Below, piece by piece: positions 1 to 64,000 of a stretch of 64,000 nt of DNA. The notes beneath the pieces are model-generated. The model was not told where the DNA came from. It was given only the letters and a program-made list of their open reading frames with translations, and searched no databases. The stretch lies in assembly GCA_027065695.1 (NCBI GenBank), contig JAMONP010000075.1:1-64000 (forward strand), read 5' to 3'. The translations under genes were made by a program, and so were the position numbers. The DNA is from Desulfuromonadales bacterium (GTDB lineage: Bacteria > Desulfobacterota > Desulfuromonadia > Desulfuromonadales > BM103). Numbering within the stretch: the stretch's first letter is position 1; each line of letters starts with the position of its first letter.

Positions 1-116
1 ATAAGTGTTGCATCAAAACTAGTTAAACGAACGTTTGATCGGCAGATTATTTGAGGAGAGTCTTGGGGTCAAGCGAAAAGAGTCTTGAAGGGCCAGCGCG
101 AATCTTTAAAAGACTG

Positions 117-395
117 TCACTGGGTGTTTGTCGGGTTTGATTGGCCTGTGTTTAAAAGGTGAGGGAAGGTGTCCCGTGCGGCATGCTTTGCCAGATCACG
201 GGTGATTCGTCCTCCGCCGCAACCAATTTCGAGGACCTCTTTGCCGAACAAGTCATAAACAGAGAGAATGGCTTTGATATGTTGATCGGTTGGATCTTGA
301 ACCATAAGTCTTAATGGACAGGACCTTAGATTAAGCAAATGATTGTCCCGCCATACTCCTTCACTTTCTAATTCTAGAGAATCATTCTTGCGCAA
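117..395 (-). pseudogene. truncated class I SAM-dependent methyltransferase
   Basis: Only the first part of a Rossmann-fold methyltransferase is present. The SAM-binding motif I (LEIGCGGGRIT) is clear around residues 55-65, and the frame continues a few residues to LAKHA. After that the sequence stops resembling the family and a stop follows at 92 codons, whereas such enzymes usually have 200 or more residues. The reading frame opens with TTG at 393-395, inside the 3' end of the upstream hydrolase gene, so the two were probably cotranscribed. The start is uncertain. I read it as a remnant; a frameshift or deletion near 150-185 would explain it. Substrate cannot be inferred. Confidence 0.6.
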
Positions 396-1246
396 ACTTC
401 TGGCGCTTCCAAAGGGAATAGATGCCCATATTTTTCATTGATTTCTATAGAAGAGTTAGATGACCGTTGCATCCATTCATTTCGTACCTCCTGGGTGAAA
501 AAAAGCGAAGGCTTTCCTGCCAAGACCTGGATAGGTAATTCAACTTTCCTCAAATATTTCCAAATGGTGGGTGGCAACGCATAATTTGAAGCCTCCCATT
601 GCGCAGGATAAGTTAAGGTGAATTTGCCATTATTGGTTAGCTGCAACCCGAACTCTGCAAAATCTTTAAGCACGGCATCACTTATTCTTTTGTAGGATTT
701 ATCCTCTCTGTAATAGTCAAAAAAGGCCTCTCTGGTCTCCCAGACGTCTTGTTTTTCCAGGCCGCTTTTAAAAGGTTGAAAATATTTTTTTATAAAATAG
801 GGCGTGAGCCTGACGGCTAATCCAAGGAATTTAGAAACAGATGCGGGTTCAATGAGTATTAACGATTTGAAAAGGTCCGGGCGTTTGGAAGCAGCAATAA
901 TGGCAGCAGTAGCTCCCTGTGAATGGCCGATGGCGACAATGGGCAGACTGTATTTCTGTTCAATAAAAGCAATGAGATCATCAGCATAGACTTCCCAATT
1001 GGTTTGTCGCGAAGGCTTGCCAATATTAGGCCAGCAAGCTCTAGGTGGCAAACAACTCAATTTATATTTAGGGATAAGTTGTTTCAGGAAAGCTGAATAT
1101 GTGCCGAGAGGGAACCCGTTGGCTGAATAAAATACAGCATCAATTCCTTCATCATTAAGCTGTAAGTATTGAGCCTCTTTGCCACGAATTGTGATGTGTT
1201 TAAAAGTAGTATTCATTGCGTAGAAAAAACTCGCAGGAGCAATCAT
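374..1246 (-). CDS. alpha/beta hydrolase fold protein
   Basis: A serine hydrolase-like protein of about 290 residues. The nucleophile elbow GHSQG (Ser near residue 109) and a C-terminal GH motif (YGHLFPLEAP) for the catalytic His are visible. The usual acid residue after the penultimate strand (LAGKPSLFF) is not obvious, so activity is not assured. The frame stays open up to a TTG at 1300 that overlaps the stop of the preceding small gene; ATG at 1246 or 1216 is a likelier start, but no strong ribosome binding site decides between them. No signal peptide is obvious, so it is probably cytoplasmic. The substrate is unknown. Confidence 0.75.
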   Translation of the reverse strand: MIAPASFFYAMNTTFKHITIRGKEAQYLQLNDEGIDAVFYSANGFPLGTYSAFLKQLIPKYKLSCLPPRACWPNIGKPSRQTNWEVYADDLIAFIEQKYSLPIVAIGHSQGATAAIIAASKRPDLFKSLILIEPASVSKFLGLAVRLTPYFIKKYFQPFKSGLEKQDVWETREAFFDYYREDKSYKRISDAVLKDFAEFGLQLTNNGKFTLTYPAQWEASNYALPPTIWKYLRKVELPIQVLAGKPSLFFTQEVRNEWMQRSSNSSIEINEKYGHLFPLEAPEVCARMIL

Positions 1247-1296
1247 CAAATGCAACTCATGACTAATCCCTCGCCGTGCATACCTCTTCGAGAGAT

Positions 1297-1554
1297 TCAA
1301 TCATCAAAAATTTGACCGAAAGCTGTTTCCATTTTCTGTCGATTATCCTGAGGAACACCACGAGTTCCTTTCAACTTACCATCAATCAAATCGGTGACAA
1401 TGCGGAGGTGCAGATCGTTTTTACTTGCCCAGGAATTGAGAGTTTCGTCCATCTCGATAAGTTTATCGTCGATAACTTTTTTACGTTGTTCTATATTCAC
1501 AGAGTGACCTTTAGCAAGAGTAATAGTTATTAAAGAAAACCACATAATTCTCAT
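1297..1554 (-). CDS. small hypothetical protein
   Basis: An 85-residue reading frame with a short hydrophobic N-terminus (MWFSLITITLA) that could be a weak signal peptide, followed by a charged, probably helical body. It ends one codon away from possible starts of the hydrolase gene, suggesting a small operon 1554 to 117. I do not recognise a family. It might be a genuine secreted small protein or a chance frame; the adjacency and orientation are the main support. Confidence 0.4.
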   Translation of the reverse strand: MRIMWFSLITITLAKGHSVNIEQRKKVIDDKLIEMDETLNSWASKNDLHLRIVTDLIDGKLKGTRGVPQDNRQKMETAFGQIFDD

Positions 1555-2210
1555 AGTTATCGGTGTGGATTCTCCCCTACTATTAGTAATACATATTGAA
1601 ATAAATAGCGATTCAAATCCCAGCGGGAAGAATCAAATTAATGTTCATATTTTTCGGCTTACCCTAGGCGGCTGTCGGACTATACGGGCCGTAGCAAAAA
1701 TTCGGAAGTCTGAGACCAGATTTTGGCTCGTTTGAGGTTAATAGCCATAGCTATTGCTCGAAAAGGAGCTGAAATATGGGCCAAACAGCCGGATTTGCAG
1801 CCGGGTCATTGATAGTCCGACAGCCTAGTGTCATGTCAACAACGAACTGACGCATCTAACTGGTTCTTTTCCGCGCCAGCGTCGTTCTGTCTTAGGCCAT
1901 GTAGCTACAACTATTTAACTCAAGACATGCCTTGCTGGCACAAAAATAACTGTGTTGCTCCACCAGTCGTATCTTTACGATTATCAAAAGTCACTACTTA
2001 TGAGAAGAATATTGGCTTATTATTGATAGACACATTTTGATCAGATTTTATAACTCTAAAAGTCATAATGCGGATTGAATATACAAACTTTATTGTCGGC
2101 TGTTTGGCTGGCAAGTTGGTCGGTAACTATCTCTCTGCCAGAAATCCACAAAACGATGGCCACTTGGATCAACTTCTGGTGGCCATTTCTCTTTTCGGTA
2201 TCAGGGCAAC
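1555..2210. other. non-coding stretch between small operon and csp
   Basis: No credible gene is visible. It contains the first copy of an inverted-terminus repeat (1664-1828), then about 230 bp (1829-2055) in which I recognise nothing, then hairpins near the 3' end of the cold-shock gene. An inverted repeat with arms at 2156-2163 and 2179-2186, followed by a pyrimidine/T-rich stretch, could act as a plus-strand terminator. Confidence 0.5.
1664..1828. repeat. ~165 bp inverted-terminus repeat, copy 1
   Basis: The left end (1664-1683) and right end (1812-1828) are inverted repeats: the right arm ATAGTCCGACAGCCTAG is the complement of the left arm apart from a 3-base insertion. The interior contains the perfect hairpin AATAGC-CATA-GCTATT and a block beginning TGAGACCAGATTTTGGCT that recurs in copy 2. 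It encodes no protein. Its size, termini and recurrence suggest a MITE-like or structured intergenic repeat. Confidence 0.8.
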
Positions 2211-2241
2211 AAAAAAGCCCCACGGAAATCCGTGAGGCTTT
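2211..2241 (-). terminator. intrinsic terminator of csp
   Basis: Read on the minus strand this is AAAGCCTCACGG-ATTT-CCGTGGGGCTTTTTT, a GC-rich hairpin followed by a T run. It begins about 25 bases after the csp stop codon. Confidence 0.85.
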
Positions 2242-2264
2242 CAAATTATCTGTAAATACAAACT

Positions 2265-2465
2265 TTACATTTTGCGAACATTTGACGACTGGGGGCCTTT
2301 CTGGCCTTCAGTGACATCAAAATTTACCCTGTCTCCTTCGGCGAGAGATTTGAAACCGTCGCCTTGGACTTCAGAGAAGTGTACGAACACATCCGGTCCA
2401 TTGTCCTGCTCGATAAAACCAAAACCTTTTGCGTCGTTGAACCACTTCACAGTACCTTCAGCCAT
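2265..2465 (-). CDS. cold-shock domain protein (CspA family)
   Basis: A 66-residue single cold-shock domain, the normal family length. RNP1 (KGFGFI, residues 13-18) and RNP2 (VFVHFS, 26-31) are intact. The protein should bind single-stranded RNA and DNA as a chaperone or antiterminator. The start was placed at the ATG at 2465 because the family begins MAEGTVKWF and GGAG lies six bases upstream; the longer open frame (to 2561) has no family similarity. The upstream ~200 bases may be a long 5' leader as in other csp genes, though no promoter could be fixed. An intrinsic terminator follows. The gene sits between two copies of a repeat element. Confidence 0.95.
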
Positions 2466-2710
2466 TTTTAACTCCATGCTCCCTTCTGGGAACGTTTTGG
2501 TTGTGCAACCATATCTGCTTAAAAATAAAAAACACGCAACCATAAAAGGTCTGCGTGGCATATTTGTGACTGATTAACTTTTAATCTCGTCCAACAAACT
2601 ATCTCTGCACAAACGTTTAAGTTCACTAAGCCTATCACAGCCCCCTCCTGAATGCAATGTTAATATCATCTTCGGTTTAATGCCATGTTCTCTTGGTCAA
2701 CTTTGTGGCC

Positions 2711-2860
2711 CTAGCAGCCGGTCGGACAATCATGGCTGAAGCGAAAATTGGGGGGTTTTGAGACCAGATTTTGGCTGATTTGAGAGTAATAGCCATAGCT
2801 ATTGATAGCAAAGGAGCTGAGATATGGGCCAAACGGGTGAATTTGCAGCCAGCTCATTAT
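2711..2860. repeat. inverted-terminus repeat, copy 2
   Basis: Same orientation as copy 1, about 1.05 kb away. It shares the TGAGACCAGATTTTGGCT block, the AATAGCCATAGCTATT hairpin and the block beginning GATATGGGCCAAAC. The left end CTAGCAGCCGGTCGGACAAT resembles the left arm of copy 1, but the right end is degenerate, so this is probably the older or decaying copy. Confidence 0.75.
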
Positions 2861-2874
2861 TTTTTGATTGCCAC

Positions 2875-2902
2875 TTGACAATTCTGACCGAAGAGGTAAT
2901 AT
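2875..2902 (+). promoter_or_regulatory. sigma-70-type promoter for candidate sRNA
   Basis: TTGACA at 2875-2880 and TAATAT at 2897-2902 are separated by 16 bases. The only downstream unit before a strong terminator is about 90 bases long. Confidence 0.55.
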
Positions 2903-2908
2903 ATAATC

Positions 2909-2999
2909 AACAGAACATGCTTCTTCATGTTCTCCTCCTAAGAAAAAGATAAAAACCCGTTGCCCCACAGTTCACCCTCCTGGCTGTGGGGCTTTTTTT
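2909..2999 (+). ncRNA. candidate small RNA with CCUCC loops
   Basis: A promoter-like sequence lies just upstream. The predicted ~90-nt transcript would carry a hairpin with arms GAACATG and CATGTTC, then an unpaired CUCCUCC stretch, then a terminator stem (2962-2970 with 2984-2992) whose loop again contains CCUCC, followed by seven T residues. Exposed CCUCC motifs are typical of sRNAs that pair with ribosome-binding sites. No coding frame explains the layout. I do not recognise a named family; an untranslated leader of the cytochrome gene is an alternative, but the terminator argues against it. Confidence 0.5.
2962..2999 (+). terminator. strong intrinsic terminator
   Basis: A perfect 9-bp stem GCCCCACAG/CTGTGGGGC with a 13-base loop, followed by TTTTTTT. 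It lies 90 bases upstream of the cytochrome gene and ends the candidate sRNA. Confidence 0.9.
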
Positions 3000-3089
3000 C
3001 TAAAATACAAGGTTCTGAAAAACCCGTATGCCCAACAGTTGGGACAACCAAGGCCGATTCATCTGTCCAACCTATTCTGGAGATAAACT

Positions 3090-3605
3090 ATGTCCATGCG
3101 AAAAACAACTATCCTGATTTTTACCGCAATTTTGTTCTCAATCGCTCCCCTTGCCGTTGCTTCTGAGCAAGAACATCACCAAAAACCAGCTACAGATAAT
3201 GACATTCAGGTGTCGCCTGATCTTAAAAAACTACTTAATCAGGAGATGTCGGCAATTCAGGATGGTATGATGGCTCTGATTCCGGCAATGTCATCCGGGA
3301 ACTGGAAAGAGGTTGCCAGTATAGGCAAGAACATCAAGGCCAGTTTCATAATGAAGCAGAAACTTACCAAAGCCCAGAAAGAGGAATTGCAGCGGGTTTT
3401 GCCGCCGCGTTTTATTGAGATGGATCAGGATTTCCATAAATCATCCGGGATGTTGGCGCATGCGGCAGAAATGAAAAATGCCGATGTTATGAACTTCTAT
3501 TTTTCCAAACTCAATCAGGCTTGCGTTTCCTGTCATTCAAAGTTTGCTGCAAATCGTTTTCCGGGACTGGCTATGACCGCAGATGGAGCTGACCATCACA
3601 ACTAA
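3090..3605 (+). CDS. periplasmic monohaem cytochrome c'-like protein
   Basis: A 171-residue protein with a signal peptide (cleavage after about residue 24, ...LAVAS) and one haem-binding motif CVSCH near residue 150. The position of CXXCH at the C-terminal end of a helical body is that of the cytochrome c' (four-helix) family. The ATG at 3090 has GGAG seven bases upstream. It should be exported and haem-loaded in the periplasm, with a role in electron transfer or gas/stress binding that cannot be resolved from sequence. It appears monocistronic and is preceded by a terminator. Confidence 0.85.
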   Translation: MSMRKTTILIFTAILFSIAPLAVASEQEHHQKPATDNDIQVSPDLKKLLNQEMSAIQDGMMALIPAMSSGNWKEVASIGKNIKASFIMKQKLTKAQKEELQRVLPPRFIEMDQDFHKSSGMLAHAAEMKNADVMNFYFSKLNQACVSCHSKFAANRFPGLAMTADGADHHN

Positions 3606-3694
3606 GTATGGTAACAAGCTTATGCCATCATTTAATCTATAAAACTATGACCATCCGCTTCTAACTCCCAGATGTCCACAGTTTTTTAACTATC

Positions 3695-4558
3695 TTACCT
3701 GATCTTCCGTGCTACGTTTGTTAGCGCCTGGGCCGCTTCTGATTCGGGGTGTTCCAGAATAAAGGGTTTACCGCTGTCACCGGACAGAACCATGCGTGGA
3801 TCAAGCGGAATCTTCCCAAGGAAGGGAACCTTGCGTTTCGCGGAGAGTTCCTCTCCGCCGCCGCTCTTGAAGATATTAGACACCTCGCCGCAATGTGGAC
3901 AGCAGAAGCCACTCATATTTTCAACGACTCCGAGCATATTCAGATTGAGTTCGCTACAGAAGCTGATCGATTTCTCAACGTCAACCAGAGCGACATCCTG
4001 GGGTGTGGTGACCACGACGGCTGCGGCACCCTTGCCGAGCAGTTGTGCTGCTGACAATGGTTCATCACCGGTGCCAGGTGGGCAGTCAACGACCAGGCAA
4101 TCGAGCTCTCCCCAGTTAACATCGGCCAAAAACTGCTGAATGGCACCATGTTTCATCGGACCACGCATGATCATTGCCTGGCCGACATCTTGAATCATAA
4201 AACCGATCGACATTACCTTGATGCCTTCGAACTCAAGAGGGACGATGCCTTCATCGTTCGAGAAAATTGGCTGTTTGTTCAGGCCAAGCATGGTTGGCAG
4301 GCTTGGGCCGTGCAGATCGATATCAAGCAGGCCAACCTGTTTGCCCTCTTTAGAGAGTGCCAGCGCCAGGCTGACAGCCATGGTGCTTTTGCCGACGCCG
4401 CCTTTGCCGGACATGACAAGGATTTTCTGGTCGATATTGCAGAGACGACTTTCCAGTCGCTGGCGAGCTTGAAATGCTTCGTCATTTTCTTGTGGATTTT
4501 GGGATTTTGCGGAACAGGATGAGTCGTTGCAGCTATTACAGTCACTATGGTCTGTCAT
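3695..4558 (-). CDS. Mrp/NBP35-type iron-sulfur carrier P-loop ATPase
   Basis: A 287-residue MinD/Mrp-family ATPase. The deviant Walker A motif GKGGVGKST lies at residues 51-59; a DxDxxGP motif (LDIDLHGPS) and a CxxC-containing motif (FCCPHCGE, near residue 218) follow. Family members bind a bridging 4Fe-4S cluster at the CxxC of a dimer and pass it to apo-proteins. The N-terminus has an extra Cys-rich segment (CNSCNDSSC), reminiscent of eukaryotic NBP35, which could hold a second cluster. It lies 50 bp after the start of no other gene and just downstream of the crotonase gene on the same strand, so the two may be cotranscribed. It probably serves maturation of the many Fe-S proteins of an anaerobe. 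Confidence 0.9.
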   Translation of the reverse strand: MTDHSDCNSCNDSSCSAKSQNPQENDEAFQARQRLESRLCNIDQKILVMSGKGGVGKSTMAVSLALALSKEGKQVGLLDIDLHGPSLPTMLGLNKQPIFSNDEGIVPLEFEGIKVMSIGFMIQDVGQAMIMRGPMKHGAIQQFLADVNWGELDCLVVDCPPGTGDEPLSAAQLLGKGAAAVVVTTPQDVALVDVEKSISFCSELNLNMLGVVENMSGFCCPHCGEVSNIFKSGGGEELSAKRKVPFLGKIPLDPRMVLSGDSGKPFILEHPESEAAQALTNVARKIR

Positions 4559-4609
4559 TGTCTGGGGTTCCTTTTCCGGAGAGCATCTGTCAAAGTTAAT
4601 GGCGATAAT

Positions 4610-5386
4610 TTACTTTTCCTGCCAGTTTGGTCGCCGTTTTTCGAGGAAGGCTTGCACTCCCTCCTCCGCATCCTTGGTTGCGCAGATCGCAGCAAAGAGA
4701 TCGTCCATTTCGTCAAGGTTCTGGTCGTAAGCGTCGTCCAGAAGACGGTTCAAACCTTCTTTGCCAATGCGCAACGCAATCGGGCTTTTCTTGGCCAGTT
4801 TTTCGGCCAGCGCTAAAGTTGCCGATTCCAATTCATCTTCAGCAACCAGTTTATTAACCAGGCCGAGCTTTTCTGCTTCTGCAGCAGAGAACATCTCACC
4901 GGTCAGCACCATCTCCATCATTTTCTTGCGGCCGACAATTTTAGCCATGGGCGCAGCTGGACCGAGACAGATCAGACCAACCTTGATCGCTGTGGTCCCG
5001 AAGGTCGAGGTTTCTGTTGCAACGGTTAGATCGCAGGCGTAAGCGAGACCAGCACCATTGGCAAGCGCGAAGCCCTGCACTGAGGCAATAGTGACCTTCT
5101 TCATTTTCGCAAGGGTGTGATAGAAGGCGTCGATTCCATAGAGAAAATCACGGTACTCCTTGTGGGTTTTGCTGTGAAACTGGTCGAGGGAGATTCCCGT
5201 GCAGAAATGCTTACCGGCAGCATTGATGACCACAACCATAATGTCATCATCATTTTCCATATCCCACAGTGCTTGGTCCAACTGATCGGCAAACTCGGGA
5301 ATAAAGGTGTTCATTGCCTCGGGACGGTTCAACGTAATGAAGCCGATCCGGTTCTCCTTGCGTGTCAATATGACTTTCTCTGCCAT
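4610..5386 (-). CDS. enoyl-CoA hydratase/isomerase family protein with altered active site
   Basis: A 258-residue crotonase-fold protein of normal length; the oxyanion-hole regions (AGKHFCTGISLDQF and ASVQGFALANGAG) and the C-terminal helices are recognisable. The two glutamates that classical hydratases use are not conserved: the GGGCELA motif is NGAGLAYA here, and the PEV motif is AIKVGLICLG. It is therefore unlikely to be an ordinary enoyl-CoA hydratase and may be another crotonase-type enzyme such as an isomerase or thioesterase. The start is supported by GGGAGG four bases before ATG. It is divergent from the etf operon and shares the upstream region holding palindromes and a sigma-54-like promoter. 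Confidence 0.85.
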   Translation of the reverse strand: MAEKVILTRKENRIGFITLNRPEAMNTFIPEFADQLDQALWDMENDDDIMVVVINAAGKHFCTGISLDQFHSKTHKEYRDFLYGIDAFYHTLAKMKKVTIASVQGFALANGAGLAYACDLTVATETSTFGTTAIKVGLICLGPAAPMAKIVGRKKMMEMVLTGEMFSAAEAEKLGLVNKLVAEDELESATLALAEKLAKKSPIALRIGKEGLNRLLDDAYDQNLDEMDDLFAAICATKDAEEGVQAFLEKRRPNWQEK

Positions 5387-5481
5387 TGTCGCCTCCCTAA
5401 AGGTTCAGAGAAATAAGTTTTCCGAGCTTAACAAAAGCTCCTCAATCGTCAAATCATTTTCTTTAAAGGTTTTTTCGAAAA

Positions 5482-5498
5482 ATGAACCCATGGTTCAT
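5482..5498. promoter_or_regulatory. palindromic operator candidate
   Basis: ATGAACC-CAT-GGTTCAT is a perfect 7-bp inverted repeat with a 3-base centre, about 100 bp before the crotonase start and 340 bp before etfB. Its size fits a TetR-type dimer, the class that often controls acyl-CoA catabolism. No such regulator is encoded in the window. Confidence 0.5.
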
Positions 5499-5673
5499 GT
5501 AAACTCAGGGAGAAAGTGTCACTAACGCAACACTTGATTGCCGGTTTTACAGATCTCTTCTTTTCAACCGCATCTTGGTGGACATCTTTCTTAAACATCG
5601 AAGAGCCCCTTCCTGTGCGGTTCCAGTCCGACAAACAGTTGAGACAGCCTGTCCTGAGCAATAAAAATTAGGG

Positions 5674-5690
5674 TTGGTATCTTCCTTGCT
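5674..5690 (+). promoter_or_regulatory. sigma-54-like promoter of the etf-liu operon
   Basis: TTGGTATCTTCCTTGCT has GG and GC exactly 12 bases apart (the -24/-12 elements). It matches the consensus TGGCAC-N4-TTGC except at two positions in the first half. Transcription would begin near 5701. Confidence 0.5.
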
Positions 5691-5721
5691 CTATAGTCTC
5701 GTCGGTGCATCAATGATGACT

Positions 5722-5739
5722 ACAAACGGAACAGTTTGT
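5722..5739. promoter_or_regulatory. palindrome in the operon leader
   Basis: ACAAAC-GGAACA-GTTTGT, a perfect 6-bp inverted repeat just downstream of the predicted sigma-54 start. It could be an operator or a leader hairpin. Confidence 0.35.
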
Positions 5740-5831
5740 TACCCTCAGGATAATAAGCACACAGAAGTCGGTATTTTGTAGGGCACAATGTTTTTTAGAA
5801 CAGTGATCATTTTAAAGAGGAGAAACATCTT

Positions 5832-6605
5832 ATGAAAATTCTTATCTGCATCAAGCAGGTGCCGGACATGGAGTCACGTTTCAAACTTAACGACGCAGGA
5901 ACCTGGTACAGTGATCAGGACTTGGCCTGGCGCATGAATGAGTACGACGAATTTGCCGTTGAGCAGGCCATCCAACTGCGTGAGCAGCTTGGCGAAGCAG
6001 AAGTTGTGGTCCTGTCTGTTGGCTCTGATCGAGTCAAGGAGACTATGAAAAAGGCTTTGGCCATGGGTGCTGACCGCGGCGTACACATACAGGACGATAC
6101 CAGCTACGAGAAAGATCCATTTCAGATCGCTTCGGTAATTGCCGCCTATGCCGGTGATCAGAACTTTGACGTAATCTTTACTGGTATGCAGTCTCAGGAT
6201 CGCGGCTCGGCTCAGGTCGGAGTTCTGTTGGCAGGTCTGCTCGGAATGCCTGCCGTGACCACAATCGTTGGCTTCGAGTACGACGACGGCAAAGCCACCG
6301 TGCGACGTGAACTTGAGGGTGGCCTCAAGGCAGTGGTCAAACTGGCTTCGCCAGCACTGTTTACCTGTCAGCTTGGTCTCAATACGCCACGCTATCCGAC
6401 CCTGCCGAATATCATGAAAGCCAAAAGGAAGGAGCTGGTATCTCTGCCGATGGCAGACCTGCTCAAGGTCGAGGCATTGACGACCACTGCTGCGACCCAG
6501 TTCCCCGAAAAGAAAGGTGGCGGGATGATCCTCGAAGGAGATGTTGGCGAGCTTACTGAACAGCTGGTTGCCATACTCAAAGACAAGACTACGGTCTTAA
6601 AATAG
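5832..6605 (+). CDS. etfB: electron transfer flavoprotein beta subunit
   Basis: A 257-residue EtfB of normal length beginning MKILICIKQVPD. The AMP-binding and alpha-contact segments (FTGMQSQDRGSAQVG) are present. With EtfA it forms the soluble FAD heterodimer that accepts electrons from acyl-CoA dehydrogenases. The ribosome site AAAGAGGAG precedes the ATG. It is the first gene of the long cluster and is followed after 6 bp by etfA. Its position beside three acyl-CoA dehydrogenase genes marks it as their dedicated acceptor. A membrane ETF:quinone oxidoreductase is not in the window. Confidence 0.95.
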   Translation: MKILICIKQVPDMESRFKLNDAGTWYSDQDLAWRMNEYDEFAVEQAIQLREQLGEAEVVVLSVGSDRVKETMKKALAMGADRGVHIQDDTSYEKDPFQIASVIAAYAGDQNFDVIFTGMQSQDRGSAQVGVLLAGLLGMPAVTTIVGFEYDDGKATVRRELEGGLKAVVKLASPALFTCQLGLNTPRYPTLPNIMKAKRKELVSLPMADLLKVEALTTTAATQFPEKKGGGMILEGDVGELTEQLVAILKDKTTVLK

Positions 6606-6611
6606 GAGGAA

Positions 6612-7529
6612 ATGATGAAAACTCTGCTTATTGCAGAATCCCGGCAAGGCAAACTTCTGCCGGGCAGTTATGAGCCCCTGGACTTCGCAAACAAGATCGG
6701 CGCTGAGGCCGCCATGTTTCTGGTCGGCAGTGAAAGTGACCTGCCGCATTTCGATGGTAGCCTCTATTTCGCCGAAGAGAGCGAAGTGGGTGAATATAAC
6801 CCCGAAGAACACCTGCGGCTGATATTGGAGGTTGTCGATAAAGAGAAGCCGCAACTGATTGTGTTGTCGCATTCCTCTTACGGTTGGGATCTGGCTCCGC
6901 GCATTGCCCTGGCTTTGCAAGTTGGGCAGATCTCTGAAGTTGTAGGCTACCAGGATGGTGCCATGGTGGTGCCAGCCTGTAATTCTAAACTGCAGCGTGT
7001 GGTCCAGGCGCAAGGAGAGGTGACAGTTGTCACTTTGCAGTCCGGAGCTTTCGGTCTGGATGATGAACCGGCCGGGACGCCAACGGTTGAAAAACTTTCC
7101 GTGCAGGCTGACTCGAAATTTGAATTTCATGGTTACGAAGAGGCTGAAGAAGGCGGCGTCGATCTGACCAAGGCGGAAATAATTGTCAGCGCCGGACGTG
7201 GTATCGGCAAGCCGGAGAACCTGGCGATAGTCGAGGCTTTGGCCAAGGTTCTTGGTGGTGAGTACGGTGCCAGTCGACCGGTCGTCGATTCTGACTGGGC
7301 TGAGCACTCGCGCCAGGTTGGTAGCACCGGGCAGACCGTGGCACCCAAGCTTTACATCGCCTGCGGTATTTCCGGAGCAATCCAGCATTTGGCTGGCATG
7401 AAAAAGTCGGAGTTTATAGTTGCCATCAATACAGACCGTGACGCACCGATTGGAGAGGTTGCCGATGTGCTGGTGGTTGCCGATCTCAAACAGTTTTTGC
7501 CGGCATTGACAGCCCGCTTGGAAGGATGA
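6612..7529 (+). CDS. etfA: electron transfer flavoprotein alpha subunit
   Basis: A 305-residue EtfA. The C-terminal FAD-binding domain is intact: [12 protein letters not shown], then [31 protein letters not shown], and [13 protein letters not shown]. It holds the FAD of the ETF dimer. No N-terminal ferredoxin domain is present, so it lacks the extra Fe-S domain found in some ETF alpha subunits. GGAGG precedes the start, six bases after etfB. Confidence 0.95.
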
Positions 7530-7558
7530 ACAGCAGATTTCAGAAGGAGACTAGAACT

Positions 7559-8734
7559 ATGCAGGATGTTTTTGTTATTGATGCCTATCGTACCCCCTTC
7601 GGCAGTTTTGGCGGGGCTCTTGCCGATGTCCCAGCGCCTCGATTAGCGGCCCCGGTCATCAGCCATCTGCTGAAGACCAGTGGTCTGAAAGGTGAAGACA
7701 TCGACCAGTTTATTTCTGGGCAAGTTCTCTCCGGTGGAGCAGGTCAGGCACCGGCACGTCAGGCGATGCGTTTTGCCGAGTTGCCTGACTCGGTTGCGGC
7801 CCTGACTATAAACAAGGTCTGCGGTAGCGGCCTGAAGGCAGTTATGCTTGGAGCCGACGCTATCCGGCTCGGCGACTCGGATATCGTTATAGCTGGCGGT
7901 ATGGAGAATATGTCTTCTACCCCTTATGCTCTCCCTGCACTTCGCAATGGCCAGCGCATGGGGAACTCCCAGGCTCTCGACCTGATGGTTTATGATGGCC
8001 TGACCGACCCCTACAGCGGACGTCACATGGGTGAGGTTGCTGAGGTGCGTGTCGATGTACACGAATTTTCCCGTGAAGAGCAAGACGCCTATGCGATCCG
8101 TTCCTACCAACGGGCTCAAAAGGCTTTAAAGGATGGCATCATTGCCGCAGAGATCGTGCCGGTAGTCAAGTCAACTCGCAAGGGTGAGGTGACAGTCAGT
8201 GAGGATGAAGAGCCCTCACGGATTAACTTTGACCGCATTAGTAGTCTGCGTCCGGCTTTTAAAAAGGACGGTACGATCACTGCTGCCAACGCATCAACTA
8301 TTAACGATGGTGCGGCTTTCCTGCTGCTTGCCAGTGCCGACGCGGTACAACGTCATGGCCTCAAACCGCGTGCACGGATTGTCGGACTTGCTACAAACAG
8401 CCTGCATCCTGATCTCTATCCGGATGCGCCGGTTGGCGCGATAGAAAAAGCTTGTGCCCATGCTGGTCTACAGCCTGAGGATATTGGTCTGTTCGAGATT
8501 AATGAAGCTTTTGCACTGGTAACCATGATTGCTATCAAGGATCTTGGCCTTGATGATGAACGGGTCAATGTCAATGGCGGTGCGGTTGCCATCGGTCATC
8601 CGATCGGAGCCAGTGGTGCCCGTCTGGCAACCACCCTGATTTATGAAATGGAGCGGCGGCAAGAGCGCTATGGTCTGGCAACCCTCTGTATCGGTGGTGG
8701 CGAAGCTGTGGCCGTGGTTTTCGAACGTGTCTGA
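7559..8734 (+). CDS. acetyl-CoA C-acetyltransferase (thiolase)
   Basis: A 391-residue thiolase II. The acylated Cys is in KVCGSGLKA (near residue 89), the second set of catalytic residues in NEAFA and [10 protein letters not shown], and the final Cys in CIGGGEA. It should cleave acetoacetyl-CoA or 3-oxoacyl-CoA to acetyl-CoA. The start at 7559 is preferred over an upstream frame-mate because AGAAGGAG precedes it and the family begins this way. In this cluster it would finish beta-oxidation and, after activation, use the acetoacetate formed from leucine. Confidence 0.92.
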
Positions 8735-8772
8735 CAGACCTTTGAACTTTACAATACACAGGAGAGCGCAAA

Positions 8773-10470
8773 ATGGCATTGACCACTCCCTATGACAATA
8801 TCCCAGTCAACCTTGACGGGCCCAATATGCTCGATTATGAGGCGACAGTGCGGGACTATGCCCTGACTATCCCTGAGTATTTCAACTTCGGTTTTGATGT
8901 CATTGACCGGCGTGCTGCTGATCGCACCAAGCTAGCGATGGTCTGGGCCAGCCGCAATGGCGAGGAGATTCGCAAATACAGCTTCTATGACCTGCAGTGT
9001 CTCTCCAATCGTTTTGCCAACAGTTTGCGGGCAAAGGGGATCCGCAAGGGTGATCGCTTATTCGTTATGGTGCCACGCGTGGTTGAGTGGTATGCGGTTA
9101 TGCTGGGCTGTTTTAAATTAGGGGTAATTCCTCTGCCAGCACCCAATGTTCTTACCCCGCACGATGTTGCCTACCGGGTCGAGCAGGCGGATGCTGTCGG
9201 TGCTGTATTGTGGCATGAGAACCTCGCCAAAGTTGATGAGGTTCGTGAGCAATGTCCGAGTTTAAAACATTTTATCAGTATAGGTGGCGAGGCAACTGCT
9301 TGGGATAGCTATGCAGAGTTAACCACTGCCGCCTCACCGCGACTGAGTTCGGATGAGGTTGAGGCGACGCGTTCTGACGATGTCATGCTTATCTACTTCA
9401 CCTCTGGAACCACTAAATTCCCGAAAATGGTGCCACATACCCAGGCTTCCTGTGGTATCGGCCACATCATCACCGCCAAGTTCTGGCAGGACCTCAAGCC
9501 GACCGATCTGCACTGGACTTTATCCGACACCGGTTGGGCCAAGGCGGCCTGGGGCAAACTATTTGGTCAATGGCAAATCGGCTGCGCCATCATGGTGCAC
9601 GATGCCGATGGCAAGTTTAATGCTGACACTCATCTGCGTCTGATCGAGAACTGTGGCGTTACCACCTTCTGTGCGCCGCCAACGGTCTACCGGATGCTGG
9701 TTCTCGAGGATCTCAGCGGCTACGATTTATCAAGCGTACGTCATTCCCTGGCTGCTGGTGAACCACTCAATCCGGAGATTATTCGTGCCTGGAAAGAGCA
9801 TACCGGCACCACAATCTATGATGGCTTTGGTCAGACAGAAACTGTCAACCTGATTGCCAACTTCCCCTGCATGCCGATCAAATATGGCTCCATGGGACGA
9901 CCGACACCAGGGTTCGATATTGAAGTGATCGATGATGATGGCAAGCTTCTGGCGCAGGGAGAAGAGGGTAACATTGCCGTGCGCGTCAAGCCCGTAGCGC
10001 CAGTTGGTCTTCTAAGTGCCTACTGGAAGAATCCGCAGGCTACCGAGGAATCCTTCCGTGGTGACTGGTATTTCACTGGAGACAAGGCTTATAAGGACGA
10101 GGATGGTTACTTCTGGTTCGTTGGCCGGGCTGACGATGTCATCAATGCTTCATCTTACCGCATCGGTCCTTTCGAAGTGGAGAGTGCTCTGCAGAGCCAC
10201 CCGGCGGTGGCGGAAAGTGCTGTAGTCGGTTCTCCTGATCCTTTGCGTGGCACCATCGTCAAGGCTTTCGTTATTTTAGCACCAGGTTATCAACCTTCCG
10301 AGGAACTGGTACAAGAACTTCAAGATCATGTCAAGCAGGAGACAGCTCCCTATAAGTATCCCCGTGAAATTGAGTTTCTTCCTGAGCTGCCTAAAACCGT
10401 CTCCGGTAAGATTCGCCGGGTTGAGTTACGCCAGCTCGAAGAACAACGCAAGTTGGGTAAGGATGCCTGA
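8773..10470 (+). CDS. acyl-CoA synthetase, AMP-forming (medium-chain type)
   Basis: A 565-residue ANL-superfamily ligase. The P-loop-like signature YFTSGTTKFPKMVPH (Ser/Thr-rich), YDGFGQTET, YFTGDKA and the C-terminal PKTVSGKIRR with the acyl-adenylate Lys are all present. Length and motifs resemble ACSM-type medium/branched-chain acid:CoA ligases. It forms acyl-AMP and then acyl-CoA. In context the substrate could be isovalerate, 2-methylbutyrate, butyrate or acetoacetate; the sequence does not decide. GGAG lies eight bases upstream of the ATG. Confidence 0.88.
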   Translation: MALTTPYDNIPVNLDGPNMLDYEATVRDYALTIPEYFNFGFDVIDRRAADRTKLAMVWASRNGEEIRKYSFYDLQCLSNRFANSLRAKGIRKGDRLFVMVPRVVEWYAVMLGCFKLGVIPLPAPNVLTPHDVAYRVEQADAVGAVLWHENLAKVDEVREQCPSLKHFISIGGEATAWDSYAELTTAASPRLSSDEVEATRSDDVMLIYFTSGTTKFPKMVPHTQASCGIGHIITAKFWQDLKPTDLHWTLSDTGWAKAAWGKLFGQWQIGCAIMVHDADGKFNADTHLRLIENCGVTTFCAPPTVYRMLVLEDLSGYDLSSVRHSLAAGEPLNPEIIRAWKEHTGTTIYDGFGQTETVNLIANFPCMPIKYGSMGRPTPGFDIEVIDDDGKLLAQGEEGNIAVRVKPVAPVGLLSAYWKNPQATEESFRGDWYFTGDKAYKDEDGYFWFVGRADDVINASSYRIGPFEVESALQSHPAVAESAVVGSPDPLRGTIVKAFVILAPGYQPSEELVQELQDHVKQETAPYKYPREIEFLPELPKTVSGKIRRVELRQLEEQRKLGKDA

Positions 10471-10544
10471 AATTTATAAATTCAATCTTGATCAGTAGCG
10501 CATGAACGCTATTCCTAAAAGACAGCTAAGGAGACGAGAAGAGC

Positions 10545-11393
10545 ATGGAAATCAAAAAAATCATGGTGATCGGTGCCGGCCAGATGGGCGGTGGCATTGC
10601 TCAGGTAGCTGCCCAGTCTGGGTTGCAGGTGGTACTCAATGATATCGATGCGGCCTTTATTGATAAGCGGGTGGCATTTATCGACAAGACTTTGTCTCGT
10701 AATGTTGAGAAAGGTCGTATTACTGAAGAAGACAAACAGGCAGTCCTTGCCAGGCTGATTCCATCTACCGACCTGCAGGATGCTGCCGACGTTGATTTTG
10801 TCGTTGAGGCGGCTGTCGAGAATATGGAACTCAAGGAGCAGATTTTCCGTAAGCTCGACGAAATCACCCGACCTGGCGTGATTTTGGCGACCAACACTTC
10901 GTCGCTGCCGATTACTGAAATTGCTGCGGTTACCAGCCGCCCCGAGAGTGTTATCGGCATGCACTTTATGAACCCGGTGCCAGTCATGACTCTGGTCGAG
11001 ATTATTCGCGGTATTGCCACCAGCGATGAAGTTTACCAGACGGTTGAATCCCTCGCCAAAGCTATGGGAAAAACGCCGGTAGAAGTCAACGACTATCCCG
11101 GTTTTATCGCAAACCGGCTATTGATGCCGATGATCAACGAAGCAATCTACTGCGTTTATGAGGGAGTCGCCTCCCCGGAAGCGGTTGATCAGGTCATGAA
11201 ATTGGGATTGAACCACCCTATGGGACCGCTTGTCCTGGCAGATTTTATCGGTCTTGATACCTGTTTGGCGATCATGGAAGTCCTCTATGAAGGTTTTGCC
11301 GACAGCAAGTATCGTCCCTGTCCACTGCTGCGCAAGATGGTCAAGGCCGGCTGGCTCGGCAAGAAAAGTGGCCAGGGTTTCTACGCTTACTAA
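10545..11393 (+). CDS. 3-hydroxybutyryl-CoA dehydrogenase
   Basis: A 282-residue single-function 3-hydroxyacyl-CoA dehydrogenase. The NAD-binding motif [11 protein letters not shown] lies at residues 10-20, the catalytic His is in HFMNPVPVM, and the C-terminal helical domain includes [15 protein letters not shown]. It oxidises (S)-3-hydroxyacyl-CoA with NAD+. It lies between the ligase and a crotonase gene, giving the classical hbd-crt-acd set for butyryl-type substrates. Confidence 0.93.
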
Positions 11394-11459
11394 GCCCAGG
11401 AGACTGGCAAGCCAGATAGACTCATAAGGCCAGAGAGTCTCATTAAGGAGAGAGCAGAT

Positions 11460-12242
11460 ATGAATTTCAACAACCTGTTGGTTGAAATTGCCGATGGTGT
11501 CGCGGTTGTCACGATCAATCGCCCCGCAGCACTCAATGCGCTGAACAAAGACGTTCTCGAAGAACTTGCTGCTGCATTTGCTGAGCTTGAATCAAAAGGG
11601 GAAGTGGCCTGTGTCATCCTGACCGGCAGTGGTTCCAAGGCCTTTGTCGCCGGTGCTGATATCGCTGAGATGCAAGCCCTCGACGCAGTTTCCGCAGAGC
11701 ATTTTGCCAAGCTCGGCCATGCTGTTTTCAATGCCATTGAGAAATTTCCCAAGCCGGTCATCGCGGCCGTCAACGGTTTTGCCCTCGGTGGTGGTTGTGA
11801 ACTGGCGATGGCCTGCGATATCAGAATAGCTGCAGAGAATGCCCGTTTCGGTCAACCGGAAGTCAATCTCGGTGTCATCCCCGGTTTCGGTGGAACCTTG
11901 CGTCTGGCCAGGTTGGTCGGCAAAGGACGGGCCAAAGAGCTGATTTTTACCGGCGATATGGTTGATGCACAAGAGGCTTATCGTATCGGTCTCGCCAATA
12001 AGGTGGTTGCTGCTGAGGAACTGCTTGATAAGGCTCGTAAAATGGCAACTAAGATTGCCTCCAAGGGACCGCTTGCCGTGCGCTTCGCCAAAGAGTCCGT
12101 GGATAACGGTTTGGAGATGGACCTTGACCGAGCTGGTCGGTTTGAAGCGGGCCTGTTTGGGCTTTGTTTTGCCACTGCTGACCAAAAAGAGGGTATGCAG
12201 GCCTTTCTGGAAAAACGTCCGGCAAAATTTACCGGCAAATAG
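11460..12242 (+). CDS. enoyl-CoA hydratase (crotonase)
   Basis: A 260-residue crotonase. Both catalytic glutamates are present, in GGGCELAMACD and GQPEVNLGVIPG, and the oxyanion-hole motif KAFVAGADI is intact. It hydrates crotonyl-CoA or 2-methylcrotonyl-CoA. It is flanked by hydroxyacyl-CoA and acyl-CoA dehydrogenase genes in the same direction. GGAGAG precedes the ATG. Confidence 0.93.
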   Translation: MNFNNLLVEIADGVAVVTINRPAALNALNKDVLEELAAAFAELESKGEVACVILTGSGSKAFVAGADIAEMQALDAVSAEHFAKLGHAVFNAIEKFPKPVIAAVNGFALGGGCELAMACDIRIAAENARFGQPEVNLGVIPGFGGTLRLARLVGKGRAKELIFTGDMVDAQEAYRIGLANKVVAAEELLDKARKMATKIASKGPLAVRFAKESVDNGLEMDLDRAGRFEAGLFGLCFATADQKEGMQAFLEKRPAKFTGK

Positions 12243-12275
12243 GCTGCTAAAGCATCATGAGAGGATATTCCGCAG

Positions 12276-13433
12276 ATGTTTCTTGACCTTACCGAAGAGC
12301 AGAACCTGATCCGCGAGACCGCACGTGAATTCGCCGCAGCCGAGTTGGCTCCGGTAGCCGCTGCGCTAGATCGCGGAGAGCAGGTGGAGCTCTTTCTCGA
12401 CAACTTGAAAAAGTTGGCAGAGCTCGGTTTCATGGGGCTGAATGTTAAGGCTGATTACGGCGGCACCGAAGCTGGTGTGATCGCTTTCAGCGTTGCTCTG
12501 ACCGAAATCGCGCGTGCCTGTGCCTCGACGGCAGTCACCGTCTCGGTCAGCAATATGGTCTGTGAGGTGATTCAGGCGGTTGGCAGCGAAGCGCAGCGAT
12601 TGCGTTATATCCCCAAGATTTGTAGTGGCGAGTTCCTGGCTGGAGCCTTCGCACTGACTGAGACCGGTGCCGGTTCCGATCCGGCGGCGATGACGGCAGT
12701 TGCTGTTCGGGACGGCGATGACTGGATTCTCAACGGTAGCAAGATTTTTATAACCAGCGCACCCTACGCCGGAGTTTTTATTGTCTGGGCAGTCACGGAT
12801 CCTGGCCTGCCCAAGGGCAAAGGCATCAGCTGTTTTCTGGTTGAGGCCGGGACCCCCGGATGCATTGTCGGACGCGCCGAAGAGAAGATGGGGCAGCATG
12901 CCTCGGCGACCAACGAAATGTTGTTCCAGGATTGCCGTATCCCCTGCAGCGCCTTGATGGGCAAGCTTAACGACGGTTTCCGGGTGGCGGTTGCTGAATT
13001 GGCTGGCGGGCGAATTGGTATCGGTTCTCTTGGTCTTGGTCTTGGCCAGGTGGCTATCGAGCAAGCGGCTCGTTACGCTCTTGAGCGCAAGCAGTTTGGC
13101 CAGACCATCAGCAACTTTCAGGCGATTCAGTGGAAGATTGCTGATGCCACAACCGAACTGGAGGCCGCTCGCCTGCTCTTGATGAACGCTGCTTTTCGCA
13201 AAGAACAGGGTAAGTCCTATTCAAAGGAAGCGTCTATGGCCAAGCTCTATGCCACCGAAGTAGCCAATCGGGCCTGTTACGAGGCCGTACAGATCTATGG
13301 CGGTTATGGCTATACCAGTGAATTCCCTGTAGAGCGCTACAGTCGCGATGCACGGATTACGACAATTTACGAAGGCACGAGTGAGATTCAACGTCTGATT
13401 ATTGCCCGGGAAGTGCTGCGCAGCTACGCATAA
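12276..13433 (+). CDS. acyl-CoA dehydrogenase (short-chain type), copy 1
   Basis: A 385-residue FAD-dependent acyl-CoA dehydrogenase. The family signatures ALTETGAGSDPAAM and the C-terminal [15 protein letters not shown] are present, the latter holding the catalytic Glu of the short-chain/butyryl type. It should pass electrons to the EtfAB of the same operon. Its neighbour copy 2 is a paralogue of similar length, suggesting different chain or branch specificity, for example isobutyryl- or 2-methylbutyryl-CoA versus butyryl-CoA; this is inference. Confidence 0.92.
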   Translation: MFLDLTEEQNLIRETAREFAAAELAPVAAALDRGEQVELFLDNLKKLAELGFMGLNVKADYGGTEAGVIAFSVALTEIARACASTAVTVSVSNMVCEVIQAVGSEAQRLRYIPKICSGEFLAGAFALTETGAGSDPAAMTAVAVRDGDDWILNGSKIFITSAPYAGVFIVWAVTDPGLPKGKGISCFLVEAGTPGCIVGRAEEKMGQHASATNEMLFQDCRIPCSALMGKLNDGFRVAVAELAGGRIGIGSLGLGLGQVAIEQAARYALERKQFGQTISNFQAIQWKIADATTELEAARLLLMNAAFRKEQGKSYSKEASMAKLYATEVANRACYEAVQIYGGYGYTSEFPVERYSRDARITTIYEGTSEIQRLIIAREVLRSYA

Positions 13434-13469
13434 GAGCTTTTTTCATTTGAGACCTTAGGGAGGAAGCAC

Positions 13470-14618
13470 ATGTATTTCCAGCTAACTGAAGAACAGAAGC
13501 TGATTCGTGAAACAGTCCGTAGCTTTGCTGAAAACGAGTTGGCTCCGTTGGCAGCCGAGCGCGATGAAAATGAGAGTTTTGATCGCGAGTTGATGTTTGA
13601 CAAGTTGGCTGAACTGGGCTTGACGGGAATTGTTTTTCCTGAAGAATACGGTGGTGCTGGAGCGGATTATCTCAGTTATGCAATCGCCGTAGAAGAACTC
13701 TCCAGAGTTTGTGCCTCGACTGGCGTGACTTTATCAGCACATCTGTCTCTCGGTGCCAACCCGGTCTGGCTGTTTGGCAACGAAGCACAGAAGCAGAAGT
13801 TTCTTACGCCGATGGCAGAAGGCTCCAAGCTTGGAGCCTTTGGCTTGACCGAACCGACAGCTGGTTCTGATGCTGGTGGTACCAGGACAACAGCGGTTCG
13901 CGATGGTGATGAATGGATTCTCAATGGCAGTAAAATATTTATTACCAATGGTGGCGAAGCTGAGACCTATATTGTTTTTGCCCGCACTGACAAAAATGCC
14001 GAGAAGCATCATGGTATCAGTGCCTTTATTGTCGAAAAAGATACACCTGGTTTCAGTTTTGGCAAGAAAGAAAAAAAGCTGGGAATCCGTGCCTCGCTGA
14101 CCTGTGAACTGGTTTTTGAAAATTGCAGGATTCCTCTGGATCAGCTGCTTGGTGAAGAAGGCAAAGGTTTTAAGGTCGCCATGAAAACCCTCGACGGTGG
14201 TCGTATCGGTATTGCCGCTCAGGCCTTGGGTATTGCCCAGGGTGCTTATGAAGAGGCGCTGAAGTATGCCTGTGAGCGCAAGCAATTTGATCAGCCCATA
14301 GCGAGTTTTCAAGCAATCCAGTTTATCCTCGCTGATATGGCTCTACGCATTGAGGCTTCGCGCTTGCTGGTTTACCAGTCGGCCTGGCGAGCGAGTGCCG
14401 GTCTTGCCTATGGTAAGGAGTCTGCCATGGCGAAACTCAGCGCATCGGAGACGGCCATGTGGGTGACGACCAAGGCGGTTCAGGTTCTTGGTGGTTACGG
14501 TTATACGCGTGATTTCCCGGTGGAAAGAATGATGCGTGATGCCAAAATTACCGAAATTTATGAGGGCACCAGTGAGATACAGAGGATTGTAATCGGATCG
14601 ACCATAACCCGTGGTTAA
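13470..14618 (+). CDS. acyl-CoA dehydrogenase (short-chain type), copy 2
   Basis: A 382-residue paralogue of the previous gene. It carries [14 protein letters not shown] and [16 protein letters not shown] with the catalytic Glu, plus the usual FAD-binding [10 protein letters not shown] region. It is typical of butyryl-CoA dehydrogenases. A clear GGGAGGA site precedes the ATG. Substrate assignment between the two copies is not possible by eye. Confidence 0.92.
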
Positions 14619-14663
14619 GTTGTCTGTGTGCACAAGTAATGCGAATGCAAAGGATGAGAGGAT

Positions 14664-15200
14664 ATGAGTACAAAACTGGATGAAGGCGTTGCTTTGTTGC
14701 AGGAATTGAGCAAGGAAGAGTTAATCAAAATTATCGTTGATGACGCTAAAAACTGGTTAGCTCATGATGGCCTCTGGTTTCAGGCGGTTGATCAAAAGTA
14801 TGGCATGGAAACGGCTATAGAGATAGATACCGCTGCCTGGGAAAAGTTCACTGTGGTCGAAGCCAAGCGGATCATGTCCCGTCTTGGCCTTGAACCGGGA
14901 GGTGGTATCCCGGCTCTGGTTGAATGTTTTAAACACCGCCTTTATGCACGACTCAACTTACAGGAAGCTCTGGAAGTCACTGATAATAGGGTGGTCTTCC
15001 GTATGGTTGATTGCCGGGTACAATCGGCGCGAAAACGTAAGGGCTTGCCTGATTTTCCATGCAAGAGTGTCGGCCTGGTTGAATATTCCGGATTTGCCCG
15101 GACTATTGATCCCCGGATTGAGACCCGTTGCATTGCCTGTCCGCCCGATGCGCATCCTGAAGAGTTCTGGTGTGCGTGGGAATTTGTTCTGAAAGATTGA
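14664..15200 (+). CDS. DUF6125-like conserved protein
   Basis: A 178-residue soluble protein with no signal peptide. It resembles the DUF6125 family by overall layout; this is recalled, not searched. The C-terminal half has conserved-looking cysteines (CRVQSARKRKG, PDFPCK, TRCIACPPDAH, EEFWCAWEF) that could bind a metal or act redox-wise. It sits inside the operon between the general acyl-CoA dehydrogenases and isovaleryl-CoA dehydrogenase, so a link to branched acyl-CoA metabolism is likely. No reaction can be assigned. Confidence 0.75.
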   Translation: MSTKLDEGVALLQELSKEELIKIIVDDAKNWLAHDGLWFQAVDQKYGMETAIEIDTAAWEKFTVVEAKRIMSRLGLEPGGGIPALVECFKHRLYARLNLQEALEVTDNRVVFRMVDCRVQSARKRKGLPDFPCKSVGLVEYSGFARTIDPRIETRCIACPPDAHPEEFWCAWEFVLKD

Positions 15201-15229
15201 TAACAACCTCCTGCTAACGGAGAGATACG

Positions 15230-16396
15230 ATGGAGTCCTATCCCAGTTTGAATTTTATGTTGGGTGATACGGTAGACCTGATGCGTGAAACAGTCCGTGA
15301 CTTTGCCAGCGCGGAAATTGCACCACGGGCAGCTGAAATCGATCAGAATAACGAATTTCCCGCAGACCTGTGGCGCAAGATGGGCGATCTTGGCCTGCTC
15401 GGTATCACTGTCGCAGAAGAATTCGGTGGTGCCGACATGGGCTATCTGGAACATGTGGTGGTCATGGAGGAGCTCAGTCGAGCATCGGCTTCGGTCGCCT
15501 TATCTTACGGTGCCCATTCCAATCTCTGTGTCAATCAGATTTATCGTAACGGCAACGCCGATCAGAAGCAGCGTTATCTACCCAAGCTGGTAAGTGGTGA
15601 AAATGTTGGGGCTCTGGCCATGAGTGAGGTTGGCTCCGGATCCGATGTCGTCAGTATGCGTCTGCGGGCCGACAAACATGGTGATCGCTACCTGCTTAAT
15701 GGCAACAAAATGTGGATCACCAATGGTCCCGATGCGGATACTCTGGTGGTTTACGCCAAAACCGATATGGAAGCCGGTGCACATGGTATCACGGCATTTC
15801 TAGTAGAAAAGAGTTTCCCCGGATTTTCCACCGCACAGAAACTCGACAAGCTTGGCATGCGTGGCAGCAATACGTGTGAGCTTGTCTTTGAAAACTGTGA
15901 AGTTCCGGAGGAGAACGTCCTTGGCGAGGTTGGCAAGGGCGTCAGGGTGCTGATGAGTGGTCTCGATTATGAGCGTGCGGTGCTCTCCGGTGGCCCTCTC
16001 GGGATTATGGCGGCTTGCCTGGATGTGGTAGTTCCCTATCTGCATGAACGCAAGCAATTTGGCCATGCCATCGGTGAGTTCCAGTTCATGCAGGGGAAAC
16101 TGGCTGATATGTATACGGCTCTGAATTCATGCCGGGCCTATGTTTATGCTGTGGCCAGAGCCTGTGGTCACGGTGGCTCACTCCGTAAAGATGCGGCCGG
16201 AGCAATTCTCCTTTCTGCCGAGCAAGCAACCCAAATGGCGCTTGAAGCAATCCAGTGCCTTGGTGGCAACGGCTACACCAACGAATACCCGACAGGTCGT
16301 CTGCTCCGTGATGCCAAACTCTACGAGATTGGTGCCGGTACTAGCGAAATCAGACGCATGTTGATAGGTCGTGAACTTTTCGCCGAAACGGTCTGA
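15230..16396 (+). CDS. liuA: isovaleryl-CoA dehydrogenase
   Basis: A 388-residue acyl-CoA dehydrogenase with the diagnostic active site of isovaleryl-CoA dehydrogenases. The catalytic Glu lies in the [16 protein letters not shown] segment, and the position used by butyryl-type enzymes is Gly ([12 protein letters not shown]). It converts isovaleryl-CoA to 3-methylcrotonyl-CoA, passing electrons to ETF. It begins the leucine degradation block, followed 35 bp later by the carboxylase beta subunit. Confidence 0.95.
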
Positions 16397-16431
16397 GACG
16401 GGCGACGATAGTAAAGGACGGCAACACACAA

Positions 16432-18039
16432 ATGAGTATATTCAAGAGCGCTATAAACACAGCTTCCGAAGAGTTTCGCAATAACGCCGAGACTATGAAG
16501 CGGCTCAATCAGGATCTCGAAGATAAGGTTGGCCAGATCCGCTTAGGTGGGCCTGAGAAAGCCCGACTTAAGCATGAAGGTCGGGGGAAATTGTTACCGC
16601 GCGAACGCATCCGCCAGTTGCTTGATGTCGGTTCGCCCTTTCTCGAATTCTCACAGTTTGCTGCTTATGGCATGTATGACGGTGCTGCCCCTGCCGCCGG
16701 AATTATTACCGGCATCGGTCGCGTCATGGGCCAGGAGTGCATGATCGTCGTCAACGATGCCACGGTCAAGGGTGGTACCTACTTCCCGCTCACGGTTAAG
16801 AAGCATCTGCGCGCCCAGGAAATTGCCGCCGAGAACCGGCTGCCATGCATCTATCTGGTCGATTCTGGTGGGGTTAATTTACCGGAGCAGGATCAGGTTT
16901 TCCCCGACCGCGATCATTTCGGCCGAATCTTCTACAATCAGGCCCGTCTCTCATCACAGAGAATTCCACAAATCTCGGTCGTCATGGGGTCTTGCACTGC
17001 AGGTGGTGCTTATCTCCCGGCCATGGCCGACGAAAGTATCATCGTCAAGGGCAATGGTACCATCTTTCTTGCGGGTCCACCCTTGGTCAAAGCGGCTACC
17101 GGCGAGGTGGTGAGCGCTGAGGATCTTGGCGGTGCCGAAGTTCACTGTCGTACTTCCGGAGTCACCGACCATTACGCCGAAAATGATAGCCACGCTTTGG
17201 CAACGACAAGGCGCATTGTTGCCAATCTCAATATCAACAAACCGGCCAGCCTGATCGTGAAGCCACCCCGGGAACCACTCTATGACCCGGCCGAGCTCGC
17301 CGGAGTAATTCCCGCAGATATCCGCAAATCCTATGATGTTCGTGAAGTGATTGCGCGACTTGTCGATGGCAGCGAGTTTGACGAGTTTAAGAAGCTTTTC
17401 GGCACGACCCTGGTTTGCGGTTTTGCGCGGATTCATGGCTACCCGGTTGGCATCGTGGCTAATAACGGCATCCTTTTCTCCGAGTCGGCCCTCAAGGGAG
17501 CTCACTTCATAGAACTCTGTTGCCAGCGCGGTATTCCGCTGGTCTTTTTGCAGAACATCACTGGCTTTATGGTCGGCAGCAAGTACGAGAGTGGCGGCAT
17601 CGCCAAAGATGGTGCCAAGATGGTCACGGCAGTTGCCTGTGCCGCGGTCCCCAAATTCACTGTCATCATCGGTGGCAGCCATGGCGCCGGTAACTACGGT
17701 ATGTGCGGTCGTGCTTACAGTCCGCGCCAGCTCTGGGTCTGGCCTAACGCCCGAATTTCGGTGATGGGTGGTGAACAGGCTGCCAGCGTTCTTGCCCAGC
17801 TCAAGCGCGATGGTATCGAGAGCAGGGGTGAGGTCTGGAGTGAAGCGGATGAGATTGCTTTCAAAGACCCGATCCGTCAGCAGTACGAAACTCAGGGGCA
17901 CCCTTACTACGCCAGCGCTCGACTCTGGGATGATGGCATTATCCAGCCCGCCGACACCCGCATGGTCCTCGGTCTGGGGATTTCAGCGGCGCTCAACGCT
18001 CCTGCGGAAAAAACCAACTTCGGCATCTTCAGGATGTGA
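16432..18039 (+). CDS. liuB: 3-methylcrotonyl-CoA carboxylase, carboxyltransferase (beta) subunit
   Basis: A 535-residue acyl-CoA carboxyltransferase, the family's usual length. It contains the N-terminal [24 protein letters not shown] region, oxyanion glycine motifs ([16 protein letters not shown]) and the C-terminal [16 protein letters not shown] segment. Order liuA-B-C-D-E and its pairing with a biotin subunit identify the methylcrotonyl-CoA enzyme. The stop overlaps a GTG that opens a longer frame for the next gene. Confidence 0.94.
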
Positions 18040-18080
18040 ACCCCCATTTAGGATGTAAACCCATTTCAGGATATGAACTT
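18029..18080 (+). repeat. threefold short repeat before liuC
   Basis: Three imperfect copies of a 17-19 base unit with the core AGGATGTGAAC / AGGATGTAAAC / AGGATATGAAC fill the gap between liuB and liuC. Each carries an AGGA element resembling a ribosome site; the last is about eight bases before the liuC ATG. Confidence 0.7.
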
Positions 18081-18872
18081 ATGAGTAGTGCAGCCCTTCT
18101 GAGCGAAATAGACGAACATGGCCGGGCCACCCTTACCCTCAACCGGCCGGAGATGCACAATGCCTTCGACGACACTTTGATCAGTGCCCTGACTAGTGAA
18201 CTCAAGCGGTTAGAGCAGGATAAAAACGTGCGCGTGGTTCTGCTGGCTGCCCGGGGTAAAAGTTTTTCCTCCGGGGCCGACCTCAACTGGATGCGGCGTA
18301 TGGCCGACTATTCCTTCGAGGAGAACTTGGCCGATGCCATAGAGTTGGCAGACCTGATGAAGACCTTGGCCAACCTCTCCAAGCCGACTATTGCTGTGGT
18401 GCAGGGCGCTGCCATTGGTGGCGGTGTCGGACTGGTGGCCTGCTGTGATATCGCCGTTGCCAGTGAGAAAGTCAACTTCTGCCTCTCCGAGGTCAAGCTA
18501 GGTCTGATTCCAGCAGTCATTTCACCCTACGTAGCGGCAGCTATTGGCCCGCGTGCTACCCAGCGTTATTTCCTCACCGCTGAGCGTTTCGATGCTACAG
18601 AAGCTCACCGGCTTGGCCTGGTTCACGAAGTGGTGGCACCGGATGAACTCAATGGGCGGGTGGAGCAGTTGAGCTACCTGTTACTGCAGAATGGACCGTA
18701 CGCTATGGCCTCAGTCAAGGCTCTGGTCGCCGAGGTGGCCTTAAGTTATCTGGACGATGATCTGATTGCCGACACCGCCGAGCGTATCGCCGAAATTCGG
18801 GCCTCAGATGAAGGCCGTGAAGGGTTGTCGGCTTTTCTTGAGAAGCGCAAACCTAACTGGATCAGGGGATGA
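18081..18872 (+). CDS. liuC: methylglutaconyl-CoA hydratase
   Basis: A crotonase-family protein of 263 residues. The oxyanion hole (SFSSGADLNWMRRMADY) matches methylglutaconyl-CoA hydratases, which carry the NWM segment, and the GGGVGLVACCD and SEVKLGLIPAVISPYV motifs follow. It hydrates 3-methylglutaconyl-CoA to HMG-CoA. The ATG at 18081 is favoured over an upstream GTG at 18036, because an AGGA site precedes it and family length fits. The stop lies 5 bases before liuD. Confidence 0.92.
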   Translation: MSSAALLSEIDEHGRATLTLNRPEMHNAFDDTLISALTSELKRLEQDKNVRVVLLAARGKSFSSGADLNWMRRMADYSFEENLADAIELADLMKTLANLSKPTIAVVQGAAIGGGVGLVACCDIAVASEKVNFCLSEVKLGLIPAVISPYVAAAIGPRATQRYFLTAERFDATEAHRLGLVHEVVAPDELNGRVEQLSYLLLQNGPYAMASVKALVAEVALSYLDDDLIADTAERIAEIRASDEGREGLSAFLEKRKPNWIRG

Positions 18873-18876
18873 TGTG

Positions 18877-20883
18877 ATGTTTGACAAGATTCTGATTGCC
18901 AATCGCGGTGAGATCGCCTGCCGTGTCATCCGCACTGCCCGTCAGTTAGGCATTACTACGGTTGCTGTCTTCTCCGAGGCAGACGCTCAGTCGCTGCATG
19001 TCAGTCTGGCCGATGAGGCCATCCTGGTTGGGGCTGCGCCAGCTTTAGAGAGCTACCTGGTCGCGGAGCGGATTCTGCAGGCCGCCCTTAAGTGTGGTGC
19101 CGATGCAATTCACCCAGGATATGGCTTCCTCTCGGAGAATGCTCGATTCGCTGCCGATTGCGCTGCGGCCGGGATCGTTTTTATTGGTCCACCGGTGGCG
19201 GCAATTGAAGCTATGGGCTCGAAGAGTGCCGCCAAGCAGATTATGAGTGCCGCCGGGGTTCCTCTGGTTCCCGGCTACCATGAGGAGGATCAATCACCGC
19301 AGCGTCTTAAACTGGCCGCTGATTCGGTGGGCTATCCACTGCTCATCAAGGCCAGCGCCGGTGGTGGCGGCAAGGGCATGCGTGTGGTGTGCAGCCCGGA
19401 TGAATTCGAGGCCGCGCTGCAAGGCGCCAAACGCGAATCAGCCTCCGCTTTTGGTGATGACCGAATGCTGCTGGAAAAGTATCTGCAGCAACCGCGGCAT
19501 GTAGAAATCCAGGTGTTTGCTGATACCCACGGCAACTGTGTTCATCTCTTCGAGCGCGACTGTTCAATCCAGCGTCGGCACCAGAAAGTGGTCGAGGAGG
19601 CTCCAGCTCCAGGATTAAGTGAAGAGCTACGTTCCAGCATGGGGGCAGCGGCGATTGCGGCAGCCCGGACCATCGGCTATGTCGGTGCTGGAACAGTGGA
19701 GTTTTTGCTCGACACTGACGGTTCTTTTTATTTTATGGAAATGAACACGCGCCTACAGGTTGAGCATCCAGTGACCGAGATGATTACCGGTCAGGATCTG
19801 GTTGAGTGGCAGCTGCGGGTGGCCGCTGGCGAACCACTACCTTGTCGGCAGGAGGAGTTGGCTATCAGTGGTCACGCCATCGAAGTTCGCGTTTACGCCG
19901 AAGATCCGGTGAAGGACTTCCTGCCATCTACCGGCACATTGAGACACCTGCGCCAGCCGCAGGAGAACGCCCATGTGCGGGTTGATACAGGGGTTAGACA
20001 GGGTGATGAAGTCAGCATGCACTACGATCCGATGATTGCCAAGCTGATTGTCTGGGACCATGACCGCACCCGGACAGTGCGCCGTTTGCAACAGGCGCTG
20101 GCCGATTTTCAGGTGATTGGGGTTACCGCCAACATCAGCTTTCTCGCTGCAGTCGCTGCTAGCCCCGCTTTTGCTGCAGCAGAGCTTGACACCGGATTTA
20201 TTGAACGACACCGTGCTGATCTCTTCCCCGAGACCGAAGCGGCCTCAGACCGCATTCTGGCCCTGGCCTGCCTCGATGTGCTTCTCAGCCGTAGCCGTGA
20301 AGCGGCCGAGGCGGCGCGGGCCTCCAGTGATCCCTTTGCCCCCTGGCACGGCACAGATGGTTGGCGACTCAATTCCGATAATTTCCATCGGTTGGACTTC
20401 TTCGATAACGGTGAACCGGTACAGGTCACAGTTCACTTCCGCCGCAATGGTTACCTGATGGAGCTGCCAGGTGGGTCGCTGCAGGTTGGTGGCAGCATCG
20501 ATGCTGATGGTTACTTGTGCGCCGACCTTGGTGGCAACCGTTGTCGAGCGACTGTGGTTCGCCATGGTCAAGACCTGACGATCCTCTGTGATGGCCACAG
20601 TCATCTGTTGACTATCGATGATCCGTCGCTGTTTGAAACTGAGCAGGAAGAGGCTGGCGGTCGACTGACCGCGCCGATGCCTAGCACGATTGTCGCGGTC
20701 ATGGTTGCCGCTGGCGATAGTGTTGAACGAGGCGCACCCCTGATGATACTCGAGGCCATGAAGATGGAGCATACGATCATGGCCCCTACAGCTGGAATTG
20801 TGGCGAAGCTTCATTTCGCTGTCGGTGATATGGTCAGCGAAGGAGAAGAACTCCTCTCTTTCGAGGTCGAGGAGGACGTCTGA
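18877..20883 (+). CDS. liuD: 3-methylcrotonyl-CoA carboxylase, biotin-containing (alpha) subunit
   Basis: A 668-residue protein with biotin carboxylase followed by biotin carrier domain. It begins MFDKILIANRGEIACRVIR; the ATP-grasp region has KASAGGGGKGMR, and the lid/active region has MEMNTRLQVEHPVTE. The biotinyl Lys is in EAMKMEHT near the C-terminus. It carboxylates biotin for transfer by LiuB. The start at 18877 is the family start; the frame is open further upstream only within liuC. Its stop overlaps the next start (TGATG). Confidence 0.95.
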   Translation: MFDKILIANRGEIACRVIRTARQLGITTVAVFSEADAQSLHVSLADEAILVGAAPALESYLVAERILQAALKCGADAIHPGYGFLSENARFAADCAAAGIVFIGPPVAAIEAMGSKSAAKQIMSAAGVPLVPGYHEEDQSPQRLKLAADSVGYPLLIKASAGGGGKGMRVVCSPDEFEAALQGAKRESASAFGDDRMLLEKYLQQPRHVEIQVFADTHGNCVHLFERDCSIQRRHQKVVEEAPAPGLSEELRSSMGAAAIAAARTIGYVGAGTVEFLLDTDGSFYFMEMNTRLQVEHPVTEMITGQDLVEWQLRVAAGEPLPCRQEELAISGHAIEVRVYAEDPVKDFLPSTGTLRHLRQPQENAHVRVDTGVRQGDEVSMHYDPMIAKLIVWDHDRTRTVRRLQQALADFQVIGVTANISFLAAVAASPAFAAAELDTGFIERHRADLFPETEAASDRILALACLDVLLSRSREAAEAARASSDPFAPWHGTDGWRLNSDNFHRLDFFDNGEPVQVTVHFRRNGYLMELPGGSLQVGGSIDADGYLCADLGGNRCRATVVRHGQDLTILCDGHSHLLTIDDPSLFETEQEEAGGRLTAPMPSTIVAVMVAAGDSVERGAPLMILEAMKMEHTIMAPTAGIVAKLHFAVGDMVSEGEELLSFEVEEDV

Positions 20884-21797
20884 TGAAGTTGCCTCGTCAG
20901 GTCAAACTTGTCGAAGTCGGTGCTCGTGACGGCCTGCAAAATGAACTGGTCATCATTGAGTCTGCAGACAAGATTGCCCTGATTGATCGCCTGAGTGCCA
21001 CAGGTCTGAGCGCAATTGAGGTGAGTAGTTTTGTCTCGCCGCAACATGTGCCGCAAATGGCTGATGCTGTCGAAGTACTTGCAGGGATTGAGCGGTGGCC
21101 AGGTGTGAGTTATCCGATTCTGGTGCCCAATCGTAAAGGTCTGGAAAATGCCCTGTCTTGCGGTGTTGAAGAAATTGCTATCTTTGCTGCTGCTTCCGAG
21201 ACTTTTTCGGAGCGCAATATCAACTGTTCCATTGCACAAAGCCTAGAACGTTTCAGCAAAGTTGCTGGTCTGGCTCTCTCTAAAGGGGTGAAGGTCCGCG
21301 GCTATATCTCCTGTGTGGTTGGTTGTCCTTATGAAGGAGACATTGCACCTGAGACCGTAGCTGATCTGGCCCTGCGCCTGCTTGATATGGGTTGTTATGA
21401 AATCTCTCTCGGTGACACCACTGGTGTCGGCACGCCGGGCCAGATAAAAGCCCTGCTGGATGTGGTAACTGAAAAAGTGTCTGTACAACAGTTGGCTGTC
21501 CATTTTCACGACACTTACGGTCAGGCTCTGGCCAACATTCTGGTTGCGCTCGAGGCCGGGATTGCCGTGGTTGACAGTTCTGTTGCCGGTCTCGGTGGTT
21601 GTCCTTTTGCACCTGGGGCTGCGGGGAATGTCGCCACAGAAGATGTTCTCTATATGATGAATGGTCTTGACATTCACACCGGGGTTGAACTTGATAAGCT
21701 GATTGATGCCGGTCTGTTTATCTGCCGTCTGCTATATCGTTCCTCGGGATCCAAGGTTGCCCTGGCTCGGAAGAGCTTGCTGTCGACCCGATGTTGA
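20883..21797 (+). CDS. liuE: hydroxymethylglutaryl-CoA lyase
   Basis: A 304-residue DRE-TIM-type lyase. VEVGARDGLQNE near the N-terminus supplies catalytic Arg/Asp, HFHDTYGQALAN the metal histidines, and GLGGCPFAPGAAGNVATED the family signature with the active-site Cys. It splits HMG-CoA to acetyl-CoA and acetoacetate, the last step of the leucine pathway. Translation is probably coupled to liuD through the overlapping stop and start. Confidence 0.95.
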   Translation: MKLPRQVKLVEVGARDGLQNELVIIESADKIALIDRLSATGLSAIEVSSFVSPQHVPQMADAVEVLAGIERWPGVSYPILVPNRKGLENALSCGVEEIAIFAAASETFSERNINCSIAQSLERFSKVAGLALSKGVKVRGYISCVVGCPYEGDIAPETVADLALRLLDMGCYEISLGDTTGVGTPGQIKALLDVVTEKVSVQQLAVHFHDTYGQALANILVALEAGIAVVDSSVAGLGGCPFAPGAAGNVATEDVLYMMNGLDIHTGVELDKLIDAGLFICRLLYRSSGSKVALARKSLLSTRC

Positions 21798-21810
21798 GTA
21801 CAATGGTTGT

Positions 21811-21861
21811 CTGAATACGTGGGTTATCTAAATACGTGGGTTATCTAAATACAAGGGTTAT
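21811..21861 (+). repeat. three 17-bp tandem repeats
   Basis: CTGAATACGTGGGTTAT, CTAAATACGTGGGTTAT and CTAAATACAAGGGTTAT follow one another exactly, just after liuE and before the usp gene. A fourth partial unit (CTAAGAGATAAC) follows. Such iterons can be regulator sites or slippage products. Confidence 0.85.
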
Positions 21862-21894
21862 CTAAGAGATAACTACGATAAGGAGAGGATAATT

Positions 21895-22683
21895 ATGCTG
21901 AAAGATATTACCGTCTATATGGACCATGCACCATCCTGTCAAAACAGGCTTGACGCAGCGATTACCTTGGCGAAACAGCATGGTGCTCATCTGACCGGTC
22001 TCTATGTCTATTCATTGCCGCGGTCGGAACAGTCGGATCAGCCATTATTGGAAACCCGCGAGATGTTTCAGCAAGAGACTGCTGCAAGCGGAGTTGCTGC
22101 GGAGTTGCTTGAGGTCGATCTCGGCTTCTCACAGACCGGTGTTGCCGAGATGATCGGCTACTATGCCAGCTTCACCGATCTGCTGGTGGTCAGTCAGCCG
22201 CTTACCGCTGACAAAGATAAACAGTATGAAGTTATCACTAGTCCGGAGCGCCTGCTTATCAGTTCCGGTCGGCCGGTATTGATAATCCCCAGTTCCGGTC
22301 ATATCCAACCTATCGGCGAGCGGATTATGGTCGCCTGGAAGGCCGGTCCCAAGGCCTCTCGTGCGATGCATGATGCCATGCCGCTGCTGCAAGTGGCCAA
22401 GTCTGTGAGTATAGTTTCTATCGGCCAGTCTACATTCAGCCCCGACGAGGACGAGAGGCTTTCTCGTTACCTTTCATTGCATGATGTCTCGGCTAACATG
22501 GAGTTGCTTCCTCCAGGAGATTTGAGCGTCGGAGATACTCTTCTTAACCAGGTCTCTGATGACAATATCGATCTCCTGGTTCTCGGTGTTCATATAACGA
22601 CCCGACGTGGCCGCTTAGACATGGGTGTTGTTTGCCGTCATTTGCTCGGGCAGATGACCGTTCCGATGTTGATATCTCACTGA
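21895..22683 (+). CDS. universal stress protein, two-domain
   Basis: A 262-residue protein of the UspA superfamily with two tandem domains, beginning LKDITVYMDHAPSCQNRLDAA and ending LGQMTVPMLISH. The second domain keeps VLGVHITTRRGRLDMG near the usual nucleotide-binding loop, though not the strict GxxGxxxxG. It is separated from the liu operon by about 100 bp including tandem repeats and could be at its end or independent. AAGGAGAGG precedes the ATG. Likely cytoplasmic stress adaptor. Confidence 0.85.
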   Translation: MLKDITVYMDHAPSCQNRLDAAITLAKQHGAHLTGLYVYSLPRSEQSDQPLLETREMFQQETAASGVAAELLEVDLGFSQTGVAEMIGYYASFTDLLVVSQPLTADKDKQYEVITSPERLLISSGRPVLIIPSSGHIQPIGERIMVAWKAGPKASRAMHDAMPLLQVAKSVSIVSIGQSTFSPDEDERLSRYLSLHDVSANMELLPPGDLSVGDTLLNQVSDDNIDLLVLGVHITTRRGRLDMGVVCRHLLGQMTVPMLISH

Positions 22684-22790
22684 CCTGTTTCTATAGGGTA
22701 AACCCAAAAAGCCATTTTTCTGCTGATAGTCTATGTCTGGGGAGCGGCTTTAGTGACATATTAGCCTGGAGTGAACTTAAAAGTTCCGTC

Positions 22791-24785
22791 TCAATCCTTA
22801 CTTGTTGTTATCACGTTGTCCGGTGATTGCCATGCATTAAGCCGGTGGCCAAAGATGTAGGCGGCTCCTTGATAATAGCTTATATCTCTTTTTGCCAGAT
22901 TCTCAGTCTTTTGTGCAGGCCGCTCAATAGCCTGTCCGCTAGCCAGTTTCTCTTGGAGTCGTATTCTTTTTCGAGGAGACAAAATCGCCATTGAATTGCC
23001 ATCGAACAGCCCAAGGTTCTCGTAATTACTAATCAATGAGCGTTCCTGATCAGGGGCCATACTTAAAATATCTTTACCGAAGAAGCTCGAACGGTAACTC
23101 ATGTTGAGCAGGCTGAGCAGGGTGGGGGCAATATCGATCTGACTCGACAAACGGTCGATCTGTCTCGGTACTATATGGTGCGGTGCGTAGATCCAGAGTG
23201 GAATATGGTAGCGTTCTATCGGCAGGGCACGCTTTCCGGCACTGCCAGCCTGATGGTCAGCGACAATCACAAACAGGGTATCTTTGAACCAGGGTTGCTG
23301 CGCGGCCTCGGCCAGGAATTCTCCGATCGCGTGGTCAGTGTACTTTACCGCCCCGGCACGATTTGTTCCCGAGGGGATATCTATCTTTCCTTCCGGGTAA
23401 GTATAAGGTCGGTGGTTGGAGGTCGTCATCAGATGCAGGAAGAAGGGTTGTCCCTTTTGGCAGGACTTGCCCGCCACTTTGATCGTTTGTCGGTACAGGT
23501 CGGTGTCGGACATACCCCAGGCGTTGTTAAAATTGATCTCACTGTTCGGAACGGTTGTCTGATCGACAATCTGATAACCGTTACTACTGAAAAAAGCCCC
23601 CATGTTCTCGAAGTAACTTCGACCTCCATAAATAAAAAATGACTGGTAACCTTTCATATTGAGGACATTACCGAGTGACCATTGGCCAGTCTCCCTGCCA
23701 ATTCTCTTGACAATGGAGCGCCCCGGCGTTGGCGGAATCGACAGGGTTACGGCTTCCAGTCCGCGTGTAGTTCTGGTGCCTGTAGCGTAAAATTGCGAAA
23801 AAAACAGGCTCTTCTCGATCAGTGCGTCGAGATTTGGGGTCAGATGTTTGGTGTTGCCGAAGAAGGAGAGATAATCGGAACTCAGGCTTTCCACCATAAT
23901 CAAGACGATGTTCAACTTTTTTTCCGGACCGTTTTGCACGATATCTCTCTTGATGTCGAAAAGATCATTGTTGAGAAAGGTTGCATTTGGCTCGATTACT
24001 TCCTGCCTGAGGAGTGCGGAGGCCTCCTCTGGGGGCAGACTTGCATAAAACTGCATATAGTCGAGTTCATTGTTGCGAAAGGCCGCAACAAACTGGTATG
24101 GGCCATTGCTGGCGAGTTCGTTCTGGTAGACATTGTCGGAAACGGTACGTAAGGGTTGATTGAGGCCGCTGTAAGCAGCAATAGGCAACAACAATAACAG
24201 GCCTGCTGCCATGCTCCGCCGTGAGAATGGCTCCTGTGAGGATAAGGCCCGAGCGATGTGGCGACGCAGGCTGTAATAAAGAACCGCGGTGATTATCAGT
24301 AGTACAGCCAGGATCGGGATGACAGGATAAGATTCAAGGATATTGTCTGTCACCTCGCGGCGGTAGATCAGGTAGTCGATGGCAATGAAATTGAAGCGAA
24401 CATTGAATTCTTCCCAAAACAAGGATTCGGCTACGGCGATGAAAGTCAGCGCATAAAAACTGGCGAAGGTTAAAACCTGCATCCCGTAGCGATGTAAACG
24501 TAACCTCCAGATACGCTCTGGCATCAGCCAAAGATAGATGGCAGGTAAAATCAGGGCATAGGCGCAAAAGCCTGCATCAAACAGTAGCCCCCGCCCAAAG
24601 ACCTGCAGAACGCCGACCGGAGAAAGCTCCGTATCCGGCCAGCTGAAACAGAGCAGGCCCAGGCGGGTGATAAAAAACATGGCCATGGCAACAATGGCGA
24701 AAATCGCCAGGAGATGGAAGCGCGAGGGTTTTATGCTCGTTCCTTGAGGCCGCAGCTGGTTGTTCAAATTACGCCTACCGCACAT
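22791..24785 (-). CDS. LtaS/MdoB-family membrane sulfatase (phosphoglycerol transferase-like)
   Basis: A 664-residue protein with about five N-terminal membrane segments followed by an extracytoplasmic sulfatase domain. Metal and nucleophile motifs are visible: IVLIMVESLSSDYLSFFG (metal-binding Glu), FYATGTRTTRGLEAV (catalytic Thr) and VIVADHQAG (Asp-His metal ligands). Family members transfer phosphoglycerol or phosphoethanolamine to envelope glycans or lipids. It begins 9 bp after the htrA stop, so it belongs to the same envelope block. It is convergent with usp. Confidence 0.88.
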   Translation of the reverse strand: MCGRRNLNNQLRPQGTSIKPSRFHLLAIFAIVAMAMFFITRLGLLCFSWPDTELSPVGVLQVFGRGLLFDAGFCAYALILPAIYLWLMPERIWRLRLHRYGMQVLTFASFYALTFIAVAESLFWEEFNVRFNFIAIDYLIYRREVTDNILESYPVIPILAVLLIITAVLYYSLRRHIARALSSQEPFSRRSMAAGLLLLLPIAAYSGLNQPLRTVSDNVYQNELASNGPYQFVAAFRNNELDYMQFYASLPPEEASALLRQEVIEPNATFLNNDLFDIKRDIVQNGPEKKLNIVLIMVESLSSDYLSFFGNTKHLTPNLDALIEKSLFFSQFYATGTRTTRGLEAVTLSIPPTPGRSIVKRIGRETGQWSLGNVLNMKGYQSFFIYGGRSYFENMGAFFSSNGYQIVDQTTVPNSEINFNNAWGMSDTDLYRQTIKVAGKSCQKGQPFFLHLMTTSNHRPYTYPEGKIDIPSGTNRAGAVKYTDHAIGEFLAEAAQQPWFKDTLFVIVADHQAGSAGKRALPIERYHIPLWIYAPHHIVPRQIDRLSSQIDIAPTLLSLLNMSYRSSFFGKDILSMAPDQERSLISNYENLGLFDGNSMAILSPRKRIRLQEKLASGQAIERPAQKTENLAKRDISYYQGAAYIFGHRLNAWQSPDNVITTSKD

Positions 24786-24794
24786 GTTTTACCG

Positions 24795-26243
24795 TTATTT
24801 ATTAAATTTCAGCGCCAGATAGCGTAGCGATTCTCCTTGCTTGATTAAAAGCAAAAGCGATTCCCCCTTTTTAGCTTTTAGCAATTTTCGGGCATCTGCA
24901 ACCGTTGAAACAGGTTTCCGGTTGATTTCCAGAATCAAGCTGCCTCGTTTTATCCCGGCACGGTCCGCCAGAGAACCTCCCTCTACTGCCGATACCAGAA
25001 CTCCAGTTTCTCCCTCATAACCTAAGCGATCAGCAAGCTCCGGGGTTAACTCTTGCAGATTTAAGCCTATTTTCGGCAACTTGGAAGTACCGTCTGGACC
25101 TTCACTTTCATCCTCATCACTTTTGCCTATGATGACTTTGATTTCCTCAATGACACCATTCCGATGGACTTTCAAATTAACTATTGTCCCTGGCGAAGTC
25201 AAAGCTATACGGTTGCGGAAGCTGGCGACTTTGTTCGCTTTCTCTCCATCGATCTGTAAAATCACGTCCCCCTGCTTTAAGCCTGCCTGATCAGCGGGAG
25301 AACCTTCGATAACCTGGGAAATCAGAACCCCTGCCACGCTGTCGAGATCAAAGGATTCTGCAAGATCATTTGTTATATCCTGGATATAGACCCCGAGGCG
25401 ACCACGCCTAACTTCGCCATGTTCAATTAATTGGCTCTTGATCTTTCTTGCCATATTAACAGGAATCGCAAAGCCAATCCCCATATAACCACCGCTACGA
25501 CTAAAAATAGCCGTATTAATGCCGACAACTTCACCATCAAGGTTGACCAGGGGCCCACCGGAGTTGCCGGGGTTAATCGCTGCATCTGTCTGGATAAAAT
25601 CTTCATAATCGCTCAAACCGATACCGCTGCGACCTTTGGCACTAACTATTCCAGCGGTTAAACTGTGAGACAGTCCGAAGGGATTACCGATCGCCAAAAC
25701 CCAATCGCCAACTTCAAGTTTTTCGGAATCGCCAAGCGTCAAGAAGGGCAGGTCGTTCGCATCAATTTTAATCACGGCCAGGTCACTACCAGGATCAGTC
25801 CCTACAATTTCGGCTAGATACTCCTTGCCATCCTGCATTTTTACACGAACGGTCGTGGCATCTCCAACCACATGATTATTGGTAAGAATGTAGCCGTCTG
25901 GTGTGATCAGAAACCCTGAGCCTTGACCCACTTCTTTTCGTTTTTGTGGAGGGCTATTGGGCCTTTGTTGTTGCGGTGGGGCACCAAAAAACCGCTGGAA
26001 AAACTCATCATTAAAGGGCGTAGAAAACCCGGCTGAATTAGAGACAGAAAGCTCTTTTTCAACCTCAATAAAGACAACGGCAGGAGAAACCTTTTTGGCG
26101 ACGCTGCGAAAAGCCTGGCCGGTTTGTTTCAGACTTTCAATACCACTTTCCTGAGAGTTTGCAATAGCTGGTGCAAATATACAGCTAAAAAGGACAAACC
26201 AAAGTGCGATAACAGGGACGGTTCTATTTTTATTCCAACGCAT
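24795..26243 (-). CDS. DegP/HtrA-type periplasmic serine protease
   Basis: A 482-residue protein with signal peptide (cleaved after about residue 28, ...APAIANS), trypsin-like domain and two PDZ domains. The triad is His in ILTNNHVVGD, Asp in GSDLAVIKI and Ser in NPGNSGGPL. It should degrade or refold damaged periplasmic proteins. Its ribosome site AAAGGAGG lies inside the 3' end of a 30-codon leader ORF whose TAA overlaps the ATG (TAATG). It is downstream of a two-component system on the same strand, resembling Cpx-type control of degP. Confidence 0.94.
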   Translation of the reverse strand: MRWNKNRTVPVIALWFVLFSCIFAPAIANSQESGIESLKQTGQAFRSVAKKVSPAVVFIEVEKELSVSNSAGFSTPFNDEFFQRFFGAPPQQQRPNSPPQKRKEVGQGSGFLITPDGYILTNNHVVGDATTVRVKMQDGKEYLAEIVGTDPGSDLAVIKIDANDLPFLTLGDSEKLEVGDWVLAIGNPFGLSHSLTAGIVSAKGRSGIGLSDYEDFIQTDAAINPGNSGGPLVNLDGEVVGINTAIFSRSGGYMGIGFAIPVNMARKIKSQLIEHGEVRRGRLGVYIQDITNDLAESFDLDSVAGVLISQVIEGSPADQAGLKQGDVILQIDGEKANKVASFRNRIALTSPGTIVNLKVHRNGVIEEIKVIIGKSDEDESEGPDGTSKLPKIGLNLQELTPELADRLGYEGETGVLVSAVEGGSLADRAGIKRGSLILEINRKPVSTVADARKLLKAKKGESLLLLIKQGESLRYLALKFNK

Positions 26244-26335
26244 TATAATGACCTCCTTTGATTTTCAAAGTTAGATGTTGATGTATGCATAAGTACAAGG
26301 GGCAGAAAAACGGTAGAGAGTATGCGAATGTTCAT
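26243..26335 (-). CDS. 30-residue leader ORF upstream of htrA
   Basis: ATG at 26335 with a strong ribosome site (AAGGAG, about six bases upstream) opens 30 codons with a hydrophobic first half (MNIRILSTVFLPLVLM) and ends TAA overlapping the htrA ATG. It could be a translational coupler, a small membrane peptide or a misread signal peptide. It lacks family resemblance, but the two-ended translation signals make it more than a random frame. Confidence 0.55.
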   Translation of the reverse strand: MNIRILSTVFLPLVLMHTSTSNFENQRRSL

Positions 26336-26391
26336 AACCTTCTCCTTGAATAATAAATGTTTTTTATTCCTTAGCATTGTTATTGAAATAC

Positions 26392-27777
26392 TCAGGAAGT
26401 TCGCGGCAGACTGATATCGAGGCTGAGGCCTGGATGGTTGTCTGTCAATTCAATCCGGCCATGATGCAGGCTGACTATGGCGTCAACCAGGCTCAGGCCA
26501 AGACCGTTGCCAGGAGACGAGCGACTTGTTTCAAGGCGAAAAAAACGTTCAAAAACTTTCTCTCTTGATGCTGGCGGAATCCCTGGTCCAGTGTCACAAA
26601 GAGTGACCTTTAGTTGATCATCCTGGTCATGCATAAGCAGCTTGATGCTTCCCGGTGTGGGCGTGTACTTGATGGCGTTGTCCAGAAGGTTGGCAAAAGC
26701 CTGAAAGAGCAAATCTCTGTCACCATGAATCGGTATGGAGGGGGTTATCTCGGTCATGAAGGTTTGCCCTTTCTCCTCACTTAAAGGTGCATAGAGTTCT
26801 ATTACGTCACCCAGGAGAGCAGTCATGTCGACGTTCTTGAAGCTGGTCCTCCGACTCCCGGACTCAACTTCACTGATGCGCAACAGAGCCTTGAATGTTG
26901 TTAGAAGTCTGTCGGCTTCGCCGATTGCCTGGTCGAGGAGTTCATCATTTTGTTCTGTCGAGTTATTATTCTCCCGCAGCATGTCGAGGCGCCGGCGCAA
27001 GCGGGTCAATGGAGTTCTCAGGTCATGAGCAATGTTATTGGTCACCTGCTTAACTCCCTGCATCAGTTCCTCGATCTGCTCGAGCATCTGGTTGAGTGTG
27101 TCAACCAGCCTGTCGAAGTCGTCGTCTCCACCAGTGCGCGGGATGCGACGTGCAAGGTCGCCAGCCATGATCTGATGGCAGGTGGCGTTGATAACTTCAA
27201 TTTTGTGCATCATGGTGCGACTCATCATGACCCCTCCGGCCAGAGCCATGGCTATGGTGATCAGAAGCCCCCAAAACAGGGCTTCCTGTATCAGGGCCTG
27301 AATCTCTGCTAGATCGTGGGTATCTCGACCAACCAGCAGGTGAAAATCGCCTCGCAGACGAAAAGTTCGTGCCAGGCTCTGGTGCTTTTCAGTGTCATCG
27401 GTACCCCCTCTATCAATCTCAAAAGACATCCATCCCTCTGCAGACGGTTGTACTGCAGGCCAATTTTTGAGATTACCGATAATTGGCTTAAACTGTGGAT
27501 CAGTGAGCAGGTAGAGAGATGACTTGGTCTTCTGATAGGAGAGGCGTTCATTAATGACTTTGCTCAGCCCCGGCAATCCGGATAGATCATAACGCTCGGC
27601 AAGTCCGGTAATCTCGGCCTCGATGGTTGCCTTGGTCTGACGTACCATGTAGCCAGCTGTGGACCAATAAATAAAGCCAAGTAACAACAGTACTGACAAG
27701 CTGAAGAGTGCCATGTAAATCAAGGCCAGCCGGAATGTTGAGCTCTTGAAAAGCTTAGCGGACTGCACGGAGAACAT
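26392..27777 (-). CDS. sensor histidine kinase
   Basis: A kinase of about 461 residues with two membrane segments flanking a periplasmic sensor (roughly residues 15-35 and 160-180), a HAMP linker, the phospho-acceptor His in NIAHDLRTPLTRLRRR, and a HATPase domain (DNAIKYTP, DTGPGIP, GNGLGLSLV). The start was placed at 27777 (ATG TTC TCC), overlapping the regulator gene by 23 bp; GTG at 27768 is an alternative. It pairs with the response regulator immediately upstream and likely monitors the envelope, given htrA downstream. Confidence 0.9.
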   Translation of the reverse strand: MFSVQSAKLFKSSTFRLALIYMALFSLSVLLLLGFIYWSTAGYMVRQTKATIEAEITGLAERYDLSGLPGLSKVINERLSYQKTKSSLYLLTDPQFKPIIGNLKNWPAVQPSAEGWMSFEIDRGGTDDTEKHQSLARTFRLRGDFHLLVGRDTHDLAEIQALIQEALFWGLLITIAMALAGGVMMSRTMMHKIEVINATCHQIMAGDLARRIPRTGGDDDFDRLVDTLNQMLEQIEELMQGVKQVTNNIAHDLRTPLTRLRRRLDMLRENNNSTEQNDELLDQAIGEADRLLTTFKALLRISEVESGSRRTSFKNVDMTALLGDVIELYAPLSEEKGQTFMTEITPSIPIHGDRDLLFQAFANLLDNAIKYTPTPGSIKLLMHDQDDQLKVTLCDTGPGIPPASREKVFERFFRLETSRSSPGNGLGLSLVDAIVSLHHGRIELTDNHPGLSLDISLPRTS

Positions 27778-28435
27778 ACCCGGCCCCCCGGATGGTGTGC
27801 AGCATGGGTTGCTCGAATTGCCTGTCGATCTTGCTACGCAGGCGACTGATATGTACGTCGATAACATTGGTCTGGGGATCGAAGTTGTAGTCCCAGACGT
27901 TTTCCAGCAACATGGTCCTGGTTACGACCTGACCGCTGTTGCGCATGAAAAACTCCAGAAGACGAAATTCCCTTGGCTGCAGACTGATAGTCTGTTGGTC
28001 CCGCTTGACCTCATGGGAAAGCAGGTCCATCTCCAAGTCGCCGACCTTGAGGTTGGTTGTATGTTCGGTTGTCGTGGTGGTTCGGCGGACAAGTGCCTCG
28101 AGGCGAGCAAGCAGTTCTGAAAAGGCAAAGGGTTTTACCAGGTAATCGTCGCCGCCAGCACGAAGTCCTTCGACTCTGGCGTCGACTTCGCCGAGGGCGC
28201 TGAGGATGAGAACCGGCGTTCGGTTCCCAGCGGCCCGCATGGCGCGAATTACTGATAGCCCATCCATACCTGGCAACATTCGATCAACCACCAAAGTTTC
28301 GTAGGGTTGATCAAGGGCCATGAATAGACCGTCTTTGCCATCATGTGCCTGGTGTACGTTATGGCCCAGTTCACCAAGGCCTTTGGCCAGGTAGGCAGCC
28401 GTGTCGGTATCGTCTTCGATCAAAAGGATGCGCAT
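27755..28435 (-). CDS. OmpR/PhoB-type response regulator
   Basis: About 226 residues. The receiver domain has acidic residues in IEDDTD, the phosphorylated Asp in LVVDRMLPGMDG and Lys in YLVKPFAF; a winged-helix DNA-binding domain follows. The start at 28435 (MRILLIEDD) has GGAG seven bases upstream and matches the family, whereas a longer frame to 28474 does not. It is cotranscribed with the kinase and is the likely regulator of the secreted protein gene before it and of htrA. Confidence 0.92.
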   Translation of the reverse strand: MRILLIEDDTDTAAYLAKGLGELGHNVHQAHDGKDGLFMALDQPYETLVVDRMLPGMDGLSVIRAMRAAGNRTPVLILSALGEVDARVEGLRAGGDDYLVKPFAFSELLARLEALVRRTTTTTEHTTNLKVGDLEMDLLSHEVKRDQQTISLQPREFRLLEFFMRNSGQVVTRTMLLENVWDYNFDPQTNVIDVHISRLRSKIDRQFEQPMLHTIRGAGYVLRAVR

Positions 28436-28541
28436 CTCAAGGCTCCGCAGTGGCGAACACAACATCGTCTCCACAAGCTATTGTAACCGCCAGATCTTTG
28501 ATCGGCAAACCAATCTTTACCTCATTTAACATTTAAAGCGC

Positions 28542-28985
28542 TCAGGCTTTCTGGAAGTAGAATTCGTCAGTTAATAACCATCCGTTAGTGACGATTTCAG
28601 CCTCCAACCGGTACGGCCCCTCTATCAAATGTGTCGTATTGACCAGATAACCTCCTTTCATAGGATTTGCCCGATACATCTGCTGGGTACCATTTTGATC
28701 AATAATGGTAGTAATGACCTGCGCATTTTTTATAATTCTTCCATTGGGATCGCTGAGAAACATGACCAGGGTCCCGGATTGATCAATACTCCCCATATTG
28801 GAGAAATGCAGGCCGAAATCTCCCGTGAGAAATGCAAGTTTGTAATTGTCGGGTTCAGAAGATTGGATAACCTGCTCCTCAGCGACATCATCGAATTCTT
28901 CAACAAATGTTGCCATAGCGCTGGCCGGGAAAGCTATGGTCGTGGCAAAGAATAGCGAACAGAGCCCCTTGAATATTCTCTTCAT
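28542..28985 (-). CDS. secreted protein of unknown function
   Basis: A 147-residue protein with a clear signal peptide (cut near residue 24, ...FPASAMA). The mature part is predicted all-beta (LVMFLSDPNGRIIKNAQVITTIIDQNG, then GPYRLEAEIVTNG), like small immunoglobulin-fold periplasmic domains such as YtkA/FixH, though I cannot assign the family. It is the first gene of a block with response regulator, kinase and HtrA, so it may be an accessory sensor or a target of that system. GGAG precedes the start. Confidence 0.75.
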   Translation of the reverse strand: MKRIFKGLCSLFFATTIAFPASAMATFVEEFDDVAEEQVIQSSEPDNYKLAFLTGDFGLHFSNMGSIDQSGTLVMFLSDPNGRIIKNAQVITTIIDQNGTQQMYRANPMKGGYLVNTTHLIEGPYRLEAEIVTNGWLLTDEFYFQKA

Positions 28986-29089
28986 GGTTGTTCTCCTTTA
29001 GGAGGCTATCGATCCGCAGTCTCCTAGTACAAGAAAAATGCAAATGTGTTGAAAGCTGCTTACTTGGTGATCATTATACCTGCAACCCA

Positions 29090-29125
29090 TTACCGATTCA
29101 TTTCCGAAATATTACAAATCGGTAA
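29090..29125. promoter_or_regulatory. inverted repeat in a divergent promoter region
   Basis: TTACCGATT (29090-29098) and AATCGGTAA (29117-29125) form perfect 9-bp arms 18 bases apart, between the two-component block (minus) and the 473-aa gene (plus). The geometry suits a dimeric regulator or one acting on both promoters. Confidence 0.5.
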
Positions 29126-29226
29126 GGTTTGATGCACACCTTGCTTTCTTCCATATTGGGGATACTGTTGTTATGAATTCACAAAATGATTTGGTGGTTT
29201 TTTCTTGATGGACAGTGAGGTAACCG

Positions 29227-30648
29227 ATGAGAAAAAAAGATCAAAAGACACCCCTCATGCACGACCTGCAGGCTACTCTTCTTTATATGGGAAATACGGA
29301 TACACTCTACCGCGATGTGTACATACTGCGGGCTCGATATTACCTTGAGCAAAAGCTTTCTTATGATGGTTATCTGAACCTGAAGCGCATGCAAACCAGA
29401 GAGGCCAATCTCCCCAATCAAATTCGCAATGCCATGATTCGTAGTGACTGGCATGCAGTGTATGAATTGAGCGGCAGTGATAAAATCCTGCAGAAAGAAC
29501 TTGAGGGTAAAAGACCGCTACAGGAATTCGCCAGGGAGATTTACGAAAGCCATGCGATCCCTATCGATCCATTCTCCCCGGGAATGCATAAACTTGCTGG
29601 CTTTACAACGGATCGGCTCTCAGCTTTGCGCAATAAAATTATCGGAAAGCTTAAAGAACTCTGCCAATGGGATAGTGACTGGAAAGAGTTTTATCTGCAG
29701 CGCTTGGCGATCTTTACAGCCTTGACTGTGAACACCAATGGTTCAGATACATTGTCTCAGCCATCATCAGTAGTTGTTTTGGAAGAAGAGGCTGCACAAG
29801 CGTTTAAAAACGGCAACATGGCACGTTTGGAGGTTCTGGCGCAAAAGTTGTTGCAGGGTGTAAGTAAATCCGACAGCTCTAGGACACCTGCCGAGTTATT
29901 AGAGGCCGTGCACAAGCCCCCCTCTGCATACCTTTTTGAGTTCTCGGAAAAAGCTTTAAAAAAAGCGGCGCAACTGGGTCTTGGACTCTACTCTGTGCCT
30001 TCTCGCAGTACTGAATATGAGCCGTTTTTACGCTTTGCGTGGCACCCGGCATATGCAGCCCTGCAGAGTGACCACCCGAGTGTTATGCGGCTGCCGGATT
30101 TACCCCTGCCAAAGGATTTGCCGGAAGCATTAAAATCACGCATTCAACTTTATGCTATCCACCCCTTTATTAATTCTGCCGGGGTCCGTTTCTTGCCCAA
30201 TATGGTTGCCGAAGACGTTCTGGTTGAAGACTTTCCCGAGCCCAAAGAGGGTTCTAATCTCCCCTCCTCCGGTCTACTGGAAGCTTTGGGCCTAAAACAG
30301 CGCAATCAGCTCAGCCGCTGGCAGATCGAAGCCGTTTTGCTGGAGAAGGGCAGCGATATTTTGCGCAACGAACTTGGGCTTGATCCAAATGAGTTCAAAC
30401 TAGTCTGTATCCCACCGGATCTTTATCTGCGAATCGGGCAGGAGAGTGGCTGGGGACAACAACGAATCTGGACACATTTCGATGGTTACATGATTATGGC
30501 TGACAAAAGTCGCCGAGCTTTGGCAGGTGGTGATGTAAGGTTCGGCGGTATTTATGATTTGCTCGGCCTCAGTTGCAGTTACGACTCCGATCGGGTCATT
30601 TCACGATTTGCTGTCGTGCAGAGGCGCCGTATGGCTATCTGGCAATAA
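29227..30648 (+). CDS. unrecognised conserved-looking protein
   Basis: A 473-residue protein with no signal peptide or membrane segment. The first half is helical and charged (LRARYYLEQKLSYDGYLNLKRMQ); the second half has several Trp/Pro-rich segments (LRFAWHPAYAAL, GWGQQRIWTHFDGYMIM) and ends in a basic tail. I recognise no family. It is divergent from the two-component block and overlaps the end of the SulP gene by 48 bp tail to tail, so both cannot be freely extended. Codon use looks like its neighbours. The function is unknown. Confidence 0.75.
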   Translation: MRKKDQKTPLMHDLQATLLYMGNTDTLYRDVYILRARYYLEQKLSYDGYLNLKRMQTREANLPNQIRNAMIRSDWHAVYELSGSDKILQKELEGKRPLQEFAREIYESHAIPIDPFSPGMHKLAGFTTDRLSALRNKIIGKLKELCQWDSDWKEFYLQRLAIFTALTVNTNGSDTLSQPSSVVVLEEEAAQAFKNGNMARLEVLAQKLLQGVSKSDSSRTPAELLEAVHKPPSAYLFEFSEKALKKAAQLGLGLYSVPSRSTEYEPFLRFAWHPAYAALQSDHPSVMRLPDLPLPKDLPEALKSRIQLYAIHPFINSAGVRFLPNMVAEDVLVEDFPEPKEGSNLPSSGLLEALGLKQRNQLSRWQIEAVLLEKGSDILRNELGLDPNEFKLVCIPPDLYLRIGQESGWGQQRIWTHFDGYMIMADKSRRALAGGDVRFGGIYDLLGLSCSYDSDRVISRFAVVQRRRMAIWQ

Positions 30649-32253
30649 TACATGATTTCGCGCGTGCTCCACGGCTTGGTCAAACGAAAGATAAATATGC
30701 TTTTCGTGAAGAATGGAGGAAATATCCAGTCTGATCAGCTTTGCTTTTATCTCATCATTGACGACGATAAACGGAATAATATCGTTTTCTTTCAACTTTA
30801 AGATAATTTCACTCAGGGCAAAAAAAGCAGACAAATCGATAAATGGGACTTTAAGACAGTTGAAAATTACGATTTTTGTGCCAAGCATTGCTCCGACCTG
30901 TCCAACCAGGCGAGAAGTGGAACCAAAAAAGAAAGGCCCATCAATATCGACAACTCTGACATAGAAGCTCTCGTCATCGTCAAGTTGTTCGCAACCCGCA
31001 ACGCCCTTAACGGGGACTTGTAAATCATTCACTGAGGAATGGACCTGTTTTGTCACACGCACAGTTAGAAGAACTGAGGCGAGCACGACGCCAACCCCAA
31101 CGGCCATAATCAGATCGACAAAAACGGTTAGGAAAAGGACTGTAAACATGATGGCAAGGTCGTGTTTTGGCGCTTTTCTTATGATTTTTATAAATCTGTA
31201 ATCTACAATATCCAGGCCGACTTTTATTAAGATAGCTGCAAGGACTGCCATGGGAACAACTGCAGCATATTTGCCCAGGCCGAGGAGAACCGCCAGCAAG
31301 ATCAGGGCATGCAGGATCCCCGATAATCTGGTTGTACCACCAGACTTAACATTGACGACTGTTCGCATAGTCGCACCGGCTCCTGGAATGCCGCCGACAA
31401 GGGACGTCAGAGCGTTACCAATTCCTTGTCCAATCAGTTCCCGGTTTGAGTTGTGTTCGGTTTTTGTCAGGGAATCGGCAACCAGAGAGGTGAGCAGGCT
31501 GTCTATGGCCCCGAGGACCGCGAGACTCATGGCTGCAGTGACTACAACCGTGATCTGGCTGCCAGAGAAACTCGGCCAGCTTATTTCGGGCAGTCCGCTG
31601 GGAATTATGCCAATGGTTGCCAACTGCAACCCGGTAAGTTGAGAAAAGACGGTGACTGTAACCAGGGCTAGCAGTGGGGTGGGGATAACCCTGGCGATCT
31701 TCTTCGGGGTAAAAAACACGATCAGCAAAGCAAGTCCGCTGGCATAGAGAGCGTCAACCTGAAACATTGACCGGATATTGCCAAGAGAGGCCACTGCGTC
31801 CAGAGGGGATGAGACCCCTTCAATCCCCAGCAAAGGGTTTATCTGCAAAAGGATGATAATGATACCAATGCCACTCATGAATCCGGAAATGACCGGATAG
31901 GGAACAAATTTTACAAATTTACCGACTTTTAACAGGCCAAGCACAATCTGGAAAAGACCGGTAAGCAGAATGGCGGCCATTAATACCGCAACGTCGCCGT
32001 TGAAAAGGACGAGGGTTGAAGCAGCAACAATCGTCATTGGCCCCGTTGGCCCGGAGATTTGTACCTTTGTTCCTCCTGCCAATGCCGCGACAAAGCCAAG
32101 GATAATCGCTCCGTAGATCCCTGCCTGCGCACCAACCCCGCTGGCAACTCCAAAAGCCAAAGCAAGAGGTAAAGCAATAACGCTGGCAGTCACCCCGCCA
32201 AAGATGTCCCCGATTAAGCTCTTGTAAGTCAGTCCTCGCATCTTCGCATCCAA
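30601..32253 (-). CDS. SulP-family anion transporter with STAS domain
   Basis: A 550-residue SLC26/SulP protein with about 10-12 membrane segments and a C-terminal STAS domain (roughly residues 430-530). The family signature VQISGPTGPMTIV lies in the first third, followed by GGIPGAGATMRTVVN. Transported anions may be sulfate, bicarbonate or carboxylates. The next gene upstream encodes an HTH-EIIA protein, a pairing that suggests regulation of transport. The last 48 bp overlap the convergent 473-aa gene. Confidence 0.92.
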   Translation of the reverse strand: MDAKMRGLTYKSLIGDIFGGVTASVIALPLALAFGVASGVGAQAGIYGAIILGFVAALAGGTKVQISGPTGPMTIVAASTLVLFNGDVAVLMAAILLTGLFQIVLGLLKVGKFVKFVPYPVISGFMSGIGIIIILLQINPLLGIEGVSSPLDAVASLGNIRSMFQVDALYASGLALLIVFFTPKKIARVIPTPLLALVTVTVFSQLTGLQLATIGIIPSGLPEISWPSFSGSQITVVVTAAMSLAVLGAIDSLLTSLVADSLTKTEHNSNRELIGQGIGNALTSLVGGIPGAGATMRTVVNVKSGGTTRLSGILHALILLAVLLGLGKYAAVVPMAVLAAILIKVGLDIVDYRFIKIIRKAPKHDLAIMFTVLFLTVFVDLIMAVGVGVVLASVLLTVRVTKQVHSSVNDLQVPVKGVAGCEQLDDDESFYVRVVDIDGPFFFGSTSRLVGQVGAMLGTKIVIFNCLKVPFIDLSAFFALSEIILKLKENDIIPFIVVNDEIKAKLIRLDISSILHEKHIYLSFDQAVEHARNHVLLPDSHTAPLHDSKS

Positions 32254-32317
32254 TTCAACAATGTTGCCCTGGTTCGTAATCCATGGCTGTGAGTTTTAAA
32301 ATCATTTCAGGTTGTCT

Positions 32318-33004
32318 TTATTGACTAAGTTGACCCATGCCTTGCTTGGCTTGCCGTAAAGCTTCAAGAATGTTTTCTCTACTTTCCGCCTGCTCAATGG
32401 CTTCACGGAATTTGTAATCTTTTAGTGCATACCCCAGCATGGAAAGAAGGTGCAGGTGAGCGCGTAACGTCGGGCTGATCACACAAAAAAGCACCTTGGT
32501 TGGCAAACCATCCAATGAGTGGAAATCAATAGGGCTCTCAAGGAAAGCTAGGGTCACTGTAGGTTGAGATGTATGTAGCAAGACAGGATTTCGAGGGTGA
32601 GGGATAGCAATGCCGTTACCCACACTTGTCGATGCAAGCTCTTCTCTGGCAATCAGAACTTTGAGAAGATAATCTTTGTCAACTCCATCGGAAAGGCGCA
32701 GATTATTAACTAGTCTGTCAAGAACTTCATTCCTGGTGTTTCCATCTAAACGATAGATAATCCCACCGGCTTCAATTGACTCGGTCAGGGTAGGAAGTGG
32801 CGTTGCAGCTTCTTCTGGTTCATTAAACGCTTCTGGAGAAATCCCCATTCGTCTTGAGGTTGCCCATTCCAGGAGTTCTGATTGATTGAACCGATGCTGG
32901 CCATTAACTCTGTACGCTGGCACCAACTCTTGTTTGATCCATCTGTAGATGGTTTTTTCTGTAACGCTCAGAATGCGGGCAGCATCTTTAACCGAGAGAT
33001 TCAT
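32318..33004 (-). CDS. HTH-PTS EIIA (PtsN-like) fusion protein
   Basis: About 228 residues. An excisionase/MerR-like helix-turn-helix (MNLSVKDAARILSVTEKTIYRWI) is followed by an EIIA-Ntr/fructose-type domain with the phospho-acceptor His in GIAIPHPRNP. The start at 33004 is chosen because relatives begin at this motif and GGAA lies just upstream; an in-frame ATG at 33052 is possible. It would sense phosphorylation through a PTS phosphorelay; the small DNA-binding domain may direct it to promoters. It lies 64 bp before the SulP gene on the same strand and likely controls it. Confidence 0.85.
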   Translation of the reverse strand: MNLSVKDAARILSVTEKTIYRWIKQELVPAYRVNGQHRFNQSELLEWATSRRMGISPEAFNEPEEAATPLPTLTESIEAGGIIYRLDGNTRNEVLDRLVNNLRLSDGVDKDYLLKVLIAREELASTSVGNGIAIPHPRNPVLLHTSQPTVTLAFLESPIDFHSLDGLPTKVLFCVISPTLRAHLHLLSMLGYALKDYKFREAIEQAESRENILEALRQAKQGMGQLSQ

Positions 33005-33227
33005 AAGTATTCCATGGGACATATAGTGGTGTTGAGTGACATCCTTGGACATTATGTGTTAATTATAGACATTGTCAACAGAAAAACAACTCTAACCACA
33101 GCTATTCGAGATTCCTTAAGCAACAGGGTGTGGTATTCGGCCGGGTATCATTAGCCGGGTGGTCGTGACATGCTGACTATTAAGTTGCAATAAGCTGAGG
33201 GTATGGCAATTCTGGAGCCAAAGGGTA

Positions 33228-33264
33228 CCTTAGTCTAAAGGCGACTTTGAATCTGTGTCTAAGG
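33228..33264 (-). terminator. possible terminator after the efflux operon
   Basis: Arms CCTTAG and CTAAGG enclose an inner AAAG/CTTT pairing, just downstream of the outer-membrane factor gene. No good T run follows, so this is weak. Confidence 0.3.
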
Positions 33265-33284
33265 CAGTTGATTTCCACATCCCG

Positions 33285-34559
33285 CTACTTTGAAAGAGTC
33301 GGCCCACGTTCAAGAACCCGTTCGATTACCGCCTCTGCAAGAAACAGGTCATATTGTGCCTTGACCTTTTCGTTGCGGGCGCGGGTCAGAAACTCCTGGG
33401 CGTCGAGCAGATCGACGGTGCTGGCGACGTTTGCCTGGTAGCGGTTGTCGTTGACGCGGTAGTTCTCTTCAGCCTGGACCACTGCTGTTATGGCCGTGGC
33501 CAGGTTTCTTTCAGAGACACGGAAGGCTTCGAGGGCGGTTTGCAGTTGCAAGGTTAATTGATCTTCAGTGGCTTTGATCTCTTCTTGTCTGGAACGGATT
33601 TCGTGCTTGCGCCCGATCAATTCATAGCTGGTATCGAAACCGCTGAAGAGGGTCCAGGAGGCTTGCACGATTGCCTTGGTTTCACTATCGTAACCAGCGT
33701 AGCTGATTTCCGGAAGGCCGTTGTTGTCGAACCAGGTATAACTTAAAATCAGGTCGACATCGGGCATGAGATCGCCTTGCACGGCTTTACGCCCGGCCTC
33801 TTGTCCGGCCAATAGACTGCGTAAGAAGTGCAGCTCACTGCGCTTTGTAAACATCACCTGCCGCAGCACTTCCTCTTGCTGCAGCGATACAGGCTGCAGA
33901 GAAAAGTCGGCAACCTGTTCTTCGCTACCAAGCGTTCTGCCTAGCGTCTTCGCCATAACGTTACGAGCGATTTCATAACGGCCTTTGGCCAACGCCAGGC
34001 GCTGCTGTGCTGTAGCCATTTCCACATCCACTCGTAGCAGATCATTGCGGGCGATCAGCCCCTGCTCCAGGCGTAGTTGTGTGTCATGGCGCTGCTGTGC
34101 CAGCAGTTCAACACTCTTGCCTTCTGTTGCCACGTTGCGCTTGGCACGTAAAATCTCAATATATGCTTTCTTGGCCTCCAGAACTATGTCGGCAACGATA
34201 CTACGCCGTTTGTAATTGGCTGCCGAGGCCTTATATCTGGCTTCGTGCAGGCGGAACCAGTCGCTGCCACCATTGAACAGGTTATAGTCGGCACGGGCTT
34301 CAGCCACGCTCAGTTTGCGGTTGTCAAGATTTGGATCACGGTCTTCCCACCAGTATCTGTAGTTTGTATCAATACGTGGCCAGAAAGGAGCCTTGGCCAC
34401 GTCGGTCCGCGCGCTAGCGGCAGATTCAATCTCCAGAAATTGCTGTATTTGCGGATTGTGTTGCAGTGCATCAGCTACGGCCTGATCTATGGTGAGTGCC
34501 TGCACCGAGTTGCTGACCAGAGTCAGCGATACCAGCCCTAGGATCAGCAGGATTTTCAT
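33285..34559 (-). CDS. TolC-family outer-membrane efflux protein
   Basis: A 424-residue protein with signal peptide (cut near residue 21, ...SVQALT) and the two long coiled-coil halves of OEP proteins (repeats around VEMATAQQRLALAKGRYEIARN and AITAVVQAEENYRVNDNRYQA). It forms the outer-membrane channel of the RND system encoded immediately upstream, overlapping that gene by 4 bp. Cargo is unknown. Confidence 0.9.
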   Translation of the reverse strand: MKILLILGLVSLTLVSNSVQALTIDQAVADALQHNPQIQQFLEIESAASARTDVAKAPFWPRIDTNYRYWWEDRDPNLDNRKLSVAEARADYNLFNGGSDWFRLHEARYKASAANYKRRSIVADIVLEAKKAYIEILRAKRNVATEGKSVELLAQQRHDTQLRLEQGLIARNDLLRVDVEMATAQQRLALAKGRYEIARNVMAKTLGRTLGSEEQVADFSLQPVSLQQEEVLRQVMFTKRSELHFLRSLLAGQEAGRKAVQGDLMPDVDLILSYTWFDNNGLPEISYAGYDSETKAIVQASWTLFSGFDTSYELIGRKHEIRSRQEEIKATEDQLTLQLQTALEAFRVSERNLATAITAVVQAEENYRVNDNRYQANVASTVDLLDAQEFLTRARNEKVKAQYDLFLAEAVIERVLERGPTLSK

Positions 34560-37500
34560 GATGTACCCTCCTTGCCTGGCTTGCGTTTTTCGAGACGAAT
34601 AACAAAGATCAAAATGGCTGGAATGATGAAGATGGTAAACACAGTTGACACCGCCAGTCCGCCAAGCAGGACACTGCCCAGCCCTTGATACATCTCGGCT
34701 CCGGCACCAGGAATCAGCACCAGCGGCAGCATGCCGCAGATACTGGTGATCGCGCTCATATAAATTGGTCGTAGACGGCTGCGAGTTGATTCGAGAACGG
34801 CCTCGCGATGGTCCATGCCGTTATGATGAAAGTTGTTCAGTGCCTGATGGACTATCAAAATAGCGTTGTTGACGACGACGCCGACCAGGATGACAAAACC
34901 TAGCATGGTCAGGATGTCCATTGCCTGCTCCGGCATTCCGATCATCGCCAGGTAAACATTGAGCAGACGCAGCCCGAGGAAGCCACCGGCGCTGGCCAAA
35001 GGTACAGTGAGCATGATGATCATCGGGTAGATAAAGTTGCCGAACATCGAAGCCATCAGCAGGTAGGCGATTATTGCTGCGAGAACAAAATTCCACTGCA
35101 GAACCTTGGCAGTTTCTACCAGTTTGTCGGCAGCCCCGCCGAGGCGGACCGTAAGCCCATCAAGTAGACCGGCGTTGCGAAGAGGTGGAATGATGTCGTC
35201 CTGAATGGTTTCCATCGCCACTTGTAGCGGCATATCTGAAGGTGGAGTGACCTGCAGGGTGACTGTTCGTTTGCGTTCCAGGTGACGAATCTGGTCCATG
35301 CCGGTGGTTTGCTCCATACGAGCCAGGCTGAAGACCGGCACGATCTTTCCCTGTGGTGTGGCCAGAGGTGCGCTGTAGAGTTGCTCCGGAGTCAGAATGT
35401 CACTATCGGCTGTCTTGACCACCAGGTCGATCTTCTTTTTGCCTTCAGCCTTGAAATCACCGACGACAGCACCATCCATCAGGACATCCAGAGCCATGCC
35501 GAAGTCCAGGGTCGTGAATCCGTTGGCCTTAAGACGGTCGCGGTTTGGGATGAAACGCACTTCCGGATAAGTCAGTTCGATAGAGGGTACCGGTCGCACC
35601 TGTGCACCGGGGATGCTTTGTCGGAGTTTGCCGAAGATGGCTCCTGCCGCCATGACAATCTGGTTGAGATCATCTCCGCTGACATCCACTTCAACACTGC
35701 GACCCCGGCCGAGGCTGCTTTGGAATACGCCGGGTTGCAGGCTGACGCCGTACATGCCTGGAATCGAGTAAATCATACGGTTGAAGAAAGGTAATAATTC
35801 ACGTGCCCGGTCCCACTCTTCGGCCATGGCACCGACGATCATGAAGCCTTCCCGACCGACGTAGAACATATTCTTAATGGCCGGCAGACCGTCTTTCTCC
35901 TGGCCGATATGAGGTCCTGCTATGGCGAAAAAGGTTTCGCCGATTTCTGTGCGTTCTTCTATGGACAACCCGGGTGGTGGCACCAGGATACTCAGCGCGA
36001 AGTTACGGTTGCCCTGAGGCAGGTATTCCTTCTTCGGCATGAGGAGAACAACGCAAGCCACAGCCAGGCTGATCAGCAGGGTTACAGTGGTCAGACGTGT
36101 CATCCAGTCGCGGGTTGCGAGATGTACCAGTCTCATCATGCCGTTGGAAAAATATTGACCAATCTTATCCAGACCCTGAGTTGCCTTGGGCGGTTTTTTT
36201 GCATCAGAGGACAGCAACCAATTGGCAAACATCGGGATCACTGAAACCGAGACCAGTAAGCTCAAGGAAACGGCGGCAACTACGGCAATGGCGATATCAC
36301 GGAAGAGTTGGCCAGCCTCCTCCTGGATGAAAACCACAGGCAGAAAGACCGCCAGAGTTGTAATGGTGGAAGCGAAGACAGCCCCCCAGACTTCCTTGGT
36401 GCCGTCCAGGGAAGCATTGTATGCATTTTTACCCATCTTACGATGGCGGTCGATGTTCTCAATGACAACAATGGCGTTGTCGACCAGCATGCCGACCGAG
36501 AAAGCAATGCCAGCCATACTGACCACGTTGAGATTGCGGCCCATCAGGTCGAGCAGAATGAAGGTGCCGACGATGCTTATCGGGATCGACAGGCCAACCA
36601 CCAGGGTGGCGCGCACCGAACGCAAAAAAATCAGCAGTACGGCTGCGGCCAGCAGGCCACCAAAGATGATGTTCTGCTTGATCAGGCTGATGGCACTGCG
36701 GATGTAGAAACGCTGATCGTAGACCCACTCCAGGTGTAAACCCTTCTCGTGCAGTTTCTCCTTGTTAAGCCAGTTGACCGTCTTCTCAAGTTGATCGGTC
36801 ATTTCGAGAATATTGATGCCAGCTTCGGGGCGTACCCCTAGAGCTATGGCATTGTCACCGTTTTGCAGGACGATACTTTCGCGCTTGGCAAAGCCTTTTC
36901 GCACCTTGGCGACATCGCCGATGGTAACACGGTGTTGACCGGTCGACTTCAGGACAACGTTGCTGATATCCTCTGGAGTTTTAAATTCTGCCGTGGTACG
37001 AATGCGGAAGTTACGGCGGCCGACACTCATGGTCCCGGCTGATACATTGACGTTTTCGGTCTGCAGAGTATTGATCAGATTGGCGGTGGTCAGATGGTAG
37101 GCTGCAAGTCGTTCGGCACTGACCTCAACATGCATCTCAGCTTCGGTGCCGCCACCGACAAAGAGATCAGACACTCCGCGTACCCGCTCCAGATATTGAC
37201 GTATCTCGTCCTCAAAATAGGTCAGATAGGTCTCCACCGGACGGGTGTTGCCCTTGCGGGTCTTGAGCATAATCCAGACCACCGGTGAGGCCGATGCGCC
37301 AGACGCGGACACTACCGGTTTGTCGACTGTCGAGGGATAAGAGGAGACTTCATTAAGCTTGTTGGAAACCCGCAGCAGGACATTATCAATATTGGTACCG
37401 ACTTTGAACTTCAGCGTAATTGATCCGCGGCCGTTGCGCGAAGTGCTCTCCATCTCCACCATGTTCGGCAGACCCTTGAGCGTGTTCTCCTGCTCTTCAA

Positions 37501-37690
37501 TAATCTCCCGCTCGATTTCATAAGGGGTGGCCCCTCGCCAGGTGGTGGTGACAGTGATCTCAGGTTCGACCACCGAAGGGCTGAGCTGGTAGGGAATACG
37601 CTGCAAGCTGATTATGCCGAACATGACCAGCATAATAATGATGGACAGGATCGTGACCGGCCGTTTTATGGAGATTTGGATCAGGTCCAT
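34556..37690 (-). CDS. RND-family efflux pump inner-membrane subunit
   Basis: A 1044-residue AcrB/HAE1-type pump with 12 predicted membrane segments and two large periplasmic loops. The proton-relay region reads GMLVDNAIVVIENIDRH; the second Asp of AcrB is Asn here, as in a subset of the family. It forms the pump of a three-gene system with the membrane fusion protein 7 bp upstream and a TolC-type channel downstream. Substrates may be drugs, lipids or toxic organics; sequence alone does not tell. Confidence 0.93.
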   Translation of the reverse strand: MDLIQISIKRPVTILSIIIMLVMFGIISLQRIPYQLSPSVVEPEITVTTTWRGATPYEIEREIIEEQENTLKGLPNMVEMESTSRNGRGSITLKFKVGTNIDNVLLRVSNKLNEVSSYPSTVDKPVVSASGASASPVVWIMLKTRKGNTRPVETYLTYFEDEIRQYLERVRGVSDLFVGGGTEAEMHVEVSAERLAAYHLTTANLINTLQTENVNVSAGTMSVGRRNFRIRTTAEFKTPEDISNVVLKSTGQHRVTIGDVAKVRKGFAKRESIVLQNGDNAIALGVRPEAGINILEMTDQLEKTVNWLNKEKLHEKGLHLEWVYDQRFYIRSAISLIKQNIIFGGLLAAAVLLIFLRSVRATLVVGLSIPISIVGTFILLDLMGRNLNVVSMAGIAFSVGMLVDNAIVVIENIDRHRKMGKNAYNASLDGTKEVWGAVFASTITTLAVFLPVVFIQEEAGQLFRDIAIAVVAAVSLSLLVSVSVIPMFANWLLSSDAKKPPKATQGLDKIGQYFSNGMMRLVHLATRDWMTRLTTVTLLISLAVACVVLLMPKKEYLPQGNRNFALSILVPPPGLSIEERTEIGETFFAIAGPHIGQEKDGLPAIKNMFYVGREGFMIVGAMAEEWDRARELLPFFNRMIYSIPGMYGVSLQPGVFQSSLGRGRSVEVDVSGDDLNQIVMAAGAIFGKLRQSIPGAQVRPVPSIELTYPEVRFIPNRDRLKANGFTTLDFGMALDVLMDGAVVGDFKAEGKKKIDLVVKTADSDILTPEQLYSAPLATPQGKIVPVFSLARMEQTTGMDQIRHLERKRTVTLQVTPPSDMPLQVAMETIQDDIIPPLRNAGLLDGLTVRLGGAADKLVETAKVLQWNFVLAAIIAYLLMASMFGNFIYPMIIMLTVPLASAGGFLGLRLLNVYLAMIGMPEQAMDILTMLGFVILVGVVVNNAILIVHQALNNFHHNGMDHREAVLESTRSRLRPIYMSAITSICGMLPLVLIPGAGAEMYQGLGSVLLGGLAVSTVFTIFIIPAILIFVIRLEKRKPGKEGTS

Positions 37691-37696
37691 GTGTGT

Positions 37697-38764
37697 CTAC
37701 TCCGTACGTACGGCCTGGCCGTCGCGAATGCGTTCGTTGCCTTTGATGACCACTAGCTGACCGGCTTCTACCTCGTCACTTATGATGCCAACCCTGGTTC
37801 CCGAATGACTGGCGATTTTAACTGCTATCATACGTGCCCGGCCGTTGTCGTTGATAAAGATGACATCCTGTCCGAAGCTGTTGGTAACGGCGTCTCGCGG
37901 CACCAGAAGGTTCTCGCTGGCGGCTGCAATCGGTAAAACGATTTGTACTTGCATCCCTTCGATCAAGGTCGCGTTTTCCAGCAGGCTGAACTTGGCAACG
38001 AAGGTGCGGGTGGTGATGTCGCCACGGGGAATAATGGTGATGAATTTCCCGGATATTTCCTGTCCTGCTACGGTCATGACAACCTTTTGGCCGGGAGTGA
38101 TAAAGGGGATGACGCTGGCGGGGATATCGATCCTTGCTTCAAGGTTCTGGTTGTCGGCAAGCGTGACGACAAGGCCTCCGGCCTTGACCCATTCTCCGGC
38201 CTCGACCAGCCTCTCGATAATCATGCCGTCAAATGGGGCTCGAACAGTTTTTTTCTGCTGTTCCAGAAGCAGTCGGTCCAGGCGTGCGTTGAGAACTATT
38301 GACTGCTTCTGCAAGCGGTTAACCTTGGTACCGTAGGCTTCGAATTCGGAGGTAGCAATCGAGTCCTGCTGGTGCAGGGCTTCAATCCTTTTGTAGTCCC
38401 GTTGAGCCTGCTCCAGTTCAACCAGATTCTGTTCATAGACCGCTCTTGTGCCAGCTATTTCCGTTACCATCAGGTCGTCATCAAGACGTACCAGGCGGTC
38501 TCCGGCTTTAACGAACTGGCCATCATTGCTATAAACCTGACGGACAATGCCGTCAACCTCGGCGGCAACTTTGGCCGTGCGTGAAAAATAGATTGTACCG
38601 ATAAACTTAGCCGTAGGTTCAGCTTTGCCGGTGACGATTATTGTGGTGGCGACCAGCATGGGCGGCGGCCTGCCTGCTGGCTTGTTTTGCTCTTCAGCTA
38701 TGGCGATGCCACCGAGCAGTGCCAGGCTCAGTGCTGCCAGAATGATACAGGTTAGGTTACGCAT
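37697..38764 (-). CDS. RND periplasmic adaptor (membrane fusion protein)
   Basis: A 355-residue HlyD/AcrA-type adaptor. It has an N-terminal signal sequence (LAALSLALLGGIAIAEE), a lipoyl-like half (KVAAEVDGIVRQVYSNDGQFVKAGDRLV), a coiled-coil hairpin, and the matching second half (VRAPFDGMIIERLVEAGEWV). It links the pump to the outer-membrane channel. First gene of the efflux operon. Confidence 0.92.
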   Translation of the reverse strand: MRNLTCIILAALSLALLGGIAIAEEQNKPAGRPPPMLVATTIIVTGKAEPTAKFIGTIYFSRTAKVAAEVDGIVRQVYSNDGQFVKAGDRLVRLDDDLMVTEIAGTRAVYEQNLVELEQAQRDYKRIEALHQQDSIATSEFEAYGTKVNRLQKQSIVLNARLDRLLLEQQKKTVRAPFDGMIIERLVEAGEWVKAGGLVVTLADNQNLEARIDIPASVIPFITPGQKVVMTVAGQEISGKFITIIPRGDITTRTFVAKFSLLENATLIEGMQVQIVLPIAAASENLLVPRDAVTNSFGQDVIFINDNGRARMIAVKIASHSGTRVGIISDEVEAGQLVVIKGNERIRDGQAVRTE

Positions 38765-38904
38765 TAGTTATACTCCCGATTCCGCGCAGGGGAAATTGTG
38801 TGATATGATGAACAGTATTCAAACAGGAACAGCCTCGCCTTTTTCCAAGAGGGATAGGCAGGCTGAAAGTCTAAAGGGTGGTTTCGTTTTCCTCAGGTCT
38901 GGGG

Positions 38905-39309
38905 TTAAAAGGTGAATTCCTGGCCTTTCTCAGGTTTGTTGTCAGAGCCGCTTTCACTGCCGGACGCGGGAGCGTCATTCGGTATGGTTTCACTGTCAGC
39001 ACCGAAAGGCTGGTTAATATTGACAGACTGGTTATCGTCACCGAGTGCAATGCTCTCAGCAGGTTTCTCGGCGAGACCCTCTTCTTCTTCGAGAAAGTCG
39101 AAGCCAAAATCGACAGTACCATCTGCAGGTTGGTCCAATTCTTCGTTGCCTTCATCAACGACAGGTTCTGGTTCTGATACCGTTATCTTTCCTGGAGAGT
39201 AGAAGCCGTTTAAGTTGAATTTTGCTTTGTGTTCGGTCAGGTCCTGGCCGCACTTTTTGCAGCTGTTCAGATGGTCAAAGCTGTGGTAACTGCATTTGGG
39301 GCACTTCAT
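38905..39309 (-). CDS. zinc-ribbon protein with acidic tail
   Basis: A 134-residue protein starting with a zinc ribbon (MKCPKC...CKKC, cysteines 3, 6, 17 and 20) and continuing with a low-complexity, acidic, probably disordered tail (DFGFDFLEEEEG). The start overlaps the stop of rsmE (ATGA), so it is translated with the rRNA/ribosomal-protein methyltransferase genes. It has no signal peptide. The function is unknown; a nucleic-acid or protein adaptor role is a guess. Confidence 0.8.
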   Translation of the reverse strand: MKCPKCSYHSFDHLNSCKKCGQDLTEHKAKFNLNGFYSPGKITVSEPEPVVDEGNEELDQPADGTVDFGFDFLEEEEGLAEKPAESIALGDDNQSVNINQPFGADSETIPNDAPASGSESGSDNKPEKGQEFTF

Positions 39310-40088
39310 AGGTTCTCCTCATGCTGGTTCAGGTCGTTGTCGACAGGAGATGTCTGCCAATCACCATAAAGATACTGCAAGACGGGGGTCGCTGCCAAGC
39401 CTGCAGTTTCTGTCCGTAGGATTCGTGGGCCAAGATGTACGGCTAGAAAACCTGCTGCAACTATGGCACTGATTTCTTGGGTTGAAAAACCGCCTTCCGG
39501 GCCGATGAGAAGCCTGATACCTGTGGGGTGCTCTTTCGGCAGAACCTCTGCGAGGGCCACTGAACCAGCTTCCCAGAGGACCAGTTTGAGGTCGCTGGTG
39601 GATTCGTCGAGTGTCGCTTGCAGCTTTTGTAGTGGTTTTACCTCCGGCAGAAAAGTGCGACGACTCTGACGGGCGGCTTCACTGACAATTCGTTGCCAGC
39701 GTTGTGCGCGTTTATTTAAGCGTGCTGTGTTCAGGTTCGGGACGGCATGCTCAGTCTCTATCGGCTGAAAACAGCTCACGCCCAGTTCTGTACCTTTCTG
39801 TAAAACCAGGTCAAACTTATCTCCTTTTGGCAGCGCCTGCATCAGGGTGATCGGCAGGGTCGCGTTGGTTTCCTGCCAGCGGCGTAACACTCTGGTTGTT
39901 GCCTGTTCTGATTGCAGTTGCTCAAGCTGGGCCTGGCAGCAGTAGCCCCGGCCGTCCAGCAGCAGAATAATGGCTCCAGGCTTGACCCGCAGGACCTTGC
40001 GCAGATGGTGATAAGGTTCGCCGGCGATAACGACCTGGTCAGTATGCAGGCTTGCAGCAGGAACAAAAAATCGCAAAGGGTCACTCAT
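39306..40088 (-). CDS. rsmE: 16S rRNA m3U1498 methyltransferase
   Basis: A 260-residue SPOUT-class methyltransferase. An N-terminal PUA-like segment (VVIAGEPYHHLRKVLRVKPG) is followed by the knot domain with LLIGPEGGFSTQEI and LGPRILRTETAG, the SAM-binding loops of RsmE. It methylates U1498 in the 16S decoding region. It lies 9 bp after prmA, a common arrangement. Confidence 0.94.
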   Translation of the reverse strand: MSDPLRFFVPAASLHTDQVVIAGEPYHHLRKVLRVKPGAIILLLDGRGYCCQAQLEQLQSEQATTRVLRRWQETNATLPITLMQALPKGDKFDLVLQKGTELGVSCFQPIETEHAVPNLNTARLNKRAQRWQRIVSEAARQSRRTFLPEVKPLQKLQATLDESTSDLKLVLWEAGSVALAEVLPKEHPTGIRLLIGPEGGFSTQEISAIVAAGFLAVHLGPRILRTETAGLAATPVLQYLYGDWQTSPVDNDLNQHEENL

Positions 40089-40097
40089 TATGCACTC

Positions 40098-41027
40098 TCA
40101 GTCAGTCTTGATATGGCGCTGGTAGACGATACAGGTCCACTCTTCACGGTGGCTTGTGGTGAGCAGTGTCAGTGGGAAATCAGCAAAGCCGTCTACAACC
40201 TGCTGCTCCTGTTCAATTAGAATCCCTGAAAGAACCAGGCAGCCTTGGGTTGCGAGGCGGTCCACAAGCTGGTCTGCCAGGCGAATATTCTCTGTAGCCA
40301 GAATGTTAGCCAGCACCAGGTCATATTGACCAGGGATCTCATCAAGGGGGTGGTCGGTAATTGTTATCTGCTGGGTGAGTTGATTCTTTAGAACGTTTTC
40401 GGTAGCAACCTTACAGGCCTCACTGTCGATATCGCAGGCCATCACTTCTGTGGCACCGAGTGCAGCGCCAGCCATGGCGAGAATCCCGGAGCCGGTACCG
40501 ACATCCAGAATCTGCTGCGGCGGAGAAGAACTCTCGAAGAGGTTGGCCAGTGCCTCCAGGCAGAGACCGGTAGTGGCGTGAGTGCCTGTACCAAAGGCTT
40601 GCCCAGGATCAAGCGTGAGCACGACTTCGCCGCCTGATGTTGGCCAGTCTATCCATGAAGGGTGGATGACAAGGCGGTTGCCGACTTTGAAAGGGGGAAA
40701 GTGCTGCTGCCAGTCACTTGCCCAGTCGTGGTCAGCCAACTGTCGATAATCCAGGCGGGTTTCGGCCAATTCCGGATAGATGCCAGAGAGTTTGGCCAGG
40801 GTCTGTTGCACGGCCAGGCAGAGGTTCTCTGCGTTTTCCGGGTAGATGAAATAAGCTTTCAGAACCGGATCGTTAGCGAGAGACTCAGGTGCTGGCACGA
40901 TAAAAGTATCCAGAGATTTTTCCGCTGCAGTGATTCCTGTGCAACCCAGATCCATCAAGGCTTGAGAGACCAGATCGACTGCCTGATCAGGTACAGCAAG
41001 GGACATTTCCAGCCATTTGTTTGTCAT
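40098..41027 (-). CDS. prmA: ribosomal protein L11 methyltransferase
   Basis: A 309-residue Rossmann methyltransferase. The N-terminal L11-binding domain precedes TLDPGQAFGTGTHATT and the motif I segment LDVGTGSGILAMAGA, both diagnostic of PrmA. It trimethylates L11. It heads the prmA-rsmE-zinc-ribbon operon. Confidence 0.94.
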   Translation of the reverse strand: MTNKWLEMSLAVPDQAVDLVSQALMDLGCTGITAAEKSLDTFIVPAPESLANDPVLKAYFIYPENAENLCLAVQQTLAKLSGIYPELAETRLDYRQLADHDWASDWQQHFPPFKVGNRLVIHPSWIDWPTSGGEVVLTLDPGQAFGTGTHATTGLCLEALANLFESSSPPQQILDVGTGSGILAMAGAALGATEVMACDIDSEACKVATENVLKNQLTQQITITDHPLDEIPGQYDLVLANILATENIRLADQLVDRLATQGCLVLSGILIEQEQQVVDGFADFPLTLLTTSHREEWTCIVYQRHIKTD

Positions 41028-41279
41028 GGATGTTGTTTAACGGAGTTTATGGGCCATTGCAATAGAAATTCTTGACCTACGGAGGCGGGCTCTGAAATAA
41101 TAGCTTATAGGTCTAATGAGAACAATGATCTATGTCTAAAGAAATAACACATAAGGGTTTGTGTTGAATTGTTGGAAGTTGCTGATTTATCATTATAAAA
41201 CCGCTAGAATAAGCCTTTTGGTGTTTTCTTTTTCATTAGAGTCTGTTAGACTTTACCGACATTTTCATGAGGATCAGTA

Positions 41280-42086
41280 ATGCCGACGGCCCAAGCAATT
41301 TACCTGCTTTCTGATGCAACTGGTGAGACCGCCGAAAAAATGGTCATGGCTGCTCTGGCCCAGTTCCGAGACAAGCCGGTCCGGTTGAAGCGTATTAACA
41401 ACGTTCTCACCAAGAACCTGGTCTATGAGGCCCTGGATGAAGCTCTTAGTAATCGCGGTCTCGTTGTTTATACCATTGTCAATCGCGATCTTGCCCAACT
41501 GGTTCATGATGAGTGTGAAGGTCTGGGTCTGATTAATATCGATTTGCTGACGCCTCTGTTGATGAAGGTTGCTCAATGCGTTGGCCTTTCACCAAAAGAA
41601 ACCCCCGGGTTGCTGCATGGGATCGACGAGGCCTATTTTCGTCGGATTGAGGCGATTGAATTTACCGTCAAACACGACGATGGCCAGGAACCACGCAATC
41701 TCCACCTGGCAGATATAGTCCTGGTCGGGATTTCGCGAACAAGTAAAACGCCTCTCTCCATCTATCTGGCACATAGAGGCTGGAAGGTTGCCAATGTACC
41801 CCTGGTCAAGGGTATTGACCTGCCGTCACAACTTTTTGATGTTGATCCGAAGAGGATTGCGGCGCTCATAATAGATCCACAGCGATTGGTTGAGGTGCGT
41901 GCGGCGCGTTTACGCAACCTGGGGCAAGATACCAGGGCCGCTTACGCCGATTATGAGGAAATTGAAGAAGAGCTGAAGTATGCCAAGAAGTTTTTCAGAG
42001 GTCATGGCTGGGTGATGATCGACGTCTCCAGCAAAGCAGTAGAAGAAACTGCTAATGAGGTTCTGGTTCTTTTGGGGTTGAAATAG
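41280..42086 (+). CDS. ppsR: PEP synthase regulatory kinase/pyrophosphorylase (DUF299)
   Basis: A 268-residue protein of the bifunctional regulatory family, starting [16 protein letters not shown]. The P-loop-like [15 protein letters not shown] is in the middle. Family members inactivate PEP synthase or pyruvate-phosphate dikinase by ADP-dependent phosphorylation and reactivate it by phosphorolysis. The target enzyme is not in this window, so its identity (PpsA or PPDK) is open. It would gate gluconeogenesis from acetyl-CoA/pyruvate. Confidence 0.9.
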
Positions 42087-42186
42087 CCGGTCTGCTGATA
42101 TCGGGCCTATTGGTGTTAGCGGCTTAATTTGATAATAAACTTTGTTGATCAGGAAATATAACGCGAAATTTAAAGGAGAAATCATC

Positions 42187-42858
42187 ATGCGCATTCTTGT
42201 GGTGGAAGACGAAAAAAAAGTTGCCAGTTTTATCCAACGTGGCCTGGAAGGCGAGGGGTTCGATGTTGATGTTGCTAACGATGGTGAGTCGGGCGTCGAG
42301 CTTGGCTTGCAAAACAACTATGATCTGATTCTCATGGACATAATGCTGCCGAAGATGGATGGTTTGTCAGCAATCAAAGCTTTGAGAGAGAAGGATGTGG
42401 CTGCTCCAGTTCTTTGTTTGACGGCCAAGGATACGGTTGAAGATATTGTGGCCGGGCTCGACTCTGGCAGTGACGATTATCTGACCAAGCCGTTTGCATT
42501 CTCGGAGCTGCTGGCGCGAGTACGGGCTCTGGCACGTCGTGGGACCCACGAGCGGGGAGCGGAAATTACCTATGCGGATTTACGCCTCGATCCGGTGGCA
42601 CACAAGATCTGGCGCGGAGACAAGGAGATTGACCTGACCGCCAAGGAATATGCTCTGCTGGAGTTTTTCATGCGCAACCCGGAGACGACCCTGACACGAA
42701 CCATGATCGCCGAGCATGTCTGGGATTATAACTTCGATTCGTTCACTAATATCATCGATGTTTATGTCAACTATTTGCGCAAGAAAGTTGATCGTGACTT
42801 CTCCAAGAAGTTGATTCATACCGTACGTGGAATCGGCTACGTCCTTAAGGAGGGGTAG
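42187..42858 (+). CDS. OmpR-type response regulator
   Basis: A 223-residue regulator. Acidic pocket in VVEDEKK, phosphorylated Asp in LILMDIMLPKMDG, Lys in YLTKPFAF; winged-helix domain to the end. The start at 42187 has AAAGGAG nine bases upstream, so it is preferred over the in-frame ATG at 42142. It is followed after two bases by its cognate kinase. Resembles regulators of copper/heavy-metal or envelope responses, but no target is adjacent. Confidence 0.92.
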   Translation: MRILVVEDEKKVASFIQRGLEGEGFDVDVANDGESGVELGLQNNYDLILMDIMLPKMDGLSAIKALREKDVAAPVLCLTAKDTVEDIVAGLDSGSDDYLTKPFAFSELLARVRALARRGTHERGAEITYADLRLDPVAHKIWRGDKEIDLTAKEYALLEFFMRNPETTLTRTMIAEHVWDYNFDSFTNIIDVYVNYLRKKVDRDFSKKLIHTVRGIGYVLKEG

Positions 42859-42860
42859 GT

Positions 42861-44321
42861 TTGGTCGTTTCGCCATTACATTCGATCAGAGTCCGCATGA
42901 CCTTCTGGTACGCAATGACACTGGCTGTCATCCTGGCAGTCAGTGCTCTTTTTTCGTACAACTACTTTTCTCATAGTTTGAGTAAACAGGTGGATCGTCA
43001 GGTCAGGGAAATTGCCCGGACTCTTGATCAGCACCGTGGCGAAATTCTCCAGGAATCTTCTTCTCCCACAAGCTGTGAAGCTCTGCAAACATTGAGTCAC
43101 AGTAATAATTGGGGAGCTTATTTAGCCTTGCGAGATGCCAGCCTGCGACAAGTCTGTATCTCCGATAACCTGCTGCAAGATGAGCTTCCGTTCGGGCCAG
43201 TTGCACGCCAGCAAGTGCGCTGGCTGAATGAACATCTGGAAACAGTTAGTCTGGAAGATGGTGGGCGTCTGCGCTTGCTTTCCTATCCGCTGGTTCAGAA
43301 TGGTCACCTGTTGGGTGTTGTCCAGGTGGGCCAGGCCCTCGGCCCTCTGCAAGAGACCGTTGAGGAATTGCGCCTGATCTACCTGGTGGTTGGCCCATTT
43401 GCCATTTTCTGGTTGTGTCTCGGCTGCTGGCTCTTGGCTGAACGTACTATTGCACCGGTGATCGAAATTGCCGATGCTGCCCAGAGGATCAATGCAGACA
43501 ATCTCTCAAGTCGCCTGCCTCTAGGTAATCACAAGGATGAACTCGCGCAGATGACAGCTTGTCTGAACCAGATGCTTGATCGTCTGGACAAATCGTTTCG
43601 TCGTGTCCGGCAGTTCTCTGGTGATGCGTCCCATGAACTGCGTACGCCGCTCACCATTCTGCGCGGTGAAACGGAAGTGACTCTGCGCTGGGCCAAGACC
43701 CCGGATGAATTCCGTGACATGCTGCGTTCCAACATGGAAGAAATCGATCGCATGGAACGGATTATTGAAAGCCTGTTGACCCTGACTAAGAGTGAAATCG
43801 GCGAGCTGACTCTGGAGATGAAAGAACTCAGCCTGAGCGATCTGGTGCAGGAACTTTACCTGCAGAGCTGTATCCTTTGCGAGACGAAAAAAATTGAAGT
43901 AGACCTGCTTCTCGAAGTCGATGAAGAGATTCGTATCCGCGGTGATGATCTGCGCCTACGTCAGATGTTCCTCAACCTGATTTCCAACGGTATCAAGTAT
44001 ACGCCTGAAAATGGTCATCTTAAGATTGTCCTGGCGATGGACAATGGCTTTGCACGTGTCGATATTGATGACTCCGGCATTGGTATGCCCGCCGAACACC
44101 TTCCCCGCATCTTTGATCGTTTTTACCGGGTTGATAAGGCACGCAACCGCATGGATGGTGGTACCGGCCTCGGTCTGGCAATCGTCAAGTGGATTGTCGA
44201 GGCTCACGGTGGTGGCATCTCAGTAACATCCGAAGTTGGCAGGGGGAGCTCCTTCTCAGTGCGCCTGCCGATCGATGGCCCGAAAGAGAGCAAGCACCCC
44301 ATAACGACCATTCTGGGGTAA
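42861..44321 (+). CDS. sensor histidine kinase (TTG start)
   Basis: A 486-residue kinase with two membrane segments around a periplasmic sensor (about residues 15-35 and 165-190), a HAMP domain, the acceptor His in DASHELRTPLTILRGE, and a HATPase domain (LISNGIKYTPEN, DDSGIGMP, GGTGLGLAIV). It appears to start at TTG 42861, since AGGAGG lies eight bases upstream and overlaps the end of the regulator gene. Pair is a complete two-component system. Confidence 0.9.
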   Translation: MVVSPLHSIRVRMTFWYAMTLAVILAVSALFSYNYFSHSLSKQVDRQVREIARTLDQHRGEILQESSSPTSCEALQTLSHSNNWGAYLALRDASLRQVCISDNLLQDELPFGPVARQQVRWLNEHLETVSLEDGGRLRLLSYPLVQNGHLLGVVQVGQALGPLQETVEELRLIYLVVGPFAIFWLCLGCWLLAERTIAPVIEIADAAQRINADNLSSRLPLGNHKDELAQMTACLNQMLDRLDKSFRRVRQFSGDASHELRTPLTILRGETEVTLRWAKTPDEFRDMLRSNMEEIDRMERIIESLLTLTKSEIGELTLEMKELSLSDLVQELYLQSCILCETKKIEVDLLLEVDEEIRIRGDDLRLRQMFLNLISNGIKYTPENGHLKIVLAMDNGFARVDIDDSGIGMPAEHLPRIFDRFYRVDKARNRMDGGTGLGLAIVKWIVEAHGGGISVTSEVGRGSSFSVRLPIDGPKESKHPITTILG

Positions 44322-44369
44322 GTTGACAAGGGTAAAAATCAGGTCACTATTCAGCACGATATAAAAGCT

Positions 44370-44442
44370 GTCATCCCCGAATGATTTTATCGGGGATCCA
44401 TGCTTTAAGGTCTGGATTCCCGATTACACCCTCGGGAATGAC
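44370..44442. repeat. GTCATTCCCG-type intergenic repeat
   Basis: GTCATCCCCGA (44370-44380) and TCGGGAATGAC (44432-44442) are nearly inverse arms, and the interior has GGGGATCCA and TGGATTCCCGA as further complementary pieces. This matches a class of small palindromic repeats commonly seen between proteobacterial genes. No coding content. Confidence 0.7.
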
Positions 44443-44482
44443 GATCTTTAATTGAAAGCTTATTTTTGTCAGATACGGACAC

Positions 44483-44504
44483 GGCCTCATGCGAGAGGCC
44501 TTTT
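44483..44504 (+). terminator. hairpin before carbonic anhydrase gene
   Basis: GGCCTC-ATGCGA-GAGGCC followed by TTTT, about 25 bp before the carbonic anhydrase ATG. It probably ends the two-component transcript, though its closeness to the next gene leaves a leader role possible. Confidence 0.5.
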
Positions 44505-44527
44505 GTGCGTCTTTGAGATGAGGATTT

Positions 44528-45166
44528 ATGGAAAAACTATTTAAAGGTGTGGCCAAATTCCGTCAGGATGATTTCGAGGCGCATAAGGACCTTTTTCAGA
44601 AGTTAGGTCGAACACAGAAACCTCATACCCTCTTTATCGGCTGTGCCGATTCCCGGGTTGTTCCGGAGCTGATTACCCATACCATGCCCGGAGAGCTTTT
44701 CACCGTTCGTAATGTCGCCAATATTGTTCCACCTTACCACAAGACTGAGGACTTTGCCGGAACCACTTCTTCAATTGAGTACTCCGTGCTGGCGCTTGGA
44801 GTCGAAAACATTGTAATTTGCGGGCATTCCAACTGTGGCGGTTGTGCGGCTATGAACCAGCCGCCCGAAGAGTTGGCTCATCTTCCTAATGTGCGACGTT
44901 GGCTGGAGATCTCCAAAGAGGTTCGGGGCCGAGTTGATCGACAGATGGATGTTGAATCTCCGGAGAAGCGCGAATGGCTGACCGAACAGATCAATATCCT
45001 GGTGCAGATGCGCAACCTGCTGACTTACCCATATATCCGGGAACGTTATCAGCAGGGACGTTTGAATATCTATGGCTGGTATTATATTATTGAGACGGGG
45101 GAAGTCTTTAACTTCAACGATCAGACTGAAGCTTTCGAGCTGGTGAATGAACTCAAAAAAAAGTAA
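44528..45166 (+). CDS. beta-class carbonic anhydrase
   Basis: A 212-residue protein. Zinc ligands lie in IGCADSRVVPE and ICGHSNCGGCAAM (Cys, Asp/Arg dyad, His, Cys), giving the full beta-class site. It interconverts CO2 and bicarbonate in the cytoplasm, supplying bicarbonate to the biotin-dependent methylcrotonyl-CoA carboxylase and other carboxylases. GATGAGG precedes the ATG. Confidence 0.94.
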   Translation: MEKLFKGVAKFRQDDFEAHKDLFQKLGRTQKPHTLFIGCADSRVVPELITHTMPGELFTVRNVANIVPPYHKTEDFAGTTSSIEYSVLALGVENIVICGHSNCGGCAAMNQPPEELAHLPNVRRWLEISKEVRGRVDRQMDVESPEKREWLTEQINILVQMRNLLTYPYIRERYQQGRLNIYGWYYIIETGEVFNFNDQTEAFELVNELKKK

Positions 45167-45293
45167 AACTAGACCTGCTCCGGTTCACCCTCGCCACTCC
45201 AGGCCGAATCCCACTTGCGCAAAATGCGTCCTCTGTGATAAAAAAATAGTCATAATTTAATAATAAATTCAATTTTCCCGAAGGTGTAAGCGC

Positions 45294-46361
45294 ATGAAAC
45301 TACAAGTTCTTCCTCTTGAAACCCGCAAGCCGCATGTTGAAGATGAATCACAGTTGAGCTTCGGCAAAGAGTTTACTGACCGGATGTTTGTTATGAATTA
45401 CAAAGCCGGTCAGGGCTGGTACGATGCCCGTATCCAGCCGCATCAACCCTTCTCGCTTGATCCTGCGGCGATGGTTTTGCACTACGCCCAGGAGATATTT
45501 GAAGGCCTTAAAGCTTTTCGGCGACCAGACGGACAAATTGCTCTGTTTCGACCGAGGGATAATTTTCGGCGTTTCAATCACAGTGCCAGGCGTATGTGTA
45601 TGCCCGAAGTTGATGAAGCTTTTATGGTGAAAGCCTTGAAAGAGTTGGTTCGGCTTGAGTCTGATTGGGTGCCGCGCAGCGAGGGAACCAGCCTATATAT
45701 TCGGCCAGCCATGATCGCTTCTGAGCCTATGCTTGGTGTGCGTCCTGCTGAGGAATACCTCTGCTATATTATCGCCTGTCCGGTGGGTGCTTATTACAAG
45801 GGAGGCCTGGCTCCGGTTAAAATCTGGATCTCCGATCACTATGTGCGGGCTGCTGATGGTGGTACCGGAGAAGTCAAAACCGGTGGCAACTATGCCGCAA
45901 GCTTGTACGCAGCGCGTGAGGCAGAAGAGAAGGGTTATGATCAGGTTCTCTGGCTGGATGCCAAAGAGAAGAAGTATGTTGAGGAAGTTGGTAGCATGAA
46001 CCTTTGCTTTGTCTGCGACGGCAAATTGGTGACCTCGCCGCTGCACGGTACAATTCTGGATGGTATTACCCGACGGTCGGTTCTTGAGCTGGCGCGCTAC
46101 AATGGTATGGCTGTTGAGGAGCGGGCTCTGTCAGTAGATGAAATATTTGCCGGGGTAGAGTCCGGAAGTATCACAGAAGCTTTTGGTACCGGCACGGCCG
46201 TGGTGATCTCACCCGTTGGTCAATTTACTTACCGGGATCGCACGGTGGTCATCGGGGACGGTAAAACAACCGGTAAGGTGACGCAGGGGCTGTATGACAC
46301 CCTGACGGGGATTCAGTATGGTCACTTGCCTGATCCTCATGGATGGGTTGATCTGCTCTGA
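45294..46361 (+). CDS. ilvE: branched-chain amino acid aminotransferase
   Basis: A 355-residue fold-type IV aminotransferase of the larger BCAT group. The PLP Lys is in GEVKTGGNYAAS, and substrate/phosphate segments DQVLWLDA and EVGSMNLCFV follow. It transfers amino groups between Leu/Ile/Val and 2-oxoglutarate. It fits both synthesis and the first step feeding the leucine oxidation operon. An intrinsic terminator follows. Confidence 0.94.
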   Translation: MKLQVLPLETRKPHVEDESQLSFGKEFTDRMFVMNYKAGQGWYDARIQPHQPFSLDPAAMVLHYAQEIFEGLKAFRRPDGQIALFRPRDNFRRFNHSARRMCMPEVDEAFMVKALKELVRLESDWVPRSEGTSLYIRPAMIASEPMLGVRPAEEYLCYIIACPVGAYYKGGLAPVKIWISDHYVRAADGGTGEVKTGGNYAASLYAAREAEEKGYDQVLWLDAKEKKYVEEVGSMNLCFVCDGKLVTSPLHGTILDGITRRSVLELARYNGMAVEERALSVDEIFAGVESGSITEAFGTGTAVVISPVGQFTYRDRTVVIGDGKTTGKVTQGLYDTLTGIQYGHLPDPHGWVDLL

Positions 46362-46391
46362 TTGACTGCCTCCTGCCGCAATTGATCGGAA

Positions 46392-46424
46392 CGCCCCCTG
46401 TTTATTATGCAGGAGGCGTTTTGT
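46392..46424 (+). terminator. intrinsic terminator after ilvE
   Basis: Arms of about ten bases (ACGCCCCCTG / CAGGAGGCGT, one mismatch) enclose TTTATTATG, followed by TTTTGTG. Confidence 0.8.
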
Positions 46425-46542
46425 GTTAAAGGTTAACTCGCTCTGAGTAGATATCTGCTTTGTATGGTCTTTTGTTCTCCGGTCAGCATCCTCCCCAGTC
46501 ATAGCACCATGATTATGCTTCTGCTTTATTGTAAGTAATTTC

Positions 46543-46562
46543 AGCTATTTACATTTATAGCT
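46543..46562. promoter_or_regulatory. inverted repeat upstream of sigma-54 promoter
   Basis: AGCTAT-TTACATTT-ATAGCT, a perfect 6-bp palindrome with AT-rich centre, about 30 bp before the -24 element. It could be an activator or repressor site for the glutamate synthase operon. Confidence 0.4.
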
Positions 46563-46590
46563 TGGCTGTTATCTCTGTTTTGACGAGATA

Positions 46591-46606
46591 TGGCATGCCG
46601 CTTGCT
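46591..46606 (+). promoter_or_regulatory. sigma-54 promoter of glutamate synthase operon
   Basis: TGGCATGCCGCTTGCT followed by a T run matches TGGCAC-N4-TTGC with GG and GC 12 bases apart; only one position of the core differs. The start would be near 46617, giving a 60-base leader to the first gene. Confidence 0.8.
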
Positions 46607-46676
46607 TTTTTAAGTGCGCCCGCGTGTTCTTTATCTAATGTGTATAGCTATGTAACTGATTTTCAGGAGGTGTCTC

Positions 46677-47783
46677 ATGTGCCGAATTGGCGCAATTAAA
46701 AGTTTTAACTATGTTCACCCCAGCCAGGCTTTGAAGCTGATGGAGTCTCAGCAGAAAGGGCATGACAACTCTGGTTTCGCCATGGTCATGCACGACCTTG
46801 GCGGACTTTTCGAAAGTTACAAGCACCTGCCGACACTCTCCATGGCCTGTACTGATGAAGGACTGAAGCTCGCCGAAGATATGCTGCGCGAAGCAGGTTT
46901 TCAGCGCGTCATGCAGTGGGTTCCGGAAACTGATCCGCAACCAGGTCTGGATATTCACGCCATGCCGAACTATGTCTTTGAGACCTTCGACTACCCTCGT
47001 TATTTCCGTAATGGTGATCAGAAGGAAAAAGAGGATTTACTCCTTGATACACGTCTGAAGTTGCGCAAAGCACTTGAAGGGAATGAGCTGGGTTTTGTCT
47101 ATTCCTTCTGGCCTGACGTGGTCACCCTCAAGGAGATCGGTGATCCGCGTGATATCGGTACCTACTTCAAGCTCTGGACTCCTGATGACAAGTTCACCGC
47201 CAAGGTGATCACTGCTCAGTGTCGTCAGAACACCAACTATGACATCGTTCGTTATGCTGCCCATCCCTTCTTCATGCAGGGCTATACGGTCCTGGCTAAC
47301 GGCGAGAACACCTTTTACCTGAAAAACGTCGAAGCTCAACGCAAGCTGCATCGTGGTTACATCGGTTTTGAATCTGATTCCCAATGCTTCCTTTACACAT
47401 TGCACTATGTGCATCGCGAGTTGCGCTGGCCGCTGCGCTATTACAAACATGTGGTCACGCCGCTTCCCTTCTATGATATCGAGCGGCGTGAGGACAAGGA
47501 GCAGCTGTTGGCATTGCGCCAGTCGCTGGCGCATCTGGAGATCAACGGTCCCAATACAATCATCGGCGTACTGCCTGACTTCAGCATGTTTACCTGTTGC
47601 GATGCCAAAAAGTTACGTCCAGTGGTGATAGGTCGCACTGATGACACGGTGGTTATCTCCTCTGAGGTGTGCGGCATCAACGATATCCTGCCTGATCGTG
47701 ACTGGGAGGCTGACATCTATCCTCACGAGCGTGAGATCGTGGCGATCGACAACGATCTGGAGGTGCAGCGATGGAGGCAATGA
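46677..47783 (+). CDS. glutamate synthase, glutaminase domain subunit
   Basis: A 368-residue class II amidotransferase. The nucleophile is Cys2 (MCRIGAIKS) after removal of Met; the QQKGHDNSGFAMV segment is the next active-site element. It corresponds to the N-terminal domain of GltB expressed as a separate protein, as in archaeal-type GOGAT. It releases ammonia from glutamine for the FMN subunit encoded next, with which it overlaps by 13 bp. CAGGAGGTG precedes the ATG. Sigma-54 control upstream suggests nitrogen regulation. Confidence 0.88.
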   Translation: MCRIGAIKSFNYVHPSQALKLMESQQKGHDNSGFAMVMHDLGGLFESYKHLPTLSMACTDEGLKLAEDMLREAGFQRVMQWVPETDPQPGLDIHAMPNYVFETFDYPRYFRNGDQKEKEDLLLDTRLKLRKALEGNELGFVYSFWPDVVTLKEIGDPRDIGTYFKLWTPDDKFTAKVITAQCRQNTNYDIVRYAAHPFFMQGYTVLANGENTFYLKNVEAQRKLHRGYIGFESDSQCFLYTLHYVHRELRWPLRYYKHVVTPLPFYDIERREDKEQLLALRQSLAHLEINGPNTIIGVLPDFSMFTCCDAKKLRPVVIGRTDDTVVISSEVCGINDILPDRDWEADIYPHEREIVAIDNDLEVQRWRQ

Positions 47784-49414
47784 AAGTCCAGCATGTCACA
47801 CCGAATGACATGCCCTGGAAGATCAAATATGATGCCAGCCGCTGCACGCTATGCGGTTCCTGTGTCTCGGCATGTTCCTTCCGTGCCATTGAAGCCAAGG
47901 TTGAGCGCCGCCGCATGGTCTTCTCCGAAGGGGAACTGCCAGATCCGCAGCAGCGCTTCTCGGCTGTACCGGTTATCCGTCAGGTTAAAGATGTACAACA
48001 TTATTGCCGTGGTTGTGGTATATGCGAAAAAGTTTGTCCTAATGATGCTATCGCTCCGCATCGCAATCCCGATACTCGTCACCCGATCATCACTCGTTGT
48101 CTCGGTGGAGATTCAATCAAGCGTGGCGGTCGCAAGAACCTTGAATCGACGGTACGGACCCTCGACAAAATACGTGTTGGTCGTATCTCGCAGATGACCG
48201 ACCCGAGTCTTGATGCTCAGCGGCATACCTTCGATATGCTGGCACCTTTCGGCCGCATTCTGCCAGCCAACACCCTGCCATTCAGTATCGATGACAATGA
48301 TAAGCTACAGGTTGAAGCCGCCATGCCACCGGTGCGCTGGATTTACCCGGTGGTCATCGGCGATATGTCGATCGGTGCGCTCTCCTGGCGGATGTGGGAA
48401 GCGGTTGCCATGGCTGTTGCCTACCTCAACGAAGAGTGTGGTATGCCGGTGCGTATGTGTTCCGGCGAGGGTGGCGTGCCAGTACGTCTGCTGAAAAGCA
48501 AGTACCTCAAGTACATGATTCTGCAGATTGCCTCCGGGCATTTTGGCTGGAACCGGATCGCCAAGGCGATGCCGTATATGGTCGAAGACCCGGCTGGAAT
48601 CCTGATCAAAATTGGCCAGGGTGCCAAGCCCGGCGATGGCGGCCTGCTACAGGCTGGCAAGGTTGCCGATCATATCCAGGCGATTCGTGGCGTACCCAAG
48701 GCCGACCTGTTGTCTCCGCCTAATCACCAGGGTCTTTACTCCATCGAGGAGAGTGTGCAGAAGATGTTCCTGTCCTTTAACGCGGCCTTCAAGTTTCGCG
48801 TGCCGGTGGCGATCAAGGTGGCGGCTTCAGCAACTAGTGTCTCAGTTTTCAATAATCTGGTGCGTGATCCCTACAATATCGTCGGCGGCTTCTTCCTCGA
48901 TGGCATTGATGGCGGCACCGGTGCCGCGCATGAGGTCTCACTTGATCACACCGGTCATCCGATTGTCTCCAAGCTGCGTGACTGTTACCAGGCCGCTACA
49001 GAGCAGGGTCGCCAGGGCCAGATTCCACTTTGGGCTGCGGGTGGTCTCGGCAAAACCGGTGATCTGGCCGCAGATGCCTTCAAAATGATCGCGCTCGGTG
49101 CAAACGGCGTTTTTACCGGCAAGTTGATTTTGCAAATGGCCGGTTGTGTCGGCAACGATATGGGGCGCTGTAATGCCTGTAACACCGGCCTTTGTCCGGT
49201 GGGCATTACCACCCAGGAACCACCGCTGGTCCACCGCCTTGATGTTGATCGTGTTGCTCAGAACATCGTCAACTACTTCCTGGCCATGGACACAGAATTT
49301 AAGAAGCTGATGGCCCCGGTAGGTAACTCGTCGCTACCGGTAGGTCGTTCCGACGCTCTGATTTCAACTGACAAAGCGGTCGCTGAACGGCTGAATATTC
49401 AGTACGTCTGTTAA
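47771..49414 (+). CDS. glutamate synthase, FMN-binding domain subunit with ferredoxin region
   Basis: A 547-residue archaeal-type GltB2. Two 4Fe-4S motifs lie at the N-terminus (CTLCGSCVSAC and CRGCGICEKVC), then the FMN/2-oxoglutarate TIM barrel (GAKPGDGGLL, DGIDGGTGAA, GGLGKTGDLAADA) and the 3Fe-4S Cys cluster (CNACNTGLCPVG). It makes glutamate from 2-oxoglutarate and channelled ammonia. The extra ferredoxin clusters suggest electron entry from ferredoxin or the partner oxidoreductase. Confidence 0.9.
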   Translation: MEAMKVQHVTPNDMPWKIKYDASRCTLCGSCVSACSFRAIEAKVERRRMVFSEGELPDPQQRFSAVPVIRQVKDVQHYCRGCGICEKVCPNDAIAPHRNPDTRHPIITRCLGGDSIKRGGRKNLESTVRTLDKIRVGRISQMTDPSLDAQRHTFDMLAPFGRILPANTLPFSIDDNDKLQVEAAMPPVRWIYPVVIGDMSIGALSWRMWEAVAMAVAYLNEECGMPVRMCSGEGGVPVRLLKSKYLKYMILQIASGHFGWNRIAKAMPYMVEDPAGILIKIGQGAKPGDGGLLQAGKVADHIQAIRGVPKADLLSPPNHQGLYSIEESVQKMFLSFNAAFKFRVPVAIKVAASATSVSVFNNLVRDPYNIVGGFFLDGIDGGTGAAHEVSLDHTGHPIVSKLRDCYQAATEQGRQGQIPLWAAGGLGKTGDLAADAFKMIALGANGVFTGKLILQMAGCVGNDMGRCNACNTGLCPVGITTQEPPLVHRLDVDRVAQNIVNYFLAMDTEFKKLMAPVGNSSLPVGRSDALISTDKAVAERLNIQYVC

Positions 49415-49483
49415 ACCCGATACGTGGGACGAAGAAAGGCTTTTGACTTTCGCGCCCCTCGCTCCGTTCTAAGAGGTTTCAAT

Positions 49484-51799
49484 ATGGCAGTAAAAATTTC
49501 AGGTTATGATGCAAAGCAACGTCGCATCTCCACTCAGGTGCTTCTGCAGCAGATCTATCGGGCGCTGGAGGAGGGTGAGACGGAATTTGTGGTGACGTCT
49601 TCAGGACATCATAATATTGGTGGCCCTTTGTGGACGGAAGACGGTCGTCCGCTCAAGTTCCGGGTTAAGAATCCTGGGCAACGTGTCGGTTCTTTTGGTT
49701 TGGAAGGCACCGAGATCATTGTCGAGGGTTCGGCTCCTGCGGATGCCGGTTGGCTCAATGCTGGTGCTGAACTGACTATCCTCGGTGATGGTGGTGACAC
49801 CACCGCGCACTGTGCTGCGAGCGGCAAGATCTTTGTTGCCGGACGCGTCGGCACCCGTTCCGGTTCCCTGATGAAGCACGACCCGGCTTATGACAAACCG
49901 GAGTTCTGGATTCTCAAGAATACCGGTTCTTTTTCCTTCGAATTCATGAGCGGCGGCATTGGTGTTATCTGCGGTTATAGTCGTGAAGACCTGCCCTCGG
50001 TGCTTGGAGACCGTGCCTGCACAGGCATGGTCGGCGGCACCATCTATGTGCGTGGTCCGGTCTCAGGTCTTTCCGATGAAGTCTGGATGCTTGATCTCGA
50101 CGATGCTGACAAGCAATTTTTGCATGAAAATATGCCACTCTTCCTCGGCAAAATCGGTCGGCCCCAGCTGGAGAAAGAGCTGACCGATTTCTCGCAGTGG
50201 CAGAAGATCGTCGCCAAGAGCTACGAAGAGCGCAACATTCGTTCACGCATGACTATGCGTGAGTTCCGCGATCAGAAGTGGATCGCTGACGGCGGTATCT
50301 TCGCCGATATAGTCAAGGACGATTACAGCCATGTGGCCGGACTGGTTAACGCCGGTGATGATCGCATCAAGATTCCACGCTGGCAGGACAAGCGCTTCGG
50401 TGCGCCGTGCCAGGTGGCCTGTCCATCAAATATCCCGACTCAGGACCGCATTAACCTGTTGCGCCAGGGCAAGTACGACGAAGCTCTCGAACTGGTGCTC
50501 AGGTACTCACCTTTCCCGGCCAGTGTCTGCGGCGAAGTCTGCCCGAATCTATGCATGGATGCTTGCAGTCGTCGTTACATTGATAAGCCGGTCGCTATGA
50601 AAGAGCTCGGACGCTTATCGCTCGATGCTGCACCGCCCGCATTGAAGCCTGAAACCGGCAAACAGGTCGCGGTGATTGGCGGTGGCCCCGGTGGTCTGGC
50701 CGCAGCCTGGCAACTGCGCCTGCTCGGTCATCAGGTGACTGTCTACGAGGCCGATAATGATATCGGCGGTAAGCTGCGTCAGGTCATCCCGACTGATCGT
50801 CTGCCTGCCGACTCGCTCGACTCAGAAATTCAGCGGATCAAGGCTGTCGGTATCAAGGTCAAGAACAATACCAAGGTTAACGCTGAACTGTTCACTACCA
50901 TTCAGAAAGAGAGCGACGCCGTGGTTATTGCCTCGGGTGCTCACAACCCGGTGGTGATCCCCTTCCCTGGGCATGAACTGATGACCAAGGGCCTCTATTT
51001 CCTCAAAGATGTCAACGCTGGCAAAAACCCCAAGGTTGGCAAGCAAGTTATCGTCATCGGTGCCGGTAACGCTGGAATGGACACTTGTCTCGGTGCTTAC
51101 GCCATGGGGGCCGAGAAGGTCCTGGCGATCGACATACAGCGTCCAGCCGCTTTCAAGCATGAGATTGACAGTGTCAAGGCGCTTGGCGGCGAGATCCGTT
51201 GGCCGGTTTTTACCGAGAAGGTTACCGCAGAGGGGCTTTGGACCAAAGATGGTGAGCTGATCGAGGCTGACGAAGTGATTATTGCAATCGGTGAACGCCC
51301 GGACCTCTCCTATGTCCCCAGCGAGTGGTTGAATGATCGCGGCATGATGGATGTCGACGCCTGTAATCAGGTGGTCAAGGCTAAGGGTGTGTTCGCTATC
51401 GGTGATACGGTTCAGGCTGCTCTGCTTACGCACGCCATCGGTGGTGGTCAGGAAGCTGCCCTGCAGATTGATGATTATCTCGCTGGCAATGAACTCCAGC
51501 CGATTATCAAACCGGAGATGATCAACCAGAGTTGTCTTTCCAAGGAGTTGTTCAAACCGCGCAACCGTGGCAAGCTCTGTGTCACCGATGCCAAGGATGA
51601 GACTCTGCGCTGCCTCTCTTGCGGCACCTGCCGCGACTGCACCATGTGTCTCGAAGCCTGTCCGGAAGGTGCGATCATCCGGGTTGAAAAAGAAGACGGT
51701 ACCTTCGAGTATGTCTCTAACGATGAGGATTGTATCGGTTGCAGTGTTTGTGCTGGCATCTGTCCTTGTGGCGTCTGGGCGATGGAAGTTACCGTATAG
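49484..51799 (+). CDS. fused glutamate synthase GXGXG domain and NAD(P)H oxidoreductase
   Basis: A 771-residue fusion. Residues ~1-250 are the GltB C-terminal beta-helix domain (glycine-rich motifs, e.g. CAASGKIFVAGRVGTRSG). Then comes a GltD-type module: Cys-rich Fe-S binding (CQVACPSNIPTQ, CGEVCPNLC), FAD motif VIGGGPGGLAAAW, NAD(P) motif VIGAGNAGMDTC, and C-terminal ferredoxin clusters (CLSCGTCRDCTMC, CIGCSVCAGIC). The start at 49484 is supported by AAGAGG and family alignment; a GTG at 49424 opens a longer frame. It completes a three-ORF GOGAT and supplies electrons from NAD(P)H. Confidence 0.9.
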   Translation: MAVKISGYDAKQRRISTQVLLQQIYRALEEGETEFVVTSSGHHNIGGPLWTEDGRPLKFRVKNPGQRVGSFGLEGTEIIVEGSAPADAGWLNAGAELTILGDGGDTTAHCAASGKIFVAGRVGTRSGSLMKHDPAYDKPEFWILKNTGSFSFEFMSGGIGVICGYSREDLPSVLGDRACTGMVGGTIYVRGPVSGLSDEVWMLDLDDADKQFLHENMPLFLGKIGRPQLEKELTDFSQWQKIVAKSYEERNIRSRMTMREFRDQKWIADGGIFADIVKDDYSHVAGLVNAGDDRIKIPRWQDKRFGAPCQVACPSNIPTQDRINLLRQGKYDEALELVLRYSPFPASVCGEVCPNLCMDACSRRYIDKPVAMKELGRLSLDAAPPALKPETGKQVAVIGGGPGGLAAAWQLRLLGHQVTVYEADNDIGGKLRQVIPTDRLPADSLDSEIQRIKAVGIKVKNNTKVNAELFTTIQKESDAVVIASGAHNPVVIPFPGHELMTKGLYFLKDVNAGKNPKVGKQVIVIGAGNAGMDTCLGAYAMGAEKVLAIDIQRPAAFKHEIDSVKALGGEIRWPVFTEKVTAEGLWTKDGELIEADEVIIAIGERPDLSYVPSEWLNDRGMMDVDACNQVVKAKGVFAIGDTVQAALLTHAIGGGQEAALQIDDYLAGNELQPIIKPEMINQSCLSKELFKPRNRGKLCVTDAKDETLRCLSCGTCRDCTMCLEACPEGAIIRVEKEDGTFEYVSNDEDCIGCSVCAGICPCGVWAMEVTV

Positions 51800-52239
51800 T
51801 AACTGTTCCGCTTTTCCGCGGGCTGTATTGTTTGCAGGTCTGTATGGGGTCGGGATCAAAGGCAGAGCCGATTGTGGCTAAGTCGTTTGTCAAAGGGTTA
51901 AAAAGGTCACCTGTTTTTGGGTGGCCTTTTCTTGTTAAGGGTTTGCGATTCTTAAATATCAGGGTCAGTGAGAATCTATATTTCAGTCAATTTTACACTC
52001 AGTAAGCAATGCGAGAGGATAAACAGTAAGTTTTGTTTATGTTACAGCTTTGCTCTCATGTAATGAAGGAAACCTTATGAAGGTTTACAAAAAGTCGACT
52101 TTACTGTTATCGAAGTATTCATATATGGTTTGTTAAATTGAACCTGAAAAAGATAATTTGACTTTAGAATGTAGATGGCGCAGCAGCGCCCATGTCTTTT
52201 CGGGGTTAACTTGTTTGAATGGGGAAGGGGTAATTGGTG
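51800..52239. other. AT-rich non-coding stretch before GLUG gene
   Basis: It holds the GOGAT operon terminator (51901-51930), an AT-rich segment, a 19-codon ORF with its ATG in the loop of an AAACCTT/AAGGTTT palindrome (52070-52086), and a short GGCGC/GCGCC hairpin near 52174. I see no known riboswitch. Confidence 0.5.
51901..51930 (+). terminator. intrinsic terminator of glutamate synthase operon
   Basis: AAAAGGTCACC-TGTTTTTG-GGTGGCCTTTT, an almost perfect hairpin ending in T residues, about 100 bp after the last gene. Confidence 0.8.
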
Positions 52240-53682
52240 ATGAAAAAGTTGTTCAGGTCATGGACGGAAAAATTTCGGATTTCAACCTGTGTGGGTGTAT
52301 TCGCAGCGGTTATGTTGCTGGCACTTGTTCTTCCAGCTGGGGCGCTTTTGCTACCAAGCTTTGCCGGTGGCGACGGAACTGAACTCAACCCCTGGCAAGT
52401 TGCCACGGCGGAACAACTCGACATGGTCGGTAACTACCAGGGGGCGGCTTACACTGACAAGTATTTCATCCAGGTTGCCGATATCGATCTTGGGGTTTCC
52501 CCTTGGAATGAAGGGGCGGGCTGGGATCCCATCGGTGGCTGGCTCGATAATGTTTCCTTCAGAGGAACCTATGACGGCAACGGCTATACCATCAGTAACC
52601 TGACCATCGACACCACGGTCAACGAGACTTATGCCAGTCTGTTTGGCCGGGTTGGGTACTCAGCCGTGCTGAAAAATGTCCGGCTTGAGGATATTTCAAT
52701 TTCTGGCATAGGTCATCTAGGTGGGCTTACCGGCTCTATTTCAGGCGGGATTATCAGCAACAGCTCTGTCACAGGTACGCTGAGCTTCAAGGGGACCGGC
52801 TACCCCTGGTATGGCGGAGGGCTGGCTGGAACCGCGACATCCGACACAGTAATAGAGAGCTCATATGCTGACGTTTCAATCAGCGCAGCAACAGGTTCCG
52901 CTAGTAAAATAGGCGGCCTAGTTGGCTGGTGTAACAATCTCACCATCCTCAATTCATATGCGACCGGAGATGTTGACGGTGCGGAAGGCATTGGTGGGTT
53001 GGTTGGCGTGGTTAACGGCGCGAACATCGAAAACAGCTATGCGGCTGGCTCGGTCACCGGGTCAACCCTGACTGGCGGCTTATTGGGTGTGGCCTATGGG
53101 GTCACATTGACCAACAGCTTCTATGACCAAGACGCCACAGGGCAAGTAGACGATATCGGTAACGGAGAACCGAAAACCACGGCTGAGTTGATGCAGCAGG
53201 CAACCTTTACTGACTGGGAGTTCCCAACCGTCTGGAGGATGGCAGAAGGCTCCACTCATCCATATCTCAATTGGCAGACGCTTGACACCATCGATGGCAT
53301 CTCGGTCGAGGTTTTCAACTTTAATGACGACTCGGTGGCAGGTCACCGGATTATCTTCGGTTTCGACAACGGCGATGAATCAACGTGTGAGAGTACTGTT
53401 GCCGACACCATCACCGATGAGGTCGAGGGGGAGCAGCAGATCAGAACCTCCGTTAGTCTGGATGGCAAGGTTCGCGCTGTAGCCATTACCGGAACTAATG
53501 GCGAGAGCTGGACCTGGTATGAAATCTATGATGAAGAAGAATCCACTTGGCAGAAGAGAGCTCCCACACTGTCGCAGTACGCCGCTTTCATGTCGAGGAA
53601 CTACATCCGCATTGAAGAAGGCGACGACGGCGGTCTGCAAATAATCATCAAAACCAAATTAAAAAGCGAACTCCGCTTCTGA
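52240..53682 (+). CDS. secreted protein with GLUG-type repeats
   Basis: A 480-residue exported protein. A signal peptide or anchor (hydrophobic VFAAVMLLALVLPAGALLL) is followed by a right-handed beta-helix region with several GLUG-like repeats (HLGGLTGSIS, KIGGLVGWCN, GIGGLVGVVN, LTGGLLGVAY). The last ~140 residues form a different, acidic domain I do not recognise. The ATG at 52240 is chosen because GGAAGGGG lies nine bases upstream; TTG and GTG codons just before are in frame. Likely surface or matrix exposed, possibly adhesive. It is followed after 14 bp by a lipoprotein gene. Confidence 0.82.
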   Translation: MKKLFRSWTEKFRISTCVGVFAAVMLLALVLPAGALLLPSFAGGDGTELNPWQVATAEQLDMVGNYQGAAYTDKYFIQVADIDLGVSPWNEGAGWDPIGGWLDNVSFRGTYDGNGYTISNLTIDTTVNETYASLFGRVGYSAVLKNVRLEDISISGIGHLGGLTGSISGGIISNSSVTGTLSFKGTGYPWYGGGLAGTATSDTVIESSYADVSISAATGSASKIGGLVGWCNNLTILNSYATGDVDGAEGIGGLVGVVNGANIENSYAAGSVTGSTLTGGLLGVAYGVTLTNSFYDQDATGQVDDIGNGEPKTTAELMQQATFTDWEFPTVWRMAEGSTHPYLNWQTLDTIDGISVEVFNFNDDSVAGHRIIFGFDNGDESTCESTVADTITDEVEGEQQIRTSVSLDGKVRAVAITGTNGESWTWYEIYDEEESTWQKRAPTLSQYAAFMSRNYIRIEEGDDGGLQIIIKTKLKSELRF

Positions 53683-53696
53683 TAAGGGGATCCATC

Positions 53697-53960
53697 ATGA
53701 AAAAAATACATTTATTCCTGGTCTTGACAGTCTTTGCCGCAGCGGTCTTAGTCGGAGGCTGTAGCAGCGACAGCAGCAGTGGTGGCAACAGCAGCAGTTC
53801 CATTCCAATGGAGATCGGCATTGAATACCTCGTATCGTCTGGAGACAGTGTCGTATCAAGCGAGGCCGATCCGGCCCTGCTTTCCGTGCGCCACGTCAGT
53901 GAGCCGGAGGCTAGGTACGTCACACTGCTTGAAGGTAGCGCAGTACTCAATACCGATTAG
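53697..53960 (+). CDS. small lipoprotein
   Basis: An 87-residue protein with a lipobox (LVGGC, acylated Cys near residue 22) and a Ser/Gly-rich linker. The mature part is short, mostly beta-like. Position 14 bp after the GLUG gene, before a shared terminator, suggests a two-gene unit in which it helps anchor or assemble the GLUG protein. AAGGGGATC precedes the ATG. Confidence 0.8.
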   Translation: MKKIHLFLVLTVFAAAVLVGGCSSDSSSGGNSSSSIPMEIGIEYLVSSGDSVVSSEADPALLSVRHVSEPEARYVTLLEGSAVLNTD

Positions 53961-53999
53961 AGCGAGAGGCTGATGACAGGCAATTATAGATAAAAGGTG

Positions 54000-54031
54000 A
54001 AAAGCCACCGGAAAGTATCCTGGTGGCTTTT
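54000..54031 (+). terminator. intrinsic terminator after the lipoprotein gene
   Basis: AAAAGCCACC and GGTGGCTTTT are perfect 10-bp arms with a 12-base loop. It could function in both directions. Confidence 0.85.
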
Positions 54032-54219
54032 ACTAATACGAACCGGTCTTACCGAAGAAATCAGGGTGAATCTGCGGAGAGTGAACGGCAAAGAAAATAA
54101 TCAGCCCGGCTACCAGCTAGTTCATAACTGTTTACTCCTACATAATTAGTTGTTGATAGGGCTTTGATTTTTTGGATAGGCGCGGTCCCTTAAAAAGCAA
54201 TTTCCTGTTAGCGATGAGG

Positions 54220-54768
54220 TCACGAACTTCTCGAAAGACTTTCTTCCAGCTCTGAAATTATCGTTTTGGTGTTCTCTGGATGCTGAAGAGAAGAGCGACG
54301 TTCCCATTGGTCCCAACTGCCAAGGAGTCGCTCATATGGGTCTGAACATCCTCGGGAGTAAAATGCCGTAGTTTCCGAAGAATGCCTGCGGACGACTTCG
54401 GTAAGCTGCCGGTACAGTTCGTCGCGTCGCTCCAGTGATTCGACATGGAACATAATGGCATAGCTGGTTCGTCCCCGCCCCGTACCGATCTTTCCGTAAA
54501 CATAGGTGTTGGGATAGGTTTCGCTGTAGTGACAGAGAAGCTCCAACCCTTCATCATAGCTATCAACCACAGCGACAACCTTCCAACAGTCCCAAGCCTC
54601 CTTCAGGTAAATATGGTTGCAGCCGTTGCGCAACTGCTCCAGCAACCCGTTCAAACAGGGAACACAACGGTCGAAAACCCTCGATTTTGTTATCTCCAAT
54701 ATGGGGCTTGTCTCAAAGCTGGTCCAGCCCTCTTTGGAGGTTCGCCTACTGAAGTAGATGGTCATCAT
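54220..54768 (-). CDS. orphan hypothetical protein
   Basis: A 182-residue protein with no signal or membrane segment. The start at 54768 has AAGGAAG six bases upstream. It holds several Trp/Cys residues (CVPCLNGLLEQLRNGCNHIY, WDCWKVVAVVDSYDEGLELL) and ends in a Ser-rich helix. The central part might be a small ferredoxin-like alpha/beta domain, but I recognise no family. Both neighbours are separated by more than 300 bp of non-coding DNA. Confidence 0.6.
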   Translation of the reverse strand: MMTIYFSRRTSKEGWTSFETSPILEITKSRVFDRCVPCLNGLLEQLRNGCNHIYLKEAWDCWKVVAVVDSYDEGLELLCHYSETYPNTYVYGKIGTGRGRTSYAIMFHVESLERRDELYRQLTEVVRRHSSETTAFYSRGCSDPYERLLGSWDQWERRSSLQHPENTKTIISELEESLSRSS

Positions 54769-54924
54769 GAATGCTTCCTTAAAAACGGGCACTTAAAGCC
54801 AAATATCCTGAAACGTTGAATTTGCAAATCTCGCAAAAGATTAGACACAAGCCAAGTTAGATCTGACGGACTTGGTCATGTAACCCACACATACTTTTGA
54901 TTAACCTGTAGCACTTTTTGTTAC

Positions 54925-55060
54925 AAGGTCCCCTATCTCTTCCTGGAGGGGGTTCTGAAAGTTGTCTTGGAGAGGCACTGGTGTCGAAATGGAGGGGCGA
55001 GACTTATGGCAACCCCTGCCATTTAAGAAAGGACCCAAAAAGGTGGTTTCGGTCCAGGGG
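54925..55060. other. GC-rich patch with several hairpins
   Basis: In the ~370-bp gap between the orphan gene and the PAS kinase gene lies a G/C-rich block flanked by AT-rich DNA. It can form an AAATGG...CCATTT plus GGGG/CCCC hairpin (54987-55024), or alternatively ATGGCA/TGCCAT (55006-55022), and a further GGACC/GGTCC hairpin (55031-55055). On the minus strand the last one is followed by TTTCTT and could terminate the kinase transcript. No coding frame is convincing; a structured RNA or a remnant of a mobile element is possible. Confidence 0.4.
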
Positions 55061-55140
55061 CCTGTGTCGATCAATTAAGTGGATAAGCTTTCCCAATTCA
55101 GGCATGTTGTAGGGAAAGCGTATCTTGAAGAGCGGCATCC

Positions 55141-56607
55141 TCAATCATCTGTAATTGGCAGTGTGAAGAAGACCTTGCTACCTTCACCGAGTAAGCTCTC
55201 GACCAATATGACGCCCCCATGATCTTCGATTATTTGCCTTACTATGCTCATTCCCAGGCCGAGGCCACTGACTGCCGTATCAGATGTGTCAACACGATAG
55301 AACTTATCAAAAACACGAGCGATCTGATCCTTCGTCATGCCAATGCCTTGATCAATAATCCCTACCTTACAGTGCTGACCTTCCCGGCTGATAACAATTG
55401 CAATGCTGCTCCCTTGTGGTGAGTACTTTATGGCGTTGCTCAGCAAGTTATCAATGACCTGTCTTATACGGTGCACGTCAATCATTATGACCTGAGGTGC
55501 CTCTGGTTTAAGCTCTACAGTAATTTTACGTTTGGTTCTTAGCGCAAAATGGTCAGCTACTTTATTCAGTAAGGTGACTATTGAGGTCGCTTCCCTTTCA
55601 AGAGGAAGCTTTTGTCCTGATTCTATGCGACTAACATCAAGTATGTCATCGACGATTCTGGAAAGGCGTTCACAGTTGTCATAGATTTCATGACAAAAAT
55701 CCTGTCTTTGCTCTTCATTGAAAGAAACGGAGAGTTCACAATCTGAAAGTAGTTCGGTATAACCCATGATGCCGGTAATTGGTGTACGTAGTTCATGAGC
55801 CGCTGTCGATATGAACTCGCTCTTCATTTTGTTCATCTCGATCAATGCGCGTTCCGCCTCCTTTTCCGTGGTGATGTCACGAATGACAATCAGGATGAAG
55901 GGGGCAACGCTGATTCTTATGGTGCGCGCCGAAAGCAGACCGGTTCTGACTTGATCACCTGTGACCAGAAAATCTGCCTCATAATTATTGATCTCACCAT
56001 GGCTGCGTATTTGGTTGCAAAAAAACTCGTGGAGACCCTTGTCAACCCAAAGGCCGAGTTCATCTGAATTGTAGCCGATGGCTTCGAGCCGGGGAATGCC
56101 CGTTGCAGTTTCGAACGCTTTATTCACATCAATGATCACACCTGCTTCAGGTTCTGTAAGGATGGCTGGGTCCGGGTTAATCTCGAAAATCTCTCGGAAG
56201 CGTTCCTCGCTCTCTCTGAGCTTCTGATCCCTATGCTTACGTCTTGAGAGATCTCGCCAGATTGTGTGTAACTGTTTGATTCCTTCAGTGTTGATGGCGG
56301 TAAGAGCGACCTCCACGAGCAGAATTGAACCATCCTTCCTGAGGTGCTCCCACTCAAACAGTTGGGCCCCCTTTTCCTCAGCCAGTCGGATTATTTCAGT
56401 GGCTTTGTCAAATGACGAGTAGCCGTCCGGTTGAAACTCTGGAGAAAGCTTAAATGGTGGCGTATTAAGAAACTCTTCTTTCCTGTCATAGCCAAGTATC
56501 GTGACCGCAGCTGAATTGCAATTTATGAACTCACCATTTTCGATAATGAGCATAGGGTAGACTGAATTTTCAAAAAAGGAGTGGTATGCCAGGTCATCTT
56601 TATGCAC
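55141..56607 (-). CDS. PAS-domain sensor histidine kinase (soluble)
   Basis: A 488-residue kinase without membrane segments. Two PAS domains (about residues 5-125 and 135-255) precede the acceptor His in STAAHELRTPITGIMGY and a HATPase domain (LLSNAIKYSPQG, DQGIGM, GLGLGMSIV). It would sense an internal signal and pass phosphate to an unlinked regulator, as no response regulator is adjacent. Confidence 0.9.
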   Translation of the reverse strand: MHKDDLAYHSFFENSVYPMLIIENGEFINCNSAAVTILGYDRKEEFLNTPPFKLSPEFQPDGYSSFDKATEIIRLAEEKGAQLFEWEHLRKDGSILLVEVALTAINTEGIKQLHTIWRDLSRRKHRDQKLRESEERFREIFEINPDPAILTEPEAGVIIDVNKAFETATGIPRLEAIGYNSDELGLWVDKGLHEFFCNQIRSHGEINNYEADFLVTGDQVRTGLLSARTIRISVAPFILIVIRDITTEKEAERALIEMNKMKSEFISTAAHELRTPITGIMGYTELLSDCELSVSFNEEQRQDFCHEIYDNCERLSRIVDDILDVSRIESGQKLPLEREATSIVTLLNKVADHFALRTKRKITVELKPEAPQVIMIDVHRIRQVIDNLLSNAIKYSPQGSSIAIVISREGQHCKVGIIDQGIGMTKDQIARVFDKFYRVDTSDTAVSGLGLGMSIVRQIIEDHGGVILVESLLGEGSKVFFTLPITDD

Positions 56608-56956
56608 TAAATTAACCCTCGTAGAGCAGTCCTAGTATCTCAACCGGTGAGAAAATAACGATAAACTGCACCTCTATGCTTAGCCTTAAATACTCAGAAT
56701 GTCACTTTATCATATCATTATATTGCCATATTCCAAAACCAACATTACCGTGTAGTTGATAGGTTTACTGTGCCATGTGGAAAAGTTGGCTTGGTGTTCT
56801 TGAGCTGTGTAGTGGGGAATCAGGGAGGTTCCAAGGCCGACCACTCTAATACCGCCTCTTTTTAAAAATGTCTTTATTGTGTTCTGTACCATGAATCCAA
56901 AAACGACACAGGGAATAGTGCCCCTGCGGCGTTTTCGATCTGTGTAAACTAAAAAA
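56608..56956. other. non-coding stretch between PAS kinase and isocitrate lyase remnant
   Basis: AT-rich and without a convincing gene. A minus-strand frame of 86 codons (56710-56970) runs through it but has no ribosome site or resemblance to any family I know, and it overlaps the isocitrate lyase remnant. Confidence 0.4.
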
Positions 56957-57930
56957 TCAGCCTTTTGCAATGAGCTTTTTCAGATCGTCACTATCTGTTT
57001 TTACCAGACCTTTAACTCGCTCAGCATTGACACGGGCGACAATAATCTGACCGACCTCAGTCTGGATGTCATCATACAGTTTCAGGCCAAGCATGCCCTT
57101 GGCCTGACGCTGATTGTCCTCTGTGGGGTCTTGAAAGGTGAATCGATAAGCCGCAGCTTGCGTTGCAAGCGGGCCAGGGCGAGCATACCGTCTTCTTTGA
57201 GGGCGGTGGCGCATCTTGTCTTCGCTCATGCCGGTGCTGTCCCAGTTGAACGAAGGTGACAGGTTATAGGCCAGCATCTTGCCGGGGTAGACGGCGTGGA
57301 TGGCGTCGGCGAAGATCTTGGCATCAGGCAGATCTGCGGTCTTGGTCTCCATCCAGATGATGTCGGCAAAGGGGGCCACAGCGAGAGATTTGGCGATGGC
57401 GTAGGGAATACCGCCTCTGACCTGATAATAGCCCTCGGGGGTGCGGGCAATATCGCAGTTCCATATAATACTGAAGCCCATGCTGCGAGCTTGCTCACGT
57501 GCTTCGACGAAGGACGAGTTTTCAACAAAGGCATGCCATTCCTCAATGGTCATCGGTAATTCCGTGCCTTCGTCGATGTGGAAAGCCATGACATCGGCCA
57601 CGGCCACGCCATAGGTTTTCAGACTGGCTTCCATCTGCCACAATTCCAGTAGACGAGTGGCGGCGTGATCGAGAGCTGCGTTGATGTCGGCGGTGCTTCT
57701 ACTCAGCATGGTCTTGATGGTCGTATCGATTTCTGTGGACAGGCCGGTTTTGTCGAGCCACTTATCGGCTTCGGCATAGGCTGCATCCGAAATGCGATAC
57801 ATCAGGTGGCCGTTGATCTCGATAATGCCCTTGCTGTTGAACTGGCGCATGATTGCCAGGAAGGCAGTTTTGTAATTGGGGATATTGGTGTTGGTCGCTC
57901 CCAGGATGAAGTGGTGATCGCGACGGACAG
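56957..57930 (-). pseudogene. isocitrate lyase remnant (long, AceA2-like form)
   Basis: The retained segments match the long class of isocitrate lyase: [66 protein letters not shown] and the C-terminus [14 protein letters not shown]. The N-terminal ~250 residues with the catalytic KKCGH motif are missing; the sequence begins directly fused to malate synthase near 57926. A second gap at ~57206-57213 removes about 30 codons and shifts frame: [20 protein letters not shown] and DSPFKTPQ are read only in another frame. A third gap at 57121-57130 removes about 250 codons. The frame is still open for 412 codons but cannot encode an active enzyme. Confidence 0.85.
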
Positions 57931-59093
57931 CACCAGCCTTGGCTTTTTTCATGCTGGCGGCGACGCCTGCTGTCGAGCCGACCGGGATATTCGGTTCCAT
58001 GCCACCTTGCCAAAGAGCATAGTTGCCGTTGGCATCCGGGGTATTGACGGCCCGACGGACGCGGTCTTCGTAATTGCGTATGTAACCATAGGTCATGACG
58101 ATTGATTCAATGTTGGGATTGATGAAATCCTGGTCCCAGCAGTTGGCATCGGAGACGCTGTTGATATAGCCGCCAGCGGCCGGTATTGAAACCAACGAAA
58201 TGCAACCCTAAGGCAGCACGGATTTCCATTAACTGGAAGGTTTGCTCAAGCTGTTCCACCAGTACGTAGACCTTGATAGTGCCTTCATCAAGCCCAAGAT
58301 GGCCCTCAAGTGCGGTCATCATCCTGTTCCAGAACCCGGCCTCCTCGGCGGTCTGGATTTTCGGCAGGTAGAGGACGATGGATGAACCGGCCTCAAGCAG
58401 GGTTTTATGGTTATTGACTACATAAAGAGTCATGTCGACGATCGAGGCCGATAGCGACTCGCCATTCAGGCGAATGTGACGATCATCAAGATGCAGGCCG
58501 CGTGCTCGGAAAATCTTGGTGGTGAAATCGAGTTGGGCGCGCCAGTTTATGACGATCGCACGGCCGAAGAAATCACGGGCCCAGTTATTCATCTCCCTGG
58601 CAACCTGTTCGGCAACATCCAGAAAGAGTGGGTCGCGGGCGATGGCGAGTTTGAGGCTGACCTGATTGTCGAGCGACATGGTGGTGACCTGACCGAGAGC
58701 GTCTTCACCGTCGAACATCCAGCCGTCGGCTCCGGAGAGCAGGGCATAGGCGACATTGCGCAGATTTGCTTTGACAGGGGAGTTTGGCTTGGCGGCTGGG
58801 CCGGTGCCTTGCAGCCATTGGCGTTGCAGATCGTGGGGTATGACTGCGCCGACGAACTTGCCATCGCGGGCATCCTGAACTTTGATGCCTGTATCCTTGA
58901 TCTCGACTTCGGGATCGAGGAAGGTGATTGGGGTGCGTGATTTGATGCGTGCCAAACGGCGCTGGGTACGCTCATTTATGAGGCGCTTCTGCTCTGCGTT
59001 GTACTGCGCCATGAAACTAAGTGTGGTAAGCACTTCAGGTGTATAAACAGAAGAATACTTATCTGCGAGATCGTCGCGAATCTGCAACATCAT
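57926..59093 (-). pseudogene. malate synthase remnant, frameshifted and 3' truncated
   Basis: The N-terminal ~305 residues are intact and resemble malate synthase (DGWMFDGEDALGQ, VLYLPKIQTAEEA, GTIKVYVLVEQLEQTFQMEI-like segment, FVGFNTGRW). A net one-base insertion at 58169-58172 shifts the frame after GRW; the continuation [15 protein letters not shown] to [14 protein letters not shown] runs in the other frame, which then joins the isocitrate lyase remnant after about residue ...MKKAKAGA. The C-terminal domain is missing. The start (59093 or 59090) has AGAAGG upstream. The enzyme would condense glyoxylate with acetyl-CoA. Confidence 0.83.
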
Positions 59094-59395
59094 GCCTTCT
59101 TTGCTTGTTGCTGATTGTCTGATAAAATCTAATTATGACTATTTTGGTCGGTTGATGCATTTTTACCTTGCATGTCAACATCTTTTTTTACATATATGAC
59201 TTTTTTGCTTTGTAAGCTTGTCTTTCAGAATATCGTAAATTTGGGTAGAAGAAAGAGGGGCGGGAGCGTCAATACAAAAAAAGTTTTGCGCGTGACAAAA
59301 ATTATACTCTGTTGTAGAAGTGTGAAGGACCTTTTGTCGAGCAATTTCCCGGGGAACCGCCAGTTGGCTGCTCCCCGGCTTTTTTGAGGGGAAAC
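59094..59395. other. divergent spacer between malate synthase remnant and ABC-F gene
   Basis: A 300-bp spacer. An imperfect inverted repeat GTTGATGCA/TGCATGTCAAC (59151-59179) may be an operator. A terminator-like hairpin lies at 59349-59385, directly before the ABC-F ribosome site. Confidence 0.4.
59349..59385 (+). terminator. terminator-like hairpin in ABC-F leader
   Basis: CCGGGGA/TCCCCGG with an inner GCCA/TGGC stem, followed by CTTTTTTG, ends about 10 bases before the ABC-F start codon and just upstream of its GAGGGG ribosome site. Such placement suggests transcription attenuation of the gene, or the 3' end of an unseen upstream transcript. Confidence 0.6.
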
Positions 59396-61024
59396 ATGAT
59401 TCATCTGACCAATATCACCCGCCAGCACGCTAACAACATTCTGTTTCAAAACGCCAGTTTTCAGATTACCGTCGGTAGCCGTAGTGGTCTGGTTGGAGCA
59501 AACGGGTCAGGTAAGTCAACCATCTTCCGGCTGATCACCGGCGAGGAACAGCTCGACGGCGGTGAGATCAGCTGTAGCAAGAAGACCGTGATCGGCTACT
59601 TCTCTCAGGATGTCGGCGAGATGACAGGGCGCTCGGCGCTGGCCGAGGTCATGGCGGCCTCTGCTCGCACCATGCAGCTTGGCGAAGATATCAAAACCAT
59701 GGAATCGGCAATGTGCGAACCGATGGCTGATGACGCTCTGGCGACGCTGTTGGAAAAGTACGGTGAAGCTCAGGAGGAGTTTGAACATCGTGGCGGCTAC
59801 GATCTGGAGAGTCGTGCTCAAGCTGTGTTGACCGGTCTCGGCATCGGTCCGCAAGATTACCTCCGGCCTGTGGAGAGTTTCAGCGGTGGCTGGAAGATGC
59901 GTATCGCTTTGGCAAAGATATTGACCATCAACCCTGATGTACTGCTCCTCGATGAGCCGACCAACCACCTTGATGTCGAATCAATCGTTTGGCTGGAAGA
60001 CTGGTTGTCAACCGAATTCAAAGGTGCTGTACTGATGACCAGCCATGACCGTGAGTTCATGAACCGTCTGGTCGGCCGTATCATTGAGGTTGGCAATGGC
60101 ACCATTACCACCTACGGCGGTAACTATGATTTTTATCTGCGCGAGCGTGAAGTTCGTCGCGAACAGCTGTTCGCCAGCCATCGTCGGCAGCAGGAGATGC
60201 TCTCCAAAGAGGAAGATTTCATCGCTCGTTTTGCCGCCAGGGCGTCCCATGCCGCCCAGGTGCAGTCGCGGATCAAGAAGTTGGAGAAGATCGAGCGGAT
60301 CGAAATCCCGGCGGAACAGAAGGTCATCAAATTTGAGTTTCCCGAACCACCACGTTCCGGTGATGATGCTGCCAGGATTGATAACCTGGCCAAGGTCTGG
60401 CCGGTTGAAGATGGTGAGGACAAATCGGTTTTTGGCGGCGTTTCCGGATTGATTCGGCGTGGCGAAAAGATTGCAGTAGTCGGAGTGAATGGCGCGGGCA
60501 AATCAACTTTTCTCAAATGCCTGGCCCAGCAGACCGAACCGACCTCTGGTAGTGTGACCATCGGTGCCAGTGTCAACCTGGGATACTTCAGCCAACATTC
60601 GATGGATCTGCTCGATCCGAAAAAGACGGTCTTCAATACAGTTCAGGATGTGATGCCAATGGCCTCAATTGGCGTGGTTCGTAATCTCTGCGCAGCCTTT
60701 CTCTTTCAAGGTGATGATGTTGATAAACGCATTGCTCTACTCTCGGGAGGCGAGAAGAGTCGCCTGGTGCTGGCGATGCTGCTGGCCCGGCCGATCAATT
60801 TTCTGGTCCTCGACGAGCCGACCAACCATCTTGATATCCAGTCGCGTGAGGTCTTGCTTGAGGCGCTGAAGAATTTTGCTGGTACCGTGGTTCTGGTCAG
60901 TCATGACCGGCACTTTCTGCGCTCACTGGTCTCGCGGGTTTTTGCGATTGATCATGGTGAGATGATCCCTTATGAAGGGGATTATGAATATTATTTGCAG
61001 AAGAGTGGGCATGATAACTACTGA
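59396..61024 (+). CDS. ABC-F family ATPase
   Basis: A 542-residue protein with two ABC cassettes and no membrane domain. Walker A GANGSGKST and GVNGAGKST, signature SFSGGWKMR and LLSGGEKSR, and Walker B LLLDEPTNHLD / LVLDEPTNHLD are all intact, with the charged linker between. ABC-F proteins act on the ribosome (translation quality, antibiotic protection). Start at 59396 has GAGGGG four bases upstream. A terminator-like hairpin in the leader suggests attenuation. Confidence 0.93.
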   Translation: MIHLTNITRQHANNILFQNASFQITVGSRSGLVGANGSGKSTIFRLITGEEQLDGGEISCSKKTVIGYFSQDVGEMTGRSALAEVMAASARTMQLGEDIKTMESAMCEPMADDALATLLEKYGEAQEEFEHRGGYDLESRAQAVLTGLGIGPQDYLRPVESFSGGWKMRIALAKILTINPDVLLLDEPTNHLDVESIVWLEDWLSTEFKGAVLMTSHDREFMNRLVGRIIEVGNGTITTYGGNYDFYLREREVRREQLFASHRRQQEMLSKEEDFIARFAARASHAAQVQSRIKKLEKIERIEIPAEQKVIKFEFPEPPRSGDDAARIDNLAKVWPVEDGEDKSVFGGVSGLIRRGEKIAVVGVNGAGKSTFLKCLAQQTEPTSGSVTIGASVNLGYFSQHSMDLLDPKKTVFNTVQDVMPMASIGVVRNLCAAFLFQGDDVDKRIALLSGGEKSRLVLAMLLARPINFLVLDEPTNHLDIQSREVLLEALKNFAGTVVLVSHDRHFLRSLVSRVFAIDHGEMIPYEGDYEYYLQKSGHDNY

Positions 61025-61084
61025 AAGTTGTGGGAGAGAATGCCAATAAGTCAAGCCTGGTACCTTCCTGTCGTCTCATTAACT

Positions 61085-61534
61085 TCAAAAATAAGTGATC
61101 TTTATAAGTTTTTCTTCATCAGATATAATGCTAAAGCTTGCTTTCTTAAAATTGGGACGATTGCCCAGACTGATAGTGGTGTAATTTGTAAAGCCAATTC
61201 CTTCGGTGGGTAAAATAAAGCCCTTATCTATTTTTCCATTCATGTTTTCGTCATGTAAAACACTAACCGCATAGGTTCCTTTAGGTAAGCCATTAAATGT
61301 TGTATATGCCGTGGTATCTTGTATCTTTGCAATTTGTTTCTTATAGTATTTTTTATACTGTTTGTCTGGAATAGAGCCGTCTTTGTTGTACAACGCAAAC
61401 TGAACCATGCCCTTTGAACTTCGTAATCCCTTGACTTTTACCGTTAAAGAAAAAGTCTCGATATCATTGGCGTAAACAAATGATTGAAGCATCAAAAATG
61501 CTGCCAGTACAATTATTCTTGTAGTCATTTCCAT
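61085..61534 (-). CDS. DUF2141 secreted protein
   Basis: A 149-residue protein with a signal peptide (cut near residue 22, ...SFVYAND) and the DUF2141 pattern: GTYAVSVLHDENMNGKID and PTEGIGFTNYTT. Likely a periplasmic or outer-membrane-associated beta-sandwich protein; function of the family is unknown. It lies alone between the ABC-F and aminotransferase genes. Confidence 0.85.
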   Translation of the reverse strand: MEMTTRIIVLAAFLMLQSFVYANDIETFSLTVKVKGLRSSKGMVQFALYNKDGSIPDKQYKKYYKKQIAKIQDTTAYTTFNGLPKGTYAVSVLHDENMNGKIDKGFILPTEGIGFTNYTTISLGNRPNFKKASFSIISDEEKLIKITYF

Positions 61535-61660
61535 TAAAGTCCAGGTAGATGCTTTCTAGAGGGTAAAGAATAGTGGGATCAGGAATGCAAAGCTGTAAAC
61601 TTACCCAACCTCTCCTTCAGTTGAGCCAATTGATTTCATTTCAGGTCGTGAAGGAAAGGT

Positions 61661-62845
61661 CTAATTGCTCTCCAGAACTTTCTGCATAGCAGGCAAGGCA
61701 ACGCCAAGTTTAATATCAGCGCCCATCTCGCCCAGTACAGACTCAAGAGCGCTGATACATAGCAAAACATTCTCAGCACGGCTGGAATGCCCCATCAAAC
61801 CAATCCGCCATACCTTGCCTGCCAGTGCCCCAAGTCCGGCACCGATCTCAAGATTGTACTCGTTGAGCAGGCGGCTGCGGACTGCTGCGTCGTCAACTCC
61901 GGCAGGAATGCTGACGGCATTCAATTGCGGCAGACGGTCAGCCTCTTTGACGATAAATGTCAGCCCCATCGCCTCGAGGCCTGCCTTGAGTGCCAGATGG
62001 TTGTAATGATGACGATCCCAGGCGCTATCCAGGCCCTCTTCCCGCAGTATCAACAGCGCCTCATGCAATGCATAGAGGGCATTGACTGGAGCCGTGTGAT
62101 GGTAGGCACGCTTGGCTCCCTCACCCCAATAACCCATGACCAGATTCAGATCCATAAACCAGCTCTGTACCTTGCTTTGACGATTACGGACTTTCTCCAG
62201 GGCGCGTTCATTGAAGCTCACCGGGGAGAGACCTGGAGTGCAGGAAAGGCATTTCTGGGAGCCTGAGTAGATGGCGTCAATTTCCCATTCGTCCACTTTT
62301 ATTGGTGTTCCTCCCAAGGAAGTCACCGTGTCAACAATGGTCAGGCAATCATGTACATGGGCCAGCTTAACCAGGGCCTGCACATCAGACTGTGCCCCGG
62401 TGGAGGTTTCAGCGTGAACCATAGCCACGATCCTGGCGTCCGCATGGGTTTTTAGTGTCTCATCAAGTTTTCCTGTGTCGATCGCTTCACCCCAGGCGTC
62501 TTCAACCATGACAGGGATTCCACCGTAGCGTTCGACATTCTCTTTCATGCGTCCACCAAAGACGCCATTCTGGCAGACAATTACCTTGTCACCCGGTTCC
62601 ACCAGATTGACGAAACAGGTTTCCATACCAGCCGATCCGGGCGCCGAGACTGGCATGGTCAGGGCATTTTCAGTCTGAAAGGCGTACTGCAGCAGCTCTT
62701 TAAGCTCATCCATCATCTGGATAAAGGCCGGATCCAGATGGCCGATGGTCGGTCGGGAGAGCGCTTCAAGAACGCGTAGGTGAACATCAGAGGGCCCGGG
62801 GCCCATCAGGGTGCGAACGGGGGGATTGAAAGAACGAATCAGCAT
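61661..62845 (-). CDS. class V aminotransferase (alanine/serine-glyoxylate type)
   Basis: A 394-residue PLP enzyme. The Lys is in SGSQKCLSCTPGLS, and GPGPSDVHLRVLEAL at the N-terminus and STGAQSDV are typical of the alanine-glyoxylate / serine-pyruvate family. In related bacteria it may serve serine or glyoxylate metabolism. AAGGAT precedes the ATG. The link to glyoxylate is notable next to the broken glyoxylate shunt genes but is inference. Confidence 0.9.
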   Translation of the reverse strand: MLIRSFNPPVRTLMGPGPSDVHLRVLEALSRPTIGHLDPAFIQMMDELKELLQYAFQTENALTMPVSAPGSAGMETCFVNLVEPGDKVIVCQNGVFGGRMKENVERYGGIPVMVEDAWGEAIDTGKLDETLKTHADARIVAMVHAETSTGAQSDVQALVKLAHVHDCLTIVDTVTSLGGTPIKVDEWEIDAIYSGSQKCLSCTPGLSPVSFNERALEKVRNRQSKVQSWFMDLNLVMGYWGEGAKRAYHHTAPVNALYALHEALLILREEGLDSAWDRHHYNHLALKAGLEAMGLTFIVKEADRLPQLNAVSIPAGVDDAAVRSRLLNEYNLEIGAGLGALAGKVWRIGLMGHSSRAENVLLCISALESVLGEMGADIKLGVALPAMQKVLESN

Positions 62846-63048
62846 TTGTCTATCCTTTTTGTTTTTGTGTCGGCGAGACTGTCCGACTATAAAGAAATAA
62901 TACCTGCTTCTATTTGTAGGTCAAGAAGCACCCTGGCTACTTTCCCCGGCCGAAGCAAATTTGCTGTTCTCCAGACGTTTGACTTCTAAAATATTTTGTT
63001 GTTCTATAGGCTCTGCTCTGGTATCGGGGTCACACATCGGAGATGTCT

Positions 63049-64000
63049 ATGGTGATATCCTCAGAGAAAATTGTAGAACAATTAACTGGCACGAATAGCC
63101 ATGCAGGAACCAGGTTGATGAACAGTGCTATTGCAATGGAAATACTGGCAAAACAAACCGATCTGTTCGTCAGGTTGCAACGCGGGGAAAATTTGCCTCC
63201 TTTCCCCGCAGGTGTCAAAGGAGCAGATCAACGCTTGCAACAGGTCGGTGAGTGGCTCTGGACCAGTCTCGGCGAACGTGCCGTTTCTACTGAGAAACCT
63301 CTGTGTGGCGATTGCATCGTGGCGACTGTTCTCTATGATTCCGGTGGACACACCGCTGTGATCAGAGATCTCGTCGGTGCGTTGCCACGCCCACCCCTTG
63401 CTCTTTGGTTGACTATGGCTCATCCTTCTGCTCTGACGATGAAGAGATCGTCGGTTGTACGGGCCGGTATGGTCGGGAAGATTCGTTTTTTCCCTGGGTA
63501 CAAAGCCCTGGGTTGTGCCCGACAAATGGTTGCGGCTCTTGCTCAGCTGAGACCTGAGAGGTTGTTTCTGCTACATCACCCGGAAGATTGTATAGCAGTT
63601 GTCGTGGCGGCAGCAGCACAAGCTATGGGGACGAAAATCGTTCTGCTGCATCATGCCGACCGCACCCCGTCGGCGGGGATTTTTCTTACTGATCTAAGCC
63701 TCGTTGATCTGAACTCCCGTTGCGCCGCTTTTACCCATAATAAGCTTGGACTTCACTCAGCGTTGCTGCCGCTCTCCTGCCCGGATCACGGCAAGAGGGA
63801 TTATCCTTTTTTGTCTGACGGCTCATTGACAACGGCTCTTTCCGGAAGCGCAAAAAAAGTTGCGGCGATCGCCTCTCCCGCCTATCCAGGTCTGGTGACA
63901 TCTGTCCTGCTGACAACAGGTGGAAGGCATGTTCATATCGGTCCTTTGCCTGCCAGGATGATACGCAACATAAGAGGAGCCTTGCAGCAAAATGGTCTTG
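63049..64000 (+). CDS. unidentified protein, partial; possible glycosyltransferase (3' end outside window)
   Basis: A frame opens at ATG 63049 (GGAG six bases upstream; an in-frame ATG at 63043 is also possible) and stays open for 317 codons to the end of the window. The first ~85 residues are helical. A segment VATVLYDSGGHTAVIRDLVG resembles the glycine-rich start of a GT-B-type glycosyltransferase or related transferase, followed by LLHHPEDCIAVVVAAAAQAMG. This family placement is tentative. No signal peptide is visible. Confidence 0.6.
   Translation, partial: MVISSEKIVEQLTGTNSHAGTRLMNSAIAMEILAKQTDLFVRLQRGENLPPFPAGVKGADQRLQQVGEWLWTSLGERAVSTEKPLCGDCIVATVLYDSGGHTAVIRDLVGALPRPPLALWLTMAHPSALTMKRSSVVRAGMVGKIRFFPGYKALGCARQMVAALAQLRPERLFLLHHPEDCIAVVVAAAAQAMGTKIVLLHHADRTPSAGIFLTDLSLVDLNSRCAAFTHNKLGLHSALLPLSCPDHGKRDYPFLSDGSLTTALSGSAKKVAAIASPAYPGLVTSVLLTTGGRHVHIGPLPARMIRNIRGALQQNGL

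Follow-up and report, generated by a model that had tools for sequence, protein, structure and literature searches.

The csRNAs of Streptococcus pneumoniae are five similar siblings of 87–151 nt under CiaR and, as described in the available part of the source, carry stretches able to pair with ribosome sites and AUG and act additively (PMC4507080). In the excerpted account of Caulobacter SisA-D/aR8, four siblings share an anti-Shine-Dalgarno-like 10-mer and have many mRNA targets (PMC12559287). The ar14/NfeR1 RNAs of Alphaproteobacteria have been linked, in the portion of text available, to cuckoo RNAs (PMC10746234), and atoC RNA (RF01733) is given as a delta-proteobacterial motif in Table 1 of an article available in part (PMC2864571). 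For Geobacter soli, the accessible text reports 30 differentially expressed sRNA candidates that respond to the electron acceptor, and cites earlier Geobacter sRNA work (PMC6013743). Within the titles and abstract openings that formed our view of the literature, with subscription journals mostly outside it, no multi-copy anti-Shine-Dalgarno family is described for Desulfuromonadales.

Here we analyse a 64,000-nt stretch (contig C75, bases 1–64000; hereafter the window) of a 3.39 Mb Desulfuromonadales genome, in which bases 2875–2999 appear to encode a real small regulatory RNA that belongs to an uncatalogued family of this order. An initial annotation had read from these bases a TTGACA-N16-TAATAT promoter, a hairpin, a CCUCC motif and a terminator with a second CCUCC in its loop. 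The two promoter elements with their 16-base spacer, the hairpin and the terminator are all present (Table 1), and the setting it gave is also right: the locus lies between an interspersed repeat (2800–2858) and a cytochrome c′-like gene (3090–3605). The repeat recurs at 1752–1810 and in at least 38 further places in the genome, a lower bound from scoring 40 of 76 candidates. The gene product matches PF01322 at E 3.6e-4, below Pfam’s cut-off, and its translation contains a CVSCH motif. Comparative evidence lends good support to a small RNA that stands alone and exposes conserved CCUCC motifs, in line with the earlier proposal, and adds to it a multi-copy family, a further invariant promoter element and a core that matches a start codon and lysine codons.

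Table 1. Features of the predicted small-RNA locus, in window coordinates.
Feature	Position	Strand	Basis
-35 element TTGACA	2875..2880	+	Kept in 63/64 copies
Putative operator TNAC-N7-GTNA, between and overlapping the -35/-10 spacing	2885..2899	+	Invariant bases, pattern search
-10 element TAATAT	2897..2902	+	Sequence, promoter scan, alignment
Predicted small RNA, ~90 nt	2910..2999	+	Start inferred from -10, end from T-run; fold and model R1
Hairpin 1, UUCUUC in loop region	2912..2933	+	4/7 counted pairs changed on both sides; 91.4% of cells paired
Anti-translation-start core	2920..2940	+	Reverse complement TAGGAGG-AGAAC-ATG-AAG-AAG; anti-Shine-Dalgarno, anti-AUG (2926–2928), anti-Lys
Linker CCUCC (anti-Shine-Dalgarno)	2934..2938	+	Mean unpaired probability 0.87 (minimum 0.34) in the 59/63 copies having it
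Intrinsic terminator hairpin	2962..2992	+	99.1% of cells paired; 4/9 pairs changed on both sides
Terminator-loop CCUCC	2976..2980	+	Mean unpaired probability 0.99 in the 51/63 copies having it
Terminator T-run	2993..2999	+	Sequence

Relatives of the locus are numerous. In a DNA search of 98 genomes, with at most eight candidates scored per genome, many members of the window’s taxonomic family proved to hold several full-length relatives each, the matches typically running from query base 13–14 to 138, that is, window 2874–2999. Across 64 full-length copies the conserved block likewise extends from TTGACA to the T-run and the flanks mostly differ. A profile search of the fetched loci returned 76 matches, some partial and one a duplicate. 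Alignment A1 holds 63 of 65 rows, leaving out L031, which has no linker, and a truncated copy (L070:3403-3458); counts over 64 copies include these two and leave out L069, which lacks its first base, and L010 was dropped as a duplicate of the window copy.

The two predicted hairpins are supported by compensatory changes. Folding of 2910–3000 gave -29.5 kcal/mol (z -4.9), which none of 200 shuffles equalled. Over the 63 aligned copies, counted as 60 distinct rows, 95.8% of cells in the two helices are paired and 8 of 16 pairs show changes on both sides. None of 500 shuffles, which preserve column make-up but not the relatedness of the copies, scored as high on any of five measures, and structures slid along the alignment were 37.9–50.7% paired. 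Left unaided, RNAalifold kept the terminator and not hairpin 1; the pairs of hairpin 1 were named by hand for the covariation count, and the structure in covariance model R1 consists of the terminator pairs only. The terminator stem (2962–2970 with 2984–2992) was not listed by a simple terminator scan because its loop exceeds the length that the scan allows.

Conservation of the CCUCC loops in relatives, on which the initial annotation had staked its proposal, is borne out: both exact motifs occur in 47 of 64 copies, the linker motif alone in 12, the loop motif alone in 4 and neither in 1, so that the exact loop motif is missing from 13 copies and the exact linker motif from 5. The second copy in the window’s own genome has lost its linker CCUCC. 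In the window copy the terminator-loop CCUCC is unpaired with a probability of 0.98. The earlier description of an unpaired CUCCUCC is accurate in part: its first CU closes hairpin 1, but the seven bases have a mean unpaired probability of 0.70. UUCUUC, present in 49 of 63 copies, is largely open in single-copy folds (mean 0.74), and the AU of a neighbouring CAU is mostly paired (mean unpaired 0.24; 54/63 copies).

At the level of sequence, the conserved core is the reverse complement of an ideal translation start, AGGAGG-spacer-AUG-AAG-AA. CAU stands 4–8 nt before the linker CCUCC in 55 of 64 copies, at exactly 6 nt in 36, and CAT is the commonest trinucleotide at that place (55 of the 60 copies with a linker motif). 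Shine-Dalgarno sequences in the window precede their starts by 4–11 nt with a mode of 7 (42 of 50 predicted genes have a recognisable one), a comparison that is favoured because the gene-start script partly used a Shine-Dalgarno score. The 5′ arm CAT that pairs with CAU has changed in 25 of 63 copies, 20 of which still have the 3′ CAU; the 3′ CAU has changed in 6 of 63, only one of which retains the 5′ CAT. Because the 3′ CAU is retained despite loss of the 5′ arm, it is not kept for the stem alone, and its retention seems to serve pairing with another molecule.

The promoter is among the most constant parts of the family. On its own, the match in the window is not above chance (4 in 2 kb, against 2.7 expected in shuffles); we accept it because TTGACA is conserved across copies, with TTGGCA as the one exception among 64, and because the DNA matches in relatives span the -35 element to the T-run. 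Numbered from TTGACA, T11, A13 and C14 in the spacer and G22 just before the -10 element are invariant in 64/64 copies. A pattern combining the promoter and this element gave 52 matches in nine genomes, against one for the reversed pattern, and 47 of the 52 sit at a family copy, one of which (G010:C246) is a decayed copy of 31 bits. The other five matches include a decayed family copy (L200), a site near two small ORFs (L196), one preceding what we take to be an S12-like gene (L197), one inside a presumably cytochrome-like ORF (L199) and a further CCUCC-loop RNA (L198); no regulator gene was found at these five loci. The RNA at L198, near base 1942, is a very short candidate of a third type, with the same promoter and element, one hairpin with the loop CUCCCUCCUGA and a T-run.

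From the invariant bases we infer that TNAC-N7-GTNA is the site of a shared regulator; its right half overlaps the -10 element, which means that the promoter itself accounts for some of the conservation there. The element resembles an IscR box. IscR-type control was set aside after inspection by eye found no such element upstream of the genome’s four best Rrf2 regulators, which is not a disproof.

The covariance search of related genomes that had been suggested for this locus matches all 22 sampled genomes of the window’s taxonomic family. The window copy scores 98.7 bits against R1 (E 4.5e-18 in its own genome; R1 was trained on 63 sequences that include this copy). Promoter-complete copies occur in 17 of the 22 genomes (G000–G014, G017 and G018); families f5 and f17 hold such copies as well. 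Of nine matches checked in the remaining five genomes of the window’s family (G015, G016, G019, G020 and G021), none is preceded by a TTGACA promoter, and five have the module of a related RNA, of TTGTGGCAG type. The window’s own genome has two copies at E ≤ 0.001, the next match lying at E 0.3. With up to 150 candidates scored in each of six genomes, we obtained 29, 10, 31, 13, 16 and 9 matches at E ≤ 0.1; at E ≤ 0.001 there are 21 copies in G001 and 24 in G006, some weaker, more distant matches included. Among members of one genus, copy number ranges from 2 to 24. Order-wide, at least 58 of 136 genomes match R1 at E ≤ 0.001, the 22 of the window’s family among them, a lower bound set by strict filters and 32 scored candidates per genome. 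A phylum sample of 297 genomes yielded five matching genomes, three of them within the order, in a stricter search that missed G048, which the order-wide search had matched. Outside the order, one match is weak (G376) and one strong (G178, 91 bits); the latter carries the same promoter and may reflect transfer or contamination.

Comparative sequence evidence shows the family, its structure, its conservation and the shared promoter; that the RNAs are made, bind mRNA and Hfq, add up in effect, and have particular targets and a regulator is what we propose. We consider it likely that these ~90-nt RNAs are trans-acting siblings that block ribosome entry at the Shine-Dalgarno sequence and start codon, and that they share a promoter with a probable operator. 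Each full copy would be transcribed from its own sigma-70-type promoter with the shared, probably regulator-bound element, giving an RNA with a 5′ hairpin, an exposed CCUCC in the linker and an intrinsic terminator with a second CCUCC in its loop. CCUCC would pair with the Shine-Dalgarno sequence of an mRNA, and opening of hairpin 1 would free CAU for AUG and UUCUUC for AAG-AA codons, keeping the 30S subunit off the mRNA start. Hfq, which the genome encodes, would probably assist at the U-tail. The effects of the copies would add up to a single dose, which one regulator would switch.

Pairing energies are compatible with such action and single out no mRNA. The core forms duplexes of -12.5 kcal/mol on average with 50 predicted starts in the window, against -7.7 for random stretches. 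Its anti-Shine-Dalgarno half supplies most of this gain (-8.0 against -4.8 kcal/mol), whereas the anti-AUG half is only slightly ahead of random stretches (-4.7 against -4.1). The most stable duplex reaches -21.6 kcal/mol both among starts and among random stretches. Favourable energies at starts are expected of any CCUCC RNA. As the AU of CAU is mostly paired, anti-AUG pairing requires the -7.5 kcal/mol hairpin 1 to open. No specific target was prominent among the 50 window starts, and the start of the adjoining cytochrome gene pairs weakly with the core (-7.7 kcal/mol). Across seven genomes, a near-perfect target pattern (AGGAGGTAGAACATGAAGAA, up to three mismatches) had 49 matches against one for the reversed pattern, many of them family copies. 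Ten loci inspected comprised three family copies, two without a real frame and five plausible starts, by eye those of an Fe-S protein and of lipoprotein-like, binding-protein-like and outer-membrane-like products. We do not take these matches as specific targets, because the plausible starts are no more than a Met-Lys start predicts. Neighbouring genes were likewise set aside as targets: the largest groups of similar neighbouring ORFs have only seven and five members, the latter an oxidoreductase-like gene beside copies in five genomes.

The rival that survives best, though we think it unlikely, is a selfish dispersed repeat, a unit that spreads within a short interspersed element and whose RNA has little or no cellular role. 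In genus g1 the predicted RNA gene is indeed often inside a larger dispersed unit: 16 of the 64 copies have upstream sequence in common with seven or more others, over as much as ~135 bp and including a hairpin like a tRNA T-arm, ~80–110 bp downstream are common to many copies, and the spread of copy number inside one genus would suit such an origin. In other genera, however, flanks are shared only in a few pairs or trios, largely at orthologous loci, while the block from -35 to T-run is kept; the helices covary and the motifs are retained. No open frame of more than 172 codons crosses any of the 64 copies, which gives no sign of insertion into long genes, the copies have no match in plasmid or phage collections, and the terminator pattern is absent from viral contigs. 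The window copy itself is without the flank shared in genus g1 but adjoins a different repeat. Some copies share neighbours across species over ~2 kb (for example, L015 and L049).

In genus g1 the flanks of many copies (L057, L046, L051, L058 and others) contain, on the upstream side, the T-arm-like hairpin GGCCACCAGGGTTCGATCCTTGGTGGCC and, on the downstream side, a TATAAGTCAGGGTCAGTAAGAATTT..GCATTT repeat, and look like a short dispersed element. In 36 loci ARAGORN detected a single tRNA, which lies over 2 kb away from the copy at its locus, and tRNA genes were therefore rejected as sites of insertion.

Less probable still, the RNA might be a sponge that titrates a binder of pyrimidine-rich RNA, whether a protein or another sRNA, instead of acting at mRNA starts. 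Exposed CCUCC and UUCUUC in repeated form, together with the high copy number, would fit that role, but the distance from CAU to CCUCC resembles that of real ribosome sites.

We regard as very improbable a role in cis, with the locus serving the gene downstream of it as a leader or attenuator and perhaps encoding a tiny peptide, MLLHVLLLRKR. The window copy does have an in-frame ATG..TAA and lies 91 bp upstream of the same-strand cytochrome gene; yet neighbouring ORFs vary between copies and the downstream ORF is often on the opposite strand. The plus-strand ORF was rejected because its start codon is ATG in just 10 of 64 copies, with ATA in 30. A minus-strand gene for a small peptide (AGGAGG-AGAAC-ATG-AAG-AAG...: MKKHVLLIIYYLF...), which would make the plus-strand signals a coincidence, is already disfavoured and scarcely credible: the window copy has a good minus-strand ribosome site and start, but the reading frame of this MKK peptide is not conserved (54 copies with the start split 28/17/9 by phase to the far end, and 25 have an internal stop), and the conserved promoter and T-run fit the plus strand only.

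Other RNAs of the order have CCUCC in terminator loops. A second, longer type (L033, L035, L037, L038, L112, L189, L211, L215 and others) combines an ACCATCRAAGG..TTGTGGCAGGC module with an CTTCTTCA-ACCTCC core and a CCTCC-loop terminator, preceded at several loci by another conserved box (CCACGTATATTTT...), different from that of the window’s family of RNAs. None of eight loci, the majority of this type, matched Rfam at E ≤ 1. In family f8 (L190, L191, L195, L205 and L206), a TTGACA promoter with TNAC-N7-GTNA precedes a longer RNA with TTGTGGCAGGC and an CCCCCTCCT terminator loop; RNAs behind the same promoter element suggest one regulator for several CCUCC-loop RNAs.

Read as translation-start-blocking siblings, these RNAs would together act on translation starts generally, as a regulator encoded in multiple copies; the 2 to 24 copies in one genus would be a natural series on why sibling sRNAs are kept, and the shared promoter element a handle on the regulator. 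Since the core mirrors a translation start, the RNA could switch protein synthesis off. More tentatively, it is possible that the order carries an exceptional expansion of sibling sRNAs, with as many as about two dozen copies under one operator. By mirroring the consensus start of Shine-Dalgarno sequence, spacer, AUG and lysine codons, the family would brake, in a dose-dependent way, those mRNAs that have strong starts and Met-Lys-Lys leaders, a good many of which encode exported proteins or cytochromes, and it would be part of a wider co-regulated group of RNAs in the order whose terminator loops contain CCUCC.

The window has no match at or above the threshold of any Rfam family; LhrC, ar14 and atoC appear below threshold. 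LhrC of Listeria comprises multi-copy, C-rich sibling RNAs whose motif is UCCC, not CCUCC; its host belongs to a different phylum, and its model (RF00616) aligns weakly and at full length with the window copy (31.8 bits, E 0.0016 in a 141-base search; threshold 110). The ar14 model (RF02344) scores 21.4 bits against a threshold of 58.8. As described in the available text, ar14 is likewise a stand-alone RNA with CCUCC-type anti-Shine-Dalgarno motifs unpaired (PMC10746234), but it has three hairpins, each with CCUCCUCCC. The window RNA lacks that arrangement: it has two hairpins, with the motif in the linker and terminator loop, and CAU in addition.

atoC RNA comes from the same order; in most of 29 sequences compared (of the 30 loci L220–L249, L242 being left out), the start lies at or close to a -10-like GGTATAATA and the end is formed by a CCCUCCU-loop terminator. 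It differs in hairpin 1, is without the CTTCTTCAT core and mostly has one match per genome; the window copy scores 19.5 bits against RF01733 (threshold 50). Among 136 genomes of the order, 79 have RF01733 matches at E ≤ 0.01, with nine above Rfam’s threshold. Rfam classes atoC RNA as cis-regulatory; judged by its -10-like start and CCCUCCU-loop intrinsic terminator, it looks like a stand-alone sRNA.

Among sibling families, SisA-D are, in the available text, without a conserved promoter motif (PMC12559287), whereas the promoter is highly conserved here. The G. soli sRNAs are given, in the text at hand, by position only and show that such RNAs exist in a related genus (PMC6013743). Two dozen copies look unusual beside the sibling numbers that the accessible literature gives (five csRNAs, four SisA-D and up to five Qrr), a judgement based on those numbers rather than on a survey. 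With the csRNAs, taken as a functional class rather than a family by descent, these RNAs share the presence of at least two similar RNAs in a genome and stretches complementary to ribosome sites and AUG (55 of 64 copies); the promoter element common to the copies may mark a common regulator. This likeness is drawn from descriptions, and the csRNAs differ in having five copies, another phylum and CiaR as regulator. Because the thresholds of the nearest Rfam candidates are missed, we file these RNAs as a new family of a kind already known, to which the csRNAs are closest in working principle, ar14 in motif, and atoC RNA in taxon and terminator loop.
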